Below are positions 1 to 38,968 of a stretch of DNA of 38,968 nt, one piece after another; the stretch's first letter is position 1, and the number at the start of each line of letters is the position of its first letter. A program made the position numbers and the translations under genes. The notes under the pieces were generated by a model. The model was not told where the DNA came from. It saw only the letters and a program-made list of their open reading frames with translations, and searched no databases. This DNA is from Leptospiraceae bacterium (GTDB lineage Bacteria > Spirochaetota > Leptospiria > Leptospirales > Leptospiraceae), in contig JANYCR010000068.1 of assembly GCA_025360185.1 (NCBI GenBank), positions 1-38,968 on the forward strand, written 5' to 3'.

Positions 1-1024
1 CGAGTATCGGCACGAGTAAGACCCAGAATTTTTCTCCCCAAAAACCTACTCTGATAAGAAGTAAATCTGCGACAAAAAAAGGTGAGAACGGAATCATAAA
101 AGCCATCCCAACTGAAAATATATAAAGTACAGTAGACCAACGGTTCAAGCCTTCTTCCGGCTTAATCCCTGTTAAATTTCTTGTTCCAGCATCAATTCGA
201 AATATGCCCATAGCAGAGAATAACAATGCTTTGACCGTAACGCTGGCTGATAGGCAGTAATAAAAAATTTCATCCGGAGGATTTAAGAAAATGAAAACTG
301 CCAACGCCCCACTATGAAAAAGAGCAATCTGTGCTGTTATCCGCCGAATATCATTTGTTTGATTCAGTGTCCAGAGACTATATAGCATTGTAATAATTCC
401 CAGGATTAAAAGCCCGCTGGAAGAACTAAAATGTACACTTGTAAATTGATAATCCATTTTAACAAATGCACGAAGAGCGATTGCGACGGTAGCTGGAAAA
501 AGACAGGATATTAGAGCAGAAATTTGACTGGGGCTCTCTGCATATGTATCACTTACCCAAAAATGATTTGGAAATAATCCCAATTTGGCACTATATCCAA
601 AGATTGCTAACCACATTCCTGTTTCCACTAATTTATTCTGATGAGAGTTTATCTGCGCCAAAATTTCATTCGCATTAGTAGTCACCTGTGAGTGGATGCC
701 AAAGCTAAGAATGATTATCCCTATAAATGTCAGACTAAGTCCGAAAGAATTTAACAGTAAAAACTTCCATGCAACTTCAATCGACTTTTCAGTTCTACTC
801 ATGGAAATTAGAAGCGCGCCAAATAAGGTAGTTGCCTCAATTAACACCCATTGCAATGCGAGGTCTTCCATCCACCAGGAAGTAATAACTACTAAGAACA
901 AAAGAACAATCAGCCCCGCCCAATAATTTACCTTCTCCTGACTTTTCGTAAATGCAAATAGCAGATTTAAAAATACCAGAACAAACGTAATTCCCGAAAT
1001 GATACTAAGAGTACTTAAGTCCAT
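1..1024 (-). CDS. hyfF: HyfF-like proton-pumping membrane subunit (partial, C-terminus off the left edge)
   Basis: This is an ND4/ND5-type antiporter-like subunit of a hydrogenase-4 or formate hydrogenlyase-like membrane complex. The visible 341 residues begin MDLSTLSIISG and form many hydrophobic helices. WVLIEATTLFGALL carries the conserved TM5 glutamate. KLGLFPNHFWVSDTYAESPSQIS matches the family signature K-x-G-x2-P-x-H-x-W with its lysine and histidine. The ATG lies inside the end of the hyfE-like gene (10-nt overlap), which argues for translational coupling and supports this start. No stop is reached before base 1. Family membership is clear. Whether the complex is a true hydrogenase cannot be judged, because the large and small catalytic subunits would lie beyond the edge. 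Confidence 0.85.
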   Translation of the reverse strand, partial: MDLSTLSIISGITFVLVFLNLLFAFTKSQEKVNYWAGLIVLLFLVVITSWWMEDLALQWVLIEATTLFGALLISMSRTEKSIEVAWKFLLLNSFGLSLTFIGIIILSFGIHSQVTTNANEILAQINSHQNKLVETGMWLAIFGYSAKLGLFPNHFWVSDTYAESPSQISALISCLFPATVAIALRAFVKMDYQFTSVHFSSSSGLLILGIITMLYSLWTLNQTNDIRRITAQIALFHSGALAVFIFLNPPDEIFYYCLSASVTVKALLFSAMGIFRIDAGTRNLTGIKPEEGLNRWSTVLYIFSVGMAFMIPFSPFFVADLLLIRVGFWGEKFWVLLVPIL

Positions 1025-1647
1025 AGAGATTTATCCCCTATTTGCTTAATAGAATCCCCGCGAATTTGAAGCGCTGCGGAGGCAACAATTACAAGGAGTG
1101 CATCAATGAATGCGCCAAACTCAATACCAAATGGCAAGCCCTTCTGTAGTATTAGCGTGAGTAAGAATGTTCCATTCTCAATCATAATGAAACCGCAAAT
1201 CAAAACAATCCAATGCGTTCTTGCGATGAATGTAATGAGTCCGAGATAAATTAAGAGGAAAACGTAGATTACCCCTATTCTATCTATTCCCTGCGGCAAC
1301 TCTCCTAATCCGCGCACAATAAACAAAGACATGATTAGACCAATGATAAAAAAGAAAAATGTAGCAAGAAACCCAAACCTAGGTTGAGTATGAACACTCA
1401 TCTTACTTTTTCTGATCGACCAGTGCAGTATATATGGGGTAAGTGTAGTCTTAAAAACTAAAATCATCGCAACCAAAGTCCAAGCATGAAAATCACCCAG
1501 ACCATGAACCTGAAATACGGGGATAACTAATAGTAACCCTTGCAGTGCCATTAAATATAAAATTCTCTCAAGCCTGTTCTCTACCAAGATTACGATTCCA
1601 GTCAATACCAGAAGTAAATATACGAGATCAAAAGGATCAAAGCTCAT
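1015..1647 (-). CDS. hyfE: HyfE-like membrane subunit
   Basis: A 210-residue hydrophobic protein with about seven membrane segments, matching HyfE of hydrogenase-4, whose C-terminal part is NuoK-like. The segment VLICGFIMIENGTFLLTL carries the membrane-embedded glutamate expected in the NuoK-like half, and IEFGAFIDALLVIVASAAL follows. A strong ribosome site (GGGAGGT, about 9 nt upstream) supports the ATG. It lies 48 nt after hyfC and overlaps hyfF by 10 nt. The order B-C-E-F matches hyf operons except that HyfD, an extra antiporter subunit, is absent. HyfE is expected to link the proton-pumping subunits to HyfC at the membrane. Confidence 0.83.
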   Translation of the reverse strand: MSFDPFDLVYLLLVLTGIVILVENRLERILYLMALQGLLLVIPVFQVHGLGDFHAWTLVAMILVFKTTLTPYILHWSIRKSKMSVHTQPRFGFLATFFFFIIGLIMSLFIVRGLGELPQGIDRIGVIYVFLLIYLGLITFIARTHWIVLICGFIMIENGTFLLTLILQKGLPFGIEFGAFIDALLVIVASAALQIRGDSIKQIGDKSLWT

Positions 1648-1695
1648 AGTATAATACCTCCCTCAAACTTTTAAATCTATTCATTATTTTCCTCA

Positions 1696-2565
1696 TTATA
1701 ATTTTACCAGAGTTCCTAATACTAAAATAAATAAAAGGGTAACGCCCATTACCTCCGGTATCCACGCCCATTTTCTACGTATACTTACCGCCTCCCAATA
1801 TCCAACGACTATTGCAATGAGTATAGCCCCTAAGAATGTAATCAAGTTCTCCATGGGTCTAGATATAACATTATCCACAAACTTAGAATGTTCGAGTCCA
1901 ATTCGTACGACTAATACAAATAAAGTTGCAATTTTTAATTGGTAGCCTAATTCAAATAAGCCCATTGTTTTGCCTGATGCTTCTAGTAACATAGCTTCAT
2001 GAACCATCGTAAGCTCAAGGTGAGTCCTCGGATCATCAAAGGGTGGTCTCGCTAGCTCGGCAAGAACTGCAACCATAAGTGCACCCAAGAACAGGCTACC
2101 TAGTATTACCCCCACCCACGAAAAATTAAGTTGTAGTTTACTCTGGGCTACTAGAATACTTAAAAGTAAAATAGGCTCAGAAGAAATCGAAAGTAGAATT
2201 TCGCGGGAAGTTCCAAGACCTCCAAAGGAAGATCCAGTCTCCATCGCAAAAGTAGTAGTAGCCACTCGCTGTAGTGCAAGAAAAAAAGGAATCAATAGGA
2301 AAGGCATCCACTCATATACTGCAATCGACCACATAATAATTCCGGATACACAAACGAGCATTGGAGAAACCTCTGCAAAAAATCCAGAGTTAGCTCCATC
2401 AACTGGACTTTTTCTAAGAAACCGGCTTAAATCATAAAAATTTTGTAGAAGTGGAGGTCCTTTTCTACCCTGAGCACGCGCCCTGACTTTTCGAATAATC
2501 CCACCGGCAATGATAGGGAAAATTGCAAAAATTAAAAAAAGAATAATATAATTTAGTTTTTCCAT
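1696..2565 (-). CDS. hyfC: HyfC/NuoH-like membrane anchor subunit
   Basis: A 289-residue protein of the NuoH/HycD/HyfC family, the subunit that holds the hydrophilic arm to the membrane. Diagnostic segments are NFYDLSRFLRKSPVDGANSG near residue 42 and, near residue 170, LARPPFDDPRTHLELTMVHE followed by AMLLEASG. The acidic residues in this second segment form the quinone- or hydrogenase-facing acidic path in the family. AAGGA lies about 8 nt before the ATG. It is 38 nt downstream of hyfB in the same direction. Length is normal for the family (E. coli HyfC is about 315 residues). Confidence 0.85.
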   Translation of the reverse strand: MEKLNYIILFLIFAIFPIIAGGIIRKVRARAQGRKGPPLLQNFYDLSRFLRKSPVDGANSGFFAEVSPMLVCVSGIIMWSIAVYEWMPFLLIPFFLALQRVATTTFAMETGSSFGGLGTSREILLSISSEPILLLSILVAQSKLQLNFSWVGVILGSLFLGALMVAVLAELARPPFDDPRTHLELTMVHEAMLLEASGKTMGLFELGYQLKIATLFVLVVRIGLEHSKFVDNVISRPMENLITFLGAILIAIVVGYWEAVSIRRKWAWIPEVMGVTLLFILVLGTLVKL

Positions 2566-2603
2566 GTTTAAATCCTTTTAGAAAATTTCAAAGTTTAACT
2601 TAT

Positions 2604-4379
2604 TCATACATGAATCTTTAAAACAATAATTAGAAAAAGCGAAATCAAGAAGGCAATAGCTGAGAATAATAGATAGTAACCAATCTCCCCTGATTCAACT
2701 TTATTGATCCAATACTTTCCAATATTCAAAGAAGAGACTAATGTCTTATTAACCGCACTATCAAAATACAAATCCCCATTCTTACTAATAAAGTATCTAC
2801 CCAGAGAATTATAAAGCGGATCCGAGATGACAGATGCTGGAATGGATAATTCAGAACCGGCATAATTATTTCCACAGTCCCAACCTCTTCGCTTACCTAC
2901 TTTGTGCGACCATCTAAATAATAACAGGCTCACAAATAGAGTTGTTATTCCGATACAAATCAAAGTTAATTTGTAAAGCCAGGCAAGTAGATAAGCAGGA
3001 ATCCAATTAGCAAGAATAGCTGCATTTCCAGAGAGAATATTTACACATTCATAAGCAGAATTTGAACTACAACTGATAAAGCGATTCATTACAAATAAAG
3101 GAATGAAAAGTAAAATAGGAATTAGAAAAATTCCTATTCCTATAGCACGCAAAGAAATAGATATTCCACTTGCGACTGCTTTTTGATCAGATAATATTTC
3201 ATTAGCAAGTTTTTTATCCGGCACAGAAAGAACCATTGGGAGATACATACGAATATGCGCAGCAGACCCTAAAACGAGACCGGACAAACTAAATAAAATC
3301 GCTAGCAGAAAATAAATCGATTCACCTACATCGGGCAAATCAATTGTTTTAGAAATTAAAAAGAGTAGAGTTGATTCAGCAATAAACCCGATCGTCCCCG
3401 GAATAACAGCAAAACTCATTGTGCCTGCGCTCAATTCCAAACTAGATAGACCTGAAATTCTTCCAACACCACGACATAAATCTATTACTGTTGTTTTGGC
3501 TTTCTTGCAAATATACCCAATCGCAAGAAATTGAAATACTTTTGAGAAAGAATGATGTAATAACATAATATAAAATAAAACCAAAAATGATTTTCCCAAT
3601 GAAGCATTCTCTTCTATATCACTATTTATCCAAAGAGAAGCGACAAATAAGAATAGCCACATAAAGTTGCTATTTTCAACAGTACTATAAGCAAGAGATT
3701 TTTTAGCATCCCTACTAAAAAAGGAAGCAATACCACCCAGAAAAACTCCAACTCCTGCTAGTGGAATTAGATAATGACTTAAAGGTATCTCATTCCACCA
3801 ACCGAGCACATACCTTACAAAAAGAAGAAGAGGGAGATTTATCATCAATCCTGAATAGGCAGCCGAACAATGGGCTGGAGGACCGGCATGTGCTTCCGGG
3901 AGCCACATATGAACTAAAGAAAAAGAAGCTTTAATTAGTAGTCCTATCATTAAAAATGAATACCCTAAAATTCCTTCCGGCAAAAATACCCAAGCTGTTA
4001 AAAATATCATAGAGACACTGCTTGCCAGAAATAAGGCAAGAATACTTCTTATTGCCTTTGGCGTAAAACCCTGTCCTAAATAAATAAGAAGGGATCCAAT
4101 CGTAGATATCTCCCAAAAAACCGGCAGCCATATACTCTTCCCTGCCAAGTAAGCACCGGAGAGACCAGCAAAAAATAGAAAATATCCAACAAGTATACTA
4201 GCATGTTCTTTCGTTTCATAACCTCGAACATAGATTAAAACAAAGTTTCCTAAAATAGCTTGAAGCAAAAGACCAAAAAACAAAGGAAAGTCCAAACCCA
4301 TGAAATCTTTTCCCCAGTGCTGCCCTAGAAAAATTGGAAAGAAAAGAGACAATCCTATCAAAATGCGTAAAAAACTCAT
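2604..4379 (-). CDS. hyfB: HyfB-like antiporter-type membrane subunit
   Basis: A 591-residue ND2/ND4/ND5-like subunit (HyfB/HycC family), expected to take part in proton translocation. Visible signatures are KASFSLVHMWLPEAHAGPPA, with the lysine, histidine and WLPEAH typical of this family, and a second signature around VENSNFMWLFLF. A hydrophilic C-terminal part (RWSHKVGKRRGWDCG, ISDPLYNSLGRYF) lies before the last helix, as in HyfB. The start is supported by AAGGAAC about 8 nt upstream. It is the first gene of the visible hyf-like operon, with a 173-nt upstream gap before the next minus-strand gene. As an obligate aerobe would not be expected to run formate hydrogenlyase, an Ehr-type complex is an alternative. 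Confidence 0.83.
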   Translation of the reverse strand: MSFLRILIGLSLFFPIFLGQHWGKDFMGLDFPLFFGLLLQAILGNFVLIYVRGYETKEHASILVGYFLFFAGLSGAYLAGKSIWLPVFWEISTIGSLLIYLGQGFTPKAIRSILALFLASSVSMIFLTAWVFLPEGILGYSFLMIGLLIKASFSLVHMWLPEAHAGPPAHCSAAYSGLMINLPLLLFVRYVLGWWNEIPLSHYLIPLAGVGVFLGGIASFFSRDAKKSLAYSTVENSNFMWLFLFVASLWINSDIEENASLGKSFLVLFYIMLLHHSFSKVFQFLAIGYICKKAKTTVIDLCRGVGRISGLSSLELSAGTMSFAVIPGTIGFIAESTLLFLISKTIDLPDVGESIYFLLAILFSLSGLVLGSAAHIRMYLPMVLSVPDKKLANEILSDQKAVASGISISLRAIGIGIFLIPILLFIPLFVMNRFISCSSNSAYECVNILSGNAAILANWIPAYLLAWLYKLTLICIGITTLFVSLLLFRWSHKVGKRRGWDCGNNYAGSELSIPASVISDPLYNSLGRYFISKNGDLYFDSAVNKTLVSSLNIGKYWINKVESGEIGYYLLFSAIAFLISLFLIIVLKIHV

Positions 4380-4552
4380 AATTTTAGTTCCTTAAGGATA
4401 TTAATTTTTAAAAACATAGTCCACATGTAAGGATTAAAGCCATTCTTATGGCTAACCTCAGAACATTGCAATGCATCCAAATTGAAGTATTGTAAATTAA
4501 AATCATTACCACCTCCGCGAGTAGACTAACTTTCTACTAGTAATAAATATTG

Positions 4553-4885
4553 TTAGATACTTGGAGGAGGTATACTTAAAAGTTTAAAAGGGATTTTTTG
4601 AAAAGGAAGAAAATTTTGTCGTAGAGCAAGAGAAAAATATTGTTGTCTATTAAGTAAGGAAAAGGAAAATAAATCAGTAAGGCTTGTCTCTTCTTCTAAA
4701 TCATCATTGAACTCAGAAAGCAAAGAATCGCAGGATTTATAAACAGTGGCTTTGAATTGAGAATTGATCGGAGATATTTCTTGTTTAAAAGAAAAATCGG
4801 TAGAAATAACACTGGTAGAATAAGGTATTAATAAGCTGAACAACACAAGTAAGTGAAGGAAAAATTCTTTTACTTTTGATTTCAT
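4553..4885 (-). CDS. Small secreted protein of unknown function
   Basis: A 110-residue protein with a clear signal peptide: Lys-rich N-terminus, then FFLHLLVLFSLLIPYSTSVIS. The mature part is short and acidic in the middle (FNDDLEEETSL), has a single cysteine (YKSCDS), and ends in a hydrophobic stretch followed by IPPPSI. I do not recognise a family. The end in a run of prolines resembles small exported proteins often coded ahead of metal-efflux operons, and the Cys-rich protein at 29881-30273 has the same layout (signal peptide, short polar middle, KPPRMS end). No strong ribosome site is visible. It is divergent from the STAS operon, and the hyfB-like gene lies downstream. The secretion signal makes a real gene likely; the role is unknown. 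Confidence 0.55.
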   Translation of the reverse strand: MKSKVKEFFLHLLVLFSLLIPYSTSVISTDFSFKQEISPINSQFKATVYKSCDSLLSEFNDDLEEETSLTDLFSFSLLNRQQYFSLALRQNFLPFQKIPFKLLSIPPPSI

Positions 4886-5050
4886 TTACTTGTTAAGCAC
4901 CCTTACTGCCATTTAGAAATTAGAATAAAAAAAAACAATCATTTTAAAAAATACTTTACTTCTATGGATAAAAAGCAATTGTATTCGATTTATACGCCGT
5001 CCAAAGAATAAGGTAAAGAGCTTGTCTCTTAATTTAAATAGATTAGGGTT

Positions 5051-5392
5051 ATGAAAATAAAAGTTATCTTAAAAAACGATGTTCACATCATTAAAATAGA
5101 AGGTCCAATTAAAGCTGGAAATGAGTTTGAGTTAGGTGAGAAAATTGAAGAGTATATCAAGAAAGGTAAAGCTCCCAAATTTATCATTGACTTAAAAAAA
5201 GTTCCCTTTATCAATTCAGCAGGGCTTGGTATTTTTTTAAATATTTATAAGCATGTAGATGGATTGAAGGGCAGAATGGTATTTGCCAATCTAAATTCAG
5301 ATATCGAAAACTTAATGGAGATAACGAAGCTAGCGAGTATCTTTGAGATTTTCAAAACCGCAGATGAGGCGTTGGAATCCTTTGACTTCTAG
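5051..5392 (+). CDS. STAS-domain anti-anti-sigma factor-like protein
   Basis: A 113-residue single STAS domain of the SpoIIAA/RsbV type. LKKVPFINSAGLGIFL carries the phospho-acceptor serine (Ser56) in the conserved D-x-(S/T)-x-x-G region, here N-S-A-G-L-G. In the family, the unphosphorylated protein binds and removes an anti-sigma kinase, and a SpoIIE/PP2C phosphatase reactivates it. Such a phosphatase is coded three genes downstream in the same apparent operon (end of 9050-14332). No anti-sigma kinase (HATPase_c) is in the window. The stop lies only 11 nt before the next gene. The divergent promoter region is 4886-5050; I could not pick a convincing promoter there. Confidence 0.88.
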   Translation: MKIKVILKNDVHIIKIEGPIKAGNEFELGEKIEEYIKKGKAPKFIIDLKKVPFINSAGLGIFLNIYKHVDGLKGRMVFANLNSDIENLMEITKLASIFEIFKTADEALESFDF

Positions 5393-5403
5393 AAACACTG
5401 TCC

Positions 5404-8400
5404 GTGAGACTTCTAAATTTAAAAATGCTGGCTGGCTTTCTGGGGAAGAAGTCAGTAATTTTTCTACTCTTTCTTTTTTTACTCTATCATATCACGTTTA
5501 ATCGTTTTACAGGCAGTTTCCTACTCAATTATATTTTTACAAATTTTTCCACTGGCTCTTTCGCGGGGAAAGTAAATCAGTTTTCTCTTTTTTATGGATT
5601 AGAAATTGAATCTATAGTAATTCGCTCGGGAGCAGACTTTGATAATAAAATTATTTTTTCCTGTGAAAGAATTGCAATACTTTACAATCTTCCTTACACT
5701 TTCTTAGGAAAATTAAAACTTTCCGAGATTTCTCTCAGAAAACCATTTATACAGGTTTTAGAAAAGAACGGCAAACTGAACGTAACCACACTATTCCCAG
5801 CAGGCGAGCCAAAGCCCAAAGAGCCGACACCAGAAAAAGCTCCGCAAGAAGAGATAAATGTTTATTTGCCGGTCAGCGCCTATTTGAATTTCTTTATTGA
5901 AGATTTAACGTTTCGAATGGAAAAAGAAAAAGGACAAAAGTATTTTTTAACGGAAGAAAAAAATCTAGATATAAAGCTACTCATCGCCACAAAAAGATTT
6001 AGAAAAATTCCTCTGAATGCAAGCATAGTTTCCATTTTTGAAACTATTCAAATTTCCATTAATCCAACTCGCGACTTACAAGTATTATTCCAAGATAATC
6101 ATAACCAGATTAACCAGCCAATTGCAACATCCTTAGTATTAAATTTGGACTCCGAAGCAAATCCGCCAGAGTTTCATTCAAAGTTAAACCTAGGCTCTGA
6201 GCAAATCCAGCTATTAGTGAAGAATCGCAAATTACCACCATTTGGATTAAACGTTTCTTATGATCTAAATTACTTACCCATTGAAGATACGCTTGAGCTA
6301 AGTGATTTAGCTGTAAAATTTGACAAGACCGAATGGTTAAGAGCAAATGGGAAAATAACAAAAGCGATTACTGAAGACAGAGATTTCGATCTAAAAATTT
6401 TTAAATCCCGAATCGAATTATTGCCCGTTGCCTCTGTCTATAAACAAATCCCTGGGCTTCCCAATTTGGATTTTAGAGGAAATTTAGAGTTAGCCCCAAT
6501 CACAGTCACTGGAAAAATGAATTCTCTTATTACAAATGTAGATTTAAAAGTAAAAGACTTTTTTTTAAAGCAAAATACTTCTTCCCATAATATTCCTTTC
6601 CTGACCCTAAAAACTGCGGCTAATATTGATTTACTTACTAAAGAAGAACCAACTAAAGAAAATCCAATCCCTCTTCTAAAAACAACTAGTTTAAAAACTG
6701 AGTTATCTTATAACACACTCCTAGCCGACCTATCTGCCGAAGTGGATAATGGCAAAAAAGTCCACGTCATCTTAAATTTAAAGAGTCTGTATCTAAAAAA
6801 TTTTGTTAGTACACTCGGCGGGAGGCTCAGTGGTAAAGTAATGGTTGATGGAAATACTTTTTCTGATCTAAATGCAGATATCAAGGCATCTATCAACGGT
6901 CTCGATTATTCAATCAAAGGAAGTAAATCTGGTTTTAACAACATAGATTTATCACTATTAGCCGGAATATCATTGGGAGAAAAGTTCTCGTTCCAATCCG
7001 GAAATATAAAAAATCTCTCTTTAAAAGTTAAGAACGAACAAAACCAGGAAGCTCTCGGATTAGCGGTAAATGGCAAATTAGCAATGAACCCGACATTGGA
7101 TGTTTCCATAGACAAGCTTGCGTTAAATTCTGATCTCAACCGCCTAATACCAATTCTCCCCTTAACTCTAAAAGAACAAATTGCACCATCTAAAAAAACA
7201 ATTGGAGATCGCCCTACTCTCGACGGGAAGATTCATTATAAAGACAACCCGGATTCAATGCAAATAGATGGCTCATTAAAACTTGCCCTTCCAGGTATCA
7301 ATATAAATGATATTAAGCCAGAATTTTCCATAAAAATCGCAAAAGATAATACGGGCGAAATTACAATTTCAAAATTTACACTAACAGCTTTGAATGGCGT
7401 AGTCACAGGCAATGCAAGTGGAAACCTGATTAAGCGAACAAGTCAAGACAAGCCACCTCTAGGTCCCTACTACCCATCTATTACTGCTTTTTTATCACTA
7501 GCCTCAGAAAAACAAATTGAGCTAATAAATGGATTCAAGTTCGATGGATCGGTTAATATTGATTTGACGTTAAAAGACTATTTAGCAAAAGGAAAGTTAG
7601 AATCTAAAAATTCCAATTTCGTTTATTATTCGGGGACTTGTAAAGAAAGCGATTATACTGCTTGTAGTCTAATGTATATCAATAAGGTTAATATTAATTT
7701 TCCATTCGAGCACAATCTAAAAATTACAACTACAAAAAATTTAATCGAAGGAAATAAATCAAAATTCATAAGCACGTATGGACAAAACCTTCCATCTAAT
7801 TTTACCATTCAAAATATAATTGGTACTCACCCCTATATCCAAAATGACTTATTCAAATTCTTACAAGAAAACGGAGTCCAACCGGGATTTACCGCAAGGC
7901 TTGATTATAAAGAAAATGTATTGAATATTCACGCTTTAAAAATCTCAACTCTAGACGGATTTATTTTTGGAAAAGATATTCTATTTAATATTGGCAATGC
8001 AAATGTAGACGAAATGGAATATGCCGCTACTGTTCAGATAAAAGACATTGACTTAAAACAACTTTTGCCCCTCAAATCAAGAAAAGAAATTGCAGATGGA
8101 AAGATTAGGGCAGACATAAACCTTTCCGGAAAAAACATGAAAGACCCAATCGCAAACTTGAATTTGTTCTTTAGCGTTTTCAAAATCGGCGAAGACTTTG
8201 GAAAAAGTGCCATACGAATTGTAAGTCCTCCCAACTTGCTTACAGATGGGATAATTGGTAGTTATTCGCAAATTAATAAAATTGAAGTTGAATTATCCAA
8301 GGGATTAGTCTATGCTGATATTTTATTCCAAAGATCTATTCTATCTACTGTTTTTATCGGTATCGATAACAACCAAATCTCACAAGAAAGAATGCCCCTT

Positions 8401-8448
8401 GCTAATTTTTTAAACCGCGCACAATCGGAGGTATCTAAGTATGAATAG
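5404..8448 (+). CDS. AsmA/YdbH-like inter-membrane lipid-transfer protein
   Basis: A 1014-residue protein with one N-terminal membrane helix (about residues 17-33, SVIFLLFLFLLYHITF) followed by a very long periplasmic region rich in alternating beta strands. This is the build of AsmA/TamB/YhdP/YdbH bridge-like proteins, which carry phospholipid from inner to outer membrane. A Pro/Lys/Glu linker (KPKEPTPEKAPQEE, near residue 140) follows the first beta segment. The GTG start is used because it follows the STAS stop by 11 nt; ATG at 5425 is possible and would remove seven residues. The end overlaps the DUF1318 lipoprotein by 8 nt. E. coli ydbH-ynbE-ydbL has the same pairing of an AsmA-like gene with a DUF1318 gene, so a YdbH-like role is inferred. 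The lipid cargo is not shown by the sequence. Confidence 0.75.
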   Translation: MRLLNLKMLAGFLGKKSVIFLLFLFLLYHITFNRFTGSFLLNYIFTNFSTGSFAGKVNQFSLFYGLEIESIVIRSGADFDNKIIFSCERIAILYNLPYTFLGKLKLSEISLRKPFIQVLEKNGKLNVTTLFPAGEPKPKEPTPEKAPQEEINVYLPVSAYLNFFIEDLTFRMEKEKGQKYFLTEEKNLDIKLLIATKRFRKIPLNASIVSIFETIQISINPTRDLQVLFQDNHNQINQPIATSLVLNLDSEANPPEFHSKLNLGSEQIQLLVKNRKLPPFGLNVSYDLNYLPIEDTLELSDLAVKFDKTEWLRANGKITKAITEDRDFDLKIFKSRIELLPVASVYKQIPGLPNLDFRGNLELAPITVTGKMNSLITNVDLKVKDFFLKQNTSSHNIPFLTLKTAANIDLLTKEEPTKENPIPLLKTTSLKTELSYNTLLADLSAEVDNGKKVHVILNLKSLYLKNFVSTLGGRLSGKVMVDGNTFSDLNADIKASINGLDYSIKGSKSGFNNIDLSLLAGISLGEKFSFQSGNIKNLSLKVKNEQNQEALGLAVNGKLAMNPTLDVSIDKLALNSDLNRLIPILPLTLKEQIAPSKKTIGDRPTLDGKIHYKDNPDSMQIDGSLKLALPGININDIKPEFSIKIAKDNTGEITISKFTLTALNGVVTGNASGNLIKRTSQDKPPLGPYYPSITAFLSLASEKQIELINGFKFDGSVNIDLTLKDYLAKGKLESKNSNFVYYSGTCKESDYTACSLMYINKVNINFPFEHNLKITTTKNLIEGNKSKFISTYGQNLPSNFTIQNIIGTHPYIQNDLFKFLQENGVQPGFTARLDYKENVLNIHALKISTLDGFIFGKDILFNIGNANVDEMEYAATVQIKDIDLKQLLPLKSRKEIADGKIRADINLSGKNMKDPIANLNLFFSVFKIGEDFGKSAIRIVSPPNLLTDGIIGSYSQINKIEVELSKGLVYADILFQRSILSTVFIGIDNNQISQERMPLANFLNRAQSEVSKYE

Positions 8449-9046
8449 GAAAAAATGGGTATTATTCTCAATTCTTTTTTTTACAAGTTTAAATTGCAAT
8501 TTAAAACCACCTGCCATTACATTTACACAATCACAAACCGCAGCCGAAAAACAAATGGTCGGCGAGGACAAAGAGCTCGAGAAAGATGGCTGGCTTATTT
8601 CATCTATCAAAACATCGTCATCTGGTTCTGATGAATGGAAAAAAGATACACTCCTGTATGAAGAAAGTGAATTTAAGGATAAAGACTATTATACCCTACT
8701 GAGCGTAATCGCTTATTTGGCGCCAGAGGTAAAATTATATAAGTCGAAGGGATTGCTTGGAGAAGGGTTAAATGGTCTGTTAGAAAAACCAAAAATAATT
8801 CTTGATAAGGCGACTCTGGATGAATATTCTACGTCAGAAAAAAAGAAACGACTTGAAGAAGTTTCTAAACTGATAAATGAGTCAAGAGTTAAAATATATG
8901 AAACTAGAATTTTATCGCTGACAAAATCAGATAAGCCCAAAGACGATCTCACAAAGCTAAAAGAAAAAATAATATTGTCTAATTATAATAATTCAGAGCC
9001 AGGGGAATATATAGAAACATCAAAAGCCAACTGGACTAAAAAATAA
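8441..9046 (+). CDS. DUF1318 (YdbL-like) lipoprotein
   Basis: A 201-residue lipoprotein whose signal peptide ends in FTSLNC (lipid-anchored Cys19). The mature N-terminus, KPPAITFTQSQTAAEKQM then VGEDKELEKDGW, and the C-terminal half are DUF1318-like. SKGLLGEGLNGLL, LINESRVKIYE and the closing PGEYIETSKANWTKK correspond to the GLVGE, N-x-R-x-x-Y and PGEY-x-W blocks of YdbL. In E. coli, YdbL is periplasmic and the separate lipoprotein YnbE is the outer-membrane partner of YdbH. Here one lipid-anchored protein may serve both roles (inference). It overlaps the AsmA-like gene by 8 nt and is followed after 3 nt by the kinase/phosphatase gene, so the four genes are very probably co-transcribed. Confidence 0.75.
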   Translation: MNRKKWVLFSILFFTSLNCNLKPPAITFTQSQTAAEKQMVGEDKELEKDGWLISSIKTSSSGSDEWKKDTLLYEESEFKDKDYYTLLSVIAYLAPEVKLYKSKGLLGEGLNGLLEKPKIILDKATLDEYSTSEKKKRLEEVSKLINESRVKIYETRILSLTKSDKPKDDLTKLKEKIILSNYNNSEPGEYIETSKANWTKK

Positions 9047-9049
9047 TTC

Positions 9050-12000
9050 ATGATTTCATTGCCAGGTTATACTATAAAGGAGAAAGTTTTTGAAAATAAG
9101 AATACAGTGATATATAGAGCGATTGCGGATGACACTAATTTATCCGTAATTTTAAAGACTCATCGAAATAGCTTTCCTACAAACCGAGAAATTTCCGCCT
9201 ACCGGAAGGAATTTGAAATTACTTCAAAGCTCCCAATTGACGGGATTCTAAAATCTTATCATCTTAAAAAAAGCGGAGCACAATACATAATCATTTTTGA
9301 AGATATGCACGGGGTTTCCCTAAAATCATTTATAGGGTATAATAATATTAGCCTTAAATCCTTAATGGATATATTTTTATCCATAGTAAATATAGTCAAT
9401 AAAATTCATAAGCACAATATAATTCATAAAGATATTAATCCGTTAAATATTTTAATTCATCCAGAAACATTCAACATAAAGGTAATCGATTTTGGAATAG
9501 CATCCATCTACAGCAAAGAAAATATTGAAAACTTAGAAGTAGAGTTTTTAGAAGGAAGTATTCCCTACATTTCTCCCGAACAAAGCGGTAGAATGAATCG
9601 ACCGCTTGACTATAGATCTGATTTTTATTCACTCGGAGTTACATTCTATGAGCTTCTAACTAAGCGAACTCCTTTTGAATCAAATGACTCAATGGATTTA
9701 ATTCATTCTCATATAGCGAAATCTCCTATTTCACCTTTCTACCAGGCTATTGCATATTATCCGCATAGCGATATAACCGTTAGAAAACTTTCTGAATTAA
9801 TTTTAAAACTTCTAGCAAAAGATCCAGAAGATAGATACCAATCTGCAAGTGGAATCGCTTATGATTTAATAAAAATTTTAGAATATGAAAATCGAAATGA
9901 GCCGCAAAGTCCCTTATTACTAGAAATTGGCAAAAATGATTTTTCCGGAAAACTACAAATTCCATCTAAGCTTTTCGGAAGAGAATCAGAAAGAAAAATC
10001 TTGGAAGACTCTTTTAGTCGAATCTATGTCGGTTCGAGTGAATTAATTTTTGTTCATGGGTATGCAGGTGTAGGGAAGACAGCTCTGGTCAACGATCTCA
10101 GAAGAAATGTAATGGATGCAAACGGCATTTTTATTTCTGGGAAATACGAAGAGCTAAATCGAAATTTACCGTTCCTAGGATTGCTATCCGCATCAAGAGA
10201 ATTTATACGTCAAATTCTACTTGGCGGTTCAGAAGAAATTGGAAACTGGAAAGAAAAATTCCTTCGAAGCCTGGGAAATAACGCCAAACTTATAACAAAT
10301 GTAATACCAGAGCTGGAAATTATAACGGGTATCCTAGAACCCGTTGAAGAATTAGATGATAACGAAACAGCAAATAGATTTCAGCTAACGCTTCGAAATT
10401 TCATAAATACTTTTCAAGATAGTAAACATCCAGTTCTGCTTTTTTTAGATAATTTTCAGTGGGCGGATACAGCTTCACTCCAATTAATTGAATCATTGTT
10501 TGATTATATGGAGACAAAAAATATTCTATTTGTATGCTCTTATAAAAATAGTGAGGAAAATCTATATTATTCTGTTCGAAATTTCATTCAAGCTATTAAA
10601 AATAAATATCCATCGACCCAAGATATTGAACTACATAATCTTAAATTAGATGATGTGGGTAAATTTATTGCAGAAACTATTAATTATCCCCAAGATAAGT
10701 GTATCGAATTCTCTGATTTAATTTATTTAAAGACGAGCGGAAATCCTTTTTTCATAACCGAATTTTTGAAATTTATATATCTTGAAAAATACTTACTGCC
10801 GCAGGAAAAACCAGAAGGGGGATTTTTATGGAAATGGAATGTTGATTCCATTCGCAATCTAAATATCAGTGACAACCTAGCAGATATAGTGACATCCAAT
10901 TTAAGACTTTTGCATCCGAATACAGAGGCTTTAATTCAAATTGCTGCCTGTTTCGGAAATACTTTTACTAGTGAAGTATTATCGTTATTAACCGGTGAAA
11001 ATAAAGCCGAAATTGAAGAATCTTTAATTGGCGCAGTTGCCTCGGGCTTAATTCTTGTTTCAGGAAATACTTATAAATTCCTACATGAAAAAGTACAGTT
11101 CGCCGCCTATTCACTATTAGATGAACAAAAGAAAACTCAATTGCATGCAAAAATTGCAAAAGTTCTTTTAAATGATCAAACTGATTTTGAAATAAAAGAA
11201 AAAATTTTTTCAATAGCTAATCATTTGAATCTAGGAAGAGATTATCTTTCTAGTGATGTATCAAGACTAAAAGCTGCCCATATTAATCTGGAGGCAGGGA
11301 GAAAAGCAAAATCGTCTTCAGCCTATGAGTTAGCGCTCAAGCATTTCACAAATGGAATTTATTTTTTAGAGTCTTCCGCTGAAACAGAAAGTAAGGAGTT
11401 AAAAATCAATGCCTACCTAGAAGCTTCCGAGTGTGCCTACCTCTGCAATCAATATGAAGTAATGCAAATAACTCTCGATAAAACGTTAGCCGAAACAGAT
11501 GACCTCATCATAAAAGCAAAAGTCTCTGAAATAAAAAATAAATATTTAATTACATCCGGGAATCCTACTCAAGCAATTCAAAATACGATTGCACTACTCT
11601 ATGAACTAGGTGTTCATTTTCCTACCTCCCCTAAAATTTATCATGTGATAATTAGTATTCTAAAAGTCAAATTTGCACTCAGAAAAAAAACCATGCATGA
11701 ACTAATCGTTTATAAACAAGCTACTGACCCAAAAATCATTGCGATTATGCGGCTAATATCTATTATAGGTTCAGCGGCTTATTTTTCATCTCCGAATCTC
11801 TTACCCCTTTTAATTTTAGAAAATGTATATTTGTCACTCAAATACGGTTACAGTTCGTATACCCCTTTTTCTTTTTCTGCTTATGGGATAATACTTTGTG
11901 GAAATCTTGGTGAAGTAAATAAAGGATATGAATTCGGAAACCTGGCACTCAAAATTTATGAGAACCTCGATGGAATAAAAAGTAAAACAAAAATACTACA

Positions 12001-14332
12001 TATGGTAAATTCTTTTATTATTCACTGGAAGGATCATATTCGTTTAACACTTGATCCATTATGGGAATGTTACCTGAGTGGTTCCGAAACTGGTGATTTA
12101 GAATTTGCATTTTACGGATTAATTCAATACTCCTTTCATTCTCTTTTTGCAGGAAAAGAACTTGTTCCTCTAAGCAAAGAAGTTTCCATCGGAATTAAAT
12201 CGCTAGAAAATTATAATCACACAAACTCGAGATACCAATTGAAAATTTTTCATTTAGTATTACTAGGGCTAATTGATCAAAAAGAAAATCCAAATACAAT
12301 TTTAACCGGGATAAAAAATCTTTTACAGGACAAAGACATTGACAAAACATCTGTCGAGGCTAACTCATTCTATTTTCACTTTTATAATTTATTCTTAAAC
12401 TTTTATTTTGGGGAATTCGAAGAAGGAATTAAAAACGCGAAGATCGCTTACTCATTTTCTTCCTCTATGCGTTCTCTTGCAATTTTTCCTGTTTTATTAT
12501 TTTTAGAATCCCTCTCTTTACTACAAGAATACCAGAAAGTAAATTTTTTTCTAAAACGAAAATACCTAAGGACAGTTGCGGCAAATCAACGTAAGTTAAA
12601 AAAATGGGCAGAGCATTCCCGCGTTAACTTCTTGCATAAGTTTTATCTAGTCGAAGCAGAAAAAGATAGAGTTTTAAATAAAAGATTGTCGGCAATAGAC
12701 AACTATGAATTAGCCGTTCAACTGGCAAAAGAAAGTGAATTCACTCATGAAGTTGCATTAGCATACGAACTTGCGGGAAAATTTTTCTTAAATTTAGAAA
12801 AATATACAATCACAAAATCATATTTAAACTCTGCACTTTACTATTATCATATCTGGGGCGCAGTCGCAAAAATGAAACAGCTAGAAAAGCTCTATCCTAG
12901 TTTTGTGGAAAATATTTACGAAGAAGATTCTGACGTTGAATCAGAAGCAACTGCTTCCGTCGTAACACAAAGAGGCGATTCGGAGTCATTTAATCTTGCT
13001 AGTATGGTAAAAGTTTCGGAAGCGATATCACGTGAAATTTATTTAGACAAAGTATTATCCTCTCTTGTTAAAATATTAATTGAAAATGCGGGCGCTGAGC
13101 GAGGAGTTCTAATTTTAGAAGAAGGGGGACAATTATTCATTGAAGCTGAGGCTTCTTTTGATAAAAATGAAATATCAGTTCTTCAATCAGTACCTATGGA
13201 AAAAGGAGATTTACCGCTAACTGTTATTAACTATGCAATCAGATTTAGCGAATACATCGTATTAAACGATGCAATAAAAAGTGAACGATTTTCTAAAGAC
13301 CCGTATGTTTTAAAAAATAACTCAAGATCTATTCTATGTTTTCCTATTTTTCAAAAACAAAGTTTGTTTGGAATCTTTTACTTAGAAAATAATTTAAGCT
13401 CTTATGCATTTAAGAAAAACAGTGTAGAGCTTCTTGTTATGATTTCTTCTCAATCAGCTATTTCGATTGAGAACGCAAGACTTTATGCAAGCCTTGAATC
13501 TAGAGTAAACAAAAGAACGAAAGAACTAGATGATTCACTTAAACAGCAATATACATTAAATGAAAATTTAATGAAAATTACAGGTGAGCTAAATCAATCT
13601 CTTCAAAAAATTAAAAAGGATTTGGTTCTTGCCAAAAAAATTCAAGATAGTATCCTCCCGAAGAATCTTGAGAATATAACTAATTTGAATATTTCTACTT
13701 TCTACAGTCCAATGGATGAAGTCGGTGGAGATTTTTTTGATATAACAAAAATAAATGAGCGCAAAATTCGAATTTTCCTCGCAGACGCAACGGGACACGG
13801 AATCCAGGGTGCACTTATTACGATGGCAATAAAAAGTGAATACGAAGGACTAAAACATAATATAGCAGATCCAAGCGAATTGCTCGGGACCATAAACAAC
13901 GGTTTTTTAAAAAAATTTCAATCGATCAATGCTTTTTTTACTTGCATACTTTTAGACATAGACCCTATTGGAGGAAAAATAAAATATGCCGCAGCCGGAC
14001 ATCCTCCGCAAATTCTTATCCAGGATGGTAATGTTCAGAAACTAGCTTCAACAGGAAAAATAATTGGAATAAAAGAAGACGTCCAGTATAAACAAAATGA
14101 ATTTCCGTTCGGGATGAAGGATAAATTATTTCTTTATTCTGATGGAATTTTCGAGGAATTTAATTATGTTCGGGATGAGTTTGGAGAAGAAAAACTCTGG
14201 GGGATATTAATAGAAAATAAAAATATTTCCGTCAGTGAAACGTTGAACTCGGTCGTTCAACAAGTCGATGATTTTCTAGGTAACCTTCCACAAGAAGATG
14301 ATATGACCTTTATCGGTATTGAATACAAATAG
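9050..14332 (+). CDS. Ser/Thr kinase - AAA-type ATPase - helical repeat - GAF - SpoIIE phosphatase
   Basis: A 1760-residue cytoplasmic signalling protein. Residues 1-280 are a protein kinase: VILK Lys36, HKD Asp128 with Asn133, DFG Asp147, SPEQ near 176. The glycine loop is degenerate (EKVFENKNTV). Residues about 310-640 are an AAA/STAND-type ATPase with Walker A G337YAGVGKT and Walker B FLDNF (Asp467). Residues 650-1300 are helical, TPR-like. A GAF domain (about 1315-1475) and a coiled coil (1480-1535) precede a PP2C/SpoIIE domain with EVGGDFF (1557), DATGHG (Asp1579), AAGHPP, YSDGIFE and QEDDMTF (Asp1750/1751). The architecture is that of the large kinase/ATPase/sensor-histidine-kinase proteins, with SpoIIE replacing the histidine kinase. 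It can in principle both phosphorylate and dephosphorylate. The STAS protein at the head of the operon is the obvious candidate substrate (inference). Confidence 0.9.
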   Translation: MISLPGYTIKEKVFENKNTVIYRAIADDTNLSVILKTHRNSFPTNREISAYRKEFEITSKLPIDGILKSYHLKKSGAQYIIIFEDMHGVSLKSFIGYNNISLKSLMDIFLSIVNIVNKIHKHNIIHKDINPLNILIHPETFNIKVIDFGIASIYSKENIENLEVEFLEGSIPYISPEQSGRMNRPLDYRSDFYSLGVTFYELLTKRTPFESNDSMDLIHSHIAKSPISPFYQAIAYYPHSDITVRKLSELILKLLAKDPEDRYQSASGIAYDLIKILEYENRNEPQSPLLLEIGKNDFSGKLQIPSKLFGRESERKILEDSFSRIYVGSSELIFVHGYAGVGKTALVNDLRRNVMDANGIFISGKYEELNRNLPFLGLLSASREFIRQILLGGSEEIGNWKEKFLRSLGNNAKLITNVIPELEIITGILEPVEELDDNETANRFQLTLRNFINTFQDSKHPVLLFLDNFQWADTASLQLIESLFDYMETKNILFVCSYKNSEENLYYSVRNFIQAIKNKYPSTQDIELHNLKLDDVGKFIAETINYPQDKCIEFSDLIYLKTSGNPFFITEFLKFIYLEKYLLPQEKPEGGFLWKWNVDSIRNLNISDNLADIVTSNLRLLHPNTEALIQIAACFGNTFTSEVLSLLTGENKAEIEESLIGAVASGLILVSGNTYKFLHEKVQFAAYSLLDEQKKTQLHAKIAKVLLNDQTDFEIKEKIFSIANHLNLGRDYLSSDVSRLKAAHINLEAGRKAKSSSAYELALKHFTNGIYFLESSAETESKELKINAYLEASECAYLCNQYEVMQITLDKTLAETDDLIIKAKVSEIKNKYLITSGNPTQAIQNTIALLYELGVHFPTSPKIYHVIISILKVKFALRKKTMHELIVYKQATDPKIIAIMRLISIIGSAAYFSSPNLLPLLILENVYLSLKYGYSSYTPFSFSAYGIILCGNLGEVNKGYEFGNLALKIYENLDGIKSKTKILHMVNSFIIHWKDHIRLTLDPLWECYLSGSETGDLEFAFYGLIQYSFHSLFAGKELVPLSKEVSIGIKSLENYNHTNSRYQLKIFHLVLLGLIDQKENPNTILTGIKNLLQDKDIDKTSVEANSFYFHFYNLFLNFYFGEFEEGIKNAKIAYSFSSSMRSLAIFPVLLFLESLSLLQEYQKVNFFLKRKYLRTVAANQRKLKKWAEHSRVNFLHKFYLVEAEKDRVLNKRLSAIDNYELAVQLAKESEFTHEVALAYELAGKFFLNLEKYTITKSYLNSALYYYHIWGAVAKMKQLEKLYPSFVENIYEEDSDVESEATASVVTQRGDSESFNLASMVKVSEAISREIYLDKVLSSLVKILIENAGAERGVLILEEGGQLFIEAEASFDKNEISVLQSVPMEKGDLPLTVINYAIRFSEYIVLNDAIKSERFSKDPYVLKNNSRSILCFPIFQKQSLFGIFYLENNLSSYAFKKNSVELLVMISSQSAISIENARLYASLESRVNKRTKELDDSLKQQYTLNENLMKITGELNQSLQKIKKDLVLAKKIQDSILPKNLENITNLNISTFYSPMDEVGGDFFDITKINERKIRIFLADATGHGIQGALITMAIKSEYEGLKHNIADPSELLGTINNGFLKKFQSINAFFTCILLDIDPIGGKIKYAAAGHPPQILIQDGNVQKLASTGKIIGIKEDVQYKQNEFPFGMKDKLFLYSDGIFEEFNYVRDEFGEEKLWGILIENKNISVSETLNSVVQQVDDFLGNLPQEDDMTFIGIEYK

Positions 14333-14429
14333 CATTCGCATCCAAAACTTTAGAGTAAAAATTAAGTATTGATGAATAATCCACTTATGAATAAAATGAA
14401 ATCATTCTGACTGCAAGTAAGAGTTTTAA

Positions 14430-17045
14430 ATGCTAGAGGCAATCAAAAAATATTTTTCAAAAGAGATAAGTATCCTTGGATCGATGAAGCCAAGATTGGT
14501 ATGGATTCTTTATTGGACTATTGCAGCCTCCTGTTTAAGCTTAATCTCATTACTCCTTGCAAAGCTCATCGCTTCCTTTAGTGCTCAAATTGCAAATTTC
14601 TTAGGGCTAGGACTTGGTGGGTCTGTTTTTATTATCCTAATGATAATTCTTTTTATAATATTCTTAGAAAATAAACTACGTGGATATATCCTGATTACCC
14701 TCTTTTTTAGTGCAGCAGCCTTTCTTGTAGAAAAATATTTTCTACATAATCAAATATTTTCCCCATTCACAACGAGGACAACTATACTTCTCTGGGTATC
14801 ATTTCTAACACTTTTTGCTTCTATGTTTTACCAGAACATTTCTAAGTGGGTACTTTTATTTTTCCCACCTATACTTATTATTGGATTTTTTATTTCGTTT
14901 TGTTTTACGCTCATCATGATTCCTTTTATGTTAATCGGGTGGATTGCAATTTTGTTTCTGGGACTCGGGATTTTGCCCTACACGCCTCTCATGGCTTCCA
15001 TTGCATTTCTAGTAATGTGCTATACGTCAGTATCTGAACTAAGAGATAATAAGTATTATCTGCAATATACATTTTCTAAGTATTTAACCTATGGGATTCT
15101 GATTTTCACCTCACTTTATTTTATCTGGTTTCATACAGAATGGAACAGGGGACAATTTATAATTCGAAATCATTTCTTAGAAAATAAAATTATAAATTCC
15201 AAGCGAAGCCTTATTGACGATGACCTGCCTGCCTGGGCGTCACTCGGGATGAAGCTGCCCGTAAATCATGTAAGTGAACTTTACCTACAACCTGAATCTA
15301 ATAGTCGGGAAGTTTTATTTACACTATTTGGCTCTGATAAATTATTTGATCCATTTGCATTCATTGTATCCAATATATCAAAAAAAGTAGAAATCCCTAA
15401 TGAAGATAGAGAACATCTTTTAAAACTTCTTTTCGGGTATACGCATATTAGCCTGAATCGACTATGGAATGGAAATTCTTTGATTACGAGTGATGTAGAA
15501 ACAAATCTGCAACTTTATCCTGAGTCTAGAATTGCCTATACAGAAATGAAAATCAGTCTATACAATGAAAACAACTTGGATAAGCAAGAAGCCATTTACA
15601 CATTTAAAGTACCCGAAGGTAGTGTTTGCACAAAGCTGAGTCTCTGGATCGATGGTAAAGAAGAGTTAGCACGCCTAACGTATTTATCTAAAACACAAAA
15701 TGCAGATAATACAGCCTTGGGTGTTGAAAATAAAGATCCATCTTACGTTACCTGGATGGAAGACAACCTACTAAGAGTAAGAGTCTTTCCTGTCTTAGCT
15801 GGAAATTATAGAAGTTTTAAAATTGGATTCATTAGTCCACTGCAAGTTACAAATAATAAACTCAAATACCAGGGATTTAAAATCGAAGGACCGGTTTTAG
15901 ATTCAGCCAAGCATAAAATAGAATCAAATGTATTTGAACCGAAGGATACGAATCTTTCCGGAAAAGCCTATACATTCGAAAAGAAAAATTCACGTAATAC
16001 AAAAGAAATTTATTCTAAGTGGTTTGCCTATGGAAAATACGAAGAAGATTGGTCTATATTCTTAGACAATCCACCACCGGTAAATGGCATATTTCGTTCT
16101 GCCGATTTAAAACTTACGGTTTCCGAATTAGAAATGAAAGAAAAAGATTTTCGTCCGGATAAAATTTACATTCTTATTAATTCTTCTTTATCAAAAAAAG
16201 AATGGAAGAACGTTTACACTCGATTATCCGCACTTGGAACGAACTCTCAAATAATACTAGTGACTAACGAATGGTTTTATTCTAAAAACAAAGAAGAAAA
16301 TCTTGATTTCATTGATTCGCAGGTCTTACCGAAATTTAACTTATTTCCATTTTATAAAATAGTAAACGATACGGATATTCTAATCGTAACAAATAGGGAA
16401 GAAAGTTCTATCCCGTTCAATGAATTAAAGGGTAGCATATTTTTTAATAAGAATAAAGAATTTTTCAGCAAAAACAAAAAAAATATTTATATTCAATCTC
16501 TAAATGGCAAACTCTCAACTTATTTTAATAGCCTTAAAGAGTATGAGCTAATACAGGATATCCCCATATCATTGGATGCAATCCTAGAAGCCTTAAAGCA
16601 AGCAAAAATAAAAACTCCGATAGAGTCCGATGAAAAATATTCGTTCCAGGATTCTAAAATTACAATTGGCATTGAAAAGAATTCTAATACAAATAGCAAA
16701 ATAGGAAATGACTTACTCGCAAAACTTGTATTATATAAAAGAATTATGCGTGTGTTAGGGAAGAAAATAGTTCCGGCAAAAGACACGAAAGAGATTGGAA
16801 TATTTGAAATGGCAAAACTAGGAAGAATCGTAACTCCTTTTACTTCCTTTATTTTTTTAGAAAATGACAACGACTATGATAGATTTGGAACCAAGAAAAA
16901 TAATGAGATCAATCTAAAAACGGAAGATTCAATTGCCTCTACTGTTAAAAGTGGAACACTCCCGGAACCGAAAGAGTGGGTAATTGGGATTATCTGTATC
17001 CTGTTAATTCTTTTCTGGGTGAAATTAAAACTGAATCGTGCCTAG
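14430..17045 (+). CDS. Multi-spanning VIT-domain protein with PEP-CTERM-type sorting signal
   Basis: An 871-residue protein with about seven or eight membrane helices in residues 20-235, then a large soluble part. Near residues 370-470 is a vault/inter-alpha-trypsin (VIT)-like region: TEMKISLYNENN, then DPSYVTWMEDNLLRVRVFPV and the GFISPL block. A von-Willebrand-A-like region follows (KIYILINSSL), then ARLGRIV-type AKLGRIVTPFTSFIFLENDN. The C-terminus is tripartite: LPEP, a hydrophobic helix WVIGIICILLILFWV, and basic KLKLNR, as in exosortase substrates. The domain mix resembles the integral PEP-CTERM / MSEP-CTERM families (TIGR02921/TIGR04286 by memory). No exosortase lies in the window. It is 97 nt after the kinase gene, in the same direction. 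Confidence 0.7.
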   Translation: MLEAIKKYFSKEISILGSMKPRLVWILYWTIAASCLSLISLLLAKLIASFSAQIANFLGLGLGGSVFIILMIILFIIFLENKLRGYILITLFFSAAAFLVEKYFLHNQIFSPFTTRTTILLWVSFLTLFASMFYQNISKWVLLFFPPILIIGFFISFCFTLIMIPFMLIGWIAILFLGLGILPYTPLMASIAFLVMCYTSVSELRDNKYYLQYTFSKYLTYGILIFTSLYFIWFHTEWNRGQFIIRNHFLENKIINSKRSLIDDDLPAWASLGMKLPVNHVSELYLQPESNSREVLFTLFGSDKLFDPFAFIVSNISKKVEIPNEDREHLLKLLFGYTHISLNRLWNGNSLITSDVETNLQLYPESRIAYTEMKISLYNENNLDKQEAIYTFKVPEGSVCTKLSLWIDGKEELARLTYLSKTQNADNTALGVENKDPSYVTWMEDNLLRVRVFPVLAGNYRSFKIGFISPLQVTNNKLKYQGFKIEGPVLDSAKHKIESNVFEPKDTNLSGKAYTFEKKNSRNTKEIYSKWFAYGKYEEDWSIFLDNPPPVNGIFRSADLKLTVSELEMKEKDFRPDKIYILINSSLSKKEWKNVYTRLSALGTNSQIILVTNEWFYSKNKEENLDFIDSQVLPKFNLFPFYKIVNDTDILIVTNREESSIPFNELKGSIFFNKNKEFFSKNKKNIYIQSLNGKLSTYFNSLKEYELIQDIPISLDAILEALKQAKIKTPIESDEKYSFQDSKITIGIEKNSNTNSKIGNDLLAKLVLYKRIMRVLGKKIVPAKDTKEIGIFEMAKLGRIVTPFTSFIFLENDNDYDRFGTKKNNEINLKTEDSIASTVKSGTLPEPKEWVIGIICILLILFWVKLKLNRA

Positions 17046-17113
17046 ATTATTTTTATTACTATATTAATTCATAAAGAGCTAGCGAAATTAGGACTTTAAA
17101 TTACAAAGGATAT

Positions 17114-17371
17114 ATGGAATTAGAATCAATCATCGGGTACGTTGCTGCGAGTTTAACTACATTTTCTTTTCTACCGCAACTAATTCGAGTTGTAATGACG
17201 AGACGTACTGAGGATATTTCTAGGAATATGTATATTCTTTTGAATATTGGAATTTGTCTCTGGCTAACTTATGGGATTTTAAAAAAGGATTTTCCAATTA
17301 TTGCTTCGAATATTATTACCCTCATTTTTAGTCTTACGATTTTAATTTTTAAATTAAGAGAAAAAAAATAG
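17114..17371 (+). CDS. SemiSWEET sugar transporter
   Basis: An 85-residue protein with three membrane helices and the PQ motif in FSFLPQLIRVVMTRRTEDIS, followed by NMYILLNIGICLWLTYGIL. These are hallmarks of bacterial SemiSWEETs, which work as dimers and move small sugars through the inner membrane by facilitated transport. From memory it closely resembles the Leptospira biflexa SemiSWEET of known structure (ENLIGYVAA, SFIPQ and SRNMYI segments), which supports the taxonomic call. The length equals the family norm. The ATG has AAAGGA about 6 nt upstream. It is convergent with the small minus-strand gene at 17418-17579. The substrate cannot be read from the sequence. Confidence 0.92.
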   Translation: MELESIIGYVAASLTTFSFLPQLIRVVMTRRTEDISRNMYILLNIGICLWLTYGILKKDFPIIASNIITLIFSLTILIFKLREKK

Positions 17372-17417
17372 AGGGCTAACAAATAATTACCTCTATAAAA
17401 ACTCGGAAAGCCCTTAG

Positions 17418-17579
17418 TTATTTTTTGGCCTTCTTGCCACTATCTTCATCATCACCATTTTCATCAGAATCCTTCTTTCGTAATTCTTTATATAATTCAC
17501 CTGACTCAATGGATTTTGTAAACTCTTTTGCGGATCGATCTATTATCTTCGGATCTACTACATCATCTTCATCTGGCAT
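17418..17579 (-). CDS. Small acidic protein, 53 residues, unknown
   Basis: The minus strand encodes MPDEDDVVDPKIIDRSAKEF and on to a C-terminus GDDEDSGKKAKK. The protein is highly charged, has no membrane segment, and has acidic ends around a short amphipathic middle (ESGELYKELRKK). The case for a real gene is a strong ribosome site: AGGAAAGG on the minus strand (17591-17598), 11 nt before the ATG, plus a complete frame ending in TAA. No family is recognised. It sits between two convergent or tail-to-tail neighbours and has its own 60-200 nt upstream space. It could be a small regulatory or nucleic-acid-associated protein; no function is assigned. Confidence 0.6.
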   Translation of the reverse strand: MPDEDDVVDPKIIDRSAKEFTKSIESGELYKELRKKDSDENGDDEDSGKKAKK

Positions 17580-17741
17580 ATATCATTTTTCCTTTCCTAT
17601 TTATTCGATTCATACTAGTATCGAATATTTTGACTTATTTACTAATTCTACAGACTAAGTCAGCAGGACAATTTATATTAGCCCATTTACAACATTCAGT
17701 CAATTATTTTTCCAAGGAAATTTGATTGCTTTTCGAAAATT

Positions 17742-17765
17742 AAATCAAATCTAATGGCTTGATTT
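17742..17765 (-). terminator. Weak hairpin downstream of the sensor phosphatase gene
   Basis: AAATCAA and TTGATTT form a 7-bp stem with a 10-nt loop, 12 nt past the stop of the minus-strand gene. On the minus strand the stem is followed by AATTTT. It is AT-rich and so weak; it could end the transcript. Confidence 0.3.
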
Positions 17766-17777
17766 TGGATGACGATA

Positions 17778-20144
17778 TTAAGCTATCGTTTCCAAGAGCT
17801 GTTTTTTTAATTCATTATCTGGATCAATTAATTCTACAATGCCAAGTAAATAATCAGCACGCTTTTTATTTCCCAATAATGCGTAGGATTCCGCTAGGTT
17901 GATTAGATTTTTTACATGCCCTGGCGCACGAAGATGAACGCGTTCTCCATAGTCAACAGCACGGGTAAATTCTCTTGCCTGCTTGTATGCATAAGAAGTT
18001 AAGAATAAAAATTCTGTGTCTGCTGGTTTAGATTTTAAATAAATTTCACATTCTTTAATGGCAATTTTAAAATTTTTAGACTTAATATAAAGTTTCGCAA
18101 GTTCCTTTTTGATAGTCAGATCTTCTGGTTTTATGTTTTGCAAAGTTTCAAAAATCCTTATCGAAAGTAAATAATCTCCATCTCTATACGCCTTCATTGC
18201 TCTTTTTCTTAGGTGCATGAAATCATTTGAAAAATAATTCAAATTGATAAGTGCAGGATTTGTATATGCAATACGCATGAGCGTAAAATCATCTGTTAAC
18301 TCACCATGAGCAAGAATTGATTGTTCTATTCTTTCAAGTTTTCCCCTACCTTCTTCTACTCTCAGCAAGATTTGATTTTCATCTTCATTAATCACTCTAA
18401 CACCATTGAGTGTATGCATTAAAATATCGTCACGTCCATCAGAACCAAGTATAATAATATCATCAACCTCTAATTGGAATACATGAACCTTGAGTCTAAT
18501 ATCGGATTGCTCCACACCAATTTTCCGTAAGTAGATATCATCATCTATAAATTGAGCCTTCCCATTGCGGTAGAGGATAACAAAAGGATGCTCCGTATTT
18601 ATAAAATACATTACACCTGTTTCCTCCGAAATAAGTCCGATAACGCAGGAAATTAGCATGGAGCCATCGAAGGAAATAAAAACATTTTGTAATTCCTGGT
18701 AACAGTCTTTTAACCAGCGTTCCGGATATTTATTTTGCAAAGATGGAATTTCAAGTGTGTTTTGTATAATGGACTTAAATACAGTTCCCATCACGAGTGC
18801 TCCTCCTGCACCCTGTAAAGATTTACCCATTGCATCTGCATTCATAAATACAGTATATTTATTTTCCTGAAGATAAATATGATTAACCGCACATAAATCT
18901 CCACCTATTTCTGAATGTTTATTTCTAAAATGAAAATTCTTTTTTTGTCGCACCAAGGATTCAATCGTAACATTTTCACTTTTTATATTTCCATTTGAAA
19001 GTGGTCTAAGAAGTAGCGAAGTCAAAAAGTAATCACCGTCCTGATGAATTTTTAATTGATTCACTTCTGTTAGAGTAGTTTGTAGTTCTTGCGTTTTTTG
19101 ATTTACTTTTTCTTCCAAATCATTTTGGTAGGAAAATAAATCTGATTTCATTTTAACAAATACATTACTCATTTGTCCAATTTCATCTTTTCGTTTCAAA
19201 TCTAAAATTTCTTTTTCATCATGGTCAATATTTGCCATTGCTAAATTTAAAGCTTTAACCGCGCGGATGATATCATTTGAAAATAAAAAAGATAAGACAA
19301 ATACGATTGAAATTAAGATTGCAGTGGCTATAGAGAAATACATCCAAATTTTTTTAGTAACCGAATGTAGTTCTGTTTCATTAATTAAAAACAAAAATTC
19401 TAGATTTAGATCTGTAAGTCCTTTGTTCTGATAAGGAATTTTTACAATGTAATGATATTCTTCTTGAAATTTTAATCTTTGTTTAGAAGTTATTTCGTCT
19501 ATTCCTGAAAATTGTTTTACAAAGTTTTTTATTAGCTCACTACTAGATGCTTGCATTTTTTTCTTTTCAAATACAGCCATATGAGTATTATCCCCTCCTA
19601 CAATATCAGAGGTAAATTCATCGTCTACTTTTTGACCGACCATAATAGTGCCATTGCCAAGCGGAGCAGTCATTCTAAACCCAAGCCCGCTATGACCCGA
19701 TTCTAAAGTGGAAGTCACTTCACCTTTTAAAGCAGATTGAATGATTTTTTGTCCACTTTTATCATCCCCAAAATCAGCAGGTCTATGAAAACGAAAATAC
19801 ACTTTACCATTATTGTCCCCAATTTCGAAGATACTCAGAGAATTAGCTTTCATAATATCCAGGAAATAATCTAAATTTGCCGTTAGTATGGCTCGATTTT
19901 GTAAACCGGCATAGATTAGATTTGTAGTTTTAGAATTTGACGTGATAGAATTTAAAAGTAGTTTTAATTTTTCTTCTTTAAAAGCTAGTTCGCGTTGAAA
20001 CTGATTTGCCTGTTCCATTGCGCGTTTATCCTGCGGTTCATTTTTAACTCTTTCAACAAGAATTACAAAAACACTAGTAAGCACAAGTGTGAGCATAATC
20101 TGGCTTAAACCCAATATTAAAAAAAGTTTTGTTCTAAAGTTCAT
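17778..20144 (-). CDS. Cache-HAMP-SpoIIE phosphatase with C-terminal TPRs
   Basis: A 788-residue membrane sensor. An N-terminal helix (LFLILGLSQIMLTLVLTSVF) leads into an extracytoplasmic Cache-like domain with SIFEIGDNNGKVYFRFHRP and GLGFRMTAPLGNGTIMVG. A second helix (YFSIATAILISIVFVLSFLF), a HAMP region and a short coiled coil follow. The PP2C/SpoIIE domain shows EIGGDLCAV, NADAMGKSLQGAGGAL, GSDGRDD and LTDDFTLM. The last ~150 residues are TPR-like. The ATG at 20144 (MNFRTKLF) is chosen because it begins directly before the first helix; an upstream TTG would add 17 residues unlikely to be translated. It would dephosphorylate a STAS protein in response to an external ligand. It is divergent from the PAS-domain gene. 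Confidence 0.87.
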   Translation of the reverse strand: MNFRTKLFLILGLSQIMLTLVLTSVFVILVERVKNEPQDKRAMEQANQFQRELAFKEEKLKLLLNSITSNSKTTNLIYAGLQNRAILTANLDYFLDIMKANSLSIFEIGDNNGKVYFRFHRPADFGDDKSGQKIIQSALKGEVTSTLESGHSGLGFRMTAPLGNGTIMVGQKVDDEFTSDIVGGDNTHMAVFEKKKMQASSSELIKNFVKQFSGIDEITSKQRLKFQEEYHYIVKIPYQNKGLTDLNLEFLFLINETELHSVTKKIWMYFSIATAILISIVFVLSFLFSNDIIRAVKALNLAMANIDHDEKEILDLKRKDEIGQMSNVFVKMKSDLFSYQNDLEEKVNQKTQELQTTLTEVNQLKIHQDGDYFLTSLLLRPLSNGNIKSENVTIESLVRQKKNFHFRNKHSEIGGDLCAVNHIYLQENKYTVFMNADAMGKSLQGAGGALVMGTVFKSIIQNTLEIPSLQNKYPERWLKDCYQELQNVFISFDGSMLISCVIGLISEETGVMYFINTEHPFVILYRNGKAQFIDDDIYLRKIGVEQSDIRLKVHVFQLEVDDIIILGSDGRDDILMHTLNGVRVINEDENQILLRVEEGRGKLERIEQSILAHGELTDDFTLMRIAYTNPALINLNYFSNDFMHLRKRAMKAYRDGDYLLSIRIFETLQNIKPEDLTIKKELAKLYIKSKNFKIAIKECEIYLKSKPADTEFLFLTSYAYKQAREFTRAVDYGERVHLRAPGHVKNLINLAESYALLGNKKRADYLLGIVELIDPDNELKKQLLETIA

Positions 20145-20297
20145 ATAGATATAGAATATAGAATTTACTACAATATGGTTACACCTGCTTGGCAATTTGA
20201 TAAATTGATTTTAATATTTCTTTACACTGTTGTCATATAAAAGTAACACTCCAAATCCATACTGCTCTTAGTCATACATGGAACAAAGGAAGTATTT

Positions 20298-20702
20298 ATG
20301 AATTTAGAAATGAAAGACGAATTAGAATTAACCACTACAAAAAAAAATATAGAAAAGGAAGATGAAATTTCCGAAATAATCAAACTATTCCAATTTAGCA
20401 ACTTGAGCCTTATCATATCAAACTCGAGCGGAGAAATTGTATTTGGAAGTAATGCATTCTGCAATTTATCAGGATTTTCCGTCAAAGAATTGGTAAGAGA
20501 AAATTTAGAAAAAGTATTAAATAAAAAATTTAATGACGCAGAAATTTCTGAAATAGAAAAAGAAGCTGAATGTTTTAGTGCAATGAGAATTTTGCAAACC
20601 AAGAATAGAAAAGGAATTCGCGTTAATACCTATAATACCCTGTTACGAGAATTTTTAAATATCTATATAGTAAGTATTGTTATCCCGTCTCCTATTATGT
20701 GA
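20298..20702 (+). CDS. Small PAS-domain protein
   Basis: A 134-residue protein with one PAS-like domain (about residues 30-125): SNLSLIISNSSGEIVFGSNA, then NLSGFSVKELVREN, the usual N-x-x-F/G-Y-s-x-x-E-L motif, and a final strand IYIVSIVIP. No output domain is attached, so it would act by binding a partner or a ligand. The N-terminus is charged (KKNIEKEDEISEIIK). AAGGAAG lies about 7 nt before the ATG. It is divergent from the SpoIIE sensor gene, with about 150 nt between them, and followed by the acyltransferase gene 63 nt downstream. The role is unknown; a link to the adjacent phosphatase is only inferred from position. Confidence 0.65.
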   Translation: MNLEMKDELELTTTKKNIEKEDEISEIIKLFQFSNLSLIISNSSGEIVFGSNAFCNLSGFSVKELVRENLEKVLNKKFNDAEISEIEKEAECFSAMRILQTKNRKGIRVNTYNTLLREFLNIYIVSIVIPSPIM

Positions 20703-20765
20703 AGTCATCTTAAGAATTTTCAATTTTATGATTGCAAAAAAATAAATAGTATATATGTTCACCCT

Positions 20766-21863
20766 GTGCAGCATTCTACTCCAGCAACTTTTCTTTACAG
20801 TTTTTTAATTCGAATCGTTTCTTACACTACAAAACTAATGTTTCACTCAGTTCATTGTTATTTTAAAACTGAGAATTCTAGTTTAAATGTTCCACATCCT
20901 ACGATCTTACTCGCCAACCATGTATCAGAACAAGACATAGTTGCACTCTCGCATGTCTATCCAAACATTCCCGATAAAACTAAATTCTGCTTTGCAATGA
21001 GACAGGATATTATAGAGCCTGATTTTCTCACAAAAGAATTTGAACCAAAGGGGCTAATTAGATTTATCCTCTGGCTGATTGACAAATCCCAAATCGTCAA
21101 AGTTTTACTTTTATATATAGGTGGAATCGGGGTCAAGCGTGCCTTCAGAGACGATGCAAGAAAATTACTCAAACAAGGTGAGCTTCGCGACTTAGTAGAT
21201 TCACAGTGGGATAAATTAGCCGATGGAGTTTTAAAAGGTAAAAATCTTTTTTTATTTCCTGAAGGAAAATTTTCTGAATCAGGAAATTTGGATTCAATTA
21301 AACGGGGAACATTTCTAATCTTTAAGAGAATTCCAAACGTCGCCTATAACTACGTTAATTTTACTTATGATTTTATTTCGGAAGACAAGCCTGTGCTCCA
21401 TATTGGACACGGGGAAATTTCCCATTTTCCGCAAGAGGCGGACGAGCATATTTTAGCAAATGATATCAAGGCAAAACTTGGGAATAATTATGTTTTGACC
21501 CAGGGAAATATTTTTTCTTACTTTTTATTCCGAGATGATTTAAAAAATGGAATTTCTGAGCAAGACCTCACGCAAAAATTAGAAAGCTTTATGGAAAAAG
21601 TTAAATCTGGTAAAAAGCATTTTATCGCAAAAGACTTATTATCCGAACAACTATCTTCTTTATTTAAGCAATTCGTCTCGAAAGCAATCAAGTCAGGCTT
21701 TGCTAAAAAGAATGACAGTGGAATTATACAGGCTACAGACAAGTTGGCGCTCACCAATTTTCGCAATGGAAAAGATATGCGTCGAAGAAATACTTATCTG
21801 TATCATTATAATCAACTAAAATATTACTTTGAAGAGTTTGATACGCTTTATTCGGAAGTGTAG
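20766..21863 (+). CDS. PlsC-type 1-acyl-glycerol-phosphate acyltransferase-like protein
   Basis: A 365-residue membrane-associated acyltransferase. It has the H-x4-D catalytic motif (NHVSEQD, His52 and Asp57) and the glycerophosphate-binding FPEGKFSESG (Glu166), where the usual FPEGTRS is altered. The spacing between motifs (109 residues) is longer than in classical PlsC because of an insert around residues 75-140. It probably acylates a lysophospholipid or another lipid acceptor at the inner membrane. The start is a GTG with no clear ribosome site; an internal ATG near residue 25 (MFHSVHC) is possible. The stop codon lies at the left foot of a repeat hairpin (21860-21897). Confidence 0.78.
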   Translation: MQHSTPATFLYSFLIRIVSYTTKLMFHSVHCYFKTENSSLNVPHPTILLANHVSEQDIVALSHVYPNIPDKTKFCFAMRQDIIEPDFLTKEFEPKGLIRFILWLIDKSQIVKVLLLYIGGIGVKRAFRDDARKLLKQGELRDLVDSQWDKLADGVLKGKNLFLFPEGKFSESGNLDSIKRGTFLIFKRIPNVAYNYVNFTYDFISEDKPVLHIGHGEISHFPQEADEHILANDIKAKLGNNYVLTQGNIFSYFLFRDDLKNGISEQDLTQKLESFMEKVKSGKKHFIAKDLLSEQLSSLFKQFVSKAIKSGFAKKNDSGIIQATDKLALTNFRNGKDMRRRNTYLYHYNQLKYYFEEFDTLYSEV

Positions 21864-21897
21864 AGACACGCTTATGCTGTCTCAGACCTGTCTCTAC
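21860..21897. repeat. Inverted repeat, left copy of a 19-bp direct repeat pair
   Basis: GTAGAGACA (21860-21868) pairs with TGTCTCTAC (21889-21897) around a 20-nt loop. Bases 21879-21897 (gtctcagacctgtctctac) recur exactly at 22635-22653. The two copies flank the toxin-antitoxin pair. It may also end transcription of the acyltransferase gene, although no T-run follows. Confidence 0.7.
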
Positions 21898-21955
21898 GAG
21901 GGGATAATTATCATAAGCCGCAAAAATACTCATTTTTCAAAAAAATAATTTTCCT

Positions 21956-22276
21956 TTATTCAAATAACTTAATTCTTTTTTTCCAAATCTCTGTATTCCT
22001 ACTTGTATGGAATACACCTACTGCTTCTACTTCTTTTTCCATTTCCGAAATTTTAAAGAAGATAGCATATTGAAACGTATTCATGAATGCTTGGTGGAAT
22101 TCATTGTATACTTTTGTATAAATATTCGGATGAGTAGATAAAAAATTTAAAGTCTCTTCGAAGGATAAGAGAAATTCGTCGCTTAATCCTAGTCGAACTG
22201 TTTCATAATATTGGATAATTTCTAAGACATCTCTTTGTGCTGGAAGTGATATAATTACTTCATAGGAATTTCCCAT
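21956..22276 (-). CDS. ParE/RelE-family toxin
   Basis: A 106-residue protein of the ParE/RelE toxin fold. Visible blocks are YEVIISLPAQRDVLEIIQYY, the middle helix LGLSDEFLLSFEETLNFLSTHP, and the C-terminal strand pattern AIFFKISEMEKEVEAVGVFH with TSRNTEIWKKR. ParE members poison DNA gyrase and RelE members cleave mRNA on the ribosome; the sequence alone does not decide which. Its start overlaps the upstream small gene by 17 nt, the usual antitoxin-then-toxin order. Length is typical. The pair sits between two copies of a 19-bp repeat, so it may have arrived as a unit (inference). Confidence 0.82.
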   Translation of the reverse strand: MGNSYEVIISLPAQRDVLEIIQYYETVRLGLSDEFLLSFEETLNFLSTHPNIYTKVYNEFHQAFMNTFQYAIFFKISEMEKEVEAVGVFHTSRNTEIWKKRIKLFE

Positions 22277-22502
22277 TTAACTTTAATTCCTTCTTAAATT
22301 CAGACCATAGCTTTGCTTTGTCTTTATTACGCAGATGTTCTTCCCACCTTGCGTCTAACATCATTTTTCCCTTGTCAGAGAGTTCTTCTAGGTCAGAATC
22401 TACTTCAACATAACGGAGATATAAGAAATCAATGTATTCTTGTAAATGCTTCTGAAGAAAATCGGGCAGCTTGTCAATTTTTTGAATTGTTAGGGATTCC
22501 AT
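22260..22502 (-). CDS. Antitoxin of the ParE/RelE pair (DUF2281 / addiction-module-component like)
   Basis: An 80-residue protein starting MESLTIQKIDKLPDFLQKHL, followed by YIDFLYLR. This is the LP-x-x-L-x-x-E-v-x-x-Y/F-I-x-x-L pattern of DUF2281-like antitoxins. The C-terminal half (DARWEEHLRNKDKAKLWSEF) is charged and helical, as expected for the part that wraps the toxin. It lacks a recognisable separate DNA-binding domain beyond the N-terminal helices. It precedes the toxin on the same strand and overlaps it by 17 nt, which supports co-translation. It is probably an unstable neutraliser and autoregulator, by analogy with the family. Confidence 0.75.
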   Translation of the reverse strand: MESLTIQKIDKLPDFLQKHLQEYIDFLYLRYVEVDSDLEELSDKGKMMLDARWEEHLRNKDKAKLWSEFKKELKLNGKFL

Positions 22503-22629
22503 AAAATAATCCTAAAATGAAATCAGAAGCTGTCAATAGAATTTTTCATTTTCTTTCTAGCGCAATCAACTCGCTAACCCTATTTGCATCTCACTTAATT
22601 TCCTCTCTCCCCAAAACTTTATAATATAA

Positions 22630-22653
22630 GACAGGTCTCAGACCTGTCTCTAC
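22630..22653. repeat. Palindrome, right copy of the 19-bp direct repeat; possible rluF terminator
   Basis: GACAGGTCT-C-AGACCTGTC (22630-22648) is a perfect 9-bp dyad with a single centre base. Bases 22635-22653 repeat 21879-21897 exactly. It lies just past the rluF stop on the minus strand, where the stem is followed by TTATAT, so it could also serve as that gene's terminator. Confidence 0.7.
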
Positions 22654-22674
22654 AAATTTCCCCTATAGCCCGGT

Positions 22675-23619
22675 CTATCTCTTTCGATTCTTCCCGCGTC
22701 TACTTGCTGTTGGGCGCTCTGTTGTATTGCGTGGATCATTTCTTTTTGGTTTAGTGGAACGATTTTTAGAATTTGCATATTTATTTTCTATGGATAGAAC
22801 ATGCCTTGATGGAGAGGGTTTGCCCTTACCCGCAGGTTTTTCTACTTGAGGAGCTTGCGATTTATGCCTCTTACTTCGTCTAGAATTTGTCGGAGCAGAG
22901 GAAGAATTTTCAATTAGTTTAGAAATCCCTTCCATTTCCTGCTGGGTAAGTTCTCTCCAATCTCCTTCGGGGATTCCCTTAAGGCTAATATTCATTATGC
23001 GAGTTCGTTCGAGTTTCGTAACCTGGTATCCAAAGTATTCACACATCCGGCGTATTTGCCGATTAAGCCCTTGGATTAGAATTATTCGAAAGATAAAAGG
23101 AGTTTCTTTTTTGATAAAACATTTTTTAGTAACTTCGCCTAGAATAGGAACACCATTTCCCATTCCATCAATAAATTGGTCTGTGAGCGGCTTATTAACA
23201 GTAACCAGGTATTCTTTTTCGTGCTTGTTTCCAGCGCGTAGAATTTTATTTACAATGTCCCCGTTGTTTGTAAGAAAAATTAATCCCTGCGAATCTTTGT
23301 CCAAGCGACCAATCGGAAATATCCGCTCGCTATGCTTGACATGCTCTAGAATATTTTCCTTTGTGCTTCCCTCTGTCGTACTCACTACCCCGACCGGTTT
23401 ATTGTAAGCGAGGATAATAGATGTATCCCTCTTTTTAGGTTCAATCACGAAACCATTTACAATGACTCTATCCTTCGAAAAAACTTGGTCGCCAATCCTA
23501 GCTCGTTTCCCATTAATAAATACATGCCCGCCTTCAATATACTCGTCCGCTTCTCTCCTAGAACAGATTCCGCTCTCGCTAATGTATTTATTTAATCGAA
23601 TAGAATTTTTCTCAAACAT
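22675..23619 (-). CDS. rluF: 23S rRNA pseudouridine synthase, RluF type
   Basis: A 314-residue enzyme that converts a uridine of 23S rRNA (U2604 in E. coli numbering) to pseudouridine. An S4 RNA-binding domain comes first ([20 protein letters not shown], residues 16-50). The catalytic domain carries the aspartate in [13 protein letters not shown] (Asp107), and later [18 protein letters not shown] and KLERTRIMN. Against E. coli RluF as I remember it, agreement is unusually high, even into the linker (SKLIENSSS), which favours RluF over RluB or RluE. The C-terminal 60 residues are a basic, disordered tail, also usual for RluF. It is divergent from the SDR gene with 150 nt between them. Confidence 0.9.
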
Positions 23620-23678
23620 AACAGCCTCAATGAACTAGAATTTATCCTGTGGAGTTTTCTTCAACGAAAGTATTTTTT

Positions 23679-23702
23679 GAAAGTTTTCACTTTCTTGAAA
23701 GT
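23679..23702. promoter_or_regulatory. Operator candidate: three alternating GAAAGT half-sites
   Basis: GAAAGT-tttc-ACTTTC-tt-GAAAGT forms two overlapping palindromes, 23679-23694 and 23689-23702. TTGAAAGT is also repeated directly 18 bp apart (23677 and 23695). It lies immediately upstream of the promoter candidate of the SDR gene, in the divergent rluF/SDR gap. A repressor site is likely, but no regulator gene is adjacent. Confidence 0.5.
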
Positions 23703-23709
23703 AAAACTA

Positions 23710-23740
23710 TTGACTTGTCTTAGTAATTTAAGCGTAATAG
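23710..23740 (+). promoter_or_regulatory. Promoter candidate for the SDR / GNAT-nitrilase operon
   Basis: TTGACT (23710-23715) resembles a -35 box and TAATAG (23735-23740) a -10 box. The 19-bp spacing is longer than ideal. It lies 30 bp before the chosen ATG and directly after the palindromic GAAAGT sites. Confidence 0.35.
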
Positions 23741-23769
23741 ATTTAGAATATTTTTACGAAGAGGTTAGG

Positions 23770-24552
23770 ATGAGTTTTTTAAGAGATAGAATCATATTGA
23801 TAACAGGAGCTACCGGTGGACTCGGGAAAGAAATGGTAAAACAGTTTCTTGCCGAGGGAAGTAAATTAATCCTGACAGATTTAAACCAGGCTACACTTAC
23901 GGAATTAGAAGACAAAGTGGGAAAGAAAGACCAGGTTCTATTTTCTTTCGTGAGTGATCTTTCGACTGCTGAAGGTTGCAAAAATGTATACGATACAGTC
24001 AAAGTGAAAAATATAGAAATAGATATTCTAGTGAATAACGCCGGCATTGCGAGTATCGGACCATTCTTAACCACACCTGAAGCTGAATGGGAGAGGCAAT
24101 ATGCGGTTAACCTCTTAGCTCCCATTAGGCTAACAAAACTTTTCCTCACAGATATGAGTAAGCGAAATTCCGGACACCTAGTAAATATAGCCTCTGTTGC
24201 TTCTTTCGTTTCATCCCCCGGACTTGCTACCTATTCTTCTACCAAACATGGACTTCGAGCTTTCGGAGAAGCACTGAGCGAGGAGCTAACGGCTACAAAA
24301 GTTAGGGTTACGAATCTTTATCCGTTCTTTACGAAAACTCCTATGATGCAATCTCCTCAGTATGGATTGAAGGATAAAAAAGAAATTCCAGAATTTCTAA
24401 TGTCAACTCCGCAAGATGTAATTCGTGAATTAATTTACGGAATCAAGCGGGACGAGCTCCATGTTATCCCCGGCGTGATGGCAAAGGCAACTGAGTTTCT
24501 GAAACGCGTTGCACCGGATCAAATGAGTTTCTTTTTCGAATTTTTAAAATAG
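23770..24552 (+). CDS. Short-chain dehydrogenase/reductase
   Basis: A 260-residue classical SDR, an NAD(P)-dependent oxidoreductase. The cofactor loop is TGATGGLG (residues 12-19), followed by NNAGI and the catalytic Ser...Tyr-x3-Lys with Tyr155 and Lys159 (ATYSSTKHG). The ATG at 23770 (MSFLRDR) is chosen over an upstream in-frame ATG at 23677: GAGG lies 5 nt before it, the fold begins there, and the upstream stretch contains the operator and promoter candidates. The stop abuts the next gene (24559). The NPYFTKTP-like segment LYPFFTKTPMM and the C-terminal family resemble SDRs acting on lipid-like substrates, but the substrate is not identifiable. Confidence 0.85.
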   Translation: MSFLRDRIILITGATGGLGKEMVKQFLAEGSKLILTDLNQATLTELEDKVGKKDQVLFSFVSDLSTAEGCKNVYDTVKVKNIEIDILVNNAGIASIGPFLTTPEAEWERQYAVNLLAPIRLTKLFLTDMSKRNSGHLVNIASVASFVSSPGLATYSSTKHGLRAFGEALSEELTATKVRVTNLYPFFTKTPMMQSPQYGLKDKKEIPEFLMSTPQDVIRELIYGIKRDELHVIPGVMAKATEFLKRVAPDQMSFFFEFLK

Positions 24553-24558
24553 GTGATT

Positions 24559-26160
24559 ATGGAAAATACAGGAAAGAAAAAAACGAAAAAAAAATCGACT
24601 GACAAAAAGCTTGTTAAGCCTTTAAGCAAAATCAAACCCACAAGTCTTAAATTAAAACTTAGAAACACGCGATCCTCTGACTATGAAAGCATTAAAGAAA
24701 TCATGGATATGGTTTATTCGAATGCAGGTGGAGCTTGGAAAAAAGAAGAATTTCTTTCGCAGTTAGCGCAATTCCCAGAGGGACAGTTTTGCATTGAGGA
24801 TAATGGCAAACTCGTTGCCGCAGTCGTCAGCATGATTGTTAAATATTCTAACTTTGGAGATAAGCATACTTATGACTTGATTACAAGTGAAGGCTATCTT
24901 AAAAACCACGACCCGGATGGTGATACTCTTTATGGTGTAGATATATTTGTAAACCCGGCTTATCAGGGGCTAAGATTGGGTAGACGCTTGTATGATGCAA
25001 GAAAAGAATTGTGCCAAAATTTAAACCTACGCAGAATTATCATCGGTGGAAGAATCCCTGGATATAAAAATCACTTCAATGAAATGTCTCCACAGGAATA
25101 TATTACGAATGTAAAAGACAAAGAGCTTTTCGATCCAGTTTTGAGTTTTCAATTAGCAAATGGATTTCACGTTCGAAAAATCATGACAAATTATTTCCCG
25201 GAGGATAAGGACTCTAAGACGTATGCGACACTTCTAGAGTGGATTAATATTTATTATGAAGAAAAAGAACATCTCATCGGTGGAAAAAAATCTATCGTAA
25301 GAGTTGGAGTTGTACAGTGGCAAATGCGATCAGTCGAATCTTTTGAAGCATTTCTAAAGCAAATAGAATTTTTCGTCGATGCTGTTGCAGGGTATAAGGC
25401 TGATTTTGTGCTGTTTCCAGAATTTTTCAATGTGCCGCTCATGGCAAAATACAATAAGCTAAGTCCATCCGATGCAATTCGCTCCCTAGCGGATTACACA
25501 GAGAAAATCCGCACTGAGATGTTACACTTTGCTGTATCTTATAATATCAATATTATTTCAGGCAGTATGCCTGTATATACGGATGAATGTTTATATAACG
25601 TTTCGTATTTACTGAGACGTGATGGAACCTGGGAAGAGCAGTATAAAATCCATGTTACCCCCGACGAAGAAAACTATTGGGGCGTTCATGGGGGAAGTAA
25701 ACTCAAAATATTTGAAACCGATGTTGGAAAAATTGGAATTTTAATTTGCTTTGATGTGGAGTTTCCCGAGTTGCCTCGTATCCTCGCCGAACAAGAAATG
25801 GATATTCTATTTGTTCCTTTTTCTACCGACACCAAGAACGCATACTTACGTGTTCGCCACTGCGCACAGGCACGTGCAATTGAAAATGAATGCTACGTTG
25901 TGATTTCCGGAAGCGTCGGAAATCTACCCGACGTGGAAAACATGGACATCCAATACGCACAATCGGCAGTATTCACACCTTCTGATTTTTCTTTCTCTCA
26001 CGACGCGATAGCCGCCGAAGCTACGCCTAACACCGAAATGACGCTAGTCGTAGATTTGGATTTAGACCTACTCAAACAATTAAAAACCCAGGGCAGTGTC
26101 CGCAATCTAAAATCCCGCAGACACGACCTCTATAAGATTAATTGGTTCGATAAGTCGTGA
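24559..26160 (+). CDS. GNAT acetyltransferase - carbon-nitrogen hydrolase (nitrilase) fusion
   Basis: A 533-residue bifunctional protein. A basic N-terminal tail (KKKTKKKSTDKK) leads into a GNAT domain, residues about 30-225, with the acetyl-CoA loop PAYQGLRLGRRLYDARK. A nitrilase-superfamily domain follows (about 240-530) with the catalytic triad visible as Glu288 (FPEFF), Lys363 (EQYKIH) and Cys397 (ILICFDVEFPE). This fusion is a known family in many bacteria, often described only as bifunctional GNAT / carbon-nitrogen hydrolase; the substrate is unknown. The ATG is 6 nt past the SDR stop, with AGGTG overlapping that stop; a GTG at 24553 would add two residues. Translational coupling to the SDR is likely. 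Confidence 0.88.
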   Translation: MENTGKKKTKKKSTDKKLVKPLSKIKPTSLKLKLRNTRSSDYESIKEIMDMVYSNAGGAWKKEEFLSQLAQFPEGQFCIEDNGKLVAAVVSMIVKYSNFGDKHTYDLITSEGYLKNHDPDGDTLYGVDIFVNPAYQGLRLGRRLYDARKELCQNLNLRRIIIGGRIPGYKNHFNEMSPQEYITNVKDKELFDPVLSFQLANGFHVRKIMTNYFPEDKDSKTYATLLEWINIYYEEKEHLIGGKKSIVRVGVVQWQMRSVESFEAFLKQIEFFVDAVAGYKADFVLFPEFFNVPLMAKYNKLSPSDAIRSLADYTEKIRTEMLHFAVSYNINIISGSMPVYTDECLYNVSYLLRRDGTWEEQYKIHVTPDEENYWGVHGGSKLKIFETDVGKIGILICFDVEFPELPRILAEQEMDILFVPFSTDTKNAYLRVRHCAQARAIENECYVVISGSVGNLPDVENMDIQYAQSAVFTPSDFSFSHDAIAAEATPNTEMTLVVDLDLDLLKQLKTQGSVRNLKSRRHDLYKINWFDKS

Positions 26161-26224
26161 GGATTTTCAAAGATTACCATGCGAAGGCGTTGGTCGCGAA
26201 TACATGGAGCGAAGGGTGGAATGG

Positions 26225-26299
26225 ACACTGATAAAAGAACGATTAATAATACGATTAAAGATGGTTTTAATTCAAAATTATCGAATCTTTTATCGGTGT
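26225..26299. repeat. Long-loop inverted repeat in a convergent intergenic gap
   Basis: ACACTGATAAAAGA (26225-26238) pairs with TCTTTTATCGGTGT (26286-26299): 14 bp with one G-T wobble and a 47-nt loop. The loop holds ACGATTA twice (26239, 26251). It lies between convergent genes and may be a dispersed repeat or a terminator. The stretch before it (26161-26220) is GC-richer and shows no gene. Confidence 0.55.
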
Positions 26300-26313
26300 T
26301 AATCTTACCTTCC

Positions 26314-27699
26314 TTAAAAAGTAGCCTGGAAGCGAAAGTTAAATAATGTGTTAGCCCCGAGTTGTGGTCCGTTCAGATGTTGATAGGCAGGCTTTCCAAA
26401 TTCTAAACCCGCTTTCATTTTTTCCGAAATTGACGGAAAATAAAAATTAACCCCGGCTAATACATCAATTCTTCTTCCACCTTGGCGGTTAGGATCATTC
26501 TGTGGATCCATCGTTGGGTCAAGACTGGAATCCGCACCGGAAATATTATCCCATTTTAGGGACGTTACGCGTAATGTAGGAGCTAACCAATCAAGTAAAG
26601 CATAGGAAGTCCAGAGAGAAATTTCATAGCGATTTCCAAACCGGTATCCGCTATCGTTCTTTCCGTTTCTAAGAGTGATTTGTCCGAAGCTACCCAGGTT
26701 CAATTTTCCCTTATTGTAGATATAACTGATTCCGGGTATAGTGTTGTAAGTTCCTGTTCCCAATTGCATATTATAGGGAGATTTTATTTTTCCCATGAGA
26801 GGCATTTGGTTTTTCTCGTCAATGGAACCCGTAGGTAGTGTAACGCCAAATTGTAAGTTGACCGTGTGAGATTCTTTTTCTAAAAGTTTATACGCGAGGG
26901 TAACACCAATATCCCCAATGCCTTGCGTTCTCATAAATGATTTTTCTAAATTTCCAGAAATCATCTGCATACTATTATTCAAATAAGGTAGCATGACCAT
27001 GATTGCCAATTTATCATTTATATTTTTCATGAGGCTAATCATCGTCATCTCCATTTTCATAGAAACTGGCATCGACATATAGCGATACGGATTTGGATTG
27101 AGAGATGCTATATAGTAAGATGGAAATGGGTCTGGTGCAGTATTCGTTGTAGTCGTCCCCGTATGATTATGAACTGTTCCGGTCGTAGCCTGGCTGGAAG
27201 GAATTGTTCCTACTGTTGGATTATACTCAATACCCGCTAGATATTTATTTGTCCCTTCTACATTACTTCCATTGTATAGCGAGCGCATATCCATTTGCAT
27301 ATAGAGATAATCCACCATCCAATCATTTGTCTTTTGAACATGGGGAAGCATAAGTCCAGCAGGTGTCGTAAGCACTCCAGTATGAGAATGTGAAGAATTA
27401 GAAGTATCCGCTTTATCTTCTTTTGGTTTTTCTTTTTGCTCTACTGGCTCTGTGCTAATAGTCTCTATTGGTTTTGGACTTATCTCTTTAGATTCTTTTG
27501 ACTCTGTAGAATCCTTTGCAGGAATAGTTTTTTTTTCGTCTTCCTTTTTAATTTCATTCACCTGCTTCACTTGCGTCGCAGGGTTTTCTAGAATCTGCGG
27601 CTTTTTATCATTATGCCCTTCATGGCTTTGGCTATATAAAGAAATGCTCACTAGCATGAATATATAGAATGTAATTCGGTAGTTTTTTTGTGTTAACAT
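26314..27699 (-). CDS. Putative outer-membrane beta-barrel protein with His/Met-rich motifs
   Basis: A 461-residue exported protein. The signal peptide (FYIFMLVSISLYSQS) is followed at once by HEGHNDKK, then a disordered Lys/Glu/Pro/Ser region (residues 35-105), HSHTG and HNHTG. From residue 120 on, alternating strands end in a C-terminal FNFRFQATF, an outer-membrane barrel signal with terminal Phe. VSMKMEMTMISLMKN and NNSMQMISGN are strikingly Met-rich. The His and Met motifs suggest binding of copper or another soft metal (inference). AAGGA lies 9 nt before the ATG. It is the last gene of the 27721-29590 cluster, 21 nt behind the CxxxxCH lipoprotein. I recognise a widespread family annotated as transporter or porin without known substrate. 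Confidence 0.65.
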   Translation of the reverse strand: MLTQKNYRITFYIFMLVSISLYSQSHEGHNDKKPQILENPATQVKQVNEIKKEDEKKTIPAKDSTESKESKEISPKPIETISTEPVEQKEKPKEDKADTSNSSHSHTGVLTTPAGLMLPHVQKTNDWMVDYLYMQMDMRSLYNGSNVEGTNKYLAGIEYNPTVGTIPSSQATTGTVHNHTGTTTTNTAPDPFPSYYIASLNPNPYRYMSMPVSMKMEMTMISLMKNINDKLAIMVMLPYLNNSMQMISGNLEKSFMRTQGIGDIGVTLAYKLLEKESHTVNLQFGVTLPTGSIDEKNQMPLMGKIKSPYNMQLGTGTYNTIPGISYIYNKGKLNLGSFGQITLRNGKNDSGYRFGNRYEISLWTSYALLDWLAPTLRVTSLKWDNISGADSSLDPTMDPQNDPNRQGGRRIDVLAGVNFYFPSISEKMKAGLEFGKPAYQHLNGPQLGANTLFNFRFQATF

Positions 27700-27720
27700 T
27701 ATTTAATCCTTTATTTTGTT

Positions 27721-28146
27721 TCACGGCTTTGTGCCGCCTGCTATCCAGCAGAATACTGCTTCTCTAATTTTTGAATTTGCATTCCCAGCCATTGCTCCCG
27801 TAGTAATTGCAGTGTAAAGTCTACTGGAGCAAGGATTTCCAGAATTAGTGAATGCTTTGGCAGAATTATAATCTAAAATATCTAAGCCTGAGCCCTGCGA
27901 GCTTGTAGAATGGCAGCCTGAGAGCGCACAACTGGTAGTAGTCCCTGCTGTTGCTAGTGTGCTAAAACTAGGCGAGGTTGCACAGGTAAAACTAGAAGTA
28001 CAAGCACTAGCCGTTGAGGTTGACGTAGATGAAGATCGTGCAATTTGACTAAAAAGAGCCAGTGCGGCTAATTGTTTTTTGCTATCATCCTTCTTTTCGG
28101 TACACCCTGCGGCTAATATTAATAATACAAAGACTAGTATTCTCAT
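27721..28146 (-). CDS. Lipoprotein with CxxxxCH cytochrome-type motif
   Basis: A 141-residue lipoprotein (lipobox LAAGC, lipid-anchored Cys15). A Ser/Thr-rich linker (residues 38-72) precedes CALSGCH (Cys73, Cys78, His79), a C-x4-C-H variant of the haem c motif. The rest fits small cytochromes of the PSCyt/c-type fold: GSGLDILDYNSA, SRLYTAITTGAMAG with a possible ligand Met119, and IREAVFCWIAGGT. Two further cysteines (106 and 133) could form a disulfide. AGGAG precedes the ATG. Whether haem is attached is uncertain: CxxxxCH motifs occur in some multihaem cytochromes, but a standard CxxCH is lacking. It is 21 nt upstream of the barrel gene. Confidence 0.7.
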   Translation of the reverse strand: MRILVFVLLILAAGCTEKKDDSKKQLAALALFSQIARSSSTSTSTASACTSSFTCATSPSFSTLATAGTTTSCALSGCHSTSSQGSGLDILDYNSAKAFTNSGNPCSSRLYTAITTGAMAGNANSKIREAVFCWIAGGTKP

Positions 28147-28173
28147 TCTCTTCTCCTGGAAATTTTATTTCAC

Positions 28174-28209
28174 AAATGTAGTGGCATAATAATTTTTGCC
28201 CCTACATTT
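28174..28209 (-). terminator. Strong hairpin between propeller and cytochrome-like genes
   Basis: AAATGTAGTGGCA (28174-28186) and TGCCCCTACATTT (28197-28209) pair over 13 bp with one mismatch and a 10-nt loop. It lies 22 nt past the propeller stop on the minus strand. No long T-run follows, so it may be an attenuator or mRNA-processing element inside the operon rather than a full terminator. Confidence 0.5.
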
Positions 28210-28231
28210 TTACTTAATCATTATAGTTTCA

Positions 28232-29590
28232 TTAATGTGAATGTGTTGGTGCAGAGCCCAATGTATGAAAAAAAGCATTGCTAAAGCTACCCTTCAAGTC
28301 CAGCTTCTGTGAAACTGTGTCAGAGGGTGAATCTACAGTATACAAAATTCCATCACTAGCAGGAACAAATATATGCGCCATAGAGCCATGATTTGTCGAC
28401 GCCAAATGCCTATTTTCCGCTTTAGCATCACCAACAGTAATTTGAGATAACAAAGTCAAATTTGGAAGATTGGAGGAATCATAGGAAAGTAATACATTCT
28501 GTTTTAGATTGGTTACTTGGCTTCCAGAACCTGCCTGCGCAGATATTACATACATCCTAGTTCCGTCTGAGTTAAACATGATATGGTTGGTACTAACATC
28601 TGTTATGCTCACAGTGCTAAAGGCATGAGTGGATGCATTTAGTACTGTTACTTTTCCAATTACATGACTTGTATCAGTTGTTTTATCAGTTCCGGGCAAA
28701 GCGATATACTTCCCATCAGGCGAAGCAGAAGAAGGACCTGATTTGGGAGTCGCAATCGTTTCCATTGCAAGTGTTGAAGGGTTAACAGCGATTACAGTAC
28801 CAGCTGTTTGTGCGGATATATAGACTTTGCCGGAGACAGAGGAATAGCTAAACCCATGAGGTCCTGCACCAGTTCCCAAACTCAAAGTACTGATTACTGT
28901 TAAATAGCTGCTACTAGTAGGATCATTATCAATAACAGATACAGTATTATCCGTTATACTACTTACAAATGCTCGCAGTGGACTAGTCGTAAAAATCGCT
29001 TTATGATGTCCCTTGCCTACACAAAGATGTTTTATTAAACTTGCTGAATTAGCGTCAGCAGCACCCTTTACTCCATCCTGAATAATCGTTACAGAGCCTA
29101 CACTTGCAGAGCTACACGCCGAATTGATATTATCCACTCCAGAATTTCCATCATTCATTGACCAAATTTTTCCAGCAGGATCCTGGTAGATATGAACCGG
29201 GCGACTGCCTGCATCTATATATTTCATTAGCCTTGCCCCGGATGTATCAATATTAATCACAGCTACTTTGTTAGAGTTGGTGAGATTTGCAAATATATGG
29301 TCATTAGCCGTTCCTGTGCTATCTCCCGGATTTGAGTCAAGAACGAGATTGCTCTTAAATGTATTTACTCCATTGCTATGGGAAATAACGCTTAGATAGG
29401 GCATAGTCGTATCTAAGTTAGGTACCAAAACATAGGATGTATCACTTGAAGTTTTTGGTAGTAAGCTTGCAAGTCCCAGCACGGAAAGATTATCATTCTT
29501 TGCATTTTGTTTTTCATTTGTAGGTATAGTTACGCTACAGTAGATATTGATTAATAGAGACATTAGTCCCATCATGTATTTTAATTTCAT
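28232..29590 (-). CDS. YncE-like beta-propeller lipoprotein
   Basis: A 452-residue lipoprotein with a signal peptide ending in INIYC (Cys18). Repeated blades of the YVTN/YncE type follow: KVAVINIDTSG, NTVSVIDNDP, GKVYISAQTAG, GKVTVLNAST, GTRMYVISAQ. The conserved GKGHHKAIF and GAGPHGF motifs and a C-terminal HTLGSAPTHSH are His-rich and could bind metal (inference). The ATG is preceded by AGGAG at about 8 nt. It is the first gene of a minus-strand cluster with the cytochrome-like lipoprotein and the barrel protein, so probably a surface or periplasmic complex. Substrate or partner are not identifiable. Confidence 0.75.
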   Translation of the reverse strand: MKLKYMMGLMSLLINIYCSVTIPTNEKQNAKNDNLSVLGLASLLPKTSSDTSYVLVPNLDTTMPYLSVISHSNGVNTFKSNLVLDSNPGDSTGTANDHIFANLTNSNKVAVINIDTSGARLMKYIDAGSRPVHIYQDPAGKIWSMNDGNSGVDNINSACSSASVGSVTIIQDGVKGAADANSASLIKHLCVGKGHHKAIFTTSPLRAFVSSITDNTVSVIDNDPTSSSYLTVISTLSLGTGAGPHGFSYSSVSGKVYISAQTAGTVIAVNPSTLAMETIATPKSGPSSASPDGKYIALPGTDKTTDTSHVIGKVTVLNASTHAFSTVSITDVSTNHIMFNSDGTRMYVISAQAGSGSQVTNLKQNVLLSYDSSNLPNLTLLSQITVGDAKAENRHLASTNHGSMAHIFVPASDGILYTVDSPSDTVSQKLDLKGSFSNAFFHTLGSAPTHSH

Positions 29591-29785
29591 AAAATTTCTC
29601 CTCGATTAGTCTGGCTAATTTATCTTAGCCTCAAATTTTTAGCATACCTGTTTATGCCGTGTAATCGGTGTTATATTTTTAAAGCGAGCGATAGCGATCA
29701 ACTGGATGTGGTTCGACACGCTAGCTTGGAAACTGCTGCTCACCAACCGAGCTTCAGTGTGAACCCATTCAGGAAGGCGAGCGCG

Positions 29786-29872
29786 GGCACATTCGATACG
29801 CCTGCGAAAAGATACAGGGTACTCAGTGACCGCAATCTATAGAGTCCGGTCACTGAGGCTCTCGAATGTGCC
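29786..29872. repeat. GC-rich nested inverted repeat element
   Basis: Outer arms GGCACATTCGA / TCGAATGTGCC (29786-29796, 29862-29872) enclose inner arms CTCAGTGACCG / CGGTCACTGAG (29822-29832, 29847-29857); both are 11 bp and perfect. CGATACG (29794) and CGTATCG (29872) give an alternative pairing. The whole gap 29591-29880 is clearly GC-richer than its neighbours, contains no supportable gene, and begins with a block (29705-29755) resembling dispersed intergenic repeats. Confidence 0.65.
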
Positions 29873-29880
29873 GTATCGCC

Positions 29881-30273
29881 CTAACTCATTCTCGGGGGTT
29901 TAATCAGCGTTAGCTGGTAGCCCTGGAGGTTTGAAGTAGAATTGGAAGTTAGAAATACATAATGTGTTAGTTGAATAGATAGATTAGAGACTGTAGCTGT
30001 GGAAAGAAAAAAAGTTTGTTTAAGAAGATTAGAAAGCTCGTTAGGGTTCTTGGTTTTCTTACAGGAACAAACATGGACTGTTTTCTTTATTTCATGGCAG
30101 TCGGTCTTAGACGTAGGTTTAGAGTGAATTTCTTTTTGCGAGTTATGATTACAAATACAAACCTGTCTAATCTTTCTCATATAGCAAAGCCCTGAGTCAT
30201 AAATCAAGCTTTGCGATAATATAGCAAAGATAATGATTAAACTAAGCACTGCTTTTTGAATCCATAGTCTCAC
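29881..30273 (-). CDS. Small secreted Cys-rich protein, possible metal binder
   Basis: A 130-residue protein with a GTG start and a hydrophobic signal segment (AVLSLIIIFAILSQSLIY). The mature part has seven cysteines and several histidines: LCYMRK, QVCICNHNSQKE, TDCHEIKK and HVCSCKK. Paired CxC motifs of this kind bind copper or zinc in other proteins. The C-terminal half is uncharged and ends LIKPPRMS. No known family is recognised. The gene lies upstream of the beta-propeller gene on the same strand but is separated by the nested repeat, and is divergent from the CDP-alcohol transferase. A metal-sensing or metal-buffering role is inference from the cysteine pattern and the His/Met-rich neighbours. 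Confidence 0.6.
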   Translation of the reverse strand: MRLWIQKAVLSLIIIFAILSQSLIYDSGLCYMRKIRQVCICNHNSQKEIHSKPTSKTDCHEIKKTVHVCSCKKTKNPNELSNLLKQTFFLSTATVSNLSIQLTHYVFLTSNSTSNLQGYQLTLIKPPRMS

Positions 30274-30298
30274 AATGATTCGACTTTCTAAAAATACT

Positions 30299-30358
30299 TT
30301 CCTTTGTCAAGGAAGATTCTTTTCGCTCTTCTAATCGAACTTATGATTTAACTCATAA
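30299..30358. promoter_or_regulatory. Two dyads in a divergent promoter gap
   Basis: TTCCTT-tgtc-AAGGAA (30299-30314) and TTATGA-tttaac-TCATAA (30341-30358) lie between the Cys-rich protein gene and the phosphatidyltransferase gene. On the minus strand TTGACA (30305-30310) lies inside the first dyad and could be a -35 box, but no good -10 follows at the right distance. Confidence 0.35.
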
Positions 30359-30433
30359 TTACTATGAAATAGTAGAATATTTTTCCGAAATGAATTGCCT
30401 AGAAACACTAAATTTGTAAATTGCTCAAATAGC

Positions 30434-31039
30434 ATGAAACAATTATTTCTCGTTCCAAATCTTTTAACATTATCTAGAATTTTTCTAATATTTCCTTCGA
30501 TTTATTTTTTAGAAAAATCTCAATTCGGTCTAGCCGTCTTCTGCATTATAATTTTACTCCATACAGATTTCTTCGATGGATACCTTGCACGCAAATTAAA
30601 TCAGACTTCTGACATTGGTGCAATTCTAGACCCAGTTGCCGACAAATTAGTAGTAATCGCATTTTTTACTCATTTACTAATGGCAAATTCTATTGCCCCT
30701 TTTTACGTATACTTGGTATTTACCCGAGATATTTTACAACTCACATCCATTCCAATTCTATTAATCTGGAAAAAAATTCAATTTAAAGTTAAGCCAAATA
30801 AAATTGCCAAGATTGGGACAGCTCTAAATTTTATTATAATTGGTTTATACGAATTAAGTTTCATTATTTCAAAAGTTCCTGAGCTATTAGATCTTTACTA
30901 TTATCAAGTGGAGCTAATGAACCAATTCGTATTAGCCCCACTTCTTTTAATTTCTATCCTAATTGAATTTTATATCTTATTTACGTTTATCCCTAGATTC
31001 TACCAAATCTATAAGGGATCTCACGACACTTTTGAGTAG
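30434..31039 (+). CDS. CDP-alcohol phosphatidyltransferase (PgsA-like)
   Basis: A 201-residue inner-membrane enzyme that joins a CDP-diacylglycerol-derived phosphatidyl group to an alcohol such as glycerol phosphate. The signature D-x2-D-G-x2-A-R-x8-G-x3-D-x3-D is complete, from TDFFDGYLARKL to GAILDPVADKL. About five or six helices fill the rest. The ATG giving MKQLFLVPNLLTLSR is chosen, since this matches the usual family start; a TTG at 30395 would add 13 unlikely residues. PgsA-type (phosphatidylglycerophosphate) activity is the commonest for this layout but the alcohol cannot be fixed. The symporter gene follows after 21 nt. Confidence 0.85.
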   Translation: MKQLFLVPNLLTLSRIFLIFPSIYFLEKSQFGLAVFCIIILLHTDFFDGYLARKLNQTSDIGAILDPVADKLVVIAFFTHLLMANSIAPFYVYLVFTRDILQLTSIPILLIWKKIQFKVKPNKIAKIGTALNFIIIGLYELSFIISKVPELLDLYYYQVELMNQFVLAPLLLISILIEFYILFTFIPRFYQIYKGSHDTFE

Positions 31040-31060
31040 GCTACCCGAGGAACTTTGAGA

Positions 31061-32482
31061 ATGGAAATAGCAATTTTTATTATTATACTTCTATGTTTTA
31101 TTTTTGTAGGTTTAAGGGAATCAAAAAAAGTAAAAGATGATTCATCTTACCTATTAGCCAATCGCAAGACCGGATTATTCGCATTAGTCGCTACACTTGT
31201 AATGACTGAATTCAATACTTCGACCCTGCTGGGTTTTTCATCTGCTGGATATGGAACTGGTATATGGGGTTTAACGCTTCCATTGGTATTCTTATTCGGT
31301 CTTGGCTTCTACACATTTACAGTTTCAAAGAAATGGAAAAAACTGAATGGACTGAGTGTTGCTGAATTATTCTCTTTGCGATATGGAAATGCGGTTGGAG
31401 TAACAGCAAGCTTATTCCTACTACTCGCAATGATCGGATTTAGTGCTACTTATGTAAAATCTATGACGCTAATTTTTCAGCCCTTTGTGCCAGAAATAAA
31501 TTCTTACTTCGTAAGTGCCGGTCTTGTTGCTGTAGTGCTTTTTATGACTCTACGCGGTGGGCTAGTTTCTGTTATCTCCACAGATATACTTGGATTTATT
31601 GGAACTATCATTGTAATTCCAATGATTTTTTATTTTTCTTATGTGCAAACAAAGGCTGGCTTTGAAGATATCATTCGCGTATTTCCTCCCGAAACATCGA
31701 ATGCTCTTCCTATTCGTTATATAGCCTCGCTTATTATTCTAACTATGTTTACTTATATTGCGGCACCCTGGTATGGACAAAAGATATTTGCCGCTGCCTC
31801 AGAAAAAACTGCGTTTATAGCAGTCGGAATTTCTACTATCATTGTTTTTCTGCTTTATTCCTTTCCTATTCTGGGTCTTGCTTATTTGCGAATCCATGGT
31901 GTAATCATAATTAACCCCGAAGAAGGAATTCCTTATATTATCAAAATGTATTTTCCAGCAGGGTTAAAAGCTGTTGCTTTTGCAGTATTGTTTGCCGCAG
32001 CAGCAACTACCCTTTCAGGAATTTGGAGTGCACTCACGACGATGTTAGTAGGTGATTATCTATTATCCGCTAAGAATCCAAAACTCGGTAAAGATTATAC
32101 TGGCAGTATGAAAATCTACTTTGGATTCGCAGTAATCTCCTGGCTTCTGGGAAATATATTTGTAGATAAAATATTAAACAAACTCATTCTCGCCAACATC
32201 CCAATAGCCGCACTATCGTTTTCACTACTCGCTGGATTTTATTGGGAGAAAGCATCTAAAACGGGAGCTATTATAAGTATTAGCTTGGGACTTGTATGGG
32301 GACTCGGTTGCTATTTATACCTTGGCGAGGATGGAGGTTACACCTGGTTTTGGGCTGCCTACGGGATTCCAATTATTTTTGTAAGCGGAGTGATTGGCTC
32401 TTTTCTTTTTCCCCAATCAGAAGAGGAAAAAAAATTATTAGAAAAATTTAAATCAAGAATGAGCGAGGAAGTAAAGCATTGA
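31061..32482 (+). CDS. Sodium:solute symporter (SSS family)
   Basis: A 473-residue transporter with about 13 helices. The family pattern is visible: LANRKTGLFALVATLVMTEF, then the segment around TSTLLGFSSAGYGTGIWG, and FAAAATTLSGIWSALTTML in the middle, corresponding to the sodium-site region. SSS members take up sugars, amino acids, proline, pantothenate or other solutes with sodium; the substrate here is not recognisable. The ATG at 31061 is preferred over an in-frame TTG at 31055, because GAGG lies 10 nt upstream of the ATG. Its stop overlaps the next start as TTGA, so the two genes are coupled. Confidence 0.82.
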   Translation: MEIAIFIIILLCFIFVGLRESKKVKDDSSYLLANRKTGLFALVATLVMTEFNTSTLLGFSSAGYGTGIWGLTLPLVFLFGLGFYTFTVSKKWKKLNGLSVAELFSLRYGNAVGVTASLFLLLAMIGFSATYVKSMTLIFQPFVPEINSYFVSAGLVAVVLFMTLRGGLVSVISTDILGFIGTIIVIPMIFYFSYVQTKAGFEDIIRVFPPETSNALPIRYIASLIILTMFTYIAAPWYGQKIFAAASEKTAFIAVGISTIIVFLLYSFPILGLAYLRIHGVIIINPEEGIPYIIKMYFPAGLKAVAFAVLFAAAATTLSGIWSALTTMLVGDYLLSAKNPKLGKDYTGSMKIYFGFAVISWLLGNIFVDKILNKLILANIPIAALSFSLLAGFYWEKASKTGAIISISLGLVWGLGCYLYLGEDGGYTWFWAAYGIPIIFVSGVIGSFLFPQSEEEKKLLEKFKSRMSEEVKH

Positions 32483-33246
32483 ATTTTCAAACCGCTTTAT
32501 TACTTCTTATCTCGCTCGTATTCAGTATACTCGGTGGTTTCATCGCGGTAAACGGCAAAACTGCGGATGAAAAAAATCTAGGAATTGGTTGTCTCGGATT
32601 ATTCGGATTATCCTTTGTAACCTTTGTTTATTTTGCCTGGAGAAAAAGAGTTTTCGAAAAACAAATAGAAGAAAATGCAAGTTCTATCTCAGTAGAAGGA
32701 GGAAGAAAATTCCAAATCGACAAAAGTAAATACTATATAATATCGATTATCCTCGGTTTCTTGGGTAGCTTTCTTGCCTATTTTGTAAGACTCAATTTGA
32801 TTTTTACTATTGCAACGTCTCTCATGGCATGCCTTGGATTCTTCGTTTTTTTTGGGGTGCTATTTGGTTTTCTCGCAAAAGAATATTTGATCTTTGAGTT
32901 CGATGGAATCCGAATGGGATTTAAAAACTACTCCTACATCATCAGGTGGGATAATATTTTAAAATTTTCTTCCGATGAATGGCATAGCAATATGGCAATC
33001 TTTATCCATCTAATAAATCCAGAGGATACTACTCGTTATCTGTACGTAAGCAAAGGACGAAGAGATAAAACAGTAAAGGTAATTTACTCTAAAATAAGTT
33101 GGAGCCTATCTATGGCTGGAGCGCATATTCTTATTTTGCCTGAAAGATTTGGTTTAGATGCAGGATATTTTTTTAGAATGCTAGAAGGTTATTTGAAGCA
33201 TCCGGAGAGAAGGATTGAGTTAAAAGTAAAAAAAAGAATCGAATAA
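32479..33246 (+). CDS. Membrane protein of unknown function
   Basis: A 255-residue protein with four predicted helices: about residues 5-22 and 36-54, a charged loop, then 87-107 and 112-136. A soluble C-terminal domain follows, with EYLIFEFDGIRMGFKNYSYI and IRWDNILKFSSDEWH, a bPH-like strand pattern (uncertain). The start is a TTG overlapping the previous stop (TTGA). GAGGAA at 32465-32470, about 8 nt upstream, supports it. Co-transcription with the symporter is therefore likely, but a shared function is not shown. I do not recognise a named family. Confidence 0.7.
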   Translation: MNFQTALLLLISLVFSILGGFIAVNGKTADEKNLGIGCLGLFGLSFVTFVYFAWRKRVFEKQIEENASSISVEGGRKFQIDKSKYYIISIILGFLGSFLAYFVRLNLIFTIATSLMACLGFFVFFGVLFGFLAKEYLIFEFDGIRMGFKNYSYIIRWDNILKFSSDEWHSNMAIFIHLINPEDTTRYLYVSKGRRDKTVKVIYSKISWSLSMAGAHILILPERFGLDAGYFFRMLEGYLKHPERRIELKVKKRIE

Positions 33247-33293
33247 AAATTTCTTGCATGACAAAAAAAATCCATTTTTCTAAATGATGAAGT

Positions 33294-34490
33294 ATGACCA
33301 AAACCACAGAACTAAATACCGAACATCAATTTTCCGCTGCACTCAACAAAGTCCTTGCCAAAATTCAAAAAGGACCGAGAGCATTCACAGACCCAGAAGT
33401 AAAAGAATTTTGCGCAAAACGCTGGCGCAATATTTTTATCAATGAAGCAATTGGGGATACTATCGCAATGAAAGCGGCGACAGAAAAACCTCTCTTTGGA
33501 AAAGACACTCGTCCTCCTAAACAAAAAGTCTACGAAAGATTTTTAAGAAACGATGGACCTGCAGAGTGGAATATTGATTATCCGCAAGCTCGTAACCCAG
33601 TTCTAAAAAATACTACTCTTCTTTTTTGCCCGGGACTTCTTACCGGTCTACTTCCCGTGATGGCATTTCAAGAAGCATTTCCTGCTATCGAAAAAAAATA
33701 CAAAATTAAAATACTACAATCTGATTCTCATCCGATGAGAGGTTCTGAGGCTAATGTCAACGATATTCGAAATGCAGTTGAGAAAGGAATTGGTCTGGAT
33801 GCAAATGCAAAAGTTATTACAAAAGGAAAAGCGCCAAAGGATATCTTCGTTATCTGCTACAGCAAGGGAATGCCAGATCTATTAACAGCTCTCATCGCAA
33901 TGCCAGAATTAAAAAATAGAATCCGTTGCATTTTCAATTGGGCAGGTGCTCCGGGTGGTTCGCCATTAGCCGACAATATATTTGCATCCATTAAAAATGC
34001 GGACATGGCTGCGATAAAAAGCCTTACCGAAATGTTAAAAGTCGTAAACCCGATGATTAACCTTGGTGACAAAGTTCGAAGGCTAGATGAATACCATATC
34101 AAAGATGCAGTCGAATCTATAACAACGACTTACCGCCAGGAATTTCTCCAAAAGCATTTAAAAGAAATTGATAAAATGAATATTCCGATTTTTAATATTA
34201 GCGGATCAACGACAGTCACCGAAGTTCCTTATTTTCAAATGCAAGGTGTTATGGAATTAAATAAATATGATGCCAATAACGATATGCAAGTAACACAAAA
34301 TGGCGCAAAGCTTGCGACTCCGATGGCAACTGATTTAGCAATGCTACATGGTCACCATTGGGATCTTTCTTATAGTCCATTTCCAAAGAATATGAGATTT
34401 GGTTCAGCACACCTAGAGCATCCATTTCCAAAAGAAGCAGCGGCTACGGCTATGATTAAGTTTGCGTTTGAGCTAGGACTTATTGACTAA
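33294..34490 (+). CDS. Alpha/beta-hydrolase-like protein, unknown substrate
   Basis: A 398-residue soluble protein. After a helical N-terminus (residues 1-90) comes a hydrolase-like core: TLLFCPGLLTGLLPVMAF (oxyanion-type strand-loop), FVICYSKGMPDLL with the presumed nucleophile Ser190 in a C-Y-S-K-G elbow, and FNWAGAPGGSP. Late histidines (HGHHW 352-356, HLEHPFP) could supply the catalytic base. The elbow departs from G-x-S-x-G in its first position. No signal peptide. It probably acts on an ester or lipid, but nothing in the sequence shows which. It stands alone, 47 nt after the membrane protein and followed by a hairpin (34503-34527). Confidence 0.6.
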   Translation: MTKTTELNTEHQFSAALNKVLAKIQKGPRAFTDPEVKEFCAKRWRNIFINEAIGDTIAMKAATEKPLFGKDTRPPKQKVYERFLRNDGPAEWNIDYPQARNPVLKNTTLLFCPGLLTGLLPVMAFQEAFPAIEKKYKIKILQSDSHPMRGSEANVNDIRNAVEKGIGLDANAKVITKGKAPKDIFVICYSKGMPDLLTALIAMPELKNRIRCIFNWAGAPGGSPLADNIFASIKNADMAAIKSLTEMLKVVNPMINLGDKVRRLDEYHIKDAVESITTTYRQEFLQKHLKEIDKMNIPIFNISGSTTVTEVPYFQMQGVMELNKYDANNDMQVTQNGAKLATPMATDLAMLHGHHWDLSYSPFPKNMRFGSAHLEHPFPKEAAATAMIKFAFELGLID

Positions 34491-34502
34491 AAATTTTAAA
34501 AA

Positions 34503-34527
34503 AGCGGATATATTCTCATTATCCGCT
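34503..34527. terminator. Perfect hairpin after the hydrolase gene
   Basis: AGCGGATA (34503-34510) pairs with TATCCGCT (34520-34527) around a 9-nt loop, just past the hydrolase stop. On the minus strand the stem is followed by TTTTTT, but no minus-strand gene reads into it. On the plus strand the tail is not T-rich, so it is an imperfect terminator. Confidence 0.5.
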
Positions 34528-34635
34528 AAAGCAAGTGGGCGTAACCAAATTAGTATAGATGAAAATTCAAACAATTCAATGTAAAAAGAGAAAAAATCTA
34601 TTTACTAATTTGAGTTCTCTCCAAGACTAGACAGT

Positions 34636-35268
34636 ATGCATTCTACTTTTAAAATTTTCGTTTCCCTATTTATTCTTTTGATCCTCACCTCCTGTTCTTC
34701 CATAGATGTTGCTGTAACTGGCAACAGGCAACTTTTGAAATCAATGAAAAAAATTGCCATTATGAATTTTGAAATGAACAGTAAAGATCCGAAAGAACAA
34801 GAATTCGCTGATATCCTCGCCCACCAATTTTTAAAAACAACAAACCTTAATGTTATAGAGCGAGACAAGCTAGTGATAAGCAAAGTCATTGGAGAACAAA
34901 CCCTTTCTCGGACTGGAATCATCGACGAATCTACAGCCGCGCAGATGGGAAAAATTCTTGGAGTAGATGCAATCGTAATTGGAAAAGGCGATCAGCTTAC
35001 CATTGAGAATAAAAACATCGACTACTGCTTAAACACTTTTAATATTAAAGTAATCAGCGTAGAGACCGGAAATATTTTCGTAAATGCAATAAAAGAGCCG
35101 GGCATCGATTGGACTCCCTGGATTAGATTAAAATTTGTTTTAGGTGGATTCGGTCTTATATGGAGTAAGCAAGATTTGCTCCTAGAAACTTGCCGAGTTA
35201 ATTTTTTAGCAGAGCACGCAGTAAAACAAATTCAAGCTGAAATAGATAAAGTCAACCAGAGACCATAA
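34636..35268 (+). CDS. CsgG/HfaB-like lipoprotein
   Basis: A 210-residue lipoprotein (lipobox LTSC, Cys20 with a Ser-Ser after it). The core is CsgG-like: KKIAIMNFEMNSKD, QFLKTTNLNVIERDKLVIS, KVIGEQTLSRTG, then AAQMGKILGVDAIVIGKG. CsgG forms an outer-membrane secretion pore for curli; this protein is shorter and lacks part of the pore-forming region, so it is more likely a periplasmic or surface relative. No curli genes are nearby. It stands between the hydrolase and the second SDR, with a repeat block (35283-35331) downstream. Confidence 0.75.
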   Translation: MHSTFKIFVSLFILLILTSCSSIDVAVTGNRQLLKSMKKIAIMNFEMNSKDPKEQEFADILAHQFLKTTNLNVIERDKLVISKVIGEQTLSRTGIIDESTAAQMGKILGVDAIVIGKGDQLTIENKNIDYCLNTFNIKVISVETGNIFVNAIKEPGIDWTPWIRLKFVLGGFGLIWSKQDLLLETCRVNFLAEHAVKQIQAEIDKVNQRP

Positions 35269-35318
35269 AAAAATTGCCATGCTTCGACTTGTCGAATCCA
35301 CAGCACGGGCGCTGGCTA

Positions 35319-35331
35319 AGACACGGAGAGA
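35319..35331. repeat. AGACACGGAGAGA repeat, left copy
   Basis: The 13-mer recurs exactly at 36156-36168, in the gap on the other side of the SDR gene. TTCGAC-tt-GTCGAA (35283-35296), a 6-bp dyad, lies just upstream. Both resemble dispersed intergenic repeats. Confidence 0.6.
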
Positions 35332-35389
35332 ATAAGAGTTATTATTTGTAACTTGATAGAATCTCCGAAGCTTCCTGTTTGAAAATAAA

Positions 35390-36133
35390 ATGATAAAGCC
35401 TAAAAAAGTTTTAATAATCGCAGCCTCATCTGATATAGGAAAGCATATTGCTGAAAGTTTTGCTAAGAGGGGCTATGAGCTATTACTCACATCAACCAAT
35501 ATTAATTTTCTTCAGCCTATTTCAGAAAATATTTTAAAAAAATATAATACAAAAATACAGTCTTATCAATTTGATATTACAGATTTCAGCATTCATGCCA
35601 GATTTTTAAATTCCCTCCAAGAGTTCCCGGAAGTCGTTGTATGTTGTTTTGGTTATTATCAGAATCAGGAAAAAGCACTAACAGATTTTGAAGAGGCATT
35701 TAAAACAATGAGCGTAAATTATATCGGTGCGGTTTCTTTACTGAATTTAATTGCTGCCGAATATCAAAAAACAAAATCCGGCTCAATTATTGCAATAAGC
35801 TCAGTAGCCGGCATTCGCGGACGCCAGATGAATTTTCTATACGGAAGCGCAAAAGCTGGGTTAACCACTTATCTTTCAGGTCTAAGAAATAGACTTTTTA
35901 GAGATAAGGTTTCCGTAACTACAATTCTACTAGGACCTGTATATACTAAAATGTCAGAAGGTCATAAGCTAATGCCAATCCTCACCGCCAAACCGGAAGT
36001 AGCCGCAGAGAAAATAGTCAAAGCAGGACTCGCAGGGAAAGATGAAGTCTATATCCTCTGGCATTGGAAGTGGATTATGCTTATCATTCGCTTGATCCCT
36101 GAATTTATATTTAAACGATTGAAGCCTTTTTAA
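35390..36133 (+). CDS. Short-chain dehydrogenase/reductase (second)
   Basis: A 247-residue SDR with an altered cofactor loop: the usual TG-x3-G-x-G is AASSDIG (residues 12-18), keeping only the last glycine. The catalytic Ser (AISSVAG), Tyr151 and Lys155 (LYGSAKAGLT) are intact. The motif SVAGIRGRQMNFLYGSAK resembles SDRs related to decaprenylphosphoryl-ribose oxidoreductase DprE2, but that assignment is uncertain. A C-terminal hydrophobic, basic end (WIMLIIRLIPEFIFKRLKPF) suggests membrane contact. It stands alone between two copies of a 13-bp repeat. The sequence differs clearly from the SDR at 23770. Confidence 0.82.
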   Translation: MIKPKKVLIIAASSDIGKHIAESFAKRGYELLLTSTNINFLQPISENILKKYNTKIQSYQFDITDFSIHARFLNSLQEFPEVVVCCFGYYQNQEKALTDFEEAFKTMSVNYIGAVSLLNLIAAEYQKTKSGSIIAISSVAGIRGRQMNFLYGSAKAGLTTYLSGLRNRLFRDKVSVTTILLGPVYTKMSEGHKLMPILTAKPEVAAEKIVKAGLAGKDEVYILWHWKWIMLIIRLIPEFIFKRLKPF

Positions 36134-36155
36134 ATTTATTGCCACAGAGGAGCAG

Positions 36156-36168
36156 AGACACGGAGAGA
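36156..36168. repeat. AGACACGGAGAGA repeat, right copy
   Basis: Exact copy of 35319-35331; the context differs after the 13-mer (ttttaag versus ataagag). Preceding bases ccacagaggagc read like the well-known ccacagag-type intergenic repeats. Confidence 0.6.
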
Positions 36169-36235
36169 TTTTAAGAGAGTTGCTTGCGTATAAAATATTG
36201 TTGACTTCTAGATTTAATTTAATGAAAATGTACTC

Positions 36236-36793
36236 ATGATAGTTTTTGATTTCATCTCTGAAAAGCCACAGGCTACTTATGAAGATTATAGTAAAACTCC
36301 TGAAGGGGGAAAGTATCAACTCATCGGAGGAGAAATAATCGAAATGACATCACCTACGCCTTATCACCAAGAAATTTTACAAAACCTTAACTATTATTTA
36401 TCCATATTCGTAAGACAGAATAAGTTAGGAAAAATATACGTTGCCCCCACTGATGTATACTTTTCTAAAACAGAAACATATCAACCAGACATTCTTTTTT
36501 TACTAAATGAAAATCTTTCTAAACTACAAGAAAAAAAAGTAGACGGTGCGCCTGATTTAGTTATTGAAATTCTTTCTCCCTCAACCGGTTACTACGATGT
36601 GAAATACAAAAAATCTGTTTACGAAAAATTTGGAGTCAAAGAATACTGGATAGTTGACCCCAAAGATAAAACCATAGAGATTTACGATAATGCGAACGGC
36701 AAATTCATATTAATCTCTGAACTGTCAAAAGCTGATACCGCAAAATCAAAATTACTCGCAGAATTCGAAGTGGAGCTAGAAAAAATCTTTTAA
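36236..36793 (+). CDS. Uma2-family (DUF820) nuclease-fold protein
   Basis: A 185-residue protein of the Uma2/DUF820 family, with a PD-(D/E)xK nuclease-like fold. The acidic and lysine motifs are visible: TYQPDILFL, GAPDLVIEILSPST and the following YKKSVYEKFGVKEYWIVDP. Such proteins are very common in cyanobacteria and Leptospira-like genomes and have no established cellular substrate. N-terminal YEDYSKTPEGGKYQLIGGEI is also typical. It is convergent with the MscS gene (26 nt between stops). The AGACACGGAGAGA repeat lies just upstream. A defence or mobile-element association is only speculation. Confidence 0.87.
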   Translation: MIVFDFISEKPQATYEDYSKTPEGGKYQLIGGEIIEMTSPTPYHQEILQNLNYYLSIFVRQNKLGKIYVAPTDVYFSKTETYQPDILFLLNENLSKLQEKKVDGAPDLVIEILSPSTGYYDVKYKKSVYEKFGVKEYWIVDPKDKTIEIYDNANGKFILISELSKADTAKSKLLAEFEVELEKIF

Positions 36794-36819
36794 TTTTAAA
36801 AAAACGATTCCTTTTTTAC

Positions 36820-38622
36820 CTATTCGGCTTGCGCCTTTTCCACTCCAACATCTGTTTGTTTTCCTTCCCGACTCGGATGAATAAAAATTCCAAATCCTGT
36901 AGGGCGAGAAAACTTGCCGCCTTTAGCAAAATCTTTTGCTGTTTGTTTTAAAGTATCTGTAGACTGAGAATGATCTCGCTTAATAGGCGTTTGCCCCGGA
37001 ACTGTTTCAACATGTAAAGTTTGTGTAGGGAAAGCAAATGCAATATTTAATTCTTTAGAAAGAGTTATTATTTCTAAGTAAATATTTTGGCGCAAAATCA
37101 TGTCTTGCCCCCACTCCGTTACAGTCGCAAAATAATTTAGTAATATATCCAGGCTTGAATCACCAAATCCTTTAAAGATTACGTGAATTCTATCCTGTAC
37201 AACCAGTTCATTTTTACGGAGAATATTTTTTATTCCTTCTAGAAATGCTTCAATTTTTTCCGGTGGGGTATCGTATGTTAGTCCTATTGTCGCATTTGTG
37301 CGTCTATACCTTCTTAGCCCCATATTATCAATTTTAGAATTAGCAACTTCCGAGTTCGGAATAGAAACAACTGAGTCATAGAAAGTCCTGATTCGAGTGC
37401 AACGAAACCCAATTTCTTCTACGTCCCCCTCAACCCCGCCAACAATCACCATATCGCCTAACTTAAAAGGTCTATCTAGAAAGATCATAATTGAACCGAA
37501 TAAATTTGCAGCAGTATCCTTAGCAGCGAGAGCAAGAGCAAGACCACCTACTCCAAGACCTGCGAGAACTGACATTACATTGACTCCAAGATTTTGCAAA
37601 GCAAAAAGACTTCCGAGCAAAACAACGAGTATTCGCGCTGTTCTCGAAATCAAGGGAATAATTTGTGCATCGATTAAAAAATCGTTTTTGTTTTCTTTAG
37701 CGATTACTTCCAAGTACTCGGTAGATGCTTTCGTTAAATCATAAAATAAACGAATGATATTAACACTTAATAAAACTTGTAGAATTACATTGCAAACTTT
37801 GAAGACACCTCCTTCAACATCTAAAAGGTCTAAACAAATATACCAAAATCCAACTGTGACAATATACGAAAGAGGCTTGTCACAGAAGGAAAGAATTTTT
37901 TCTTTCCAATTGATTTTTCCTTCCGGAACTCGATTTAAAATGCGAGTGATAAAATGAGAAATAAATTTGGCAATCCATCGAACAACAGTACCAAGAAGGA
38001 TCGAGAGGATAATGCCAACTATCTGCCAAATATAAATCGAAGAGATTTTGATTTTCATCCAACCCGGAAGACTCTCAGACCAGGGATCTCTGTATCCCGC
38101 ACCTCCACCACTTCCGGATATATAGGGAAGATGCTTTGTTTTTGAATAGAATTCAAATACGCGAGCAACGGTTTCACGAGAAAATAAAAACTCATTTGCC
38201 CTCTCTCCGCCTTCTGCTTTTGTCATAATTATTTCGGTTCTCTCAAAAGCCCATTTGGTAAGAGGTAACTCTGGCTTATCCCCCACTTCAGGAATCGTGG
38301 AAGGATCCAAAACGGCAATTCTATCAATCACTTCTTTAAGTAAAATGGCAGCTTCTCTACCCTTCTCCGTTCGAAGTCCAAACGGAATTCCATCCAAATT
38401 TAAACAACGCACAGCAGTGTCTAGCTCAGCAATCAACTTTGTATCCTTGGACTGCATCCCTTTTCTATAATCTTCCATTGCCTTCATGAAGATTATATAA
38501 GTTTCCCTTGGAGTTTCAAATTTATTTGGCTCAAGAACATTTTCTGGAGTTCTAGATTGCGAAAACGATTGGATAGAAAAAAGAAACATTAGTATAAAAG
38601 TTAATATAGATTTCATAGACAA
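36820..38622 (-). CDS. MscS-type mechanosensitive channel with large periplasmic N-terminus
   Basis: A 600-residue protein. A signal peptide (LTFILMFLFSIQSFS) and a periplasmic helical domain (residues 30-185) come before four or five membrane segments (190-365). The channel-forming helix is LAGLGVGGLALALAAKDTAA, followed by NLFGSIMIFLDRPFKLGDMV, the beta domain and VSIPNSEVANSKIDNMGLRR. The C-terminal vestibule domain ends near residue 540, followed by a polar tail. It opens under membrane tension to release solutes. The extra N-terminal part makes it much longer than E. coli MscS (286 residues). It is convergent with the Uma2 gene and divergent from the gene at 38729. Confidence 0.88.
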   Translation of the reverse strand: MSMKSILTFILMFLFSIQSFSQSRTPENVLEPNKFETPRETYIIFMKAMEDYRKGMQSKDTKLIAELDTAVRCLNLDGIPFGLRTEKGREAAILLKEVIDRIAVLDPSTIPEVGDKPELPLTKWAFERTEIIMTKAEGGERANEFLFSRETVARVFEFYSKTKHLPYISGSGGGAGYRDPWSESLPGWMKIKISSIYIWQIVGIILSILLGTVVRWIAKFISHFITRILNRVPEGKINWKEKILSFCDKPLSYIVTVGFWYICLDLLDVEGGVFKVCNVILQVLLSVNIIRLFYDLTKASTEYLEVIAKENKNDFLIDAQIIPLISRTARILVVLLGSLFALQNLGVNVMSVLAGLGVGGLALALAAKDTAANLFGSIMIFLDRPFKLGDMVIVGGVEGDVEEIGFRCTRIRTFYDSVVSIPNSEVANSKIDNMGLRRYRRTNATIGLTYDTPPEKIEAFLEGIKNILRKNELVVQDRIHVIFKGFGDSSLDILLNYFATVTEWGQDMILRQNIYLEIITLSKELNIAFAFPTQTLHVETVPGQTPIKRDHSQSTDTLKQTAKDFAKGGKFSRPTGFGIFIHPSREGKQTDVGVEKAQAE

Positions 38623-38728
38623 CAGGATTCACTAAACTGAATGGAAGTCTAGAAGAATTTTGAGTTCCTAAAACACTAAGAATGTGTTGCTCTTTAACCA
38701 ATAGCAGTTATAGTAGATTCAAGAGAGT

Positions 38729-38968
38729 ATGAAAATTACACCAAGACAAGGATTTATTGCGGCATGCATTGAAATGGTAGAAATTAACGATGAGCTGACA
38801 GCCGAAGAATTAAGTTTATCACAAGAAATTTTAAAGAAGCACGGAATTACAGACCAGGAGTTTGAGGAAGTAATCAATTTAGGAGAAACGAATACAACAG
38901 AAGAGCAAATTCTGTTGGCTATCAAAGGACTAGATGATAAGATGAAAAAGAAGTTAGTCGAAAGCCTG
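38729..38968 (+). CDS. Unknown protein, TerB-like at the N-terminus (partial)
   Basis: The first 80 residues (MKITPRQGFIAACIEMVEIN and on) are helical, acidic and without a signal peptide. A segment rich in Glu (DELTAEELSLSQEILKKHGI) and later QILLAIKGLDDKMKKKLVES gives a TerB-like reading, that is, a four-helix acidic domain. The rest is beyond the right edge. GAGAG lies closely upstream, so the start is not strongly supported by a ribosome site. Identification is tentative. Confidence 0.5.
   Translation, partial: MKITPRQGFIAACIEMVEINDELTAEELSLSQEILKKHGITDQEFEEVINLGETNTTEEQILLAIKGLDDKMKKKLVESL

Follow-up and report, generated by a model that had tools for sequence, protein, structure and literature searches.

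Proteins made up of a STAS domain alone canonically control sigma factors with the help of an anti-sigma kinase, while a phosphatase provides the input (PMC8256260). In the Pseudomonas PA3346/PA3347 (HsbR/HsbA) system, a single polypeptide is reported to be both kinase and phosphatase for Ser56 of the STAS protein (PMC8256260), and in Mycobacterium tuberculosis the Hanks-type kinase PknD phosphorylates the anti-anti-sigma STAS protein Rv0516c at Thr2 (PMC4601284). A STAS protein also regulates lipid trafficking, as part of the Mla system (MlaFEDB) (PMC7367683). On the side of lipid transfer, the YdbH-YnbE-YdbL locus of Escherichia coli has been named (PMC8593681) and the function of YdbH-YnbE described (PMC11784454), and in Leptospira the tatC gene is adjoined by a gene for a predicted serine phosphatase, TIGR04400 (PMC4758666). 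How outer-membrane lipid supply is matched to stress is nevertheless largely open, and little is known about the regulation of AsmA-family bridges. Here, we analyze a spirochaete locus in which genes resembling the parts of a phospho-switch stand beside genes for a putative AsmA-like bridge and a DUF1318 lipoprotein. A conserved operon that holds both a putative phospho-switch and such a bridge provides a testable entry to this regulation.

Results

Layout of the locus

The window, by which we mean the whole stretch of 38,968 nucleotides that was analyzed, comes from a Leptospiraceae genome (G000) whose assembly has an estimated contamination of 7%. The features of the locus, all on the forward strand, are as follows.

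5051 to 5392, +: gene for a STAS-only protein of the RsbV/SpoIIAA type, 113 aa (PF01740, TIGR00377, ortholog searches)
5216 to 5218, +: codon TCA of Ser56, within the motif KKVPFINSAGLG, at the RsbV/SpoIIAA phospho-serine position (sequence, ortholog alignment)
5404 to 8448, +: AsmA-like (LIC_11026 family) gene, GTG start, 1014 aa (NF047499; DUF748, AsmA, and TamB matches of homologs; AF2 model)
8441 to 9046, +: DUF1318 (YdbL-like) gene, 201 aa, with a putative lipoprotein signal at Cys19 (PF07027 in orthologs)
9050 to 14332, +: gene for a Ser/Thr kinase, AAA_16, linker, GAF, and SpoIIE protein, 1760 aa (Pfam)
9098 to 9844, +: protein kinase domain of this protein, residues 17 to 265 (PF00069, 125 bits)
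13757 to 14326, +: SpoIIE phosphatase domain, residues 1570 to 1759 (PF07228, 140 bits)
14430 to 17045, +: gene for an XrtN-system VIT-domain protein, outside the claimed module (TIGR04477, 577 bits)

The four open reading frames were recovered with exactly the starts and stops given in an earlier note on this DNA, and the recomputed gaps were also as it had claimed, namely, 11 nt, an 8-nt overlap, and 3 nt. The four genes are probably a close-packed operon read as a single transcript; for the STAS and AsmA-DUF1318 genes, co-transcription is suggested by their spacing together with their conserved order (see below). Predicted promoters and terminators were rejected as proof of an operon because their counts were no higher than in shuffled sequence (45 versus 52 and 5 versus 7). 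The XrtN-type VIT gene is the fifth on the same strand, 97 nt 3′ of the kinase/SpoIIE gene, with no terminator-like site predicted in the 97-nt gap. It also lies 3′ of the kinase gene in related genomes, and it may share a transcript with the other four. A second SpoIIE protein is encoded inside the window at 17778 to 20195.

The STAS protein

The window STAS protein scored 70.9 bits against PF01740 in a Pfam search and 74.0 bits against TIGR00377 (ant_ant_sig) in an NCBIfam search, the latter above the cut-off of 53.45. Its score against the SpoIIAA equivalog was 58.4 bits, under the cut-off of 114.75. Orthologs, with a single match each at an E value of ≤1e−16, were found in 41 of the 48 genomes of the class and ranged from 45 to 99% identity. 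The earlier note had proposed Ser56 as the residue on which the kinase and phosphatase act, and as a candidate site it holds up well: it occupies the position of the RsbV/SpoIIAA phospho-serine and is invariant in all 39 orthologs that were aligned, nearly all of which carry the motif KKVPF[IVA]NS[AQ][AG]LG. Based on family membership, the invariant Ser56, and the place of the sister-family orthologs behind sigma-like and putative anti-sigma genes, the window protein most likely serves transcriptional partner switching as the antagonist of an anti-sigma factor. A single-copy STAS protein that stays 82 to 96% identical between genera while its neighbors diverge to ∼30% identity looks like an unstudied signaling hub of the class, which also includes the genus Leptospira.

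The AsmA-like protein and the DUF1318 lipoprotein

The AsmA-like protein matched NF047499 (LIC_11026 family) with 1004 bits, far above the cut-off of 325. A Pfam search gave no match for the window copy itself; among 31 homologs, DUF748 was matched by 17 (best, 5e−10), AsmA by 7 (2.4e−8), and TamB by 1. An AF2 model with a mean pLDDT of 85 consists of an N-terminal membrane helix followed by long beta structure, and the top matches in a fold search with this model were ApoB, the lipid-bridge protein LPD-3, and LptD, all of them weak and with low TM-scores; no AsmA-family entry was present among the 50 fold matches listed. A profile search with the AsmA-like protein against PDB sequences gave only weak matches, to MotB and FAK-like proteins, and these were rejected. 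Because relatives match AsmA-clan profiles and the AlphaFold model has the corresponding architecture, we assign the protein to the AsmA/YdbH family as an inner-membrane-anchored beta-groove, as modeled, and a putative inter-membrane lipid bridge. Of the 30 genomes from the order, 27 have the gene, usually with the DUF1318 gene adjoining it, and in the phylum it is present in 115 of 247 sampled genomes. A search of a plasmid collection with the AsmA-like protein gave no match, and a literature search for LIC_11026 and neighboring locus tags found nothing. For DUF1318, the window copy scored 21.4 bits against PF07027, below the cut-off of 27, and 17 of 22 orthologs matched this family at an E value of ≤0.1 (best, 1.8e−8). 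The DUF1318 proteins share a conserved segment, PPITxTxxxTAAExQ, on the C-terminal side of the lipobox.

In its strong form, the proposal of the earlier note would have the kinase/phosphatase set the state of the STAS protein, which in turn would gate the lipid bridge directly, much as MlaB acts on the MlaF ATPase. With MlaB, a lipid transporter is indeed under the control of a STAS protein (PMC7367683), and the order of the genes is conserved in the window's family, both of which speak for such gating. However, a STAS protein would find no cytoplasmic ATPase to bind in AsmA-like proteins, only ∼15 residues precede the membrane helix in the AF2 model, the STAS protein exceeds the cut-off of an anti-sigma-antagonist model, and STAS and AsmA genes are unlinked beyond the family. 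We therefore regard direct gating as very unlikely.

Conservation of gene order

The genomes compared included several fragmented MAGs, and no Leptospira genome was identified among them. In these genomes, the full four-gene order was found only in the window's genus (G000, G027, G028, and G029), where it is intact in two genomes, G000 and G027, and split by contig boundaries in the other two. The G028 copy is divided between the ends of contigs C62 and C15, and contig C134 of G029 starts with the last codons of DUF1318, 3 nt ahead of the kinase gene. On another G029 contig, C139, DUF1318 is directly followed by the XrtN-type gene; reading this as absence of the order from G029 was rejected since C134 carries the junction between the end of DUF1318 and the kinase gene, and the two differing contigs therefore represent two haplotypes or copies.

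A STAS gene lies directly 5′ of the AsmA-like gene in seven genomes of four genera, that is, in the four genomes of the window's genus and in G024, G025, and G026, with the STAS gene of G029 cut off by a contig end. The spacing of STAS, AsmA, and DUF1318 in these genomes ranges from −26 to +45 nt. In pairwise comparisons between the four genera, STAS is 82 to 96% identical, AsmA 28 to 43%, and DUF1318 35 to 49%. The flanking genes differ among the genera, and in G024, G025, and G026 the gene after DUF1318 is a different one, not the kinase. The earlier note took absence of the order from relatives as evidence against its idea; judged in this way, the three-gene order holds across four genera of the family, but the four-gene order fails beyond the genus. 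The kinase/SpoIIE gene was thus added at the level of the genus to a family-conserved STAS-AsmA-DUF1318 unit. The idea that STAS and the kinase/phosphatase make up a switch specific to lipid transport is not supported, given that the STAS protein is class-wide and elsewhere unlinked to AsmA, and that only one of the four STAS-linked genera, the window's own, has the kinase/phosphatase gene in the operon.

In a tree of AsmA-like proteins, each genome of the window's genus had a second, STAS-free copy (e.g., on contig C192 of G000), and these second copies clustered with the only copy in G023. Copies linked to STAS sit on each of the two remaining branches of the family, so that the ancestor of the family probably already had the linkage; where the two longest branches (G028_C62 and G026) belong is uncertain. 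Within the window's genus, a NuoL-like gene upstream and the XrtN-type VIT gene downstream of the operon are also conserved, so that the order there may in part be plain synteny.

Across its 5.83 Mb, the window's genome encodes ∼38 STAS and ∼77 SpoIIE domains. At this density, ∼6% of STAS genes (∼2 of 38) are expected to have a same-strand SpoIIE domain no more than 9 kb downstream. The pairing of STAS and SpoIIE in a single genome is therefore unremarkable, and only conservation carries weight. The abundance of both domains, the presence of other genes beside STAS in other families, and the synteny kept around the operon within the genus would all be in keeping with passive gene order or chance, in which case the targets of the STAS protein and the kinase/phosphatase would be unrelated, and nothing beyond a transcript or neighborhood would be shared with the lipid genes. 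We consider this possible but doubtful because, in four genera, STAS, AsmA, and DUF1318 have kept overlaps or short gaps even though the flanking genes have changed and AsmA identities are down to ∼30%.

The kinase/SpoIIE protein

The protein encoded by the last gene of the operon gave Pfam scores of 125 bits for Pkinase, 119 for AAA_16, 46 for GAF, and 140 for SpoIIE; the AAA_16 ATPase and GAF domains had gone unmentioned in the earlier note, and the linker between them has no Pfam match. Its catalytic motifs are intact, with HKD126 and DFG147 in the kinase and GGDFFD1559, GHG1582, SDG1697, and DDM1750 in the SpoIIE phosphatase. The kinase/SpoIIE proteins of the four genomes of the window's genus formed one clade in a quick tree. 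A full-length relative lies 7.5 kb from STAS in G009, which raised the question of whether the protein travels with STAS beyond the genus. This was rejected, and the proximity was taken as coincidence since the quick tree places the G009 protein outside the clade of the window's genus.

It is conceivable that the kinase/phosphatase regulates a different STAS or sigma-pathway protein, leaving STAS-AsmA-DUF1318 as the only meaningful unit. Each genome of the window's genus has ∼20 matches to kinase-AAA-GAF proteins, there are many possible substrates, and the operons of G024, G025, and G026 lack the gene. We nonetheless think a separate target unlikely, as the kinase/SpoIIE gene lies ≤3 nt from DUF1318 in G000, G027, G028, and G029 (contig C134), even though the G028 version is only 45% identical.

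STAS neighbors outside the family

In the sister family, STAS does not lie near AsmA. Instead, all 18 of the STAS regions fetched have a homologous gene for a protein of ∼260 aa upstream, usually followed by a small gene. Members of the ∼260-aa family matched Sigma70_r2 (9 of 16) and Sigma70_r4 (6 of 16) in the right order, with scores that were sub-threshold where cut-offs were given. The model of one member was all-helical (pLDDT, 85), and most of its top matches in the PDB were ECF sigma factors (SigL, E. coli sigma-E, SigH, AlgU, and SigK), with a best E value of 6.3e−3 and none at ≤0.001. Together, the profile matches and the model suggest that this is a putative, divergent ECF-type sigma gene. 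The small gene encodes a conserved C-terminal domain and, in only three members, an HxxxCxxC motif as in zinc-type anti-sigma factors, and this putative anti-sigma gene is fused to the sigma-like gene in three genomes. A search for it in the window's family, run without a positive control, gave no match.

A sigma gene beside STAS as the ancestral state of the whole class was rejected, as no such gene was found in the more distant families f3 to f6 except for one unconserved ECF gene; in these families, an MFS-type transporter gene usually follows STAS. G024 bridges the arrangements of the window's family and its sister, with sigma, STAS, AsmA, and DUF1318 genes in a row and a score of 237 bits against the sigma model. 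A sigma homolog is present but unlinked in G000, G027, and G029, while a search with the sigma model detected none in G028 or G026 and, in G025, no more than a weak fragment. The STAS proteins of G028, G026, and G025 are still 87 to 96% identical to those of other family members. With so little change in STAS where no sigma homolog can be detected, the protein must act with something else there, and this is the weakest point of the model favored below. Profile searches of G000 gave 23 HATPase_c_2 matches, those listed being on other contigs than the window; another partner of STAS is perhaps among them, and any one could be its actual kinase.

Discussion

The reading that we favor, to which we give roughly an even chance, is that a class-wide STAS switch is co-transcribed with AsmA-DUF1318 in the window's family, that the kinase/SpoIIE protein is an addition of the genus, and that signaling and lipid transfer are linked through joint or sigma-mediated expression. 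In this model, STAS would be an ancient, class-wide RsbV-like phospho-switch belonging to an old transcriptional partner switch; the unphosphorylated protein would bind its anti-sigma partner and would let go once phosphorylated at Ser56. In an ancestor of the family, the STAS gene would have joined AsmA-DUF1318, probably giving one shared transcript, and in the window's genus the fused kinase/SpoIIE protein would then have joined the operon. There it would probably phosphorylate or dephosphorylate Ser56, depending on a signal received through the GAF or AAA region. We favor joint or sigma-mediated expression over gating of the bridge because the ABC ATPase on which MlaB acts has no counterpart at the locus.

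A more specific version, which on the present sequences we think improbable, is that the STAS hub works with an ECF-type sigma factor and a zinc-type anti-sigma factor in one family, while in the window's family the Hanks-kinase/SpoIIE protein sets AsmA/DUF1318 expression. If true, this would be a partner switch of new make-up, without an RsbW kinase, that links stress signaling to outer-membrane lipid supply.

The RsbU/RsbV/RsbW and SpoIIE/SpoIIAA/SpoIIAB systems (PMC8256260) share with the window operon a STAS-only protein with the same loop serine and a SpoIIE-type phosphatase in the operon. In contrast to them, neither a HATPase_c_2 anti-sigma kinase gene nor a sigma gene lies within the window operon, which is thus not a complete Rsb-type operon; its kinase is instead Hanks-type and fused to AAA_16, GAF, and phosphatase domains, and lipid-bridge genes intervene. 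The PA3346/PA3347 pair is similar to the arrangement proposed here in that one polypeptide is reported to have both activities on a STAS protein, but the kinase in the window is of the Hanks type. PA3346 is a response regulator, and we know of no lipid-transfer genes at PA3346/PA3347. PknD and Rv0516c differ from the window pair in the site, which is Thr2 rather than a loop serine, and to our knowledge PknD has no fused phosphatase.

With the E. coli YdbH-YnbE-YdbL locus, the window shares an AsmA-family bridge protein encoded together with a DUF1318 protein, YdbL in E. coli, and with a lipoprotein. In the window, however, the lipoprotein signal is on the single DUF1318 protein and the operon has no separate YnbE-like gene, whereas the E. 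coli locus is without signaling genes. Unlike MlaFEDB, the window locus has neither an ABC transporter nor an MCE protein, and its STAS protein matches an anti-sigma-antagonist model. The Leptospira tatC arrangement likewise links an envelope/export gene tightly to a signaling phosphatase gene, but it concerns Tat export, not lipid transfer, and no STAS gene is reported beside it. Compared with all of these, the locus is built of known parts and is a new combination, not a new kind of system.

Junction hairpin and downstream flank

The beginning of the AsmA-like gene holds a structure that could be an attenuator at the STAS-AsmA junction:

Window 5427-5456: hairpin (ACTGGCTTTC...GAAGTCAGT), then a T-rich stretch

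Overall folding in the window's genome was nevertheless ordinary (z 0.6). Two congeners, G027 and G029, each carry a hairpin resembling that of the window.

The next gene after the operon (window 14430-17045) encodes an XrtN-system VIT protein. In G027 an exosortase N gene adjoins the XrtN-system VIT gene (TIGR04476, 228 bits; entry given at L154:8762-10108), and in the window the space beside the VIT gene is too small for an exosortase N gene. The G029 MAG holds the locus twice in different forms, on contigs C139 and C134 (L036, L149): in one version the XrtN-type gene follows DUF1318 immediately, and in the other the kinase sits between them. These two versions reflect either a strain mixture or a duplication. 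A further phosphatase gene lies about 3 kb from the operon:

Window 17778-20195, - strand: second SpoIIE phosphatase, which also carries a dCache_3 sensor and TPR

Kinase-AAA-GAF proteins are greatly expanded across G000, the window's genome, with ∼20 matches per genome in the window's genus, and their C-terminal regions differ.

STAS neighborhoods and other related loci

In the sister family, the STAS regions contain a cassette of three genes (e.g., L134:9944-11602):

L131-L148: divergent sigma gene of ECF type; small gene for a putative zinc-type anti-sigma factor; STAS ortholog

The sigma and putative anti-sigma genes are joined as one gene in three genomes, and dapF is often close to the cassette on the opposite strand. 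In the class's more distant families (L193-L206), an MFS-type transporter gene usually comes next after the STAS ortholog. Two further loci in the window's genus bear related genes:

L178:5399-6214 (G000:C573): sigma-like homolog not linked to STAS, amid housekeeping genes
L034:8007-19143 (G000:C192); also L033, L035, L038: second AsmA-like copy, without STAS

Relatives of this unlinked sigma-like homolog are also held by G027 and G029. The STAS-free AsmA-like copy is usually followed by DUF1318, and a rhomboid-like gene lies upstream in three genomes. A very large gene is next in line in G000, G027, and G029, and likewise in G023, which has a single AsmA copy, and G024, from another genus of the family, where it encodes a PD40/TPR protein of 2674 aa.

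Comparison with the E. coli system

Alignment A5 of DUF1318 orthologs revealed a strongly conserved segment directly after the lipidation region:

Window 8495-8600: PPITxTxxxTAAExQxxGExKExExDGW

This segment could serve as a stand-in for YnbE, which in the E. coli system is a separate lipoprotein.
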